DNA of 45,646 nt from Alphaproteobacteria bacterium (GTDB taxonomy: Bacteria; Pseudomonadota; Alphaproteobacteria; SMXQ01). The stretch covers positions 1 to 45,646 of the forward strand of contig JAOTVC010000005.1 in NCBI GenBank assembly GCA_029863585.1. Reading direction: 5' to 3'. The notes beneath the pieces are model-generated. The model saw only the letters and a list, made by a program, of their open reading frames with translations. It did not search any database and was not told where the DNA came from. A program made the position numbers and the translations under genes. This document shows, piece by piece, positions 1 to 45,646 of this stretch; position 1 is the stretch's first letter, and each line of letters starts with the position of its first letter.

Positions 1-107
1 CGTGGGACCGAAGGCATGTGGCCCGCTCAGGTGGGCCGGGCTTCTCCGGCGCGCACTCCTGGCACCGGGCCGTTGCAGCCCCGCTGGGGGTTTCCTCCAC
101 ACCGCAA

Positions 108-131
108 CCGGGCCCCGCAGGCGGGACCCGG
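108..131. other. GC-rich imperfect stem-loop downstream of the first receptor gene
   Basis: Two 11-nt arms (108-118 and 121-131) pair with one mismatch around a 2-nt gap, about 40 nt past the stop of the minus-strand receptor gene. There is no T-run on the minus strand, so a rho-independent terminator is not supported; it may only protect the mRNA 3' end. I see no gene in bases 1-169. Confidence 0.3.
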
Positions 132-169
132 CAACGGCGTCAATCGTCGGGCAATGGCGGCGGCGCCGC

Positions 170-1288
170 TCAGCTTGCCTTCTTCTTTTTCTTTTTCTTC
201 TTGGCCTTGCGGCAACGCGACAGGTCTTTCATCACTTCCTTGCACTTATACGTCTTGCCGTACTTGACCGCGATCTTGAACTTATCGACCACCGACTGGG
301 GCGTCGCCATGACTTTGGTGATCACGTCGGCAAGCTCTGCGCCGCCCATGGGATTGAGCTCCATCTTGAGCTTCTTGGCCTCTGCGATATAGGCCGCGTC
401 CGTCATGGTGTCGTCGAAAGCCTTGCGCAATGCCGCGACACGTTCGGCCGGCACGCCCGGAGGCGCGGCGATGGGCCGGCCGATGGCCGGCAGGGACGAA
501 AGGATCCTCAGAACCGCTTGATCATCCTTGTTGGTGGTCAGGGTATGCGCGAGAGGCACATCGGCGATCCTGGGATCCGACTTCAGCCCGAACTGCACCA
601 AATGTACGAGCTTCTTATTCGCAACCCAATCCGGCGCGGTCGCGTTCCAGCTGGCCAGCGTATTGGATGCCCGACCGTCGACCTCGCCGCGTTCGATGGC
701 GAGGTTCATCTGTCCGGCTCCACTAAAGCCCTGGATGATCTTGAACTTGGTACCAAGGATGGCATTGAGGACGCGCGGAATGATGGTGGAGGTCGAGCGC
801 CCGCCCGATGCAGGCACCACCATTTCATTCTTCTTCACGTCTTCGAGGGTCTTGAACGGCCTGGTGTGCCAGGCAGAGGTCACGCCGTTGGAGACCGAAG
901 CATTGCCAATCCAGTTGAACTTGCTGAGGTCGGCCTTGAAGCCCTTGTAGTTCAGCAACTGCGAAAGTGGAATGGCCTGGCTGACCATGCCGATCTCTGT
1001 CCCGTCCTTGGGCGCCTTGTTGAAGAGGTGGTTGGTCAGGCGGATCGAGCCCGCCCCCGGCATGTTCTGGGCGATAAAGCTGGGATCACCGGGAATGTGG
1101 CGGCCCATGTGGCGTGCAACATGGCGAGCGTAGAGGTTGTACCCACCGCCGGTGCCGAACCCGATCAGCAGTTTGAGCCGCTTGCCTTTGTAGAAATCGG
1201 AGACGGCGTCAGCCTTCACCGGGCCCGCGCTTCCAATAGCGAGACCCGCTCCAAGCATTACGGCAAGGCAGGTTGTCATCTTTCGCAT
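170..1288 (-). CDS. TTT-family (Bug/TctC-like) periplasmic substrate-binding protein 1
   Basis: A 372-residue secreted receptor of the tripartite tricarboxylate transporter type, which in this family captures small organic acids in the periplasm. A Sec signal peptide covers about residues 1-27 (basic start, hydrophobic core, cleavage near VKA-DA). The mature start FYKGKRLKLLIGFGTGGGYN and the NMPGAGSIR segment match the two other Bug-like receptors in this window. The start is supported by GGGAG about 8 nt upstream. No TctA or TctB membrane partner is in the window. The C-terminus is odd: two cysteines followed by a run of eight lysines, encoded by A/G-rich DNA. The VOC gene lies upstream on the same strand with a 111-nt gap containing an AT-rich stretch that may hold its promoter. 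Ligand unknown; family call is firm. Confidence 0.88.
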   Translation of the reverse strand: MRKMTTCLAVMLGAGLAIGSAGPVKADAVSDFYKGKRLKLLIGFGTGGGYNLYARHVARHMGRHIPGDPSFIAQNMPGAGSIRLTNHLFNKAPKDGTEIGMVSQAIPLSQLLNYKGFKADLSKFNWIGNASVSNGVTSAWHTRPFKTLEDVKKNEMVVPASGGRSTSTIIPRVLNAILGTKFKIIQGFSGAGQMNLAIERGEVDGRASNTLASWNATAPDWVANKKLVHLVQFGLKSDPRIADVPLAHTLTTNKDDQAVLRILSSLPAIGRPIAAPPGVPAERVAALRKAFDDTMTDAAYIAEAKKLKMELNPMGGAELADVITKVMATPQSVVDKFKIAVKYGKTYKCKEVMKDLSRCRKAKKKKKKKKAS

Positions 1289-1399
1289 TGATTTTTCTCC
1301 CTTTTAACCAAAGCTTTTAAAATTAAGTTTATCACAAGGCCCGCCTCGACCCCACCGGCTGTTTCACCGCGCCGGGATAGGTCTCAGGTTTTCCCGCCA

Positions 1400-1804
1400 T
1401 CAAGCGTCTGCCGGGCGCGGGTCGATGATCTCGATGCCGTTGCCGTCGGGGTCGTGGAAATAGACGTGGCGGCCCGGGAAACTCTTGTGGCCGGTCTCCT
1501 CGTATTTCAGGACCTCGATATTGCGATCCTTGATCACCGCCATGGCATGATCGAACTCTTGGGGCTCGACCACGAAGGCATGGTGGAACCAGGTGCCGCC
1601 CGGGGGATTGGGATTGACGTGGTTGGGCATCTTCGACAGCACGAAATGATCGTCGCCGCAGCGCATGAACGCGAAGTGATCGCTGGTGCGCTCCACCTCG
1701 CAGCCCAACAGGTCGGAATAGTATTCGGCGGCCTTGACATGGTCGCGCACCGATACGGTGAAATGCAAGATACCCTTGGTTTGGATCGCTCCCTTTGCCG
1801 ACAT
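1400..1804 (-). CDS. VOC-family (glyoxalase/dioxygenase fold) protein 1
   Basis: A 134-residue single-domain vicinal-oxygen-chelate protein. Such proteins bind a divalent metal and act as lyases, isomerases, dioxygenases or resistance proteins. Expected features are visible: an opening strand ILHFTVSV with a candidate His ligand, the FHHAFVVE segment in the middle, and GRHVYFHDPDGNGIEI at the end, with Glu as the last probable ligand. The ORF track starts at 1984, but the extra 60 residues are low-complexity and the ATG at 1804 has GGGGAGAG about 5 nt upstream, so I start there. It resembles the VOC protein at 20286-20711, suggesting paralogues. It is divergent from the LVIVD gene and lies upstream of a Bug receptor. 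The substrate is not predictable. Confidence 0.86.
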   Translation of the reverse strand: MSAKGAIQTKGILHFTVSVRDHVKAAEYYSDLLGCEVERTSDHFAFMRCGDDHFVLSKMPNHVNPNPPGGTWFHHAFVVEPQEFDHAMAVIKDRNIEVLKYEETGHKSFPGRHVYFHDPDGNGIEIIDPRPADA

Positions 1805-2087
1805 CTCGTCTCTCCCCAATAAACGGCCCAGGGCCCGGCCGGGCACCCCTGACGGCGGATTTCGCGTCGTTCTTCCGGCCCTCGCGCCGGTGCCACCTGC
1901 CAAGGGTTCCACACCGCAGGGCCGAATACAACGGTTCATCCCCGCGTTGCCCGCGGCGCTGCCCCGGCGGGGCCGCCAACCCATTGACTTCGCCGCCCAA
2001 GCCCGCGAAGGTTAGCCTAACGGGGGCCGGGCGGCCCGGGCAGAGCCCCAAGCGGCCATATCACCAGCCATATCAAGGGAGGAGACG
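1805..2087. promoter_or_regulatory. Divergent intergenic region between VOC and LVIVD genes
   Basis: 283 nt without a credible gene, holding the start signals of two divergent genes. Visible items are a TTGACT hexamer (1984-1989, plus strand) with no convincing -10 at normal spacing, an 11-bp palindrome GTTAGCCTAAC (2011-2021), and a direct repeat CCATATCA just before the AAGGGAGGAG ribosome-binding site of the LVIVD gene. Any regulatory role is inferred. Confidence 0.35.
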
Positions 2088-3260
2088 ATGTCGGAAGCAT
2101 TGCCACTGATGGACGATCAACAGGGCCCGATGGGCTCGGCCAACGTCAAGCATCTCTGCCGCATGGGCCTGTCGGGCGCGGGCCAGGTCACCATCGACGG
2201 CAACTACGCCTATCTCGGCTACATGTACGGACCCGAGGGAACCTCCATCCTCGATATCTCCGACCCCCGCAATCCCAAGATGCTGACCACCATCATGCTG
2301 GACAACAAGCGGTCCCATTCCCACAAGGTGCGGGTCGTGGGCGACATCATGGTGGTCAACAGCGAGGAACGCCCGGTGACCGGCGAACCCTATGACGACG
2401 GGGGTTTCCGCATCTACGACATCAAGGACAAGTCCAACCCCAAGCTGATCCATTTCCAAAAGACCTTCGGCAAGGGGGTCCACCGCTTCGACATGGATGA
2501 CAAATACGCCTACATCTCCACCGAGATGGAGGGCTTCGTCGGCAATATCCTGGTGATCTACGACATGAGCGACCCGTCCCGGCCGGAGGAGGTCTCGCGC
2601 TGGTGGATGCCGGGCCAGAACGTCGCGGCGGGCGAAGAACCCCATCCGCTGGGCAAGGAACACCGCCTGCATCACGCGCTGCGCTGCGGCGATAAGATGT
2701 ACGCCGGATGCTGGGGATCGGGTTACGCGATCATCGACATCAGCGACATCAAGAACCCCAAGACGCTGGACATGTACGACGTGCACCCGCCGGCCCTGGA
2801 ACCGAGCCACACGCTGCTGAAGATCCCCAATCCCATCGGCGGGCGGGAGATCGCGCTGGCGACCGACGAGGAACGCTCCAACCGTCACGGCGACGAAGGC
2901 AAGCCGCACGCGCCGCTCTATGTCTTCGACGTGACCGACCCGACCGCCATGAAGCTCCTGCACACCTACCACGTGCCGGAAGAGGCCTCGCCCTATCACG
3001 GCGTCGGCATCCGCTTCGGCGCCCACCAGTTCCGCGAGGTGATCGAGAACAACACCGCCTTCGTGACCTGGTTCGCCGCCGGCCTGCGGATTCTCAACTT
3101 CGACAATCCGGAGCAGCCCAAGGAGATCGGTTATTTCATCCCGGAGCCGGGCGAGCGGCAAATGGCGCCGGCGACCAACGACGTGGAAATGGATGACCGC
3201 GGCCTTCTCTACATCACCGACAAGGCGAGCGGCTTCGACGTGATCGAGTTCTCGGGCTGA
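2088..3260 (+). CDS. LVIVD-repeat beta-propeller protein
   Basis: A 390-residue protein built of repeated blades with the pattern (V/I)-(Y/F)-D-(I/V/M)-(S/T/K)-D-P/K-x-x-P, for example SILDISDPRNPKML, RIYDIKDKSNPKLI, VIYDMSDPSRPEEV, AIIDISDIKNPKTL and YVFDVTDPTAMKLL. These are LVIVD repeats, which fold as beta-propellers; most members have no known biochemical role. No signal peptide or membrane segment is evident, so it is probably cytoplasmic. The start has AAGGGAGGAG 4-5 nt upstream. Several His residues (SHSHK, EHRLHHALRCG) lie between blades and could bind metal, which is speculative. It is transcribed alone, divergent from the VOC gene and convergent with the aldolase gene. In alphaproteobacteria I recall such propellers near catabolic genes, but no function is assigned here. 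Confidence 0.85.
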   Translation: MSEALPLMDDQQGPMGSANVKHLCRMGLSGAGQVTIDGNYAYLGYMYGPEGTSILDISDPRNPKMLTTIMLDNKRSHSHKVRVVGDIMVVNSEERPVTGEPYDDGGFRIYDIKDKSNPKLIHFQKTFGKGVHRFDMDDKYAYISTEMEGFVGNILVIYDMSDPSRPEEVSRWWMPGQNVAAGEEPHPLGKEHRLHHALRCGDKMYAGCWGSGYAIIDISDIKNPKTLDMYDVHPPALEPSHTLLKIPNPIGGREIALATDEERSNRHGDEGKPHAPLYVFDVTDPTAMKLLHTYHVPEEASPYHGVGIRFGAHQFREVIENNTAFVTWFAAGLRILNFDNPEQPKEIGYFIPEPGERQMAPATNDVEMDDRGLLYITDKASGFDVIEFSG

Positions 3261-3270
3261 CCTCCAAGGC

Positions 3271-3394
3271 CGCCCTCATGCTTCGCCCCGCGACAGGCTC
3301 GAGATGAGAAAGCTCCGCATGAGGGTTTTAACGCCGCACAAACGGCCGCATCCTGAGGCGGTGGGCAGCCTCACCTGAGCTTGTCGAAGGATGT
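3271..3394. repeat. Degenerate REP/RPE-like palindromic element
   Basis: Between two convergent genes lie two imperfect palindromes. The first (about 3273-3325) is bounded by CCCTCATGC and GCATGAGGG, perfect 9-nt inverted arms. The second (about 3348-3393) begins GCATCCTGAGG and ends CCTGAGCTTGTCGAAGGATG, the reverse complement of the CATCCTTCGACAAGCTCAGG core I recall as common in dispersed alphaproteobacterial palindromic repeats. Its position past both stop codons fits a mobile or REP-like element that may also help end transcription from both sides. I noticed no second copy in the window. Confidence 0.6.
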
Positions 3395-3438
3395 GGGAAG
3401 GACGGGATGACGCACCGGGCGCACACCGGTGCGGGCGC

Positions 3439-4224
3439 CTATAGGCCCGCGTCGATGCGGCGGCCGGGAAAGGCGTGGTGGCCCTGGGCTTCCAGGGCCG
3501 CGAGCCGGCGCCGGTAAAAGGCGAAGGTATCGGTGACGTTCCTAAGTCCCCCCATACCCCTGGCCCTGGTCGCCTCCTCTTCGTCATCGGGGTAGGACCA
3601 GGCGAGGCCCGAGGCGCCGATCGCCAGCTGCTCCCGGCAGGATTCCTCGAGCCGGACCCCCAGGATCGTGCACCGTTCCAGGGTGTCACCGCAGAACACG
3701 ACCCCGTGGTTGCGCAGGAACATGGCGAAGTTGTCAGCCAGAACCTCGGCCATCTCGGCGGCGACCTCCTTGGTGCGGATCAGCTCCGAGGTCAGTTCGA
3801 AACGCGGCGGCGGCCTCTGAAAGTAGGACCGCGCCTGGGCCACCGAGCGCAGCGGTTCGGTGCTGGCCGAGAACACCCGCCCGTAGAAGGGGTGGCTATG
3901 GGCGGTGACGTTGATGTCTTCACGCCGCTTCATGATCTCGGTATGGATCGGCCATTCGCTGTGGCGCTTGCCGTCGCCGAAGAGCTGCTTGCCGTCGAAA
4001 TCCACCAGCACGAAATCGCGGTGGTCGAACACCTCCGAAAAGGAGAGACCCGAACGTTTCAGCCATATGCCCCGGCCTTCGGGATCGCGCAGCGCGAGGT
4101 GGCCCAGCGTGCGGCTGCCATGGCCCTCCATTTCCAGGATGCGGCAGGCGATCGCGAGATCGTCGAGCTCTTGCGTGAGCTCGGGGGTGAGAACGTTGGA
4201 ATTGCTCACCGAGAGGTCCACCAT
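3439..4224 (-). CDS. Class II aldolase/adducin-family protein
   Basis: A 261-residue protein of the class II aldolase/adducin fold, a family of Zn-dependent aldolases, decarboxylases and epimerases acting on hydroxy-acid or sugar-phosphate substrates. Zinc ligands are visible in TAHSHP (about residues 108-113) and RNHGVVFCG (about 168-176). The N-terminal GHGSRTLGHLALRD segment matches the substrate-side loop of the family. It is the last gene of a minus-strand set, 41 nt after the ABC ATPase, so it probably processes the imported compound or an early product. Some family members decarboxylate dihydroxyphthalate in aromatic catabolism, which fits the cupin and amidohydrolase in the same set, but that link is inference. 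Confidence 0.88.
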   Translation of the reverse strand: MVDLSVSNSNVLTPELTQELDDLAIACRILEMEGHGSRTLGHLALRDPEGRGIWLKRSGLSFSEVFDHRDFVLVDFDGKQLFGDGKRHSEWPIHTEIMKRREDINVTAHSHPFYGRVFSASTEPLRSVAQARSYFQRPPPRFELTSELIRTKEVAAEMAEVLADNFAMFLRNHGVVFCGDTLERCTILGVRLEESCREQLAIGASGLAWSYPDDEEEATRARGMGGLRNVTDTFAFYRRRLAALEAQGHHAFPGRRIDAGL

Positions 4225-4265
4225 GGTCGATCCTTTCCCGCCGCCGGGCTCGCTTTTTCTGTGCC

Positions 4266-5396
4266 TCAGGCGGCCGCCGGGGCGGTTTCATGGCGGTCGG
4301 CCAGACCGACGCATTTCTCCGGCGGCAAGGAGATATGGACCTCGGCGCCGATCGCGAAATCCCATTCGGGCCGGGCCCTGACCCGCAGCTCTTCCTCGCC
4401 GGAGTCGATCAGGTAGTCGATCACCTCGCCGAGGAAGATGCGGTTGGCCACCTTGCCCTGGAAGGCATTCTGGGGATCGGCCGGCGCTTCCGCGGAGAGG
4501 ACGACGTCTTCGGGGCGGATCACGATGATCACGTCGTCCTCGGACGCCGCGCCCCTGGAGAAGGAGCAGCGCAACACCCCATGGGCCGTCACCACGCTGC
4601 CCATGCCGTCGGCGGCCATGGCGTTTTCCACCCGACCGCGCAGGATGTTGGTCGAGCCGATGAAGGCGGCGACGAATTCGGTGATCGGTTTGTGATAGAT
4701 CTCGTAAGGATTGCCGCGCTGGATGACGTGCCCGGAATCCATCACCGCGATCTCGTCCGAAAGGGCCAGCGCTTCGGCCTGGTCGTGGGTGACGTAAAGG
4801 GTGGTGATGCCGAGCTCGAGCTGCAGGCGTTTCAACTCGAACCGCATCTGCTCGCGCAGCTTGGCGTCGAGGTTGGACAGCGGCTCGTCCAGCAGAAGCA
4901 GCTTGGGCTCCTTCACCAGGCCGCGCGCCAGCGCCAGGCGCTGCTGCTGGCCGCCCGAAAGTTGGGTCGAAGAGCGGGTCTGGTACCCGCCGAGGCGCAC
5001 CATGTCGAGCGCCCGGGCGACCATGCCCTCGATTTCCGCGTTGGAGTATTTGCGGTCTTGCGATACGCGCATCGGAAAGGCGACGTTCTCGAACACCGTC
5101 ATGTGCGGCCAGATGGCGTAGGATTGAAACACCATGCCGATGCCGCGCCGGTTGGCGGGCGTGTTGATTCCTTCGCGCGAATCGAAGACCACCTCGCCGT
5201 CGATGACGATACGCCCCTCATCGGGTTTTTCCAGGCCGGCGACCGAGCGCAGGGTGGTGGTCTTGCCGCACCCCGACGGCCCCAGCAAGGTCAGCAGCTT
5301 GCCGGTCTCGACCTCCAGCGACACGCCGCCCACGGCGTTGACCCTGGACCCGTCCCTGGTAATGAAAGTCTTCTTCAGTGATTCGATGGTCAGCAT
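4266..5396 (-). CDS. ABC importer ATP-binding protein (PotA/FbpC type)
   Basis: A 376-residue nucleotide-binding subunit that powers uptake by the permease encoded next to it. Walker A GPSGCGKTT (39-47), Q-loop Gln91, signature LSGGQ (146-150), Walker B LLLLDEP (166-172) and the switch His204 in THDQAEAL are intact. The C-terminal third is a TOBE-type domain typical of iron, polyamine and organophosphonate-like importers (COG3842). It follows the permease gene with a 34-nt gap and precedes the aldolase gene by 41 nt. The transported substrate is unlikely to be iron given the catabolic neighbours, but this is inference from context. Confidence 0.95.
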   Translation of the reverse strand: MLTIESLKKTFITRDGSRVNAVGGVSLEVETGKLLTLLGPSGCGKTTTLRSVAGLEKPDEGRIVIDGEVVFDSREGINTPANRRGIGMVFQSYAIWPHMTVFENVAFPMRVSQDRKYSNAEIEGMVARALDMVRLGGYQTRSSTQLSGGQQQRLALARGLVKEPKLLLLDEPLSNLDAKLREQMRFELKRLQLELGITTLYVTHDQAEALALSDEIAVMDSGHVIQRGNPYEIYHKPITEFVAAFIGSTNILRGRVENAMAADGMGSVVTAHGVLRCSFSRGAASEDDVIIVIRPEDVVLSAEAPADPQNAFQGKVANRIFLGEVIDYLIDSGEEELRVRARPEWDFAIGAEVHISLPPEKCVGLADRHETAPAAA

Positions 5397-5430
5397 GCTG
5401 TCTCGCTCCTCGGGGCGCCCTTCGACGCGC

Positions 5431-7185
5431 CTAGCCTCTCCTGGAGATCTTGTTTTCCATGTGCCGCATGACCGCGACGATCATGATCAGCGGGATGATC
5501 TGCACCATGCTGAGAGCCGCCACCGTCCCGTAGCTGCCGCCCTCCTCCCACAGCGTCAGGCTGATGGTGCCGAGCACTTGGGTGTGCGGCCCCGCCAGGA
5601 AGATCGACGCGGTCAGCTCGCGCACGGCCATGACGAAGATGTAAAGCCAGGCCGCGATCAGCACCGGCGACATCAACGGCAGCAACACGCGCCTGAAGGT
5701 CTGCATGAGGCTGGCGCCGGAGACCTCCGCCACCTCCTCCAGCTCCTTGTGGATCTGGATGATGCCGCCCGAGGCGAAGCGCATGCCGTAGGGCAGGTAC
5801 ATGGTCACATAGGCGATCAGGAGAATCCCCAGCGTGTTGTAGAGCTGGAACGGCAGGTACCTCTGCAGCATCAGATAGGCGAAAAGGATCGACGCACCGA
5901 TGATCACCGAAGGAATCGCGATGGGAATGAAGGCCATGGCATCGAGGGTCCAGGCGTGGCGCACATTGGTGCGCTGCACCATCCAGGCCATCACGAAGCC
6001 GAGCGCCACCACCAGCGTGGCCGACGAGGCGCCCAGGATCGCGCTGTTCTTCAAGGCCGACAGGAACACCGGATATTCGAGGATATAGGCGTAGTTCCGT
6101 AGCGTGAAATCCGCCACCAGGTCGACATTGGGAATGGTCTTGTAATAGACCGACTGCCACAGCAGGGCGATGAGCGGCAGGCCCAGCGCCGCGACAAAGA
6201 CCAGCGACGTCGCGATCGTCACCGGCCAGCGCCAGGCGCCCAGCTTGATCGGTGTCGGCATGTAGCCCTTGCCCGTCACCGTGGCATAGGCCTCGGCATC
6301 GCGGGTGGCATGGCGGTAGGCCCAGACGCCGAGGATGCAGATCACCAACAGGGTCAGGCCGAGGGCGGACGAATAGCCGAACTGGGGCGGCGCTTCGGCG
6401 ATGGCGAAGCGGATCTCCGTGGTGAAGACATAGATCTTGGACGGCAGGCCGAGCAGAAGCGGCACCTCGAACGCCTCGATCGCGCGAACGAACAGCAGCA
6501 GCAGGGTGGACAGGATCGCCGGGCGCAACAGCGGCATGGTCACCCGGCGGGCGACCTGCCAATTCTTGGCACCGGCCACCACGGCGGCCTCCTCCATGCG
6601 GATGTCCAGCACCCGGAAGGCCGGCCCCATCAGGAGATACGCGAGCGGGAAGTAATGCGACGACAACGTCCAGATCATCCCGCCCATGGAGAAGATATTG
6701 AACGGCGCCTCATCGAGGCCGAACACCGCCTGCAGCACCTTGTTGCCCCAGCCGATATTGGGGCTGAGCGTCAGCGCCCAGGCCATGGCGATCAGCAGCC
6801 CCGGAACCGCGAAGGCGACCAGGGAAAGGGCGTGGAAGATATTGCGCCCCGGCGCGTCGGTGCGCTCGACCACCCAGGCGATCCCCGCCCCCAGAAGCAG
6901 CGTGATGATGGCCGAAGAGACCGCAAATTCCAGCGAGGTGATGAAGAGATCGGGCAGGTAGTCCTTGGAATACGCATTGATGAAGTTTTCGAAGGTCAAG
7001 GCGCCGGGACCGGCGGGCGTGTCCTCGGCAAAGGATACGTAGATCAGCGACACCAGCGGCACGAAGACCAGCCAGGCACAGATGATCGCGCAAATGATCA
7101 GCACGAATCGACCCAGCGTCAGCCACTCGGCGAATTTCATCAATGCGTTCTTGCGGGGAACGTAGGTCGGATCGGCGGCAACCAT
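5431..7185 (-). CDS. ABC importer permease, two fused membrane domains (FbpB type)
   Basis: A 584-residue inner-membrane protein with about twelve hydrophobic segments in two halves, each a binding-protein-dependent transport domain. The cytoplasmic EAA loops that dock on the ATPase are visible as EEAAVVAGAKNWQVARRV in the first half and EEVAEVSGASLMQTFRRV in the second. One polypeptide therefore supplies the whole transmembrane channel, as in FbpB/AfuB-type importers. It lies between the binding-protein gene (94-nt gap with a stem-loop) and the ATPase gene (34-nt gap). Length is normal for the fused type. No truncation is seen. Confidence 0.94.
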   Translation of the reverse strand: MVAADPTYVPRKNALMKFAEWLTLGRFVLIICAIICAWLVFVPLVSLIYVSFAEDTPAGPGALTFENFINAYSKDYLPDLFITSLEFAVSSAIITLLLGAGIAWVVERTDAPGRNIFHALSLVAFAVPGLLIAMAWALTLSPNIGWGNKVLQAVFGLDEAPFNIFSMGGMIWTLSSHYFPLAYLLMGPAFRVLDIRMEEAAVVAGAKNWQVARRVTMPLLRPAILSTLLLLFVRAIEAFEVPLLLGLPSKIYVFTTEIRFAIAEAPPQFGYSSALGLTLLVICILGVWAYRHATRDAEAYATVTGKGYMPTPIKLGAWRWPVTIATSLVFVAALGLPLIALLWQSVYYKTIPNVDLVADFTLRNYAYILEYPVFLSALKNSAILGASSATLVVALGFVMAWMVQRTNVRHAWTLDAMAFIPIAIPSVIIGASILFAYLMLQRYLPFQLYNTLGILLIAYVTMYLPYGMRFASGGIIQIHKELEEVAEVSGASLMQTFRRVLLPLMSPVLIAAWLYIFVMAVRELTASIFLAGPHTQVLGTISLTLWEEGGSYGTVAALSMVQIIPLIMIVAVMRHMENKISRRG

Positions 7186-7211
7186 CGACGTGGCTCCTAC
7201 TCCAAGGCGTG

Positions 7212-7241
7212 GCCACGGGGGCGGATCACCGCCCCCGTGGC
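7212..7241 (-). promoter_or_regulatory. Intercistronic perfect stem-loop between binding-protein and permease genes
   Basis: GCCACGGGGGCGG (7212-7224) and CCGCCCCCGTGGC (7229-7241) form a perfect 13-bp stem with a 4-nt loop. It sits in the 94-nt gap after the binding-protein stop, with no T-run following on the minus strand. In ABC operons such hairpins commonly protect the upstream message from 3' exonucleases or cause partial termination, so more binding protein than permease is made. That role is inferred from position. Confidence 0.65.
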
Positions 7242-7279
7242 ATCACGGCAGGGAAGTTTTCGTGACCGCTCCGGTCGGT

Positions 7280-8341
7280 CTAGCGGCGGCCGCGCTTACG
7301 CCCGCCGAAGATGGCGTCCATCTTTTTCTGCCAGACCCTCTCCTCCTTGCCGTCGAGGATGCCGGAGACCACCTTGGCCTTGTTGATCCGCTCCAGAACG
7401 TCCGGCGGATTGGGGGTCACGTCCGTGCGGGTCGGGATGCGCCCCGACTTGGCAAGCTGGGTCTGGCCTTCCTTGCTGAGCAGGAAGTTCATGCCGAGCA
7501 TGGCCGCGTCCTTGTGCGGCGCGTTGGCGTTCATGCCGATCTGGCCATAGAACACCGCCACCGGATCCAAAACCCACCAGTCGATGGGGTTGCCGCGCAG
7601 GCCGACGCGGATGGACAGGTTGATGTAGTTGTTGAGCGACACCGCATGTTCGCCGGCACCGGTCGAACGCGCCAGGCCGCCGTGGCCGCGCACGCACTTG
7701 ACGGCCAGCGTCTTGTTGATGTCGGTCAGGAGCTTCGTCGCCTTGGCTTCGCCGAAATGATCGGACAAGGCCTTCAGCCATTCGTTGTCGCGGCAATCGA
7801 GGGCGACCTTCCCCTTCCATTCCTTCTTCGTGAGGAATTCCTCATAGGTCTTGGGCAGGTCCGATTTCTTCACCAGCCTGGTATTGAAGGCCGGGCCGTT
7901 GTAATTGGCATAGACCCCGTACCAGCGCTTGTCCTTGTCCTTGGCGATGGCCGGAATGTCCTTGGCCAACTTGGGTTCCGTCTGGGCGACCCAGTCCTTG
8001 GGCAGCTTGTTGACCGCGGTGGTCTGAAGCAGGTCCCAGCTGTGGGTGCTGGCCCGGCGTTCGACGGTGATGCGCGCCATCAGCTTGACGTCGGAAGCCC
8101 GCACGTAGGAAGTCTTGAGGCCGGTGACCTGGTCGAACAGCTTCCAGAACGGCAGCGCCTCCTCTTCGTTCATGGAACCGTAGACCGTCAGCGTGCCGCC
8201 CGCCTTCTTGGCCTTGTCCAGGAGGTCTTTGTCCATCCACGACGGATCGGCTGCCTGGGCTACGGATGCCGCGGTGAAGACGCCGGCGGCCAGAGCGGCC
8301 ACGGCCAAGCCGCGGGCAAAGTGGTGGAGTTTTCGGATCAT
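7280..8341 (-). CDS. ABC importer periplasmic substrate-binding protein (AfuA/FbpA-like)
   Basis: A 353-residue secreted binding protein for the adjacent importer. A Sec signal peptide spans about residues 1-30 (basic MIRKLHHFARG, hydrophobic core, cleavage near VAQA-AD). The mature protein starts with LTVYGSMNEEEALPFWKLF, the usual opening of the iron/thiamine/2-aminoethylphosphonate binding-protein group. The ORF track runs back to 9049, but that is read-through of another frame of the amidohydrolase region; the ATG at 8341 has AGGGAGAGGGAC directly upstream and a promoter behind it. The C-terminus ends in the basic GGRKRGRR. Two internal Cys (in ALDCRD and VKCVRG) could form a disulfide. 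Ligand unknown. Confidence 0.92.
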   Translation of the reverse strand: MIRKLHHFARGLAVAALAAGVFTAASVAQAADPSWMDKDLLDKAKKAGGTLTVYGSMNEEEALPFWKLFDQVTGLKTSYVRASDVKLMARITVERRASTHSWDLLQTTAVNKLPKDWVAQTEPKLAKDIPAIAKDKDKRWYGVYANYNGPAFNTRLVKKSDLPKTYEEFLTKKEWKGKVALDCRDNEWLKALSDHFGEAKATKLLTDINKTLAVKCVRGHGGLARSTGAGEHAVSLNNYINLSIRVGLRGNPIDWWVLDPVAVFYGQIGMNANAPHKDAAMLGMNFLLSKEGQTQLAKSGRIPTRTDVTPNPPDVLERINKAKVVSGILDGKEERVWQKKMDAIFGGRKRGRR

Positions 8342-8389
8342 GTCCCTCTCCCTGTTGAACGTTGATGCACGTATCTTTTTGATGGCGTC

Positions 8390-8418
8390 ATTTAATTGGA
8401 CGGTCACACGAATGTCAA
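8390..8418 (-). promoter_or_regulatory. Sigma-70-like promoter for the ABC transport genes
   Basis: On the minus strand TTGACA (8418-8413) and TTAAAT (8395-8390) are separated by exactly 17 nt, the best housekeeping promoter match I found in the window. Transcription would begin near 8383, giving a leader of about 40 nt to the binding-protein ATG at 8341. It allows the transport genes to be expressed separately from the upstream cupin and amidohydrolase genes. Confidence 0.6.
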
Positions 8419-8487
8419 ACAAACCGGGGATGTCCCGGCGCCCGCCTCGGCGTTGTGCGGGAGCCCGAACCTGGGCAACGGATGGCC

Positions 8488-8503
8488 CCGCGCCATGGCG
8501 CGG
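8488..8503. other. 16-bp perfect palindrome after the amidohydrolase gene
   Basis: CCGCGCCATGGCGCGG is a perfect palindrome ending 5 nt past the amidohydrolase stop on the minus strand. As RNA it could form a short hairpin, but no T-run follows, so it is at best a weak processing or rho-assisted site. It separates the enzyme pair from the transporter promoter. Confidence 0.35.
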
Positions 8504-8508
8504 CCGAA

Positions 8509-9960
8509 CTACTGTTTGGCGAGTTCCGCCGCGACCGCGTCCTCGACGGCGGTGCCCTTGAAGAAGTCGCGGTTCTGCCCGGCATGCAGGGAAATCGGAT
8601 TGCGGAAGGTCATGTCGTCGAAGTCCTCTTCGGTGAGGATGCCGTGTTCCACCAGGCCATAGGCCTCGGCCAGCACGCTTTGCATGTCCTGCACGTCCCA
8701 ATGGGAGATGTCGGAGGAGAAGACCGATTTCAGGCGCGCCCCGAAATGGTTGGCCCTGGCGTTGAAGGCGGTGCCGTTCATGCGGTCGTCGGCCTCGCAT
8801 CCGAAATGGAAATTGGGCACGAACAGGTCGTAGATGTCGCGTTCGCAGGTGATCTCGCAGGCCGCGAATTCGTCGAGCCCTTCGCGCGCCTCTTGGCTGC
8901 CCATGCCGTCGCCGTTGTCGCGGATATCGTCGATCCATTTTTCGAACCAGCGCCCGCCGTACTGCCCGGCAAGGCTCGCCATCAGTTCGCGATCGACCGC
9001 GTCGGGATTGAGGTTGGCATTGAGGGCGTCGATGTTGCGCTTTTCCCAATGCTCGATCAGGTCGTTATAGAGGTTGGTCGCCCAGTTGGCGCCGCCTTCG
9101 AGGAACCCGAAGCGGAGTTCCGGGAACCGCCGGGTGACGCCGCCCATGAACAGCGCCTTGCAGAAGGCTTCGTTGGACGAGGCGAAGTGGCCGATATGGT
9201 TGTAGGTGAAGTTCACCGTCGTCGCCCGGCTGCCGAAGATGCCCGACGTGTGGCTGGTGACCGCCACCTTGAGATCGACGAACTTCTGCCACAGCGGGTC
9301 GTAATCATGGGGGCTGCCGAGGCCGATGGCGTCGATCCATAGCGCGTAACGGGCGAGGTCCGGCGCCTCGCGCGCGATGATCGGCACCGGCCGGCGGACG
9401 ATGCCCGCGACCATGGCCGATTTCAGGCCCAGCTCGTGGACGCAAAATTCCAGCTCCGCGATCGCCTCATTGGGCGTGTGCATGGGAATCACCGCCGCCG
9501 GCGTCAGGCGGTCGGCGTTGTCGGCGAACATTTCCGCGTGCATGAGGTTGATGGCGCGGCAGCCGGCCCTGCGAATTTCCTCATCCGCCAACCGGTTGAC
9601 GTGAAGCTTGGAGGGATAGACCACGGAAAAGTCGATGCCGAAATTGTCCATGCGCGCGCGCATTAGGCCGGGCAGCATGGTCGTCGCCCGGTCCATGGTG
9701 TTGCCCGCGGGCAGAATCCAGAACGGCGGCCGCTGGACCCGGCGGTCGTCGCGCTCGTCTGGCGTCAGCTCGTACCAGTGCGATGCCCCGCCCCGGAGGT
9801 TCGCCTGGTAGCGCTCGGCCACGGCCCGGCCGCCCACCTGGGTGAGGAATTCAAGGAACACGGGATCGTATTCGGAGGTATGGGCGTCCGAATCGATGAC
9901 CGGGTGCCCAAGCTTCTCCCGGACCTTTTGCGAGGCGTCCTCGCGGGAGAGATCGTCCAT
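8509..9960 (-). CDS. Amidohydrolase-2 family metal-dependent hydrolase or decarboxylase
   Basis: A 483-residue TIM-barrel protein of the amidohydrolase-2 family, which includes ACMSD-like decarboxylases and hydrolases of aromatic and cyclic acids. The first metal motif appears as DSDAH (23-27), in place of the common DxH form. Later His residues in SHTSGIFG and YNHIGHF, and Asp in SSDISHWDV, fit the remaining active-site positions. The closing FRNPISLHAGQNRDFFKGT segment is typical of this family. I start at 9960 rather than 9996 because AGGGAGG lies upstream of that ATG, although the 11-nt spacing is long. It follows the bicupin gene with a 45-nt gap. Reaction unknown; decarboxylation of an aromatic carboxylate is one reasonable guess. 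Confidence 0.86.
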   Translation of the reverse strand: MDDLSREDASQKVREKLGHPVIDSDAHTSEYDPVFLEFLTQVGGRAVAERYQANLRGGASHWYELTPDERDDRRVQRPPFWILPAGNTMDRATTMLPGLMRARMDNFGIDFSVVYPSKLHVNRLADEEIRRAGCRAINLMHAEMFADNADRLTPAAVIPMHTPNEAIAELEFCVHELGLKSAMVAGIVRRPVPIIAREAPDLARYALWIDAIGLGSPHDYDPLWQKFVDLKVAVTSHTSGIFGSRATTVNFTYNHIGHFASSNEAFCKALFMGGVTRRFPELRFGFLEGGANWATNLYNDLIEHWEKRNIDALNANLNPDAVDRELMASLAGQYGGRWFEKWIDDIRDNGDGMGSQEAREGLDEFAACEITCERDIYDLFVPNFHFGCEADDRMNGTAFNARANHFGARLKSVFSSDISHWDVQDMQSVLAEAYGLVEHGILTEEDFDDMTFRNPISLHAGQNRDFFKGTAVEDAVAAELAKQ

Positions 9961-10005
9961 GATCTGTCTTGCCTCCCTAATCCGGCCCTTCGCCACACCC
10001 GGCGG

Positions 10006-11115
10006 TTACTGGGCGGCTTCCATGATCGCCGCCTCATCGAAATACTTGCCCATCTGGGATTCCACCCCGTTCTTGGCCAGCTCTTCCAGAAACATGCGGT
10101 GAATGCGGGGGTCCTGATCCTCGTAACTGATCTGCCGGCCGCCTTCCTTGACATCCACTTCGGCGTTGGTCCCTTGGTCCTTCTTATCCTGCGTCAACGG
10201 GTAACGAATGGACCCCCAGTTCAGGGCGATGTAGCGCGCCGGCACCGGGCTGGTGCAGAAATGCTGATGGAACATGCGTTCGGGCGGCGTGAACACCACG
10301 CCGTGATGCCAGGGGTGGCGCACGTAGTCCTCGTCTCCTTCGTACCACAAGAGCGAATACCCGTGCCCCGTGATGCAAATGACGTGCGCCCCGGGCCGAT
10401 GCCAATGAGCCTTCTTATACGACCCCACGGGCATTTCCGAACTATGGACGTGCATGACGCTTTCGGCGAGGATGAACTTCATATTGGAGCTTCCCGCACC
10501 GCGCTTGTCCCAACCCTTTAGCTCGAAATTGACCATGTCGGGCACGAAATTGGTTTCCCACATGTGGCGGCCCGGTGTCATGGGAACGAAATCACCTTCA
10601 CCGGCGAAATGGTCGGCCTTGCCCGTGCGTTCGGGAAATTTGAAGGGATTGTCGAACAGGAAGTCCTCGTTGCGGTAGTTATTGAAGAGAATGGGAAAGT
10701 CGGAGCAGACGACGAGGCGCGCGCGCTCACTGCCCGAACCGTTGAACAGCCGGTAGCGCGCATTGAGCGGTGGCGAAAACAGGCTGTTGGGGCCCCACTC
10801 GAATGTGTGCTGGCCGCCATCCGCGGTCTCCACGGTGGCGCTGCCAGCGCCGGAAAGGACGAAGAACACCTCGTCGAAGACATGGGACATGGGTTCGCTT
10901 GCCCCGCCCGGCGGCAGGTCGATCACGAACAGGGTGACGAAATCGCCGCGGCCTTTGGTATGGATGATGGCGCCATCTGTGCCGAACCGCGCCCAGGGTT
11001 TGGTGTCCACCTTGTGCAGATCGACCGCGAAATCCTCGACGATGGGGACACCCTCGCCCGCCGCCCAATCGAGATATGGGTCGAGACAAAATTTGCTATC
11101 CGCCGGTTCGCTCAT
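10006..11115 (-). CDS. Bicupin-domain protein
   Basis: A 369-residue protein with two cupin beta-barrels and no signal peptide. The first covers roughly residues 60-150 (GDFVTLFVIDLPPGG, then SHVFDEVFFVLSGAG). The second covers roughly 215-320 (MHVHSSEMPVGSYKKAHWH, PGAHVICITGHGYSLLW, FHQHFCTSPVPARYIAL). The second domain keeps the His-rich metal-site pattern and is probably catalytic; the first looks poorer in His ligands. Bicupins include gentisate-type ring-cleaving dioxygenases and many uncharacterised proteins. It is the first gene of the minus-strand set leading through the amidohydrolase to the ABC importer and aldolase, consistent with oxidation of an imported aromatic or cyclic compound, which is inference. 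Confidence 0.82.
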   Translation of the reverse strand: MSEPADSKFCLDPYLDWAAGEGVPIVEDFAVDLHKVDTKPWARFGTDGAIIHTKGRGDFVTLFVIDLPPGGASEPMSHVFDEVFFVLSGAGSATVETADGGQHTFEWGPNSLFSPPLNARYRLFNGSGSERARLVVCSDFPILFNNYRNEDFLFDNPFKFPERTGKADHFAGEGDFVPMTPGRHMWETNFVPDMVNFELKGWDKRGAGSSNMKFILAESVMHVHSSEMPVGSYKKAHWHRPGAHVICITGHGYSLLWYEGDEDYVRHPWHHGVVFTPPERMFHQHFCTSPVPARYIALNWGSIRYPLTQDKKDQGTNAEVDVKEGGRQISYEDQDPRIHRMFLEELAKNGVESQMGKYFDEAAIMEAAQ

Positions 11116-11376
11116 CGATCACCCCCTGGTTTGATGCGGACCCCTCGGCACCGACCGCCCGGGTTTGACCCGCCGGCGCGCTCTTTTCTTGTCAAAATCC
11201 TAGCACATCGCGCCGATCTGTCACATCGGACGGGTGCCGGTTTGATGCGGGCGGCGACGAATCCGCCTTGCCCTCGGGATTTCCCTGAACCTATGCTGGC
11301 GATGGAGTCAAGATCTTGCCGGGCGCGCCGCGTGGCGGCCGGGCGATGATAATTCCAACTCGGGAGGAAGGCAGTG
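11116..11376. promoter_or_regulatory. Divergent promoter region with a 12-bp direct repeat
   Basis: This 261-nt gap separates the bicupin gene (minus) from the second Bug receptor (plus). GGTTTGATGCGG occurs twice in the same orientation (11128-11139 and 11239-11250), starts 111 nt apart, one copy near each gene. A perfect TTGACA on the minus strand (11195-11190) has no clear -10 at 17 nt. The repeats may be sites for one regulator of both genes, but none is encoded nearby. Confidence 0.4.
11268..11296 (+). promoter_or_regulatory. Candidate promoter for the second Bug receptor
   Basis: TTGCCC (11268-11273) and CTATGC (11291-11296) are 17 nt apart, in the right place and orientation for the receptor gene. 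Only the spacing and partial hexamer matches support it. Confidence 0.3.
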
Positions 11377-12441
11377 ATGGGTCAGCATTCGAAAGCCGCA
11401 ATGTGCGCCAGCTTGGCGGCGCTCCTACTCGGCGCCGGGGGCCTCAGCCCGGCCCAGGCCGAGGATTTCTACAAGGGCAAACGGATCAAGTTCCTGGTCG
11501 GTTCCAGCGCCGGCGGCGGTTACGATACCTTCGCCCGGGTGCTGGCGCGCCATTACGGCAAGCACATCGCCGGCAATCCCAGCTTCATCGTGCAGAACAT
11601 GCCCGGCGCGTCCAGCCGCAAGGTCGCCAACTTCATCTATGCCCAGGCCCCCAAGGACGGCACCACCATCGCCGCGGTGTTCAGCGGCATCCCGACCGAA
11701 CCGCTGGTCAACCCGGACAAGGCGCATTTCGATGCCCGCAAGTTCACCTGGATCGGCAGCGCCAACAAGGGCACGTTCGTCGGCTTCGTTTGGGCCACCG
11801 CGCCGGTCACGACGCTCGACGGCCTCAAGACCAAGCAGATGATCGTCGGCGCCTCGGGCGGCGCGACCTACGACTTCCCGGCGCTCGCCAACGAGTTGCT
11901 GGGCCTCAATTTCAAGATCATCTCCGGCTATACCGGCACCAAGCAAATCGGCCTCGCCATGGAACGCGGCGAAGTCCATGGCAATGCCGGCACGACCTGG
12001 GCGTCGATCAAGACCCAGCACCCCGGCTGGCTCAAGGAAAAGAAGGTCAAGGTGTTCGTGCAGTACGCCCGGGACAAGCATCCGGAACTGCCCGATGTTC
12101 CGCAGATGATGGACCTCGCCAAGAACGACAACGACCGCCAGGCCCTCAACCTGATGTACGTCCGCCAGGAATACCAGCGGCCCTACATCGCCCCGCCGGG
12201 CCTGCCCGCGGACCGGGTCAAGATCCTGCGTGCCGCCTTCAATGCGACCATGAAGGACCCAGCCTACCTCGATGACGCCAAGAAGCGCCGGCTCGAGATC
12301 TCGCCGTTGTCCGGCGAGCGGATCGAAGCCCTGATCGCCGAGGTCTACAAGACGCCCAAGGATGTGGTCGATCGGGTCCGGGCGATCCTCAACAAGCGGC
12401 CGAAGGCGCCGAAGAAGGCCTCCAAGAAAAAGAAGAATTGA
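11377..12441 (+). CDS. TTT-family (Bug/TctC-like) periplasmic substrate-binding protein 2
   Basis: A 354-residue secreted receptor related to those at 170-1288 and 17688-18974. The signal peptide ends near SPAQA-EDFYKGKR; the mature protein has FLVGSSAGGGYDTFARVLAR and NMPGASSRKVANF, the ligand-cleft segments of the family. GTG (11374) and ATG (11377) are adjacent; I use the ATG because GGGAGGAAG lies at a better distance. No TctA/TctB channel genes accompany it, so its membrane partner would be encoded elsewhere. The C-terminus is strongly basic (RPKAPKKASKKKKN), echoing the lysine tail of receptor 1. A GC-rich hairpin follows the stop codon. Confidence 0.9.
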   Translation: MGQHSKAAMCASLAALLLGAGGLSPAQAEDFYKGKRIKFLVGSSAGGGYDTFARVLARHYGKHIAGNPSFIVQNMPGASSRKVANFIYAQAPKDGTTIAAVFSGIPTEPLVNPDKAHFDARKFTWIGSANKGTFVGFVWATAPVTTLDGLKTKQMIVGASGGATYDFPALANELLGLNFKIISGYTGTKQIGLAMERGEVHGNAGTTWASIKTQHPGWLKEKKVKVFVQYARDKHPELPDVPQMMDLAKNDNDRQALNLMYVRQEYQRPYIAPPGLPADRVKILRAAFNATMKDPAYLDDAKKRRLEISPLSGERIEALIAEVYKTPKDVVDRVRAILNKRPKAPKKASKKKKN

Positions 12442-12459
12442 CCTGTAACCGGCCATTGC

Positions 12460-12481
12460 GGGCGGGCCAACCGGCCCGCCC
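12460..12481 (+). terminator. Probable terminator after the second Bug receptor
   Basis: GGGCGGGCC and GGCCCGCCC pair as a 9-bp stem around AACC, 19 nt past the stop. It is followed by CCGTTTCC, a poor T-run, so termination may be partial. Confidence 0.5.
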
Positions 12482-12523
12482 CGTTTCCTCCCCTTTGCCG
12501 CGCCGCTGCGGCGATTGAGCGCC

Positions 12524-13054
12524 ATGACCAAGACCCTCTATCTGTTACGCCACGCCAAATCGGCCTGGAGCAAGCCCCATCTGGCGGACGCGGAGCGGCC
12601 GCTGACGGCGCGCGGCCGCAAGGCGGGCACGCGGATGGGAAAGGCGATCGCCCGCCGGGGCTGGGTTCCGGAACTAGTGCTCTGTTCCACCACCGCGCGG
12701 ACGCGGGAGACTTTCAAGCACCTCGCCAAGGGCCTGGAAAAGGTGATGCCCGGAGCAACGCCGCCGGTCGCGTTCGAAGACGGCCTCTACCTCGCCGATG
12801 CCGACGCGCTGCTGGCCCGCAGCCGGGCGGTGGGGGACCCACTCGCCTCGGCTCTGATCCTCGGCCACAACACCTGTCTTCAGGACTTCGCCCTGGCCCT
12901 GCCGGCGGGCGGCGGTCCGCTGGTCGACAAGATCGCGGCGAAATTCCCCACCGCCGCCCTCGCCGTCATCCGGTTCGATATCGAAAGCTGGCGGGATCTG
13001 GTCCCCGGTGGTGGGTGCCTTACCGACGTGCTTTATCCGCGCGACCTCGACTGA
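12524..13054 (+). CDS. Histidine phosphatase family protein (SixA-like)
   Basis: A 176-residue branch of the histidine phosphatase (phosphoglycerate mutase-like) superfamily. The phospho-accepting His lies in LYLLRHAKSAW near residue 10, and the second catalytic His in SALILGHNTCLQDF. The small size and the RHAKS form match SixA-type proteins, which dephosphorylate phosphohistidine on histidine-containing phosphotransfer domains, though many relatives have other targets. The ORF track starts at a TTG at 12515; the in-frame ATG at 12524 gives the family-typical N-terminus MTKTLYLLRHAKS. It is probably cytoplasmic, follows the receptor gene behind a hairpin, and converges on the CMD-like gene with a 20-nt gap. 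No functional link with its neighbours is evident. Confidence 0.9.
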   Translation: MTKTLYLLRHAKSAWSKPHLADAERPLTARGRKAGTRMGKAIARRGWVPELVLCSTTARTRETFKHLAKGLEKVMPGATPPVAFEDGLYLADADALLARSRAVGDPLASALILGHNTCLQDFALALPAGGGPLVDKIAAKFPTAALAVIRFDIESWRDLVPGGGCLTDVLYPRDLD

Positions 13055-13074
13055 CCCCGGGCCGCGCGCGGGCT

Positions 13075-13680
13075 TCAGTCGGGAGGCAACAGCGGCGTCT
13101 TGCCCGGAGGGACCTGCATGTCGAAGGCACAGAGCAGCGCCGCCGTTCCGGCGTAATTGCCCATCAGCGAGACCACGTCCACCAGCATGCGGGGCCCGAA
13201 AATCTCAAGCGCTTTTGCGTAGGTCTCGGACGAGACCCTGCGGGTGACGAACATCTCCCGCCCCAGCCGGATTACGGCGGCCTGATCGGCGGGCGCGGCG
13301 GCAGGCTCCTTGCGATGTTTGATGGCGTCGATCACCTCCCGTGCCACCCCTTCCTTGAGCGCCAGGGGCTCATGGGCGGTCCATTCGAACTGGCTGTCGC
13401 ATTCGCGCGCGGTCACCAGGATCGCGGTCTCGCGGATCGCGGGATCGAGCCCGGCCTCGCCCCGGAAATAGTGGGTGAGATCGCGGGTGTATTCGGACAC
13501 CCGCGGGCTGTGCAGCTTGATCCCGCCCGGCCCCCACAGGCCGGCGATGGACTCGCCGCCGGGATCGACATGGGCGTCATAGATCTCCTGGCCGACCGGG
13601 TCCAGCGCCGCGCGCTCCACCGGAGAAAGGCGGCAGCCGGAATCGGGGTGGATGTCGGAGGGCTGCCCCGTGTCGTCCAT
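13075..13680 (-). CDS. Carboxymuconolactone decarboxylase (CMD)-like protein
   Basis: A 201-residue all-helical protein of the AhpD/CMD fold. The core motif reads ARECDSQFEWTAHEPLALKEG: it keeps the E-x-x-x-H spacing of gamma-CMD-type decarboxylases and lacks the CxxC redox pair of AhpD-type peroxidase partners. A decarboxylase or lactone-handling role is therefore more likely than a redox role. The ORF track begins at 13710; I choose the ATG at 13680 because AAGGGAAGG is 7 nt upstream. It is the third gene of the HyuA-HyuB operon, 35 nt after HyuB, so it probably acts on the same compound. Confidence 0.83.
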   Translation of the reverse strand: MDDTGQPSDIHPDSGCRLSPVERAALDPVGQEIYDAHVDPGGESIAGLWGPGGIKLHSPRVSEYTRDLTHYFRGEAGLDPAIRETAILVTARECDSQFEWTAHEPLALKEGVAREVIDAIKHRKEPAAAPADQAAVIRLGREMFVTRRVSSETYAKALEIFGPRMLVDVVSLMGNYAGTAALLCAFDMQVPPGKTPLLPPD

Positions 13681-13715
13681 GTCTACGCCTTCCCTTGTCT
13701 TGCTCCGCATCCGCC

Positions 13716-15443
13716 CTAGCGTCGCACGTCGCCGTCTGCGCCGATGGCAACGCCGTAGGCCGCTACCGCCGCGTCTTCCGTGATGTAACCGCGCCTGAGG
13801 TCACGCGCGATCAGGTCGAGTTCGCGCTCCGCCGGATCGCCGTAACCGCCGCCGCCGCCGGTCTCCAGCACCGCCCTGTCGCCGGGCTTGAGCGGCACGC
13901 CCTTGGCCTTGCACAGCACCTCGCCGTCGCCGCCGCCGCCGCGGTAGACCGTGACCAGCCCGGATTTCCCGGGCGCGCCGCCGCGCACGCCCCAGGGCGG
14001 CGTCTTGGTGCGGTCCAGGTTGGTCTGCAGGAAGCAATCGTCCAGGATGGTGTAGGACTTGCGGAATCCGAGCCCGCCCCGGAACTTGCCGGGCCCGCCG
14101 GAATCGGCCCGCAGGGTGCATTCCTCGATGCGGAAGGGCAAAATGGTTTCCTGCAGTTCCATGGGGATCAGCCTTGTGTCGCCATGGGCCATGGTGCGGA
14201 ACGGTCCGGCCCCGTCATGCCAGGCGCAGGCGCCCCAGCCGCCATGGCCGCTGTCATGGCCGTTGAAGGCTTCACCGGTCTTCTTGCGGCCGTAGACGCG
14301 GAAGCCCGAATGGGTGGCGAAATGACCGCCGGTGACGTGTTCCGGCATGGCCTGTTCGAAGGCCCGGATGACGGCGTCGATCACGGTCGGGAAGGGCATC
14401 GAATAGTTGCCCATGGGGGCGGTCGGCGGCGCGCTCAGGATCTTGCCCTCGGGCAGGATCAGTTTCAGCGGGCGGAAGACGCCTTCGTTGGCGCCTTCCT
14501 TGGGGACCACCAGGTATTTGAAGGCGACCCGGGCGGTGGTCACGCCGCCGCCGAAATAGCCCGAGTTGATGCAGCCGGGCGCGGCATCGCCCATGCCGGA
14601 GTAATCCACCGTGATCTCGTCGCCGTCGACGGTGATCTTGACGCGGACCGGGATCGGCACGTCGTGGTCGCCGTCGTTGTCGAGCCACGTCTCGGTCTCG
14701 TAGGTGCCGTCGGGCATCTCGCGGATCCGCGCCCGGGCCGCCGCCTCCCCGGCATCGAGGATCGCCGTCACCGCGCGGAAGAAGGTCTCCAATCCATAGC
14801 GTTCGGCCAGCGCCCGGGTGAGGTCGCGGCCCAGCAGGCAGCCCGCAAGCTGTGCCGAAATGTCGCCCATCAGCTCCACCGGCAGCCGGGTGTTGTTTTC
14901 GATGATGCGATAGACCTCGTCGATCGGCTCGCCCTTGGACCACAGCTTGATGGAGCGCAGCTGCAGCCCTTCTTCGAAGATGTCGCGCGAGCGCGGCGTC
15001 GAGCCGCCGATGTCGATCCAATGCACGTTGATGGCGAAGAAACCGATCAGGGTGGCCCCGTCGGGCCCGCCGTAGATCGGCGTGTACATCACCGTGTTGT
15101 TGAGGTGCTGGCCCTGGACGGCAGCGTGGTTGCACACCACCACGTCGCCCTCGAACAGTCGCTCGCGGCCGTAGATCTCGAGCCCGTCGCGCACGGCGGT
15201 GCCGACCGAATCGGCGACGAAGGGCGGCATGCCGCCGGTCGATTGCGCCACCAGCTGGCCGTCGGCATCCACCAGGCCGACGGCGAAGTCCTTGTATTCG
15301 TAAATATAGGGGCTGAACGCGGTGCGCGTGATATTGGCGTCGATCTGGTCGGTGATGCCGATGATGCCGTGGCGAATCACTTCCAGGGTGATGGGATCGA
15401 TGGCCGCGTCCCCGGCCTTGGCGCTGTCGCTATCCGCTTCCAT
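13716..15443 (-). CDS. hyuB: Hydantoinase B/oxoprolinase subunit 1
   Basis: A 575-residue HyuB-type subunit. With HyuA it forms ATP-dependent enzymes that open cyclic amides (hydantoin, 5-oxoproline) or carboxylate ketones. Family landmarks include DPITLEVIRHGI at the N-terminus, NHAAVQGQHLNNTVM, HWIDIGGSTPRSRDIFEEGLQ, and the Gly-rich GGGGGYGDP at the C-terminus. The start is set at 15443 because it falls 5 nt after the HyuA stop, with GGAGAGGAATAAGGA upstream; the ORF-track start would overlap HyuA. The tight gap implies translational coupling and a HyuA:HyuB complex. A close paralogue lies at 39220-40920. Substrate not known. Confidence 0.93.
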   Translation of the reverse strand: MEADSDSAKAGDAAIDPITLEVIRHGIIGITDQIDANITRTAFSPYIYEYKDFAVGLVDADGQLVAQSTGGMPPFVADSVGTAVRDGLEIYGRERLFEGDVVVCNHAAVQGQHLNNTVMYTPIYGGPDGATLIGFFAINVHWIDIGGSTPRSRDIFEEGLQLRSIKLWSKGEPIDEVYRIIENNTRLPVELMGDISAQLAGCLLGRDLTRALAERYGLETFFRAVTAILDAGEAAARARIREMPDGTYETETWLDNDGDHDVPIPVRVKITVDGDEITVDYSGMGDAAPGCINSGYFGGGVTTARVAFKYLVVPKEGANEGVFRPLKLILPEGKILSAPPTAPMGNYSMPFPTVIDAVIRAFEQAMPEHVTGGHFATHSGFRVYGRKKTGEAFNGHDSGHGGWGACAWHDGAGPFRTMAHGDTRLIPMELQETILPFRIEECTLRADSGGPGKFRGGLGFRKSYTILDDCFLQTNLDRTKTPPWGVRGGAPGKSGLVTVYRGGGGDGEVLCKAKGVPLKPGDRAVLETGGGGGYGDPAERELDLIARDLRRGYITEDAAVAAYGVAIGADGDVRR

Positions 15444-15448
15444 GGTCC

Positions 15449-17494
15449 TTATTCCTCTCCGCAATGGATGCGGATCTCGTGAAGCTTTCCGATCTCGAAG
15501 CGATCGTCGGGACCGATGAGGGTGGTCGAGCCGAACTCCTCGATCACCGCCGGACCGGCGCCCTGAAACCCGGGCGCGAGCGACGCGCGGTCATAGATCT
15601 TGGTCGCCAGCGCCGCGCCCTGGAACGTCACCAGCCGCTCGCCTTCCGGGACCGCGTCGCCGGCGGCGCGCGGCAGGCGCGCGATATCCGGCCGGTCGAG
15701 CGCCGCGAAGGCCGAAAGATGCAGGGCCTGGAACTCGACCTCGGCCTTGGCGTCGGCATGGCCGTAGCGGCGCTTGTAGTCATGGGCGAAGGCATCCCGG
15801 ATCGCCGCCACATCGCGCAGGCCGGAAACCGGCACCTTGATGTTGTGGCGCTGGCCGCAGTAACGCATCTCCGCATGATGTTCGAAATAGACGTCCTTGG
15901 CCCCGAAGTCGCGCGCCAGCGCCTTGGCGGCGGCGTCTTCCATGGCCAGGAACTGCGCCGTCATGGTCTCCACCATTGCTTGATCGAGAGGCCCGGTGAA
16001 GGTCTCCGCCGCGTCGATCCGGGCATCGGCCAGGAGCATGCCGATGGCGGAAAAATTGCCCGGTTCCGGCGGCACGATGACCAGCGGGATGTTGAGCTCC
16101 CGCGCCAGGTTGGCGGCGTGCAGCGGCCCGCCCCCGCCATAGGAGAACAGCGCGAAGTCACGCGGGTCCAATCCGTGTTCGACCGATACCCGGCGGATCG
16201 CGCCGGCCATGGTGACGGTGGCGATGGCAAGCACGCCCTCGGCCATGCGGATGGCGCCGTCAGCGCCCCCATATCCCAGCGGGCCCGCCACCTGCTCGGC
16301 GATCGCCTGGGCGGCGCCGGGGGCGTCCAGCTTGAGCTTGCCGCCCAGGAACTTCTCGGCATTGAGGCGGCCCAGCACCAGGTTGGCGTCGGTCACGGTC
16401 GGCCGCGTGCCGCCCTGGCCGTAGCAGACCGGACCGGGGCTGGAACCGGCGCTCTCCGGTCCCACGTGGAGCCGGGTCTGATCGTCGAGCCAGGCGATGG
16501 AACCGCCGCCGGAGCCCACCTCGACGATGTCGATGACCGGCGACTTGATGGGGAAGCCCTTGACGTAGCCGTTGACGTAATAGACCGAATCCACCGAAAA
16601 GCGGCCCTGGTCGATGAGCGCGCATTTCGCCGTGGTACCGCCCATGTCGAAGGAGATCAGGTTCTTGAGGCCGAGCGCCTGGGCATAGGCGCCGGCGCCG
16701 ATGCAGCCGCCGATGGGCCCCGATTCCACCAGCGCGACCGGCTGGCGGCAGGTCCGCTCGACCGAGATCAGGCCGCCGTTGGATCCCATCATGAAGAGCG
16801 ACCCGTCGAAGCCGCGGCCCTCCATGTCGCTTTCCAGCCGGCGCACATAGGTGCTGACCTGAGGGCCGACATAGGCGTTGGCGGCGGCGGTGGAGGAGCG
16901 TTCGTATTCGTACCATTCCCGGGTCAGCTCCGTGGAATAGGTCACGTAGACGCCGGGCAGGTTGGATTTGAGGATCTCCGCCGCCTCGGCCTCATGGCGG
17001 GGGTCGAGATAGGAATTCATGAAGAAGACGGCGACCGCCTCGACGTCGAGGGACCTGAGATGCGACGCCAGGTCCGCCAGCGCTTGCACGTCCAGCGGCG
17101 TGATGATCTCGCCGTCGGCGCCGATGCGTTCCGGCACCTCGAAGCGCAGATCGCGGGGGATCAGCGGTTCGTCGCGTTCGTAATAGAGGTCGAAGGGGTC
17201 GGGCCGGTTGGCGCGGGCGATTTCCAGGACGTCGCGGAAGCCCTTGGTTGTGACCAATGCCGTCTTGGCGCCCTGGCGCTGGATCAGCGAGTTGATGACC
17301 AGGGTCGTGCCGTGGTTGAGCAGCTCGGCATCGGCCGGGCCGACACCGGCCTGATCGAAGCAGGTGAGAATACCGTCCACGAAATTGCCGTAGGTGGTCG
17401 GGCTCTTGGCGTAGATCACGTCCTTGGTGACCGGATCGAAGGCGACGAGATCGGTGAACGTCCCCCCGATGTCGACAGCGACGGCGAAACTCAT
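15449..17494 (-). CDS. hyuA: Hydantoinase A/oxoprolinase subunit
   Basis: A 681-residue HyuA-type ATPase subunit with an actin/sugar-kinase-like fold that activates the substrate by phosphorylation. VDIGGTFTDLVAFD at residues 8-21 is the N-terminal phosphate loop. NHGTTLVINSLIQRQG, MGSNGGLIS, LISFDMGGTTAKCALI and SYGGGGPLHA follow in family order, and no key block is missing. GAGGGG lies about 6-8 nt before the ATG, and a candidate promoter sits at 17537-17565. It is the first gene of a three-gene operon with HyuB and the CMD-like protein. Cytoplasmic. Oxoprolinase, N-methylhydantoinase and acetone/acetophenone carboxylase subunits share this architecture, so the exact reaction is open. Confidence 0.94.
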   Translation of the reverse strand: MSFAVAVDIGGTFTDLVAFDPVTKDVIYAKSPTTYGNFVDGILTCFDQAGVGPADAELLNHGTTLVINSLIQRQGAKTALVTTKGFRDVLEIARANRPDPFDLYYERDEPLIPRDLRFEVPERIGADGEIITPLDVQALADLASHLRSLDVEAVAVFFMNSYLDPRHEAEAAEILKSNLPGVYVTYSTELTREWYEYERSSTAAANAYVGPQVSTYVRRLESDMEGRGFDGSLFMMGSNGGLISVERTCRQPVALVESGPIGGCIGAGAYAQALGLKNLISFDMGGTTAKCALIDQGRFSVDSVYYVNGYVKGFPIKSPVIDIVEVGSGGGSIAWLDDQTRLHVGPESAGSSPGPVCYGQGGTRPTVTDANLVLGRLNAEKFLGGKLKLDAPGAAQAIAEQVAGPLGYGGADGAIRMAEGVLAIATVTMAGAIRRVSVEHGLDPRDFALFSYGGGGPLHAANLARELNIPLVIVPPEPGNFSAIGMLLADARIDAAETFTGPLDQAMVETMTAQFLAMEDAAAKALARDFGAKDVYFEHHAEMRYCGQRHNIKVPVSGLRDVAAIRDAFAHDYKRRYGHADAKAEVEFQALHLSAFAALDRPDIARLPRAAGDAVPEGERLVTFQGAALATKIYDRASLAPGFQGAGPAVIEEFGSTTLIGPDDRFEIGKLHEIRIHCGEE

Positions 17495-17536
17495 TCAAAA
17501 CCCCTCAAGTGATTGCCTCCCGTTCTTGCGCAACAT

Positions 17537-17565
17537 GACATACACCACTTCCCCAAATCCCCCAA
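17537..17565 (-). promoter_or_regulatory. Candidate promoter for the hyuA operon
   Basis: On the minus strand TTGGGG (17565-17560) and TATGTC (17542-17537) are 17 nt apart, with a predicted start near 17530 and a leader of about 36 nt before the HyuA ATG. A mirrored plus-strand pair, GTGACA (17594-17599) and ATAGGC (17617-17622), also 17 nt apart, could serve the divergent receptor gene. Confidence 0.4.
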
Positions 17566-17687
17566 CGGCGAAGCCGCCGCCCACCCAAACAAGGGTGACA
17601 CACAAGGCGGTTTCCAGATAGGCTTGCGGCTAAACTCGGCAGCCCAGCCAATGGGCGCCCTGGCTTCATTTTTTGGGGAGGTTCTTC

Positions 17688-18974
17688 ATGACCCTGAATT
17701 CCCGTGTTTCATGGCGGTCTCGGCCGCTCCTGTTCGGGCTTGCCGTGATTGCGGCGTCCGGCGCGATTTCCGCGGCCGCGACAGCCGACGTTGCGGAATT
17801 CTATAAGAACAAGCGCGTCGCCCTTTATGTGGGCAACCATCCGGGGGGCGGCTACGACGCCTACACTCGTCTTCTTGCCCGCAGCATCGGCAAGCACATC
17901 CCGGGCAACCCCAGCACCCTGGTCCGCAACATGCCGGGCGCCGCCGGGATCCGGCTGGCGAATTACCTCTACAATTCGGCACCCAAGGATGGCACCCAAA
18001 TGGGCGTCTTCGCGTCTTCCGTCGCCTTCGCGCCCCTGTTCGGGGAGACAAAGGCGCAATTCAAGACCGAAAAATATACCTGGATCGGCAATATCGATCA
18101 GACCACCGGAACCTGCACGGCGTGGCATACCTCCGGTTTCAAGACCTTCGACGACCTGTTGAAGCGTCCGGCGATCTTCGGCGCCACCGGCCCCAATGGG
18201 GTGAATTCCGAACATCCCCGCGGCTTCAACGCCCTGATCGGCACCCGGGTCCAGGTGATCCATGGCTATCCGGGGTCCACCGGCGTCCTGTTGGCGATGA
18301 AGCGCGGCGAGGTCCAGGGCGGCTGCGGCTTCGCTCTCTCCTCCCTCAAGGCGCGGCGGCGCAAGGAATGGAAATCGGGCAAGCTGCTCATCGTGGTCCA
18401 GACCGGCTTCAAGAAACATCCCGACCTGGCCGGCGTTCCGCACATATACGACTACGTGAAGACCGACGAAGACAAGAAGGTGCTCGACCTGATCTACGGG
18501 CGCCACATCCTGGGCCGGCCGCTCGCGGCACCGCCGGGCATCCCTGCCGAGCAGGCAAAGGCGCTCCGGGCCGCCTTCATGGCGACCATGAAGGATCCGG
18601 AATTCGTCAAGGGCGCCAACAAGCAGCACCTGCCGATCGAGCCCTGGGACGGCGAGCAGGTCCATAAGATCATCGACCAGTTCCTCAACTATCCGCCGGC
18701 GGTGATCCAGAAGGCGCGCGCCGCCATGCGGATCGGCAAGGTGGTCAAGGTCAAGCTGAAGAAGACCGACGGCAAGATCGTCAAGGCCGGCAAGCGCAAG
18801 CTCCAGGTGATGGATGGGGCCGGCAAGAAATACACTTTCAAGGTCTCGGGCCGGCGATCAAAGGTCACCATCGGCGGCAAGAAGGCCAAGACGAAAGCGC
18901 TGAAAGCCGGCATGAGCTGCGCCTTCAGCCATTTCGGCGACGGCGACCTCGCCAAGACAATCACGTGTAAATAA
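17688..18974 (+). CDS. TTT-family (Bug/TctC-like) periplasmic substrate-binding protein 3 with C-terminal extension
   Basis: A 428-residue secreted receptor, about 75 residues longer than its two paralogues here. The signal peptide is at about residues 1-34; the mature protein shows EFYKNKRVALYVGNHPGGGYDAY and NMPGAAGIRLANYLY. Residues about 342-428 form an added lysine-rich segment with alternating beta-like stretches (GKVVKVKLKK, LQVMDGAGKKYTFKV, SKVTIGGKKAK) and a Cys pair (MSCAF, TITCK). It looks like a small separate beta domain that I cannot name. The ATG at 17688 has GGGGAGG 6 nt upstream; the ORF-track TTG start is rejected. It is monocistronic with a strong terminator. No TctA/B partner is nearby. 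Confidence 0.9.
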   Translation: MTLNSRVSWRSRPLLFGLAVIAASGAISAAATADVAEFYKNKRVALYVGNHPGGGYDAYTRLLARSIGKHIPGNPSTLVRNMPGAAGIRLANYLYNSAPKDGTQMGVFASSVAFAPLFGETKAQFKTEKYTWIGNIDQTTGTCTAWHTSGFKTFDDLLKRPAIFGATGPNGVNSEHPRGFNALIGTRVQVIHGYPGSTGVLLAMKRGEVQGGCGFALSSLKARRRKEWKSGKLLIVVQTGFKKHPDLAGVPHIYDYVKTDEDKKVLDLIYGRHILGRPLAAPPGIPAEQAKALRAAFMATMKDPEFVKGANKQHLPIEPWDGEQVHKIIDQFLNYPPAVIQKARAAMRIGKVVKVKLKKTDGKIVKAGKRKLQVMDGAGKKYTFKVSGRRSKVTIGGKKAKTKALKAGMSCAFSHFGDGDLAKTITCK

Positions 18975-18996
18975 GCGGCGAAAACCCAACGCCTCA

Positions 18997-19028
18997 GGCG
19001 CGGCCCCGAGGGCCGCGCCTTTTCTTTT
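18997..19028 (+). terminator. Rho-independent terminator after the third Bug receptor
   Basis: GGCGCGGCC and GGCCGCGCC form a perfect 9-bp stem with a 5-nt loop, followed directly by TTTTCTTTT. It begins 22 nt past the receptor stop codon and precedes the convergent PrsW-like gene. This is the clearest terminator in the window. Confidence 0.88.
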
Positions 19029-19060
19029 GCGCGCCCTCGCGATGCCGGCCGCCGCTTGAC

Positions 19061-20056
19061 TCAGGCGCTCTGGGCGATCCGCGAGGCAGGCGCACGGTGA
19101 TGGGCGTGACCCCAGATCACCACCGCATAGAGCAGTGAAAGGGCGCCGATCAGGAAGGTGCTACCGACGTTGAAGGCGAAGAGCGAGGCCCCCGGCCCGG
19201 CGATGATGACCAGCAGGTTGAGCAGCCCGAACACGCCGAGGATCAGTGAAATCGGGGCCCAAAACGCGCGGCGGCGGGCGAACGACCGGGGCCGGGCGAA
19301 TTGCTCGGCGGCCACCCCGTCCCACCGCGCCGCCCAGGACAGGACGAGGATGGCGCCCACGCCCAGGGCCAGGAACAGGACGCCGTAGAGCTGGCGCGCC
19401 GTGGCTTCCAGGGCGCCCGGAGCATGCAGCTCTGGCTCCCCCAGGTAGAGCAGGTAATTCGAACTTCCATGCAGCAGCGCCGGCACCGCGAAGGCGCAGC
19501 ACGCCATGGCATACCGCCAACGCCCCTTCCAGGACAGCACCAGGAAGAACCCCATGATGACGCCCAGGAAAACATGATTGGGGACCGACACCAGGGCCCT
19601 CAGCATGGCGATGCGGCCCCAATTGAGGGTGCCGGCGGTGACCAGGATGTTCTCCACCGCCGCGAAGGCGCCGCCCACGGCGACCGCGATCACGATCAGG
19701 GCCGCGGGACGCACCTTGGCCCGGAAGCACAGCAGGACGCCCAGGATCGTCAGCAGCTTGAGCCCTTCCTCGACCAGGCCGCCAAACACGAAGGCGCGGA
19801 CGAACACATAGCCGTAAAGTCCGTCGAAGGTCACAAGCTCCACCAGGGTCAGCCCCTGCAGCCAGGCGAAAGACACGTTGGGCGAATGGTCAAGGAAGGA
19901 TTGGATCAACAGCGCCGGCAGCGAGATCAGCGTCCCCGCCAGGAAGGCCAGCGCCATCGGGGCGGCCGGCGTGATCGGTCCGACGCGTTCCTGGAGGTAT
20001 TTCAGCCACAGGAACACCGGCGTGAACGCCGCAAGAATCAGGAATGCATAAGTCAC
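19061..20056 (-). CDS. PrsW-family intramembrane protease-like protein
   Basis: A 331-residue inner-membrane protein with about eight to nine hydrophobic segments. The PrsW motifs are visible in order: VEEGLKLL (EExxK), FAAVENIL, VPNHVFLG and LHGSSNYLL. These Glu and His residues form the proposed active site of this CPBP-related clan; the founding member cleaves an anti-sigma factor. No sigma/anti-sigma pair is encoded here, so its target is unknown and simple scaffolding roles are possible. Translation starts at GTG (20056), with AGGGGAGG about 12 nt upstream. The upstream 230-nt gap holds three GTTAAC sites. It converges on receptor 3. Confidence 0.85.
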   Translation of the reverse strand: MTYAFLILAAFTPVFLWLKYLQERVGPITPAAPMALAFLAGTLISLPALLIQSFLDHSPNVSFAWLQGLTLVELVTFDGLYGYVFVRAFVFGGLVEEGLKLLTILGVLLCFRAKVRPAALIVIAVAVGGAFAAVENILVTAGTLNWGRIAMLRALVSVPNHVFLGVIMGFFLVLSWKGRWRYAMACCAFAVPALLHGSSNYLLYLGEPELHAPGALEATARQLYGVLFLALGVGAILVLSWAARWDGVAAEQFARPRSFARRRAFWAPISLILGVFGLLNLLVIIAGPGASLFAFNVGSTFLIGALSLLYAVVIWGHAHHRAPASRIAQSA

Positions 20057-20115
20057 TTTTTCGGTAGGCCTCCCCTAGGGCGGGTCGTTGCCCGCGCCTC
20101 GGAGTATCCCCGGCT

Positions 20116-20209
20116 GTTAACACTCTGGCAACCACTCGTTATGGTTAACGGTCGGAAAAGGCCCGGAATCCGGGCGATTTCGCGACCCAGGGTTGCATTC
20201 ATGGTTAAC
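20116..20209. promoter_or_regulatory. Cluster of three GTTAAC sites upstream of the PrsW-like gene
   Basis: GTTAAC occurs at 20116-20121, 20144-20149 and 20204-20209. The last two are part of a direct repeat ATGGTTAAC whose copies start exactly 60 nt apart. ATGGTTAA is the reverse complement of TTAACCAT, a half-site associated with the cell-cycle regulator CtrA in Caulobacter. Binding here is an inference; no full TTAA-N7-TTAA box is present. Confidence 0.4.
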
Positions 20210-20285
20210 CGATCCGGTTTTTTCGGCCCACGCCGCCACGGCCCCGAGAACGAAGGTCCCGGCGGTCAGCGCCCTCTTGCGGGCT

Positions 20286-20711
20286 TTATTCCGCGGCCGC
20301 TTCGACGCTGGAGGTCGAGACGATCTCGATGCTGTTGCCGTCGGGATCCTGGATATAGACGTGGCGCCGTCCCGGGAAGGTGGTGTGCCCGGCATTGGTG
20401 CAGATGTAATACTCGATGCCCTCGGCCTCGAAATACTTGAGCGCCCGGTCCCACTCGTCGGGCTCGACGATCATGGCGTGATGGAACAGGGTGGTTTCCA
20501 GGTCCAGCGCGCCCGGCAGGTTGGGCTTGACGTGGTTGGGCATGGAGGTGAGGACGAAGAAATCCTCGCCGCATTTCATGAACGACATGGTGTTCTTGCC
20601 GTTCTTGCGCACCAGTTCGCATCCCAGCACGTCCTGATAGAACTTGGTGGCCCGGTCGAGGTCGGTGACCGAGATGGTCAGATGGAGAAATCCCTTGGTC
20701 TTGAGCATCAT
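20286..20711 (-). CDS. VOC-family (glyoxalase/dioxygenase fold) protein 2
   Basis: A 141-residue VOC protein resembling the one at 1400-1804 through its whole length. Shared blocks include LHLTISV, a CGEDFFVL-type strand, SMPNHVKPN, FHHAMIVEP and the closing VYIQDPDGNSIEI, so the likely metal ligands (His, His, Glu) are kept. Two ATG codons are adjacent at the start. It lies 54 nt after the MetE-like gene on the same strand and is probably the third gene of the molybdoenzyme operon. The metal-dependent reaction (ring opening, lyase or isomerase) cannot be chosen from sequence. The AT-poor C-terminal tail SVEAAAE is unremarkable. Confidence 0.85.
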   Translation of the reverse strand: MMLKTKGFLHLTISVTDLDRATKFYQDVLGCELVRKNGKNTMSFMKCGEDFFVLTSMPNHVKPNLPGALDLETTLFHHAMIVEPDEWDRALKYFEAEGIEYYICTNAGHTTFPGRRHVYIQDPDGNSIEIVSTSSVEAAAE

Positions 20712-20765
20712 CCGTATCCTTCCTTTTCCCTGTCTCTCATGACTTGGCTCGCGCCCCGGCGCCGA

Positions 20766-21887
20766 TCAAACCCGGCCCCAGATCTCCCCGGCGAGGCGCA
20801 CCAGAAGTTCCAGCTTGGCAACCTCCTGCTCCTGGGTCAGCGGATTGCCGTGGTGTTCGCTGGCGAAGCCGCATTGCGGGCTGATGCAGAGCTGATCGAG
20901 GTCGACATACCCCGCCGCCTCCTCCACCCGGCGCCGCAATTCGTCGGCATCCTCCAGATCACCGGTCTTGGTGGAGACCAAGCCGAGCACGACCCTCTTG
21001 TCCTTGGGCACGCAGGCCAAGGGCGAGAAGTCCCCGGCCCGGGGACTGTCGTATTCCAGGAAGAAGCCATCGACCGCGAGCTCGTTGAACATGGCTTCCG
21101 CCACCGGGTCGTAACCACCCGCCGCCTGCCAGAATCCCCGGCTGTTGCCCCGGCACATGTGGACGCAGACGGTGAGGTCGTCGGGCCGCCCGGCAAGGGT
21201 GCGGTTCATCACCTCGAGATACCGCTTGGCGAGGTCGCGCCAATCGTCGCCGCGATCCTTGAGCGCCTGGACGATGGCCGGGTCGCCGAACTTGGCGAAG
21301 GCGGTCTCGTCGAGCTGGATATAGCGGCAGCCCGCGCCGTAGAGCGCCGCCATCTCCTTGGAAATGGCGTCGACCATGTCGTCCCAGAAGAGGTCGAGAT
21401 CGGGATAGGCGGCGCGGTCGATATTGTCGCGCCCGGCCAGGAAATGCAGGATGCAAGGCCCCGGGAGGGTGATCTTGACGGTGCGCTTGGTCCGCGCGGC
21501 GAGGTATTTGAAGTCCTCCACATGGACCGGGTGCATCCAGCGCATGCGGGCGAAGATTTCCGGCTGGGCGGCGCCTTTGCGCTCGCCCTCGGCATTGGTG
21601 TAGTACCAGGACTTCGACGCCTCGATCCCCGGGCGCACCCCGCCCAACCCGTCGACATAGAAGCCGCCGTAATAGTTCCGCCGCCGGAACTCGCCGTCGG
21701 TGATGGTCATCAGGCCGGCTTCCTCCTGCAGGCGGACGACGTCGTCGATGGCGCGGTCCTCTATCCGGGCCAGGGCGTCCCGCTCCATCTCGCCGCGGCC
21801 ATAGGCTTCCCGGGCGCGCACCAGGTCGGCGGGGCGCAACAGGCTGCCGACGTGATCGGCCCGGTAGGGCGGAGGGGGCGCGGTCAT
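20766..21887 (-). CDS. MetE-like (cobalamin-independent methionine synthase fold) zinc methyl/alkyltransferase 1
   Basis: A 373-residue protein matching only the catalytic C-terminal barrel of MetE (COG0620); the N-terminal folate-binding barrel is absent. The zinc ligands are all visible: His243 and Cys245 in VHMCRG, Glu278 in FLEYDSPRAG and Cys339 in SPQCGF. It therefore probably activates a thiol. Such short homologues include core methionine synthases and epoxyalkane:coenzyme M transferases, and many lie in catabolic clusters with no known reaction. The ORF track extends to 22190, but the true ATG (21887) overlaps the molybdoenzyme stop as ATGA, giving translational coupling. That coupling suggests a shared pathway, not methionine synthesis, though this is inference. 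Confidence 0.88.
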   Translation of the reverse strand: MTAPPPPYRADHVGSLLRPADLVRAREAYGRGEMERDALARIEDRAIDDVVRLQEEAGLMTITDGEFRRRNYYGGFYVDGLGGVRPGIEASKSWYYTNAEGERKGAAQPEIFARMRWMHPVHVEDFKYLAARTKRTVKITLPGPCILHFLAGRDNIDRAAYPDLDLFWDDMVDAISKEMAALYGAGCRYIQLDETAFAKFGDPAIVQALKDRGDDWRDLAKRYLEVMNRTLAGRPDDLTVCVHMCRGNSRGFWQAAGGYDPVAEAMFNELAVDGFFLEYDSPRAGDFSPLACVPKDKRVVLGLVSTKTGDLEDADELRRRVEEAAGYVDLDQLCISPQCGFASEHHGNPLTQEQEVAKLELLVRLAGEIWGRV

Positions 21888-24241
21888 GGCGCGTCGCTCG
21901 CCCGGGCATCGCGGATCGCGCGCCAGACCCGCTGAGGCGTCGCCGGCATTTCCACATGGCGCACGCCGAGATCGGACAGCGCATCGACGATGGCATTGAC
22001 CACCACCGCCAGGGCCGGCGTGGTGCCGCCCTCGCCGCCGCCGCGCACCCCCAGCTTGTTGCGCGGCGAGGGCACCTCGCTGATCTCGACCTTGAAGGGG
22101 GGCGTGCGGTGGGCGCGGGGCATGGGGTAATCCATGAAGGAGCCCGACATCAGCTGCGCGGTTTCGCGGTCGTAGACGCAATGCTCCCACATCGCCTGGC
22201 CGATCCCCTGGACCGCGCCACCGTGGCTCTGGCCGCGCAGGATCAGCGGGTTGATGGCGCGCCCGACATCGTCGACGCAGGCGTAGCGCTCCAGCACGAC
22301 CTCGCCGGTGGCGGGGTCCACTTCCACCTCGCAGACATGGCAGCCATAGGGGAAGGCGCCGACCGGCACGTGTTCTTCCGACACCGCCATCAGGGCGCCT
22401 TGCAGATCGTCGGGCAGGCCGTCGTCGTCCGCCGCCGCCCGGGCCACCTCGAACAGCCCGAGACCCCGGTTGGTACCCCGGACGGTGAACTGGCCGTCGG
22501 CGAAATCGATCTCTTCCCCAGTTGCGTCAAGGCAATGGGCGGCGATGCGCTTGCCCCGCGCGATGATCTCGTCGGTCGCGATTCCCATGACGATGCCCGC
22601 CATGCGCATGGACCGGGCCGAATGGGACCCGCCGCCTTCCTTGACGATGTCGGTGTCGCCGGTGACCAGATCGACCTCCCCGGCCGGCACCGCAAGCCAC
22701 TCGGTGATCAGCTGCGCGAAGCTGGTCTCGTGGCCCTGGCCCGAAGACAGCGTCCCGATCACCACCTCCACCCGGCCATCGGGGCGGACGGTGATCTCGG
22801 TCCTCTCGCGGGGGTAGCCGCCGGTCAGCTCCAGGTAGTTGGCGATGCCGATGCCGCGGTACTTGCCGCGCTTGCGTGCCTCCGCCTTGCGGGCAGCGAA
22901 CCCGTCCCAGTCGCCGAGCGCCGCCGCCGCCGCCAGCACCTGGTCGTAGGCGCCGCAGTCGTATGGCAGGCCGAGGGGGCTGGTCCACCCTTCGCCGCGA
23001 TGGGGCAGCAAATTGCGCCGACGCAGTTCGATCCGGTCGATGCCGAGCTCGCCCGCCGCCAGGTCGATCAGGCGCTCGACGATGAACATCGCCTCGGGCC
23101 GCCCGGAGGACCGGTAGTTGTTGACCGGCGGCTTGTTGGAAAACACCGCCTGGGCCCGGAAATAGGCCGCGTTGATGTCGTAGACCCCGGTCATCAGCTC
23201 GACCCCCTTGATCAGGGGCACGAAGGTGATGGGAAAGGCACCGACGTTGAGCGTATTGGTGCCGCGGATGGCGAGGAAGCGCCCCTCGGCGTCGAGCGCG
23301 AGTTCCGTATCCGACGCAAGATCGCGGCCCTGATAGTCGCTGAGAAAGGCTTCGGACCGGTCGGCCGTCCACTTGACCGGCCGCCCCAGCCGCTTGGCGG
23401 CCCAGACCACCAGGGGGAACTCCGGATAGATCGCGTTGCGGGTGCCGAAATTGCCGCCGACATCCTTGGCGACGACGCGGACGTCCGCCTCCGCCACCTT
23501 GAGGATCTCGGCCAGCTCGCGCTTCTGGCGGACGACGCCGCCGGACCCGGCATAGAGGGTATGGCGCCCCGCTTCGCCGTCATAGGCGCCGATGGCGGCG
23601 CGCGGCTCCATGGGCACCCCGGTGACGCGCTGGATCTCGGTCTTCAGCCGCACCACATGGGCGGCCTTGGCGAACACCGCCGCCGTCGCGTCCTCGTCCC
23701 CGGCATCGGCATCGACCACCAGGTTGGTGCCGTGCCCTTCCCATACCAGCGGCGCGCCATCTTGGGCGGCATCGAGCCCCCGGGCCACCGCCGGGCGCGG
23801 GGCATATTGGATGACCACCGCCTCCGCCGCGGCCCGGGCCTGGTCCTGGGTGTCGGCGACGATCATGGCGACGGCCTCGCCGGTGAAGCGGACCCGGCCC
23901 TCGGCCAGCAGGGTCTGGGCCGGGATCACCGGCGTCTCGCCGCTGCGGTGGGTGAGCTGGATATCCGGCGGGCCGGTGCGGGGCGGCGGATGATGGATCG
24001 GTTCGATCCCGTCGGCGCCGAGGTCCTCGGCCGTCAGCACCGCATGGACGCCGGGCATGGCGGCGGCTTCGGCGCGGTCGAGGGAGACGATATCGGCATG
24101 GGGATGGGGCGAGCGCGCGAAGGCGGCATAGAGCTGGCCGGGCAGGTTGACGTCGTCGCTGAACGATCCCCGTCCCGTCAACAGCCGATGGTCTTCCCTG
24201 CGCGGAAGGGGCGCGCCGATCCCGGTGCTCATGTCTGCCAT
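21884..24241 (-). CDS. Xanthine dehydrogenase-family molybdopterin-binding large subunit (CoxL/XdhB-like)
   Basis: A 785-residue molybdenum hydroxylase large subunit. These enzymes hydroxylate aldehydes, purines or N-heteroaromatics with water as oxygen source. IGAPLPRREDHRLLTGRGSF at the N-terminus, the VGGNFGTRN block, PVNNYRSSGRPEAMF, SSGQGHETSFAQL and GVRGGGEGGTTPALAV (with the probable catalytic Glu) follow family order. The ORF track begins at 24466; I start at 24241, although the ATG at 24232 has better spacing to the GGGAG site. No [2Fe-2S] or FAD subunit gene is adjacent or anywhere in the window, so partners must be encoded elsewhere. It is first in the operon with the MetE-like and VOC genes. 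Confidence 0.92.
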   Translation of the reverse strand: MADMSTGIGAPLPRREDHRLLTGRGSFSDDVNLPGQLYAAFARSPHPHADIVSLDRAEAAAMPGVHAVLTAEDLGADGIEPIHHPPPRTGPPDIQLTHRSGETPVIPAQTLLAEGRVRFTGEAVAMIVADTQDQARAAAEAVVIQYAPRPAVARGLDAAQDGAPLVWEGHGTNLVVDADAGDEDATAAVFAKAAHVVRLKTEIQRVTGVPMEPRAAIGAYDGEAGRHTLYAGSGGVVRQKRELAEILKVAEADVRVVAKDVGGNFGTRNAIYPEFPLVVWAAKRLGRPVKWTADRSEAFLSDYQGRDLASDTELALDAEGRFLAIRGTNTLNVGAFPITFVPLIKGVELMTGVYDINAAYFRAQAVFSNKPPVNNYRSSGRPEAMFIVERLIDLAAGELGIDRIELRRRNLLPHRGEGWTSPLGLPYDCGAYDQVLAAAAALGDWDGFAARKAEARKRGKYRGIGIANYLELTGGYPRERTEITVRPDGRVEVVIGTLSSGQGHETSFAQLITEWLAVPAGEVDLVTGDTDIVKEGGGSHSARSMRMAGIVMGIATDEIIARGKRIAAHCLDATGEEIDFADGQFTVRGTNRGLGLFEVARAAADDDGLPDDLQGALMAVSEEHVPVGAFPYGCHVCEVEVDPATGEVVLERYACVDDVGRAINPLILRGQSHGGAVQGIGQAMWEHCVYDRETAQLMSGSFMDYPMPRAHRTPPFKVEISEVPSPRNKLGVRGGGEGGTTPALAVVVNAIVDALSDLGVRHVEMPATPQRVWRAIRDARASDAP

Positions 24242-24387
24242 GTCTCCCTGCGGTGCCACGCCCAGGCGGCGGGCCGGATTTTTCGACCGGCTTGGTTTTT
24301 CCGGCCCCCGATTATCAGACGTCTTTCGCGCGAAGCCAAGCCGTTGTCCACCGGCAATAGCGGCGAGAGGGCCGTCACCCGAGGGCC

Positions 24388-24403
24388 GGGATATGGATAT
24401 CCC
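24388..24403. promoter_or_regulatory. Palindrome in the divergent molybdoenzyme/MetE-like promoter region
   Basis: GGGATAT and ATATCCC are perfect 7-nt inverted arms around GG, lying in the 239-nt gap between the molybdoenzyme (minus) and the second MetE-like gene (plus), about 80 nt before the latter. A dimeric regulator site controlling both directions is a fair guess, but no regulator gene is nearby. Confidence 0.4.
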
Positions 24404-24480
24404 CCGCCTTGGCGTATGATGATGAATATCGACCCGCCGGCCGGCGGCACATAAAAGATCATTCATCGTGGGAGGAGATC

Positions 24481-25491
24481 ATGAACCTGGGCCCGCTCGC
24501 CACCACCACCGTCGGCAGTTTTCCGAGGCCGTCCTGGCTGGCCGACGTCACCCGCTCGCGCGCCGCGTTCCGGCTCGAAGGCGCGGCCCTGGCGGAAGCC
24601 CAGGATGACGCCGTCGCGCTGATCCTCAAGGAACAGGAAGAGGCCGGTCTCGATATCGTGACCGACGGCGAACAGCGGCGCGAAAGCTTCGTGATGTACC
24701 TACCCGCGAGCTGGGAGGGCGTCGATACCGAGAACCTCAAGGAAAAGAAGATCTACCGCAACAAGGTGCAGCCGCGCCCGGTGCCGCGCATCGTCGGCAA
24801 GGTGAAACGCAAGGGGGCGCTGATGACGCCGGACGTCGCGTTCGCCAAGGCGCATACCGTGAAGCCGCTCAAGATGGCGGTGCCGGGGCCGATGACGGTG
24901 ATCGACAGCACCCTGAACGAAGCCTATGACGACGAGGGCGAGTTGGCCATGGACATCGCCGCGGCGGTCAATGGCGAGCTGCGGGACCTGCAGGCGGCGG
25001 GCTGCGACGTGCTGCAGCTCGATGAGCCGGCGATGACCCGCTATCACGACAAGGTGGCGGATTACGGCGCGGCGGCCCTGGACCGGGCGCTTGAAGGCAT
25101 CACCGTGCCGACCATCGTGCATCTCTGCTTCGGCTATCCCGGCGGCTTGAGCCTGCAGCACGAATACGAATACCCCGAGCTTCTCGACAACCTGATGAAG
25201 ACGCGGATCGGCGGCTTCGCCGTCGAATTCGGCCGTTCCACCTTCGATCCCGAGGTGCTGAAGGCCTGCGGCGACCGCATCGTCATGTACGGCTGTATCG
25301 ATCCCGGCGCCGCCCCGGTGCCGGAGGTCGATGCGGTCAAGGCGCGGGTGGCCGAGGCGTTGGAGCACCTCGATCCCAACCAGGTCTGGCTGGCGCCCGA
25401 TTGCGGCCTGATGACCATCGATCGCCGGCTTGCCCGGGAAAAGGTCGCGGTCATGGTGCAAGCCGCCGACGAACTGCGCAGAGCGCTGTGA
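24481..25491 (+). CDS. MetE-like zinc methyl/alkyltransferase 2
   Basis: A 336-residue second MetE-core homologue, divergent from the first. Zinc ligands are intact: His214 and Cys216 in VHLCFGYPGG, Glu249 in VEFGRS and Cys308 in PDCGLM. TTTVGSFPRPSWL at the N-terminus and VTDGEQRRE are usual family blocks. The N-terminal MetE barrel is missing, as in the other copy. The ATG at 24481 has GGGAGGAG 3-4 nt upstream; the ORF-track extension upstream is rejected. It is transcribed away from the molybdoenzyme operon across a shared promoter region. The two proteins differ clearly in their middle parts, so they may act on different thiols or methyl donors. True methionine synthesis is possible but less favoured by context. 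Confidence 0.89.
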   Translation: MNLGPLATTTVGSFPRPSWLADVTRSRAAFRLEGAALAEAQDDAVALILKEQEEAGLDIVTDGEQRRESFVMYLPASWEGVDTENLKEKKIYRNKVQPRPVPRIVGKVKRKGALMTPDVAFAKAHTVKPLKMAVPGPMTVIDSTLNEAYDDEGELAMDIAAAVNGELRDLQAAGCDVLQLDEPAMTRYHDKVADYGAAALDRALEGITVPTIVHLCFGYPGGLSLQHEYEYPELLDNLMKTRIGGFAVEFGRSTFDPEVLKACGDRIVMYGCIDPGAAPVPEVDAVKARVAEALEHLDPNQVWLAPDCGLMTIDRRLAREKVAVMVQAADELRRAL

Positions 25492-25805
25492 CCCGCGGCG
25501 CCGCAGGGCGCAGCCGCGTCGCGATATCGGCGCCGCCCGTTCTCCGGCGGTGCCGCGTGCGCCCCGCGCCGTGGCCGAAACCCCGGCCCGTGACCCGGCG
25601 CATCACCGCCCCGGTGTTGGCGAGAGAAATCAATAAATCCCCTGAAATCCAGCATTTGTTATTACGAATGCATCGCAACTGCATATATTAAGGCAAGAGA
25701 TCCAAAGCCGAGCCTTCCCCCGCCGCCGTGACGGCCGAGGGGCCAAGCCGCCGCCACGCTCGGTCAGCGGCATCAAACCATAGACGAAGTTGAGGAAACC
25801 GGCCC
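25492..25805. other. Intergenic region with an AT-rich island before the nitroreductase gene
   Basis: No credible gene. Bases about 25628-25695 are markedly AT-rich against a GC-rich background. They contain TTACGA (25662-25667) and TATATT (25684-25689), 16 nt apart on the plus strand, a possible promoter for the nitroreductase about 115 nt downstream. Confidence 0.35.
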
Positions 25806-26450
25806 ATGACCGATACCAAACTTACCGCACCTCCGCCTGCGCAGGCACCCGAGGGACCCGATGCCTCGGGCCTGGCTGCGCTAGAGGTTCTGCTGTCCCG
25901 CAGTTCCAACAACATGCTGATGGACCCGGCGCCGGACGGCGCCAATCTGAACCTGATCCTGCAAGCCGCCTCCCGGGCGCCGGATCATGGGCGCCTCACC
26001 CCGTGGCGCTTCGTCGTCATTCGCGGCGGCGCCCGCCAAGCGTTCACCAAACTGCTGCGCGAGGCGACCCTTGCGCGGGATCCGGAAATCCCACCGGCCG
26101 CGCTCAACAAGATCGATCGCCTCGGTCAGACTCCGCTGATCATCGCCATCGGCACCGACTTGAAAGACAGTGCCTTTCCCAGGAGCGAGCAGGAGCTGTC
26201 CGGGGCCGCGGCGGCCATGAACATCCTCAACGCCGTCCACGCGCTGGGCTATGCCGGGAAATGGGTCACCGGCGGCAATTCCCACGATCCGGCGGTTCAC
26301 GCGGCGCTCGGCTTCACCCCGCCCAACCGGGTCCTCGGTTTCCTGCTGATCGGCACCGCGCGCATGGCCCTGCCGGAACAAGACCGCCCCGTCCCGGCCG
26401 ATTATGCCGTGGAATGGTTGGGGCCCAAGGAGACGCGCCCCCTCGGTTAA
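25806..26450 (+). CDS. Nitroreductase-family protein (YdjA-like)
   Basis: A 214-residue FMN-dependent NAD(P)H oxidoreductase-fold protein. The FMN phosphate-binding start appears as LLSRSSNNMLMDPAPD, followed by ILQAASRAPDHGRLTPWRFVVI; the later GAAAAMNILNAVHALGYAGKWVTG and LGFTPPNRVLGFLLIGTA blocks complete the fold. Size and the APDHGRLTPWRF form match the compact YdjA branch. The first 20 residues are Pro/Ala-rich and probably disordered. GAGGAAAC lies 6 nt before the ATG. It stands alone, convergent with the FemAB-like gene (15-nt gap). Physiological substrate unknown. Confidence 0.9.
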   Translation: MTDTKLTAPPPAQAPEGPDASGLAALEVLLSRSSNNMLMDPAPDGANLNLILQAASRAPDHGRLTPWRFVVIRGGARQAFTKLLREATLARDPEIPPAALNKIDRLGQTPLIIAIGTDLKDSAFPRSEQELSGAAAAMNILNAVHALGYAGKWVTGGNSHDPAVHAALGFTPPNRVLGFLLIGTARMALPEQDRPVPADYAVEWLGPKETRPLG

Positions 26451-26465
26451 ACGGAATCCTGCGGT

Positions 26466-27452
26466 TCAGAAATATGTACCGCTTTGGATCACGACCTCAC
26501 CGCCGAGGCCCAGCTTGAACCGCGCGATGCCGGGCGAGGTTTGGGTGTCGATACCGCCCAGGTCCAGCCACTGCGTGCCCGACTTGCGCAGGTCGCCCAC
26601 GGCGCGCCACAGCAGCAGGTTATGGGCGTTCAACCGCCGTCCTTCGTCACCGGTCCAGGCGGCGGCATAGGTCGCCGATGCGCCGTGGCGGATCATGGCG
26701 ATGCCGGCGATGGCGACATTACCGGTGAGCGCGATCCAGACCCTGGCGGCGCTCTCCTTCTTCGATCCACCGGACAGGCGATGGATCTCGCGGATGACGT
26801 CGCCGGGCGGTCCGATATACCTGTGCCGCTTTCGGAATGCGTCATAGGCGGTGACGGCCACCTCGAACGTCCGCTCGGCGTTGGCCGGGCGGATGCGGAC
26901 CCCGGCCTTCTCCGCCGCCACCAGCGCATTGCGCCAATTGCCGTTGAGCCCCGCCCGAAGGAGATCCTCGGCGGGACGGATATCGAGCCACACGGTTGCA
27001 TAGCCCGTCACCATCCGGCGCAGGCCGAGCCCTTTCATGAGCGCTTCGCTTGCCGCGCCATCGGGCAGATCCGGCAGCCAGAACAGAAGATCGGTGACGC
27101 GCGGCGCGGCGGCTTGCTTGACCGCGCCCAAGACATCGGTGCGTTGGTCTGCCGATAGGTCCTCGAGCCACACCGGGCCGCGGACGATGCGGTTGATGCT
27201 GCCCAACCGCCAGTCCCAGCTGCGGAACGCCTGAACCAGCGCGACGGGCCGCCCGTCCAGATCGACGATGTGCCGCCCGGCGCGCGCGCCGTGCAGGGCG
27301 GCGACCGCGTCACCGTAATGCCAGGACTGCTCCAGGGGGGAGCGGCCGGCGCCAGCAAACAGCTCTTCCCATTCGCCGAATACCGCGGCGCGCACAGCGC
27401 CGGTGCGAATGCTGGAACTCTCGATGGGATCGGGAACCATGGCGGCCATCAT
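26466..27452 (-). CDS. FemAB/GNAT-type acyltransferase
   Basis: A 328-residue protein with two acetyltransferase-like lobes as in FemAB/BioF2-type transferases. The diagnostic end reads WLDLGGIDTQTSPGIARFKLGLGGE, and the second lobe shows NVAIAGIAMIRHG and AHNLLLWRAVGDLRKSG. Relatives attach aminoacyl groups to peptidoglycan precursors or act in exopolysaccharide and surface-lipid biosynthesis. No signal peptide; cytoplasmic. The ORF-track start is a TTG at 27476; I prefer the ATG at 27452, where GGAAA lies just upstream, but 27449 and 27440 are also possible. Divergent from a tiny membrane-protein gene. Substrate unknown. Confidence 0.82.
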   Translation of the reverse strand: MMAAMVPDPIESSSIRTGAVRAAVFGEWEELFAGAGRSPLEQSWHYGDAVAALHGARAGRHIVDLDGRPVALVQAFRSWDWRLGSINRIVRGPVWLEDLSADQRTDVLGAVKQAAAPRVTDLLFWLPDLPDGAASEALMKGLGLRRMVTGYATVWLDIRPAEDLLRAGLNGNWRNALVAAEKAGVRIRPANAERTFEVAVTAYDAFRKRHRYIGPPGDVIREIHRLSGGSKKESAARVWIALTGNVAIAGIAMIRHGASATYAAAWTGDEGRRLNAHNLLLWRAVGDLRKSGTQWLDLGGIDTQTSPGIARFKLGLGGEVVIQSGTYF

Positions 27453-27480
27453 GGAAGTTTCCGCGACCCCCCGCAATTCG

Positions 27481-27486
27481 TATAGT
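27481..27486 (+). promoter_or_regulatory. -10-like TATAGT close to the small membrane-protein ATG
   Basis: TATAGT ends 8 nt before the ATG at 27495, and no ribosome-binding site lies between. This arrangement would give a leaderless mRNA. The -35 (TTTCCG at 17 nt) is poor. Confidence 0.4.
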
Positions 27487-27494
27487 CGGCTCCC

Positions 27495-27698
27495 ATGATC
27501 GCGATGTTCCGAAAGCCCGAAAAGGTCCGCGGCGTCATCGCCCCAAGGCGGCGCTTTACGGTTTGGGCTGCCCTTTATTTTGTCCTTTTCGTGGCCCTGC
27601 CGGTGCTGGCGATCGCCTTCGCCTTGGACACGGCGGTGTATTTTGCCGTCGACCGGCCGTTCGGAACCTGCCTCGCCGTGCTGTGCTGGGCCGGCTGA
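27495..27698 (+). CDS. Small membrane protein of unknown function
   Basis: A 67-residue hypothetical protein. A basic N-terminus (about residues 1-21, FRKPEKVRGVIAPRRR) precedes one long hydrophobic stretch (about 22-46) and a possible second short one at the C-terminus, so it is probably anchored in the inner membrane with a cytoplasmic N-terminus. I recognise no family. Support comes from the membrane-protein composition, the divergent position next to the FemAB-like gene and a -10-like box immediately upstream; the absence of a ribosome-binding site fits leaderless translation. It could still be a chance ORF. Confidence 0.5.
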   Translation: MIAMFRKPEKVRGVIAPRRRFTVWAALYFVLFVALPVLAIAFALDTAVYFAVDRPFGTCLAVLCWAG

Positions 27699-28195
27699 TG
27701 GGCCGCCTCAGGCGGGCCGGGCGGCGGCCGGATGATTGTCCCAGCGGATCCCCGGCGCGAGGCGCGGCGCGCGGTTGGGACTTGGGCGCCCCATCCCCCC
27801 TTTTTCTGATCCCTTCATGGTCAATTTCCTTCCCAAATTCATGCCACCCCCGTGCCGCATCCTATTGGGATCGGCCCGCTGCAGGCCGAGCCCCGGCAAA
27901 CGGCTAGCCCCCACCGCAGCCCGAAATTGATAATCAGGGTTGATTTTGAATACCGCAAGACGCGGAGCGCTTGGGAGGATAGTTAACGCAAGCGCGAATG
28001 AGTTGTAACAATATCTCCCCGCACCGTGCGGTTTGCGGCCGAACCCCAAAGCGCGCCCCGCAGCTTCGATTGCACGCCCTCCGCAAAGCCGGTACTCTCA
28101 CGCCGGACAAGGAACGCGAACCGGGTCCCTACAATCAAGCACCAAGGCCGCCCGATGGGATCGGCGGGGACAACCCGGACAATGGAGGAAACCTC
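27699..28195. other. Intergenic region before the deacylase gene
   Basis: About 500 nt without a convincing gene; the short ORFs here are Pro/Arg-rich and lack family features. AT content rises from about 27925. GCGCTTG (27967-27973) and CAAGCGC (27989-27995) form an inverted repeat around GGAGGATAGTTAA, and TTAACG and TAACAA 17 nt apart downstream could be a weak promoter. Confidence 0.3.
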
Positions 28196-29911
28196 ATGGC
28201 ATTCGACATCATCATCCGGGGCGGCACCATCGTCGACGGCGCGGGCATGCCGGGCTATCAGGCCGACGTCGGGATTCGCGACGGCATCATCGCCGAGATC
28301 GGCGACCTTTCGGGCGAAATCGCCGACGAGGTGATCGACGCGGAAGGCCACGTCGTGGCGCCGGGCTTCATCGACGGCCACACCCATACCGACGCCCAGG
28401 TGTTCTGGGACGATATCGGCAGCAATTCCTGCTGGCAGGGCGTGACCAGCGTGGTCATGGGCAATTGCGGGTTTTCCATGGGGCCCTGCGCGGAGAAGGA
28501 CAAGGACCTGGTGCTGCACAATTTCGAGCGCGCCGAGGACATCCCCCGGGAAGCCATGATCGCAGGCGTGCCGTGGAGCTGGGAAACTTACCCGGAATAC
28601 CTCGACACCCTCGACCGCATGCCCAAGGGCCTGAATTACGCCGGCTTCGTCGGGCATTCGGCCTTGCGTACCTACGCCATGGGTGAGCGCGCCATGGAGG
28701 AGGAAGCGACCGAGGCCGATTTCGAGGTCATGAAAGATCAACTCGAATTGAGCCTGCGCGGGGGGGCGCTCGGCTTCTCCACCTCGCGCACCTTTTCCCA
28801 CCGCCTGCCCACCGGCAAGCCGGTCGCGAGCCGCCTGGCGTCCTGGGACGAGGTGGTGGAACTCACCAAGACGATGAAGGATCTCGGCACCGGCATCTTC
28901 CAGATCGCGCGGGAGAACGTGATCGAGGATCCCGAAGAGCGCGACCGGGAACACGAGCAGATGAAGTATCTGGCCGTGGACATCGGGGTACCCTGCACCT
29001 TCGGCGGCACCTGGTACAAGCGCCCCAACCCGGAAGCCTGGCGCACCCAGTTCCGCATGGTCGACGAGACCATCGCCGCCGGCGGCAAGATGATGATCCA
29101 GGCGACCTCGGCCTGGAACGGATCGCTCCGGTCTTTCGAAACGGCGACGCCCTACGACTTCATCCCGGTGTGGAAGGAATTCCGCAAGCTGCCCCTGGAG
29201 GAGCAGGAAAAGGGCCTGCGCAATCCCGAGATGCGCGCCAAGCTGGTCGAGGCCGTCAAGAACCACGTGCACAAGCCCGACCCCGCCCTGCCCAACCTGT
29301 ACCAGCGGCCGGTGGATTGGGACTGGGTATTCCCCTATGACCGTACCTTGCCGCCCTACCCGTCGGTGGCGGACATCGCCAAGGAACGCGGGGTCGAGCC
29401 CATCGACGCATTCCTCGATCTGGCGCTGGCCCATCACCTGAAGCTGTTCTTCATCCAGCCCAGCTTCAACGAGGACCAGGACTATGTGCTGGCCCATATC
29501 CGCCATCCCAATTCGGTGGTGACGTTCTCCGACGCAGGCGCCCACGTGGCCACCACCTGCAGCCCGCTGATCGCCCATCTTCTGGGCCATTGGGTGCGCA
29601 ACGAGGGCGCCATCCCGCTGGAGACGGCAATCCGCAAGATCACCCTGGACATCGCCAATTTCTGGGGGCTGAAGAACCGCGGCTGGTTGCACGAGGGCTA
29701 TCACGCCGACGTCTGCATCTTCGATCCGGAGACGATTCAGCCGGGCCAGGCAACCCTTCACCACGACTTGCCCGCGGGCTGCCCGCGGATCAAGCAGAAG
29801 ACCGAGGGGATCCTCGCCACCATCGTCAATGGCGAAGTCTTCATGCGCGACAACGAGCACACCGGAGCCTTCGCCGGCCGGGTGCTGCGCGGACCCTTGG
29901 CGCATAACTAA
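28196..29911 (+). CDS. N-acyl-D-amino-acid deacylase-like amidohydrolase
   Basis: A 571-residue amidohydrolase-superfamily protein of the D-aminoacylase type, which hydrolyses N-acyl-D-amino acids or related amides. DIIIRGGTIVDGAGMPGYQADVGIRDG is the usual composite-domain opening. The metal-site motif GFIDGHTHTDAQVF follows near residue 62, then GVTSVVMGNCGFS with the Cys conserved in this family, and SDAGAHVATTCSP near the C-terminus with the catalytic Asp. The closing GWLHEGYHADVCIFDPETI is also typical. The ATG at 28196 has GGAGGAAAC 4-7 nt upstream; the ORF-track extension has none. No signal peptide. It is probably monocistronic and converges with the sulfatase-fold gene. Confidence 0.9.
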   Translation: MAFDIIIRGGTIVDGAGMPGYQADVGIRDGIIAEIGDLSGEIADEVIDAEGHVVAPGFIDGHTHTDAQVFWDDIGSNSCWQGVTSVVMGNCGFSMGPCAEKDKDLVLHNFERAEDIPREAMIAGVPWSWETYPEYLDTLDRMPKGLNYAGFVGHSALRTYAMGERAMEEEATEADFEVMKDQLELSLRGGALGFSTSRTFSHRLPTGKPVASRLASWDEVVELTKTMKDLGTGIFQIARENVIEDPEERDREHEQMKYLAVDIGVPCTFGGTWYKRPNPEAWRTQFRMVDETIAAGGKMMIQATSAWNGSLRSFETATPYDFIPVWKEFRKLPLEEQEKGLRNPEMRAKLVEAVKNHVHKPDPALPNLYQRPVDWDWVFPYDRTLPPYPSVADIAKERGVEPIDAFLDLALAHHLKLFFIQPSFNEDQDYVLAHIRHPNSVVTFSDAGAHVATTCSPLIAHLLGHWVRNEGAIPLETAIRKITLDIANFWGLKNRGWLHEGYHADVCIFDPETIQPGQATLHHDLPAGCPRIKQKTEGILATIVNGEVFMRDNEHTGAFAGRVLRGPLAHN

Positions 29912-29938
29912 GGGCGTGGTCCGGGGCCCGGCCCCCCG

Positions 29939-31552
29939 TCAGTTGGCGCAGGTCTTGACCGGTGTTTCCTCCCCGGTGGCGAGCGCGGTCACGTCGCAGA
30001 ACCGGTAGAGCGACCCCTCCGTCGGGAAGATGAAGACGTTGTCGGGCAGCATTTTCATCTTGCTGCCGGTCAGTGCATTGAAGATCAGGCGCCAGTTGTT
30101 GACCGGCGTCAGCGGTGGTTGCCCTGCCCCAACCGGACCATTGGGCAGCCGGATGGCATTGATGATGCCGGTTTTCATGACGATCTGGCGCGGCGTCAGG
30201 GTGGTGAGATCGTAATCCTTCATAGCTTCACGCAGGCTCTTGGGGAACGGGCCCTCATCGGACTGGATGACGAACAGGAGCTGGCGCCCGTTCCGTCCGC
30301 GACGCGCTATCTGGCGGTCGATGACTCTGAGGATCGTGCGGTTGAAGTATTTGAGGTATTCGATATAGGCGGCCTTGAACTGGGGCCATGAGGCGGTGCG
30401 GTCACGAGCGTAGATCACGTAGCGGGGCAGGCAGCGGCCCTCGGCGTCCATCACGATGGGGCTGTGGGGCACCAGGGTATGGGCGAATACGAAGACCGGC
30501 CGGTCTTCGTTGCCGACCTCCGCCAGGCGCTGGAACTTGCGGCGGATGCGCCGGCATTCCATCTTGCCGTCGGTCCCCGCCATCGACCGGACGAGGCGCC
30601 GGACCGGCGTCTTCAGGAACAGGGCGCGTTCGAACTCGGACAGATCGTGCAGGGAATCCGGCGGATAACCTGAATCGTTCACCTCTGCGAAGCGGTTGAC
30701 CCGGGTCGGCTCCCACCAGTTGCCGTAATTGTGGAACCGGTAGCCGAGCCGGCGCAGCCGGTCCTGTACGATATTGTCTTCCATCACCTCGAAGATCGGC
30801 CGCTTATCCGGCGTGTCCGGGCCGTAGGCGGCCGTGAAATTTCCGAGATAGCCGCCGTTGAGGGTCGAGGCCAGGGACAGGAAGGTCTTGGGATAGTTGG
30901 CGCGCGCATTTTCGGATACCAGGAACCCCCGCCGGCGCAGGGCGGCATAAAATGCGCGGTTGTCGAAATTGAACTCCCCGGCCAGCGTCGGCCCGCTGGG
31001 ATAGCGGTCGGGCACCACGTAGATGATATCGGGCAGTTCCGCCGCCCCGCCCCCATGCCGTGCGACGGCGGCCAGGGTCTGACGCTGAAAATCCTCGTCC
31101 ACCGCCGGCGGCGGCGCATAGAAAGCCGTCGGCGCCGTGCGTACCAGGACCGAGACCAGCACGGCGGCCCCGGCGGTCAGGGTGTAAACCGCGGCCCGCG
31201 TGGCATCGACCCGGCGCAGCACCACATGGAAGGCCAGCGGGCAAGAAACCACGACGAGGCCGGCCAGAAGCTCCTCCGAGCCGATGGCCGCGAACAGGCC
31301 CTGGAGATCATGGAACGAAAAGAACGCGTAGAGGGCGGCGGGGACCAGTCGCCCCGCCGTCGGCCACAGCGCCATCAGGGCGAGGGTCAGCGCGACGGCG
31401 GCGGTGCCGAGGACGGCCAGGGGGCGGACGACGTCGGCCACCCGGACACTGTCCAGGTTGCCGTGCATCAGGCCGAGGACGACGGCCAGCACCACGCACA
31501 ACGAGGCCGCCGCCCAAAGAAGCGATTCCGGTAATTTCGCGCGCGCCCTCAA
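29939..31552 (-). CDS. Membrane-anchored sulfatase/alkaline-phosphatase-fold protein
   Basis: About 537 residues: several N-terminal membrane segments (roughly the first 160 residues), then an outward-facing alkaline-phosphatase-superfamily domain. PDIIYVVPDRYPSG opens the domain, ANYPKTFLSLASTLN carries the probable Thr nucleophile, and FAHTLVPHSPIVMD and IQSDEGPFP follow. These resemble membrane proteins distantly related to phosphoglycerol or phosphoethanolamine transferases; the metal motif reads SDEG in place of SDHG. No ATG fits the N-terminus: the ORF-track start is a TTG at 31681, but the TTG at 31552 has GGGAGG 5 nt upstream, so I use it. A CtrA-like box lies upstream. Function is probably envelope modification; donor and acceptor unknown. 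Confidence 0.72.
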   Translation of the reverse strand: MRARAKLPESLLWAAASLCVVLAVVLGLMHGNLDSVRVADVVRPLAVLGTAAVALTLALMALWPTAGRLVPAALYAFFSFHDLQGLFAAIGSEELLAGLVVVSCPLAFHVVLRRVDATRAAVYTLTAGAAVLVSVLVRTAPTAFYAPPPAVDEDFQRQTLAAVARHGGGAAELPDIIYVVPDRYPSGPTLAGEFNFDNRAFYAALRRRGFLVSENARANYPKTFLSLASTLNGGYLGNFTAAYGPDTPDKRPIFEVMEDNIVQDRLRRLGYRFHNYGNWWEPTRVNRFAEVNDSGYPPDSLHDLSEFERALFLKTPVRRLVRSMAGTDGKMECRRIRRKFQRLAEVGNEDRPVFVFAHTLVPHSPIVMDAEGRCLPRYVIYARDRTASWPQFKAAYIEYLKYFNRTILRVIDRQIARRGRNGRQLLFVIQSDEGPFPKSLREAMKDYDLTTLTPRQIVMKTGIINAIRLPNGPVGAGQPPLTPVNNWRLIFNALTGSKMKMLPDNVFIFPTEGSLYRFCDVTALATGEETPVKTCAN

Positions 31553-31681
31553 TCCAGCCTCCCGACGGCTTTCGGCGCGGCCTGCTGATCCCGGCCGCAC
31601 GCGGCTACTGCTCCGGCATTTCCCCTTTATTGCCGCTTGAAAACAGGCACCGACCCTCCCATGGGTCCAGGCCGGCTTCAA

Positions 31682-31704
31682 TTAAAAAAGTGTTAAATGG
31701 TTAA
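31682..31704. promoter_or_regulatory. CtrA-like box (TTAA-N7-TTAA plus half-site)
   Basis: TTAA (31682-31685) and TTAA (31693-31696) are separated by exactly 7 nt, the spacing of the CtrA recognition sequence. ATGGTTAA, complement of the TTAACCAT half-site, abuts it at 31697-31704. It lies between the sulfatase-fold gene (minus) and the SDR gene (plus), about 130 nt and 150 nt from their starts. CtrA binding is inferred from the motif only. Confidence 0.5.
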
Positions 31705-31799
31705 GGATGGGATCGGCACCCATCGTCGGGCCCGCGGATCACCGAACAGCCCGGGTGCCAAGGCGCGCGGAAGCGGGCATACTGAAGCGATAAAGGAGC

Positions 31800-31839
31800 C
31801 CCGGGCACAACCGGACCCGGGCACAACCGAACCCGGACA
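31800..31839 (+). repeat. 16-bp tandem repeat in the SDR leader
   Basis: CCCGGGCACAACCGGA is followed directly by CCCGGGCACAACCGAA and a partial third copy CCCGGACA, giving 2.5 units. It ends 18 nt before the SDR ATG, close to the GGGGAGG ribosome-binding site. Copy-number changes could alter the leader; the 16-nt unit is untranslated in the chosen gene model. Confidence 0.7.
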
Positions 31840-31857
31840 GTGGCGGGGAGGACGTCG

Positions 31858-32637
31858 ATGGATCTCAACATTCAGGGGCGCACGGCGCTTATCACCGGCG
31901 CATCCAGGGGCATCGGGCGGGCCATCGCCCGGGCGCTGGGCGCGGAGGGCTGCGACCTCCATCTCGCCGCCCGCAGCGAAGAAGGTTTGCGCGCCGTCGC
32001 CGATGAGGTCGCCCAGGCCCATGGCGTGAAGGCGACGATCCACGCTTGCGACCTGTCCGGGCCAGAGGCGGTGGCGGCGCTGGGGGCCGAATGCGCCGAA
32101 GTCGATATCCTGATCAACAATGCCGGCGACATCCCCTCCGGCACCCTGACCGGGATCGACAGCGCGACCTGGCGGCAATGCTGGAACCTCAAGGTGTTCG
32201 GCTACGTGGAGCTGACCCGCGCCATCCTGCCCCGCATGGAGGCGCGCGGCAGCGGCGTCGTCGTCAACGTCGTCGGCGCCGCCGGCGAATCCCCCAATCC
32301 CAACTACATCGCGGGCTGCATGGGCAACGCCGCGCTGATGATGTTCACCCGCTGCCTCGGCGGCGACAGCATCCGCCACGGGGTGCGGGTGGTCGGCGTC
32401 AATCCAGGCGCCACCTTGTCGGACCGCCACCTCGCTCATGTCAAGGAACGGGCCGAGCGGCGCCTCGGCGATCCCGAGCGCTGGCCCGAGCTGGAAGCGA
32501 AGAACCCGTCGGGCCGCACCTCCCGGGTCGAGGAGATCGCCGACGCGGTCGCCTTCCTGGCCTCCGACCGGGCGTCGCACATCGCCGGCGAAATCCTGCG
32601 CATCGACGGCGGCGTGCACAGCCATTACTGGCGATAA
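31858..32637 (+). CDS. Short-chain dehydrogenase/reductase with atypical active site
   Basis: A 259-residue Rossmann-fold SDR. The cofactor loop TGASRGIG (13-20), NNAGD (87-91) and the active-site Asn in WNLKVFG (about 110) are present, and the C-terminal GEILRIDGG is usual. The catalytic block reads NYIAGCMGNAALMMFTR: Tyr150 is kept, but the Lys four residues later is Cys154, and no Ser sits at the usual place about 13 residues before the Tyr. I recall related SDRs with the same YxxGxxGNAAL pattern, so this looks like a subfamily trait and not decay. It may use different catalytic groups or not be a classical dehydrogenase. The ATG at 31858 has GGGGAGG upstream. Monocistronic; convergent with the TRAP operon. 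Confidence 0.88.
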   Translation: MDLNIQGRTALITGASRGIGRAIARALGAEGCDLHLAARSEEGLRAVADEVAQAHGVKATIHACDLSGPEAVAALGAECAEVDILINNAGDIPSGTLTGIDSATWRQCWNLKVFGYVELTRAILPRMEARGSGVVVNVVGAAGESPNPNYIAGCMGNAALMMFTRCLGGDSIRHGVRVVGVNPGATLSDRHLAHVKERAERRLGDPERWPELEAKNPSGRTSRVEEIADAVAFLASDRASHIAGEILRIDGGVHSHYWR

Positions 32638-32705
32638 AGCACGCGTTCCCGATCAAAAAGGATATCGGAGCCGGGCCCGCGCCAAGGGCCGCGGCCGCGG
32701 CAACC

Positions 32706-34523
32706 CTATTGGCCGCCGGCGAAGATCAGGCTGAGCCCGGGCACGTAGGTCACCAGCAGGACGACCAGGACCAGCACGGCGAAGACCGGCAACACCGCGC
32801 GGCAGACCTCGGCGAAGGGGCGTTCGAACCGGAAGGCGGCGAGGAACAGGTTCATGCCCACCGGCGGCGTCAGGTAGCCGAGCTGCAGGTTCACCAGGAA
32901 GATCATGCCGAGATGCAGCGGATGGATGCCGAACACCGCGGCGATCGGCAGCAGCAGCGGCACCACCACGACGGTGGCGGAATAGATATCCATCAGGCAG
33001 CCGACGGCGAGCAGGAACAGGTTGAGCGCCAGCAAGAACACGAAGCGCGAGGTCACATTGGCCTCCACCCAAGCCGCGGCATGGGCCGGCACCTCGGCAT
33101 CGACCAGGTAGTTGGTCAAACCAAGGGCAACGCCGAGGATGGCGAAGACACCGCCGATCAGGGTGCTGCTCTTGAGGAAAATCTCCGGCAGGTCGCGGCC
33201 GGGGTTGATCTCTCGGTGAATCAGGGTCTGGGTGCAGAATACATAGAAGGCGGTGCAGGCCGCCGCCTCCATCAGCGTCATGTAGCCGCCGAAAATGCCG
33301 CCGATGGCAACCAGCGGCATGCCGATCTCCCATTTCGCGCGCCAGGTCGCCCCCAGCGCCGCGCGCCATTCGAACGGCGGACGTGCCGCCTTGGCCCGGA
33401 TTCCGGTCACCATGCCGTAGGCGCAGACCGCGACGACCAGGATCAGGCCCGGGACCAATCCAGCCAGGAACAGGTCGGGGATCGGCACCCGGGCGACCAC
33501 GGCGTAGAGGATGACGGCCAGGCTCGGCGGGAACAGCAGGCCGATGGAGCCCGACGACGTCACCAGGCCGAGGGAAAACCGCTCGCCATAGCCGCTCTTC
33601 ACCAGCATCGGCAGCAGCAGCCCACCCAAGGCCAGGATGGTCACCCCGGACGCCCCGGTGAAGGTGGAAAAGAACGCACAGGACAGGATTACCACGATGG
33701 CGAGCCCCCCCGGCGCCCAGCCGAACCAGGCCTGGAACAGGTCCATCAGCCGCTCCCCGGCCCGCCCCGCCGCCAGCAACAGCCCGGCGAGCACGAACAA
33801 CGGGATGGTGGGGATGGCCGGCGAAACGACGATGCGATAGGCCTCCACCGGGATGGCGGCCACCGGCACGGCGGCGCCGGTGAACAGCACCAGGGCCACG
33901 CCGCCCAGGATGATGAAGATGGGCAATCCGGCGGCGGCGCCCAGCAGCAGCAGGACAATGGCCGGCCAGATCAGGGTTTCGGCGACCTCCGGGGGGACCA
34001 GGAAGAACGCCAGCGCGATCCCGCCTCCGGCCGCAAGCGCCGCTGCCTTGTCGGCGACCGCCCCCGCCGCCAGGGCGAAGCGCGCCGCCAGCACCACGAA
34101 GGCGACGGGCAGGATGGCGATGAACACATAAGGCGGCAGCCAGCCGCCGATGCGCGTGGGCGAATCGAATTCGGTTTCGAGAAATTCGTAAGAGGCCCAG
34201 GCCAGACCAAGACTGACCGCAACCGACAGCGCCGCCACGGCGAGGCCGGGCCAACGGCCGCCCAGCCACCCGGAAAGCCGCTCACCGGTCGCGAGCCGCA
34301 AGTGGCCGCCGTCCCGGGCGGCGATCATGGCGCCGATGAACCCCGCCCAAAGCGTCAGGTTCTGCACCACGGTCGTCCCGCCGGGAATGCTCGTCTGAAA
34401 CGCCCAGCGCAGCGCCAGGTCGGCCACCAGGATCCCCACCATGAGGATCAGGACGGCGGCACTGACCGCGTTCTCCCAACGGTGGCGATGAGAGCGGGGT
34501 GGGGCTGCCTCCAAGACCGTCAT
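32706..34523 (-). CDS. dctQM: TRAP transporter fused permease (DctQ-DctM)
   Basis: A 605-residue inner-membrane protein. Residues about 1-160 form the small four-helix DctQ-like part (LTLWAGFIGAMIAARDGGHL is its typical segment). The rest is the large DctM permease, with GLPIFIILGGVALVLF, FSTFTGASGVTILALGGLLLPML, GSIGLLFPPSLAVILYAV and LGYLTPPVGMNLFLAAFRF. It uses ion gradients to import the ligand delivered by DctP, usually a carboxylate. It begins 7 nt after the DctP stop, so it is co-translated. Fusion of Q and M is a known variant. The operon order TatT-DctP-DctQM makes a complete TRAP system. Confidence 0.95.
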   Translation of the reverse strand: MTVLEAAPPRSHRHRWENAVSAAVLILMVGILVADLALRWAFQTSIPGGTTVVQNLTLWAGFIGAMIAARDGGHLRLATGERLSGWLGGRWPGLAVAALSVAVSLGLAWASYEFLETEFDSPTRIGGWLPPYVFIAILPVAFVVLAARFALAAGAVADKAAALAAGGGIALAFFLVPPEVAETLIWPAIVLLLLGAAAGLPIFIILGGVALVLFTGAAVPVAAIPVEAYRIVVSPAIPTIPLFVLAGLLLAAGRAGERLMDLFQAWFGWAPGGLAIVVILSCAFFSTFTGASGVTILALGGLLLPMLVKSGYGERFSLGLVTSSGSIGLLFPPSLAVILYAVVARVPIPDLFLAGLVPGLILVVAVCAYGMVTGIRAKAARPPFEWRAALGATWRAKWEIGMPLVAIGGIFGGYMTLMEAAACTAFYVFCTQTLIHREINPGRDLPEIFLKSSTLIGGVFAILGVALGLTNYLVDAEVPAHAAAWVEANVTSRFVFLLALNLFLLAVGCLMDIYSATVVVVPLLLPIAAVFGIHPLHLGMIFLVNLQLGYLTPPVGMNLFLAAFRFERPFAEVCRAVLPVFAVLVLVVLLVTYVPGLSLIFAGGQ

Positions 34524-34530
34524 CAGGCGG

Positions 34531-35535
34531 TCACTTGCCGCCCGATTTGCGGTAGGCGTCCGTCAACCGCTGGACCTCGTCGACGATCGCCTTGGGCACG
34601 ACCGTGCCGACCAGCCGAGGATAGCCCTGGCGGGCGCCTTGGGCCCATTTCGCCTTGACCGCGTCGGGCACCGCATGAACCTTGAGGGCATGCTTTTTCA
34701 TCACCGCGATGGCCTCGCCGTCCAGCTTGCGGATTTCCGGCTGCAGCCGCGCGCCCATATCGGCGGCCGCCTGCAACAGTTTCGCCCGGTCCCCCTTGGG
34801 CACCCGCGACCACCCGCGCGTGCTGATCACCGTCGCCCCCACCAGGGGCGCCCATTTCATATCCGTCATGTTCTGCGCCAAGCCGAACCACTGGTTAGCC
34901 AGGGCCGCCAGCGGCGTGGTCGGCACCGCGTTGATCAGGCCCGATGACAGGCCAGTATGAATCTCGGTTGCCGGCAGGGGAACCGGGTTGTAGCCGGACG
35001 CCCGCCAGGCCTCGACATAGGCGCTGTCGCCGACCCAGGTGAACAGCTTGAGCGGTTTCAAATCGTCGGGCGCCACCACCGGTTTCTGGGTAAAGAAATA
35101 GATCCACCCGGCATCCACCCAATTCAGGACCCGCGTCCCCTTGGCCTCGAGCGCGCCTTCCAGCTTGCCACGCAGCTTGCCGCGGACATGGTCGAGCTCC
35201 GCGTCCGATTCGAACATCATGGGCATTTGCAGGGCCTGGACCTCCTGGGCGATCCGGGCCAGGCCGGCCCCGGTCAGCGCCGCGGCATGCAACTGGCCGA
35301 TCCGCATCTTGCGGACCATGTCCGGCTCGTCGCCGGCAATGCCGCCGGGATAGATGCGGAGCTTCACCCTGCCGCCCGACAGCTTGGCCCATTTCGCGGC
35401 CAGGTCCTCGAGCGCCTTATGCCAGGGCGATCCCTTGGGCGCCAGGGTGCCGAGCTTGAGGGTGGCGGCATTTGCCGGAACCGCGAAAAAGACAGCCGCG
35501 GCGACGACCAAGGCCTTGATGAGGGACAATTTCAT
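34531..35535 (-). CDS. dctP: TRAP transporter periplasmic binding protein (DctP/TatP-like)
   Basis: A 334-residue secreted binding protein for the TRAP permease. Signal peptide residues about 1-23 (MKLSLIKALVVAAAVFFAVPANA). The mature protein opens LKLGTLAPKGSPWHKALEDLAAKW and continues with SGGRVKLRIYPGG and LPATEIHTGLSSGLINAVPTTP, standard DctP landmarks. The usual ligand-anchoring Arg after the R-I-Y-P-G strand is not obvious, as in the TatP branch, which may bind hydrophobic ligands, so a simple dicarboxylate is not assured. Its ATG overlaps the TatT stop (ATGA) and its stop lies 7 nt before dctQM. Confidence 0.93.
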   Translation of the reverse strand: MKLSLIKALVVAAAVFFAVPANAATLKLGTLAPKGSPWHKALEDLAAKWAKLSGGRVKLRIYPGGIAGDEPDMVRKMRIGQLHAAALTGAGLARIAQEVQALQMPMMFESDAELDHVRGKLRGKLEGALEAKGTRVLNWVDAGWIYFFTQKPVVAPDDLKPLKLFTWVGDSAYVEAWRASGYNPVPLPATEIHTGLSSGLINAVPTTPLAALANQWFGLAQNMTDMKWAPLVGATVISTRGWSRVPKGDRAKLLQAAADMGARLQPEIRKLDGEAIAVMKKHALKVHAVPDAVKAKWAQGARQGYPRLVGTVVPKAIVDEVQRLTDAYRKSGGK

Positions 35536-36527
35536 TGAGGCGACTCCGCGACATTGGCATCGACGAACAGGTCGGGAATGCGGCGCTCCAGCCAGCGCGC
35601 CCTTTGGCGGGCCAGCACGTTGGAAAGGCGCAGCGGCTTGTAGGCATTCACATCCTGGGCCTTGGCCTTGGCGATCAGCGCCTTGAACTCGGCAAGCTTC
35701 TGCTCCGGCACCGACACCGCCTCGGCCAGGTTGACATGGATCGAGGCGCGGCGTCCCTTGGCGAACGCCCGCGCTTTTTCGTAATGGGCCCGGGCCTTTT
35801 GCTTGGACCCGCCGGGACGCCCGGCCTCGTAACTGACGAAGAAATCATGGGCGGCGCCGTCTTCGAACCCTTCATCCAGGGCCAGAACGCGCGCGACCAG
35901 GGCGCCGGCCAGCGGCAGCTCGGCCATCAGGTTGAGATCGTCCTTGCGCGCGCTCAACGCGCCTGCCCAGGCCGCCCCGGTCCAATAGAGCAGCGCCACG
36001 TCGTCGCGCGTCGTCTGGGCCAGCGCCTTGGCCCGGTCGGTCCGCAAGAGTGCCGCGAATCCGGAATGGGCCGCCTCGAGGCCGCGCAAGCCGTAATCCC
36101 TGCCGCGCAGGTAGAGCTTGCGCGCCCGCGCCCGCATCTTTCGGGCCTCATTTAGCCGCGCTTCGCCGAGCTCATCGGCCTCGCGCTGCAGCAGATAGGC
36201 ATAGACCGTGAACCCGCGCGCCGAGGCCAAAAGAAGGCCGGGATGCTGGGGCGAGACCTCCAGCATGCCCTCATAGGTCTTGAGGCCGAAGGGCAGCGCC
36301 TCGCGGATCAGCTCCGGGTCGTCGTCGCCGGTGAAGGCGGTGCCGTCGCCGGTCATGGCATCGCCCACCACGTCGACGGCGAGCTTCTGCACGGAACAGC
36401 CGCCGAGCGTCACGGCCAGAATCACAACAACAGCCGCCCAGCGGCGGGAAATCGCGTTACCAATCCCGCCGCCGTTCTTGGAGGCCATCCCCTTGCCAAA
36501 AAAGAACGGCCAGTAATGTACGCTCAT
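35532..36527 (-). CDS. tatT: TatT-type TRAP-associated lipoprotein
   Basis: A 331-residue predicted lipoprotein of the TRAP transporter TatT component family. A hydrophobic segment ends in the lipobox LGGCS, so the Cys would be lipidated. The rest is helical with TPR-like character (ARGFTVYAYLLQREADELGEARLNEARKMRARARKLYLRGRDYGLRG, ARAHYEKARAFAKGRRASIHVNLAEA; quoted blocks are consecutive helices). In Treponema the homologous trimer docks TatP and is proposed to pass hydrophobic ligands. I start at 36527, where AGAGG is 6 nt upstream; 36488 is also possible. It overlaps dctP by ATGA, supporting a TRAP-TAP complex. Confidence 0.85.
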   Translation of the reverse strand: MSVHYWPFFFGKGMASKNGGGIGNAISRRWAAVVVILAVTLGGCSVQKLAVDVVGDAMTGDGTAFTGDDDPELIREALPFGLKTYEGMLEVSPQHPGLLLASARGFTVYAYLLQREADELGEARLNEARKMRARARKLYLRGRDYGLRGLEAAHSGFAALLRTDRAKALAQTTRDDVALLYWTGAAWAGALSARKDDLNLMAELPLAGALVARVLALDEGFEDGAAHDFFVSYEAGRPGGSKQKARAHYEKARAFAKGRRASIHVNLAEAVSVPEQKLAEFKALIAKAKAQDVNAYKPLRLSNVLARQRARWLERRIPDLFVDANVAESPQ

Positions 36528-36687
36528 CATCGTCCTCTTTTCATTCCCCCTCGGGGACGCCGCCGCATCCGGCCGCTTCCGACGAAACCAACGCCTGGAG
36601 CCCCAGGGATGCCGCACGTCAATACTTGGTCTACCCCCGACAGGGCAACATTTCCGTTCATCCGATGCAAGGTTTGGCCCCCGGATG

Positions 36688-37806
36688 TTATGCGCCGGGA
36701 ACGTTTCGTCCAATCCAGGAATGGATCAGCGCGGCAATCTCGTCGCTGTTCTTCTCCAGCATCATCATGTGGCCGTTGCCGTGAATGCCCTTATCGGCCA
36801 AACCGACATATTCCGCCGCCACCCCCGCCTGACGCAGGAATCTCGCGGTGTTGGGGTCATAGGCGCTGTGGAACGAGGCTTCCGCCGAAACCACGGCGAC
36901 CGGCAGGCCGGCCAGGTTGGCGAGCTTTCTTGCGGGCTCCGCCTGCAACCAGCAGCGCGCGAGACCCGGGGCATCGGCCTCTTCAGCCAGCACGAAATCC
37001 AGCTCTGCCGGATCCGAGACCGGCGGATCATAGGTCAGCGGAATACTGGCAAGCCCCCAGGCCCGGGCGACGCCCGAATATTCGAACCAGTCGGGCGGAC
37101 CGATGGGCTCGATGAACCCGACCGCGCAGCCCGGCTCCACGGCGATGATGGCCTTGACCAGGCTGGGCCGGGAATCCGCAATCAGCCATCCGAAGGTGCC
37201 GGACTGGGAATGGGTCATCAGGATGGCCGGTCCGATCTCATCCAACAATGCCGCGCCGGCGGACTGGTTGTCATGCTGGATGATGTCGCGGTCCACCAGG
37301 TTGTTGAGCTGGGAGGCATAGAAGGCATCGAAAACCGGGTCCCCCGGTTCGCCGGTGCCGGGCCATTGGCTGTGACGCTCGGCATGGGGATAGAGATTGT
37401 GGCGCGCCGGCGCCGTGAAGGTGCGCGAGACCGCCTCCGCCGTCGCCCCCCGCAGGGTGCCCTGGATTTCGGGATGGTGGGCGGAACGCCCGCGGCCCGG
37501 CTGTTCCATCACGTAGACCGCGTAGCCTTCGCGCAGGAAGAACTGGGCCCAGCCGTCGCGCCCGTCCGGCGTTTGCGTGAAGCAGGTGCCGCTCTGGCAA
37601 CCGCCAGGGATCATGACGATGGGAAGCTCATGGCGCCGACGCGCCGGGACCTGGTATTCGACATAGGCTTGGCCGGCCATGACGTGGCCTTGACCGCCGC
37701 CGTCCTGCGCCACCTCGTGATAGCGGCCGCCGACATAAAGGCACCCCTGCTTGGCGATGGCGAGGTCGCCGCTCCAGGCACCTGACGGGCCGGTATTGTC
37801 GGTCAT
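36688..37806 (-). CDS. Alpha/beta-hydrolase family protein
   Basis: A 372-residue alpha/beta hydrolase, probably an esterase. The oxyanion region reads PIVMIPGGCQSGTCF, the nucleophile elbow LMTHSQSGTFGW carries the Ser, and the closing GIHGNGHMMMLEKNSDEIA carries the likely catalytic His. There is no clear signal peptide. The ORF track starts at 37905; I start at 37806, where GGGAGA is about 8 nt upstream and the protein start MTDNTG follows. It precedes the TRAP operon on the same strand with a 160-nt gap, which is long enough for a separate promoter. It might hydrolyse an ester related to the TRAP ligand, but that is guesswork. Confidence 0.87.
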   Translation of the reverse strand: MTDNTGPSGAWSGDLAIAKQGCLYVGGRYHEVAQDGGGQGHVMAGQAYVEYQVPARRRHELPIVMIPGGCQSGTCFTQTPDGRDGWAQFFLREGYAVYVMEQPGRGRSAHHPEIQGTLRGATAEAVSRTFTAPARHNLYPHAERHSQWPGTGEPGDPVFDAFYASQLNNLVDRDIIQHDNQSAGAALLDEIGPAILMTHSQSGTFGWLIADSRPSLVKAIIAVEPGCAVGFIEPIGPPDWFEYSGVARAWGLASIPLTYDPPVSDPAELDFVLAEEADAPGLARCWLQAEPARKLANLAGLPVAVVSAEASFHSAYDPNTARFLRQAGVAAEYVGLADKGIHGNGHMMMLEKNSDEIAALIHSWIGRNVPGA

Positions 37807-37928
37807 CTTGCGATTCTCCCGCCGCCTCGGTTGCGATCCGGCGCGCCGGACCACGGAAACAGTCTGGCAGACCCGCGCGCGCCTGTCTTCCCCGGAACGG
37901 CGCAACGGACGGCGATGCGTCAGTCAGT

Positions 37929-37945
37929 CAAATGTGAGCCATTTG
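37929..37945. promoter_or_regulatory. Palindrome CAAATG-N5-CATTTG in a divergent promoter region
   Basis: A perfect 6-5-6 inverted repeat lies in the 380-nt gap between the alpha/beta hydrolase (minus) and the desaturase-like gene (plus). A further copy of ACATTTG is at about 37973. The same gap also carries TGTCCCC and GGGGACA arms about 30 nt apart (near 38004-38047). Otherwise I see no gene here. An operator role is inferred. Confidence 0.4.
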
Positions 37946-38186
37946 GCGGGAGTGTTTCCTGGCATCGGCGGCGACATTTGTGTTTAATGGCGCGCCGTTC
38001 GTGCTGTCCCCACGCCCCTGGCCGCAGGCAGCGGCGGCGGAGGGGACAAGACATCACTCGATTGTGGCGGTCCGCGCCACCGATGGGGGTTTCAGCGCCG
38101 TCCATGACCGATTTGATTCACAAGATGAAAGCACCGCCCGTCCGATTCGGGGCGGCGTGCCACCGCGCCGGCGGGAGGGCCCGGGC

Positions 38187-39236
38187 ATGACGCGGATGCT
38201 CTCCTATATCCTGTGGCCCTGGCTGTTTGGCGATTGCGTTGCCCTCAACCACCTGGCGCTCGGCAGCAATCACCCGATCGTCTATTTCAACCTGATCTAC
38301 CTGGGGCTGGCATGCTGCCTCTTGCTGCTGGAACGCGTCCTGCCCTTCGAACGCCAGTGGCTCGCCGATGACGGCCAGATCGGTGTCGATCTCGGCCATA
38401 CCTTGCTCAACAAAGGTCTCGTGCAGGTGGGGGCGGTCGCGGTGGTCGCCATGGGCATCGCCGAAACGGTGGATCCGGAGCCCGCCGCTATGTGGCCAAC
38501 GGCTTGGCCGATCGCCGGCCAGGTCATCCTTGGCCTCGTGATCGCCGAATGCGGCCTCTATTTCGCCCATCGGCTGGCCCATGAATGGCCCAAGCTGTGG
38601 TGCTTCCACGCGGTCCACCACAGCGTGACCCGGCTTTGGGTCGTCAACACCGGGCGCTTCCATTTCGTCGACACCATGGCCTCGATCGCCCTCAGCCAGT
38701 CGCTCCTCTATCTCGCCGGAGCGCCGAAACCGATCTTCCTTTGGGTCGCCGCGATCACCGCCTTCATCGGCATCCTGACCCATTGCAACGTGGCCATGCG
38801 CGCCGGCTGGCTCAACCTGGTGTTCAACACGCCGGAACTGCACCGCTGGCACCATTCCCGGATCACAGAAGAGGGCAACACCAATTACGGCGAGAACCTG
38901 ATGTTCATGGACCTTCTGTTCCGCTCCTATTTCTTGCCGAACCGCAGGCCGCCCGCCGATATCGGCATCGACCGCGGCATGCCCAAGACTCTGCTGGGCC
39001 AACTGCGCGCGCCCTTTATGTGGCTCGCCGGCGAACGCGGCCAACCGCTACTCGCCGTCGCCGGCGCAGGAGAGGAAGCCGTCCCTCCCCGGCGCGCGAG
39101 TGATCCCTCCAAACGCCCATCCGCTTGCCGCATCGCGCCCGAGCCCGGACAATGGCAGCGGACGCGGGACGATCCCGCGCCCGGTTTGAGGGTCCGGCGG
39201 GAACAAGCGAAGAAGGCCGATGGACGCAGCGGATGA
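38187..39236 (+). CDS. Sterol desaturase/fatty-acid hydroxylase-family membrane protein
   Basis: A 349-residue integral membrane di-iron oxygenase-type protein. The His clusters expected for the metal centre are present: HRLAH (128-132), HAVHH (141-145), His200 and HRWHH (219-223), placed after about four hydrophobic segments. The family hydroxylates or desaturates lipids, sterols or hopanoid-like compounds and needs an electron donor not encoded nearby. GGGAGGGC precedes the ATG at 38187. The last roughly 60 residues are Pro/Arg-rich and unlike the family; they may result from loss of an earlier stop. The 3' end overlaps the next gene by 17 nt, so the two are probably co-expressed. Confidence 0.87.
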   Translation: MTRMLSYILWPWLFGDCVALNHLALGSNHPIVYFNLIYLGLACCLLLLERVLPFERQWLADDGQIGVDLGHTLLNKGLVQVGAVAVVAMGIAETVDPEPAAMWPTAWPIAGQVILGLVIAECGLYFAHRLAHEWPKLWCFHAVHHSVTRLWVVNTGRFHFVDTMASIALSQSLLYLAGAPKPIFLWVAAITAFIGILTHCNVAMRAGWLNLVFNTPELHRWHHSRITEEGNTNYGENLMFMDLLFRSYFLPNRRPPADIGIDRGMPKTLLGQLRAPFMWLAGERGQPLLAVAGAGEEAVPPRRASDPSKRPSACRIAPEPGQWQRTRDDPAPGLRVRREQAKKADGRSG

Positions 39237-40920
39237 CGTGACGACCGGCCAGACGGCGGTAGACCCGATCACGCTGGAGGTCATCCGTCACGGCGTGGTG
39301 TCGATCACCGATCAGATCGACGCCAACATCACGCGCACCGCCTTCAGCCCCTATATCTACGAATACCGCGACTTCGCCGTCGGCCTGGTCGGCCCGGAAG
39401 GCGAATCCATCGCCCAGTGCCGTGGCGGCATGCCGATCTTCGTTGCCGATTCCGTCGGCATGGCGGTGCGCGACGGGATCGCGACCTACGGGCTGGACAA
39501 CCTGCATCCCGGCGACGTGATCCTCTGCAACCACGCCGCCATCCAGGGCCAGCACCTCAACAACACGGTCATGTACACACCGGTCTTCGCCGGGCCGGAG
39601 GAGGACCGATTGGTCGGCTTCTTCGCCATCAATGTGCACTGGATCGACGTCGGCGGATCGGTGCCGCGCTCGCGCGACATCTTCGAAGAAGGGCTGCAGC
39701 TGCGCTCCATCAAACTGTGGTCCAAGGGCGCACCCATCGAGGAGGTCTACCGCATCATCGGCGACAACACCCGCACGCCGGAAGCGCTGATGGGGGATAT
39801 CGAGGCGCAGCTCGCGGGTTGCCTGCTGGGCCGCGACCTGACCCGGGAGCTCGCGGAGCGCTACGGCCCGGACACCTACCTCGCGGGCCTCGCCGCCATC
39901 CTCGACCAGTCGGAAAGCGCCACCCGCGCGCGCATCCGGGATATGCCCGACGGTACATACGAATCGGAGGCCTTCCTCGACAATGACGGCGAGGGGAATA
40001 CGCCGGTCCCGATCAGGATCCGTGTCATCGTCGACGGCGACGAGTTGACGGTCGATTACTCCGACATGGCGGAGGCTGTCCCCGGCTGTATCAATTCCGG
40101 CTACTACGGTGGCGGTCGCACCACCGCGCGGGTCGCCTTCAAATACCTGCTCGGCGCGCAAGAAGCGGCCAACGAAGGGACCTTCCGGCCGCTGAAGCTG
40201 ATCCTGCCCGAAGGCAAGCTGCTGAGCGCGCCGCCGACCGCGCCCATGGGCAATTACGGCCATCCCTTCCCGACGATCATCGACGCCGTGATCCGCGCCT
40301 TCGAACAGGTCGCGCCCGATCGCGTGACCGGCGGCCATTACGGCACCTTCGCGGGCTTCCGGTTCCTGGGGACCGACGCAACGGGGGCGCCGTTCGATTG
40401 TCATGTCTGCGGCTACGGCGGCTGGGGCGCCAGCGCGCGGGGCGACGGGGGCGGGCCCTTCCGCACCATGGCCCATGGCGACACCAAGCTGATCCCCATG
40501 GAATTGCAGGAAGCACTCTACCCCGTCCTGATCGAGGAGCTGGCGCTGCGCCCGGATTCCGGGGGCGCTGGACGGATGCGGGGGGGACTCGGGATGATCA
40601 ACACCTATCTCGTGGGGGCCCCCTGCCGCCTCGTCGTAAAGTTCGACCGCGTCGATTGCCCGCCCTGGGGGGTGGCCGGCGGCAAGGATGCCAAGGCCGG
40701 CTGGGTGACGGTGGAGAAGGCGGCGACCGGAGAGCGGGTGACCTTGCGCAAGGACAAGGGCTACCCGCTGGAGATCGGCGACCGCGTCATCGTCACCGTG
40801 GGCGGCGGCGGCGGATGGGGAGCGCCGGGCGAACGCGATGCGGGCGCCATCGCGCGCGACATCCGCCTGGGCTACGTCACGCCGGAGGCCGCCCGGACCG
40901 ATTACGGCCGCACCGGCTGA
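39220..40920 (+). CDS. hyuB: Hydantoinase B/oxoprolinase subunit 2 (solitary paralogue)
   Basis: A 566-residue HyuB paralogue, clearly close to the copy at 13716-15443: the segments DPITLEVIRHG, FSPYIYEY, QGQHLNNTVMYTP and RSRDIFEEGLQLRSIKLWSKG are the same or nearly so in both. All family blocks, including the C-terminal VGGGGGWGAPGERDAG, are present, so it is not a decayed copy. No HyuA gene accompanies it; it would have to use the HyuA encoded near 15-17 kb or one elsewhere. AGAAGG precedes the ATG by 3 nt, and the start lies inside the desaturase reading frame. It ends 4 nt from the convergent MmgE/PrpD gene. Confidence 0.91.
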   Translation: MDAADDVTTGQTAVDPITLEVIRHGVVSITDQIDANITRTAFSPYIYEYRDFAVGLVGPEGESIAQCRGGMPIFVADSVGMAVRDGIATYGLDNLHPGDVILCNHAAIQGQHLNNTVMYTPVFAGPEEDRLVGFFAINVHWIDVGGSVPRSRDIFEEGLQLRSIKLWSKGAPIEEVYRIIGDNTRTPEALMGDIEAQLAGCLLGRDLTRELAERYGPDTYLAGLAAILDQSESATRARIRDMPDGTYESEAFLDNDGEGNTPVPIRIRVIVDGDELTVDYSDMAEAVPGCINSGYYGGGRTTARVAFKYLLGAQEAANEGTFRPLKLILPEGKLLSAPPTAPMGNYGHPFPTIIDAVIRAFEQVAPDRVTGGHYGTFAGFRFLGTDATGAPFDCHVCGYGGWGASARGDGGGPFRTMAHGDTKLIPMELQEALYPVLIEELALRPDSGGAGRMRGGLGMINTYLVGAPCRLVVKFDRVDCPPWGVAGGKDAKAGWVTVEKAATGERVTLRKDKGYPLEIGDRVIVTVGGGGGWGAPGERDAGAIARDIRLGYVTPEAARTDYGRTG

Positions 40921-40924
40921 GGTT

Positions 40925-42289
40925 TCAACCCGCGCCTTCGAAATCGAGCAAGCCGATCAGCGCCGCCATGTCCGGCGCGGCATCGGCCTGCCACCAGCGG
41001 TCCAGCACCCCGCGGCAGCGCGCGGCCCCGATTTTCGGCGCGGCCAGGGCGGTGAACTTGTCCTCCACGTCGCCATCATCCATGGGATTGTCCGGGTGGC
41101 CCTTGGGATTGACGATTTCGCTCATCAGAACCCGGCCGTCCTTGGCGCGGACCGCGATCCGCATGATGACCTTTTCCGCCTGCACGGCTTCGATCGTGTC
41201 GTCCACGGTGACCTTGATCTTGGCCATCAAGGGCCTGAGCGCCGGATCGCGCACCGGGCCCTCATCGAAGGACGCGACGGTCAGCGCCCCGTCCACGAAA
41301 GCGCGGGCGAAGATATAGGGCAGGCTGTGGTCCGCGGTCTCCCGGGTTTGCGGGTCCCACTTTTCGGGCTCGCTGCCGATCTCGAAGCGGGTGAAGGCGG
41401 AGGTGAAAACCTCGATCTCCTCGACCTCCTCGGGCGCGACCTTGTCGCGCAGCTCCAGCGCCGCCCACACCGCGGCCTGGCCGTTGGTCTCGATCGGCCA
41501 GTACTTGATCTGCACCCGGGGCATCAGCGCAGGCCCGCCTTCGCCCGGGAAGGGCGCGATCTCGAACGGTCCCGTCACCTTTTCGAACAATCCGGCGCGC
41601 CCTTCGAAGGGGCGCGGCGGCCCGGCCATGCCCTCGGCGGCGAGCAACGCCACGAACACCGCGTTGCGCACGGCGTAGGGGGTGGCCGCGTTCTTCCAGG
41701 GCGTCAGCTCGCCCGACCGGGTCACCCGGAGCGCGACGCTGGAGGCCGCGGCGATGCCGACGGCGTTGGCCGTCGTCTCCCGGTCAAGCCCCAGCAGATT
41801 GCACATCCCCGCCACCGTCGCGATCGAAATCACGTATCCCTGGTCCCAGCCCTGGCGGCTGAGCTGCGCCGCGTCATTCAGGCGCCCGAAGATTTCATAG
41901 CTCACCGCCATGGCGGTGAGAAACGCCTTGCCGTCCACCGCCGCCGCCCCGGCATGGGCGAGATGGGCGCCGAGGCAGTCGCTCGGATGGCCGCCGGGAT
42001 AGCGGTCATTGAAATCGAAATTCCGGATCATGGCGGAATTGATGAAAGCGGCGGTGGACAGACTGTGCCGCTCGCCGGTGAACAGCACCCGGCCGGGATG
42101 AAGGCCGGGGCTTTCCCCCGCGGCTAGCCGGCGCCCGATTTCCGCCGGTCCGCAGTCGGACGCCCCCACCGCGCAGCCCAGCGCGTCGATCAGCCGCTGC
42201 TTGGCGGCGTGCACCGGTTCCGGGCCGAGGCCGTCGAAGGTCAGCGCCGAAGCGAACCCGCTTAGGTCCTCGGTCAGCTTATCCGGCAT
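40925..42289 (-). CDS. MmgE/PrpD-family protein
   Basis: A 454-residue protein of the MmgE/PrpD fold, which includes 2-methylcitrate, cis-aconitate and iminodisuccinate-type dehydratases or epimerases. The N-terminal helical part shows AAKQRLIDALGCAVGAS and AAFINSAMIRNFDFNDRYPGGHPSD, the latter being the active-site region; the second lobe holds PRVQIKYWPIETNGQAAVWAAL. Cytoplasmic. The ATG at 42289 overlaps the end of the VOC gene by 11 nt, so the two are probably co-translated; the ORF-track start 60 nt earlier lies deeper in that gene and is rejected. The reaction is a probable dehydration or hydration of a hydroxy-acid; no methylcitrate-cycle partners are here. Confidence 0.9.
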   Translation of the reverse strand: MPDKLTEDLSGFASALTFDGLGPEPVHAAKQRLIDALGCAVGASDCGPAEIGRRLAAGESPGLHPGRVLFTGERHSLSTAAFINSAMIRNFDFNDRYPGGHPSDCLGAHLAHAGAAAVDGKAFLTAMAVSYEIFGRLNDAAQLSRQGWDQGYVISIATVAGMCNLLGLDRETTANAVGIAAASSVALRVTRSGELTPWKNAATPYAVRNAVFVALLAAEGMAGPPRPFEGRAGLFEKVTGPFEIAPFPGEGGPALMPRVQIKYWPIETNGQAAVWAALELRDKVAPEEVEEIEVFTSAFTRFEIGSEPEKWDPQTRETADHSLPYIFARAFVDGALTVASFDEGPVRDPALRPLMAKIKVTVDDTIEAVQAEKVIMRIAVRAKDGRVLMSEIVNPKGHPDNPMDDGDVEDKFTALAAPKIGAARCRGVLDRWWQADAAPDMAALIGLLDFEGAG

Positions 42290-43082
42290 CGGCCCGGGCC
42301 CAGGTGTCGATCTCGATCTCCCAGCCGCGCTGGGAAAGATCGCAGCCATTGCCTTCGGGATCGCGCATGCGGGCTTCGGACTGGGTGCGCTCGGCCGGGC
42401 GCCGGGTGATGGTCGCCGCTCCCTTCACCTGTTCCGCCATGGCCGCGGAATCCGGGACCAGGATGCCGATATGGGCGATCCCCATGCGCGCCTCGTGGCC
42501 GACGCTGTCGTTATAGAAGCTCTGGATCGCGACATTGGTATGCCCGTCACCGACATGACGGTTACGGTAGCCCGGCTCGTGCCGGCGCTTGGCATGGGCC
42601 TCCCACAGCTCGGGATAGCCGAACAGGTTCTGATAGAACCCCTCCACCGTCTCGGGATCGAGCGCATTCAGCGCCACATGGGCGATCCGGGGAATGCGGC
42701 TGGTCCCGCCCCCACCCAGTCCGAAATTCCGTTCCGACAGGCTGACCGGATTGCATTCCGGATCGTGGATGCGCACCTCGCCCCGCCCGATTTCCCCCGA
42801 TTCGTCGCGCACCGTGCCGCGCGGATAATGCTCGAGGTAGGCCTTCACGACATCGTCGATACTGTCCACCGCGATTCCGATGTGATGAAGCCCGGTTTCC
42901 ATCCGCGGCTCGCCGAGCGTGGGACGCTCGCGAAAGAACGTAAGGTTGAACCCTCCGTCGGTGAGGGATATATCGCCGTCGGCGCTTTCGCCCAGTTTCT
43001 CGAACCCGAAATAGCGCCCGTAGAACGCCGCAAGGGTCTCCGGCGCCCGGCTCAACACCGCAAGATAGCTGATCCTCGCCAT
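42279..43082 (-). CDS. Two-domain VOC-family protein
   Basis: A 267-residue protein with two tandem VOC modules (about 1-125 and 135-267), the arrangement of extradiol-type dioxygenases. The first opens ISYLAVLSRAPETLAAFYGRYFGF and holds GLHHIGIAVDSIDD; the second opens IAHVALNALDPETVEGFYQNLFGYPELW and holds GIAHIGILVPDS and ARMRDPEGNGCDLS. The last position, usually Glu before a hydrophobic residue in the pattern DPDGN-x-(I/V)-E, reads GCDLS with Asp, so metal binding there is uncertain. GGGGGAGGAG lies before the ATG. It leads a two-gene unit with MmgE/PrpD. Reaction unknown. Confidence 0.85.
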   Translation of the reverse strand: MARISYLAVLSRAPETLAAFYGRYFGFEKLGESADGDISLTDGGFNLTFFRERPTLGEPRMETGLHHIGIAVDSIDDVVKAYLEHYPRGTVRDESGEIGRGEVRIHDPECNPVSLSERNFGLGGGGTSRIPRIAHVALNALDPETVEGFYQNLFGYPELWEAHAKRRHEPGYRNRHVGDGHTNVAIQSFYNDSVGHEARMGIAHIGILVPDSAAMAEQVKGAATITRRPAERTQSEARMRDPEGNGCDLSQRGWEIEIDTWARADAG

Positions 43083-43248
43083 CGGTCTCCTCCCCCACCG
43101 GGCGTTGTGCCCGGTTCGTTGCCCGTTTCATTGATTGGCCCGATTGTCTCACCGGGGGGCGCCCAAGTAAACGCGCCAGCGGGCTGTGGCCCGGCGCACG
43201 TCTTTATGGCCTCGCGCCCCGCCCCGTCCAGCGGGTATCCTGGCCGCC
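43083..43248. other. Divergent intergenic region between VOC and mlaE genes
   Basis: 166 nt between the minus-strand VOC gene and the plus-strand mlaE gene. I see no gene and no clear promoter hexamers; the mlaE ATG has no strong ribosome-binding site. Confidence 0.3.
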
Positions 43249-44379
43249 ATGAGCGAGAAGCCCGGCATAGACATCCGCCCCGGGCCCGAAGGCGCGATGG
43301 AACTCGCGCTCACGGGCGCCTGGATCATCGGCGCGGTGCTGCCCGATCTCGATGCGCTTCTGGCCGACCCGAAAATCGCCGGCGCCCACCGCCTCCGCCT
43401 GGCCGATGGCGGCATCGCCGATTGGGACAGCATCCTGCTCACCTACCTGCGGCGGCTCGAGGGCCGGGTCGCGGAACGGGGCGCCACGACGGACCGCTCC
43501 GGCCTGCCTGAGGGCGTCGTCCGGCTTCTGGCCCTGGCCGAAGCCGTGCCCCGCCGCGAAGACACCGGCGCACCCGGCGCCCGGCCCGGGATCGTCACCC
43601 GCGCCGGCGAGGCGGTCCTCCGGCTGGGCGCGGAAGCGGCCGGCATGGTCGCTTTCCTCGGCCTCGCCGCCATGGCCTTCGGCAAGTTCGTGCTGGGCCG
43701 GGCGCGGTTTCGCGGTTCCGACCTCGCGCTGATGCTGGAGGATTGCGGCCCCAAGGCGCTGCCCATCGTCACCCTGATCAGCGTGTTGGTGGGCCTGATC
43801 CTGGCCTTCGTGGGCGCGGTCCAGCTGCAGTTGTTCGGGGCCGAGATCTTCATCGCCAACCTGGTCGCCATCGGCATGGCCCGGGAGATGGGGGCGCTGA
43901 TGGCGGCGATCATCATGGCCGGGCGCACCGGCGCCGCCTTCGCCGCCGAGCTCGGCACCATGCAGGTGAACGAGGAGATCGACGCCTTCGTGACGCTCGG
44001 CATTTCGCCCATGGAATTCCTTGTGCTGCCGCGCATGATCGCCCTGGCGCTGATGATGCCGCTGTTGTGCTTGTACGCCGACCTGATGGGCATCCTGGGC
44101 GGCGCCGTGGTCGGCATCTTCATGCTCGACATCAGCCCGATCCAGTATTTCAACCAGACCAAGCAGTTCCTCGGCATGGGCGATTTCGCCGTCGGCGTCT
44201 TCAAGGCGGCCGTGTTCGGCGTCCTGATCGCGATATCCGGGTGCATGCGCGGCATGCAATGCGGGCGCAGCTCCCAGGCGGTGGGCATGGCGGCGACCTC
44301 GGCGGTGGTGCTGGCCATCGTGCTGATCATCTGTGCTGACGGCGTCTTCGCCGTCCTGTTCCACATCATGGGGATCTGA
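43249..44379 (+). CDS. mlaE: MlaE-type ABC permease with N-terminal STAS-like domain
   Basis: A 376-residue inner-membrane permease of the Mla/MCE lipid transporter. Residues about 1-100 look like a STAS (MlaB-like) domain fused to the permease (GAMELALTGAWIIGAVLPDLDALLADP); the rest has about five membrane segments with ALPIVTLISVLVGLILAFVGAVQLQLFGAEIFIANLVAIGMAREMGALMAAIIMAGRTGAAFAAELGTM as successive conserved blocks. It moves phospholipids between membranes with MlaF and MlaD. The fusion explains the missing separate MlaB gene. Its stop lies 7 nt before the mlaF GTG. The ORF-track start at 43186 is replaced by the ATG at 43249. Confidence 0.92.
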   Translation: MSEKPGIDIRPGPEGAMELALTGAWIIGAVLPDLDALLADPKIAGAHRLRLADGGIADWDSILLTYLRRLEGRVAERGATTDRSGLPEGVVRLLALAEAVPRREDTGAPGARPGIVTRAGEAVLRLGAEAAGMVAFLGLAAMAFGKFVLGRARFRGSDLALMLEDCGPKALPIVTLISVLVGLILAFVGAVQLQLFGAEIFIANLVAIGMAREMGALMAAIIMAGRTGAAFAAELGTMQVNEEIDAFVTLGISPMEFLVLPRMIALALMMPLLCLYADLMGILGGAVVGIFMLDISPIQYFNQTKQFLGMGDFAVGVFKAAVFGVLIAISGCMRGMQCGRSSQAVGMAATSAVVLAIVLIICADGVFAVLFHIMGI

Positions 44380-44386
44380 GGTCACC

Positions 44387-45160
44387 GTGAGCGCGGCCGA
44401 GCACATCGAGCCGGGCGAGGCGCATATCGTCGTCAGCGGCCTCGACATGGCCTATGGCAGCTTCGTGGTGCAGCGCGACCTGAACTTCACGGTGCGGCGC
44501 GGCGACGTGTTCATCATCATGGGGGATTCGGGCTGCGGCAAGAGCACCCTGCTGCGCCACCTGGTGGGACTCAAGGCGCCGGCGCGGGGCAGCGTCACGA
44601 TCAACGGCGAAAGCCTCTGGGAGCTCGACGAGGACGCGCGGGAAGCCGCCATGCGCCGCTTCGGCCTGCTCTATCAGAGCGGGGCGCTGTGGAGCTCGCT
44701 GACGCTGGAGGAAAACATCGCCCTGCCGCTCGGCGAATACACCGATCTCTCCAAGGCCGAGATTGCCGAGCTGGCATCCCTCAAGCTTTCCCTGGTGGGG
44801 CTTGCCGGGTTCGAGGACTTCTATCCGTCGGAGATTTCCGGCGGCATGGCCAAGCGCGCCGGGCTTGCCCGGGCGATCGCCCTGGATCCGGAGATCCTGT
44901 TCTTCGACGAACCGTCGGCGGGGCTGGACCCGATCAGTTCGGCGCGGCTCGACGAGCTGATCCTGGAGCTCCGCGACAGCCTGGGCGCGACCGTGGTGGT
45001 TGTCACCCACGAGCTTGCGAGTATATTCGCGATCGGCACGAATTCGGTGTTCCTCGACGCCGAGCAGCGCACCATGGTGGCCCAGGGTCCGCCCAAGGAC
45101 CTTTTGGAAACCTGCACCGTCCCCAAGGTCCGAACCTTCCTGCGCCGGGGCGCGGAATGA
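44387..45160 (+). CDS. mlaF: MlaF-type ABC ATPase
   Basis: A 257-residue nucleotide-binding subunit partnering MlaE. Walker A is GDSGCGKST (46-54), the signature motif appears as ISGGMAKR, which is the form typical of MlaF, Walker B is ILFFDEPSAGLDP, and the switch His lies in VVTHELASIFAIG. I start at GTG 44387, with GAGG about 5 nt upstream and 7 nt after the mlaE stop; the ORF-track start lies inside mlaE. It is followed by mlaD after a 34-nt gap, in the standard E-F-D order. Confidence 0.94.
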   Translation: MSAAEHIEPGEAHIVVSGLDMAYGSFVVQRDLNFTVRRGDVFIIMGDSGCGKSTLLRHLVGLKAPARGSVTINGESLWELDEDAREAAMRRFGLLYQSGALWSSLTLEENIALPLGEYTDLSKAEIAELASLKLSLVGLAGFEDFYPSEISGGMAKRAGLARAIALDPEILFFDEPSAGLDPISSARLDELILELRDSLGATVVVVTHELASIFAIGTNSVFLDAEQRTMVAQGPPKDLLETCTVPKVRTFLRRGAE

Positions 45161-45194
45161 TCCGGGGGAAGGTGACCGGAGGGATGCATCAGTC

Positions 45195-45646
45195 ATGAGC
45201 AGGCGGGCAAATCCGACCCTGATCGGCGGTTTCGTGATCGGCGCCGTGCTGTTGGCCGTCCTCGGCGCCGCCCTGTTCAGTTCCGAGCATCTGTTCACAC
45301 GCAAATTCAAGGCGGTCATGTATTTCACCGGCAACGTCGCCGGCCTCAATATCGGCGCTCCGGTCAATTTCCGCGGCGTCAAGGTCGGCACCGTGACCAG
45401 CATCAGGCTGATCTCCCACGGGCCCAAAGAGGAGCTGCTGATCCCCGTATATGTGGAGTTCGACTCCGAAAGCGTGGTCCGCCGCGACGGCAAGGAGACC
45501 GCCGATGTCGGCAAGGCGCTCCAAGCGCTGATCGGCCGCGGCCTGCGCGCGCAGCTGAACGTCCAGAGCTTCGTCACTGGTCTGCTCTCCATCGAGCTCG
45601 ATTTCCATCCCGACACCGAGATCCGCCGCGTCGCCCGCGACGCCAC
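45195..45646 (+). CDS. mlaD: MlaD/MCE-domain protein (5' part, cut by window end)
   Basis: At least 150 residues, open at the window end and missing from the supplied ORF track because it has no stop. One N-terminal membrane helix (about residues 8-28, LIGGFVIGAVLLAVLGAALF) is followed by an MCE domain: VMYFTGNVAGLNIGAPVNFRGVKVGTV is the hallmark. The domain faces the periplasm and forms the lipid-conducting ring above MlaE. The sequence QSFVTGLLSIELDFHP, which closes the MCE fold, is reached before the edge. GGAGGG lies about 11 nt before the ATG. Whether it is a single-MCE MlaD or a larger PqiB/MCE protein cannot be told here. Confidence 0.92.
   Translation, partial: MSRRANPTLIGGFVIGAVLLAVLGAALFSSEHLFTRKFKAVMYFTGNVAGLNIGAPVNFRGVKVGTVTSIRLISHGPKEELLIPVYVEFDSESVVRRDGKETADVGKALQALIGRGLRAQLNVQSFVTGLLSIELDFHPDTEIRRVARDA

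Follow-up and report, generated by a model that had tools for sequence, protein, structure and literature searches.

Epoxyalkane:coenzyme M transferase (XecA/EtnE) has a MetE-core fold and works by Zn-thiolate chemistry. For another protein of this kind, MesD, the presence of the partner gene for MesX has been taken as a criterion for the true enzyme (PMC7857596). In turn, 26,690 ocean genomes encode 119,560 CoxL-like proteins, 1,924 of them form I (PMC13203968), and a 2026 survey attributed the lone coxL genes among marine Mo-CO dehydrogenases to genome incompleteness (PMC13240472). Our literature searches found nothing that deals directly with orphan Mo-hydroxylase subunits, or with MetE-type proteins that take part in demethylation or ring cleavage.

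The window described here, a stretch of 45,646 nucleotides, is one whole contig (C229) of an alphaproteobacterial assembly of 4.09 Mb in 383 contigs (completeness 100, contamination 7.07). It carries a stand-alone CoxL together with two MetE-like proteins and a VOC protein. We consider it probable, though by no means firm, that these genes form a catabolic group assembled locally, in which a Mo hydroxylase with shared subunits is accompanied by an accessory methyl or alkyl transferase of the Zn-thiolate type.

Gene order and protein families at the locus

On the minus strand the genes are ordered CoxL, MetE1 and VOC. The CoxL-type molybdopterin-binding large subunit (21884-24241, 785 aa), assigned by Pfam, tree position and catalytic Glu, has an alternative start, MSTG, at 24232. 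It meets MetE1 (20766-21887, 373 aa), a core-MetE-like Zn protein of the NF005085/PRK06520 family, in a start-stop overlap of four common bases, ATGA (GCGCCATGACC), and the VOC gene (20286-20711, 141 aa; Pfam Glyoxalase, 53.8 bits) starts 54 bases past MetE1. An earlier note on this DNA had given correct coordinates, the overlap and a VOC gene that follows, and the reading frames confirm them. It had also described MetE2, a second core-MetE-like Zn protein from the neighbourhood of MesD, as divergent, which holds; the likely start of this gene is at 24481 rather than at 24409 (24481-25491, plus strand, 336 aa). An intergenic region of 239 bp, read from the sequence, separates the divergent CoxL and MetE2 (24242-24480). 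The HyuB and HyuA hydantoinase/oxoprolinase-type genes (13716-17494, minus strand) are neighbours and at most putative members of the group. The hydantoinase-B-type genes at 13716-17494 and 39220-40920 are 66% alike, and HyuA is adjacent to one of them only.

A Pfam search found in CoxL the domains Ald_Xan_dh_C, MoCoBD_1 and MoCoBD_2, which place it among the large subunits of the xanthine oxidase family. The solved CoxL/form II-like large subunits (8uem, 7dqx, 1ffu, 1t3q) have the same three domains in the same order and the catalytic Glu, and the nearest of them, the CoxL of 8uem, aligns with the window protein over its full length (468 bits). However, unlike the solved proteins, the window CoxL has no adjacent CoxS or CoxM, does not carry the AYxCSFR loop and has Gly for the Mo-site Gln. 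The motif YRSSGRP stands where CO-dehydrogenase has the loop, which sets the protein apart from form I Mo-CO dehydrogenase. The Gly takes the place of CODH Gln240, an equivalence drawn from alignment to CO dehydrogenase, and is found in 25 of the 65 members of its clade, window CoxL included; therefore the reaction may not be a standard one. The catalytic Glu is present in all 65 members (65/65) and the MPT-binding glycines of GGxFG are retained. With its Mo-site residues kept, CoxL is most likely a hydroxylase or dehydrogenase.

Both MetE-like proteins match Meth_synt_2 (Pfam). As the earlier note had claimed, each consists of one catalytic barrel (336-373 aa) with no N-terminal folate barrel, and each keeps the four Zn ligands. 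In MetE1 these are H242, C244, E277 and C338, invariant in 17 relatives, and the homocysteine-site residues are likewise invariant or nearly so among relatives. In MetE2 the ligands lie in the HLC, VEF and PDCG motifs, which were placed by alignment to the structures of MetE and MesD. By alignment, both proteins hold the residues of a core methionine synthase (Zn H, C, E, C; homocysteine-site Ser/Glu/Asp). MetE1 passes the NF005085 model (372.7 bits, cut-off 313) and is up to 53% identical to its relatives in the NF005085/PRK06520 family, in which all Zn ligands are kept; none closer was found. The solved structure nearest to it is 1ypx, a structural-genomics entry from Listeria. The MetE-core fold and Zn-thiolate chemistry are common to MetE1, MetE2 and epoxyalkane:CoM transferase; unlike the context of the latter, no CoM-biosynthesis or epoxide-pathway genes were recognised in the window.

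The VOC protein has a His-His-Glu metal-ligand pattern, read from its sequence, and has this pattern and the Glyoxalase domain in common with FosA/glyoxalase-type VOC proteins. However, it scores far under every named NCBIfam VOC cut-off, and its nearest solved relatives are glyoxalase-type. The predicted folds of CoxL, MetE1, MetE2 and VOC are fixed by matches to such solved relatives.

Conservation of the CoxL-MetE-VOC neighbourhood

An 8.9 kb contig from the same genus (L068) holds an orthologue of CoxL (79%), with VOC (82%) directly after it and then PrsW (58%); in the window, the PrsW-family membrane protein is likewise encoded downstream (19061-20056, minus strand). An isocitrate-lyase/PEP-mutase family gene lies upstream of CoxL in L068, and no MetE gene is present on this contig, neither between CoxL and VOC nor upstream. 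The two loci are truly related, since three further window genes, for a class II aldolase, an LVIVD-repeat protein and a TctC receptor, also have orthologues in L068. In the window these three genes adjoin a second VOC gene (1400-1804), a paralogue (48%) of the one at 20286-20711; roughly 15 kb lies between the two neighbourhoods there, and in L068 they are joined, the aldolase, LVIVD and TctC genes standing beside CoxL-VOC.

Two other genera have CoxL orthologues at 68-71%, with no MetE and no VOC gene of the window type nearby. The neighbours of these orthologues, named by eye, are ketopantoate-reductase-, AMP-ligase- and malate-synthase-like genes and a hydrolase. Moreover, 37 other loci of the CoxL clade, covering 555 kb, are all free of MetE-like genes. 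From the opposite side, 120 loci around relatives of MetE1 and MetE2 were covered; five of them include any CoxL, and it is close in three of these (L130, L123 and L125). An orphan CoxL stands in tandem after a MetE1 relative in L130; L123 and L125, from two genomes of one family, have MetE ahead of a complete coxMSL set, with L125 reading MetE-coxM-coxS-coxL-hyuA-hyuB on one strand. These two independent arrangements of a Mo hydroxylase with MetE are about what chance would give, because some 10-20 CoxL per 4500 genes lead to one or two expected meetings, a rough estimate rather than a formal test. Thus L068, the orthologues at 68-71% and the 37 loci do not support a conserved CoxL-MetE neighbourhood, and this is the first of the outcomes that the earlier note had named as refuting its proposal.

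VOC or extradiol genes are enriched beside MetE1 relatives, at 16/463 for ranks 1-2 against 4/944 for ranks 3-8 (p ~2e-5, uncorrected for related loci, the window and related loci being counted in), and next to CoxL-clade genes the difference is not significant (7/211 at ranks 1-3 and 2/219 further out). Several catabolic families near MetE1 relatives also adjoin CoxL genes of the clade, and therefore the CoxL clade and the MetE1 family move in one catabolic cassette pool.

These data bear on the proposal of the earlier note, a pathway that couples hydroxylation of a substrate with thiol or methyl transfer. Worked out as a dedicated pathway, CoxL would hydroxylate a methylated (hetero)aromatic, MetE1 would transfer the methyl group, or else a thiol adduct, onto a thiol, VOC would open or rearrange the ring, and translational coupling would reflect this one pathway. 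The ATGA overlap and the enrichment of VOC beside MetE1 relatives speak for it, as do one extradiol-type VOC family found both by CoxL (L266/L269/L271) and by MetE1 (L135/L136), the orphan CoxL in tandem with a MetE1 relative in L130 and the gene run of L125. However, we regard it as rather unlikely, with MetE absent from L068 and from the 37 CoxL-clade loci, and with CoxL in 5/120 MetE-relative loci, three of them close, where chance gives one or two. The coupling is mostly unsupported: the VOC enrichment and the position of the MetE proteins outside verified methionine synthases stand in its favour, but the linkage itself is not conserved.

We favour instead the locally assembled group, the core of which would be a xanthine-oxidase-family large subunit that stands alone, from a clade normally not found beside coxS/coxM, plus VOC in the genus. 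MetE1 may have joined the CoxL-VOC pair in the window lineage, or it may have disappeared from the sister. The composition of MetE1 gives no signal of foreign origin (GC3 0.88, compared with 0.83-0.89 in its neighbours). On the other hand, the ATGA overlap argues for joint translation of CoxL and MetE1 in the window organism, which counts against this reading, and it is possible that CoxL, MetE1 and MetE2 act on one substrate.

MetE1 and MetE2 in relation to methionine synthases

In the tree, both MetE-like proteins lie outside verified methionine synthases. MetE1 falls in its own NF005085 branch, on a long branch (0.72) within a clade of sequences from Beijerinckiaceae and Xanthobacteraceae, among others, and MetE2 is placed near but outside MesD. 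The likeness of MetE2 to MesD (3rpd, 199 bits) lies in the single barrel and the Zn site; however, it is only about 36-37% identical (36% to Acinetobacter MesD), short of the level of about 55% that was set for MesD, and under the family cut-off, its best NCBIfam match being PRK09121 with 241 bits against 392. No gene for MesX (DUF1852) is found among its annotated neighbours in the window. MetE2 is a second core-MetE, a distant relative of MetE1 with similar chemistry.

The genome encodes MetH in a stretch of 808 aa (TIGR02082, 1301 bits, cut-off 1010.85), and therefore neither MetE1 nor MetE2 is needed for methionine. Moreover, MetE1 has three paralogues in the same genome, which brings the NF005085-type genes to four. 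It is thus unlikely that the two proteins serve as back-up core-type methionine synthases with no link to catabolism: the retained Zn and homocysteine-site residues and the place of MetE2 near MesD would fit such a role, but the MetH gene, the score of MetE2 under the MesD cut-off with no adjacent MesX gene, unlike true MesD, and four NF005085-type genes in one genome, more than any methionine need, argue against it.

For MetE1, catabolic methyl or alkyl transfer seems more likely than methionine synthesis, given the often catabolic neighbours of its relatives and the MetF-like neighbour of MetE in L128. In the locally assembled group, its Zn-thiolate site would most likely take a methyl or alkyl group off a catabolic substrate and pass it to a thiol, homocysteine or a different one, as suggested by the conserved residues of the Zn and homocysteine sites, the independent MetH and the neighbours of its relatives. 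Besides the VOC genes, these neighbours include TctC receptors, thiamine-diphosphate enzymes, cupins and VanA-like genes, several of them named by eye. In L128 (7331-11056), the NF005085 MetE-like gene adjoins the MetF-like gene, named by eye, and a gene for a thiamine-diphosphate enzyme, an arrangement that hints at folate-linked methyl transfer. In Sphingomonas (L185, L187, L195 and L205), genes for protocatechuate metabolism (LigA/LigB-, PobA- and MFS-like) lie close to MetE1 relatives. A MetE2-like gene (40%), annotated as uroporphyrinogen decarboxylase family, occurs on pUSP2 of Aminobacter sp. MSH1 (L317, 3225-11891), in an operon-like run with a TRAP transporter, citryl-CoA lyase, CaiB-type CoA-transferase and extradiol dioxygenase.

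Large subunits without CoxS and CoxM

Whole-genome searches confirm that CoxS and CoxM are absent from the window, as the earlier note had stated: the contig has no match to Fer2_2 or FAD_binding_5, and the locus does not have the adjacent [2Fe-2S] and FAD subunit genes of a three-subunit enzyme. When the rest of the genome was searched, as that note had suggested, nine CoxS and six CoxM matches were found on other contigs, compared with 17 MoCoBD_1 matches, about 15 genes, for the large subunit; these counts are approximate because of the 7% contamination of the assembly.

In 11 genomes of the order there are 55 CoxL proteins at least 40% identical to window CoxL, and 45 of these have no CoxS within 4 kb, as opposed to 6/27 of those below 40% (21/27 have one). 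Since short contigs inflate orphan counts, we recounted in G308, a complete one-contig genome of the class with a chromosome of 4.15 Mb. It encodes 41 large subunits and 14 CoxS; 14 of the large subunits have a CoxS no more than 5 kb away, and for 25 even the nearest CoxS is more than 10 kb distant. The orphans of G308 are mostly tens to hundreds of kb away from any CoxS.

A tree of 101 large subunits, built by a quick method with SH-aLRT support only, places window CoxL inside a branch of 65 rows (SH-aLRT 96), 62 of which have no CoxS within 10 kb or up to the contig end; the other three have one 7-14 kb off. The nearest neighbours outside this branch are mostly paired large subunits, and the orphan label can be explained by 10 changes along the tree, compared with 26.8 after shuffling. 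The absence of CoxS and CoxM is therefore a property of the clade and no quirk of the window locus, and this clade of stand-alone large subunits is the part of the locus most worth following. CoxS genes 12-14 kb from CoxL orthologues (G009, G003) were considered as distant partners and rejected after reading the loci; they are no evidence of pairing, because each adjoins its own IorB-type large subunit.

Close homologues of window CoxL also occur in cultured rhizobia (51-52% identity). On annotated Neorhizobium replicons, CoxL of the same kind has no S or M gene within 9 kb. In Sinorhizobium meliloti pA (L316, 4609-14295), there are two CoxL to one coxS, one coxM and one coxG-like gene, the two CoxL-type genes flanking a UbiD-like gene and being followed by coxG-like, coxS and coxM. 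Sharing is thus the simplest reading, and the small subunits are probably common to several CoxL; it is visible in one cluster only, from a neighbouring group (~51% identity) outside the window CoxL subclade. For the organism of the window we infer that CoxL would borrow [2Fe-2S] and FAD subunits encoded elsewhere in the genome. It is very unlikely that the orphan clade works without these subunits, as a non-redox Mo enzyme or with another electron acceptor: the excess of 27 large over small subunits in the complete genome G308 and the Gly at the Mo-site Gln position in 25/65 members, window CoxL among them, would agree with it, but the orphans retain the positions conserved in paired subunits (except one Ala position and gap columns), the Sinorhizobium cluster has two CoxL to one coxSM, and every genome examined encodes small subunits.

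We suggest tentatively that a very large branch of xanthine-oxidase-type large subunits may have lost small and FAD subunits of their own, one set serving dozens of interchangeable catalytic subunits or none being needed, with CoxL here co-translated with a Zn-dependent methyl or alkyl transferase. If one electron-transfer set serves dozens of catalytic subunits, this would be a modular redox system with testable rules, and such sharing would have a bearing on many unassigned CoxL-like genes. For the wider CoxL-like branch, the complete genome G308 and the complete rhizobial replicons speak against explaining lone genes by genome incompleteness. Genuine lone CoxL genes are abundant and the large orphan branch has drawn little notice, the window locus itself being a modest catabolic group.

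The CoxL cluster of Sinorhizobium meliloti pA also has a UbiX-like gene, and UbiD-type genes recur next to orphan CoxL at nine loci.
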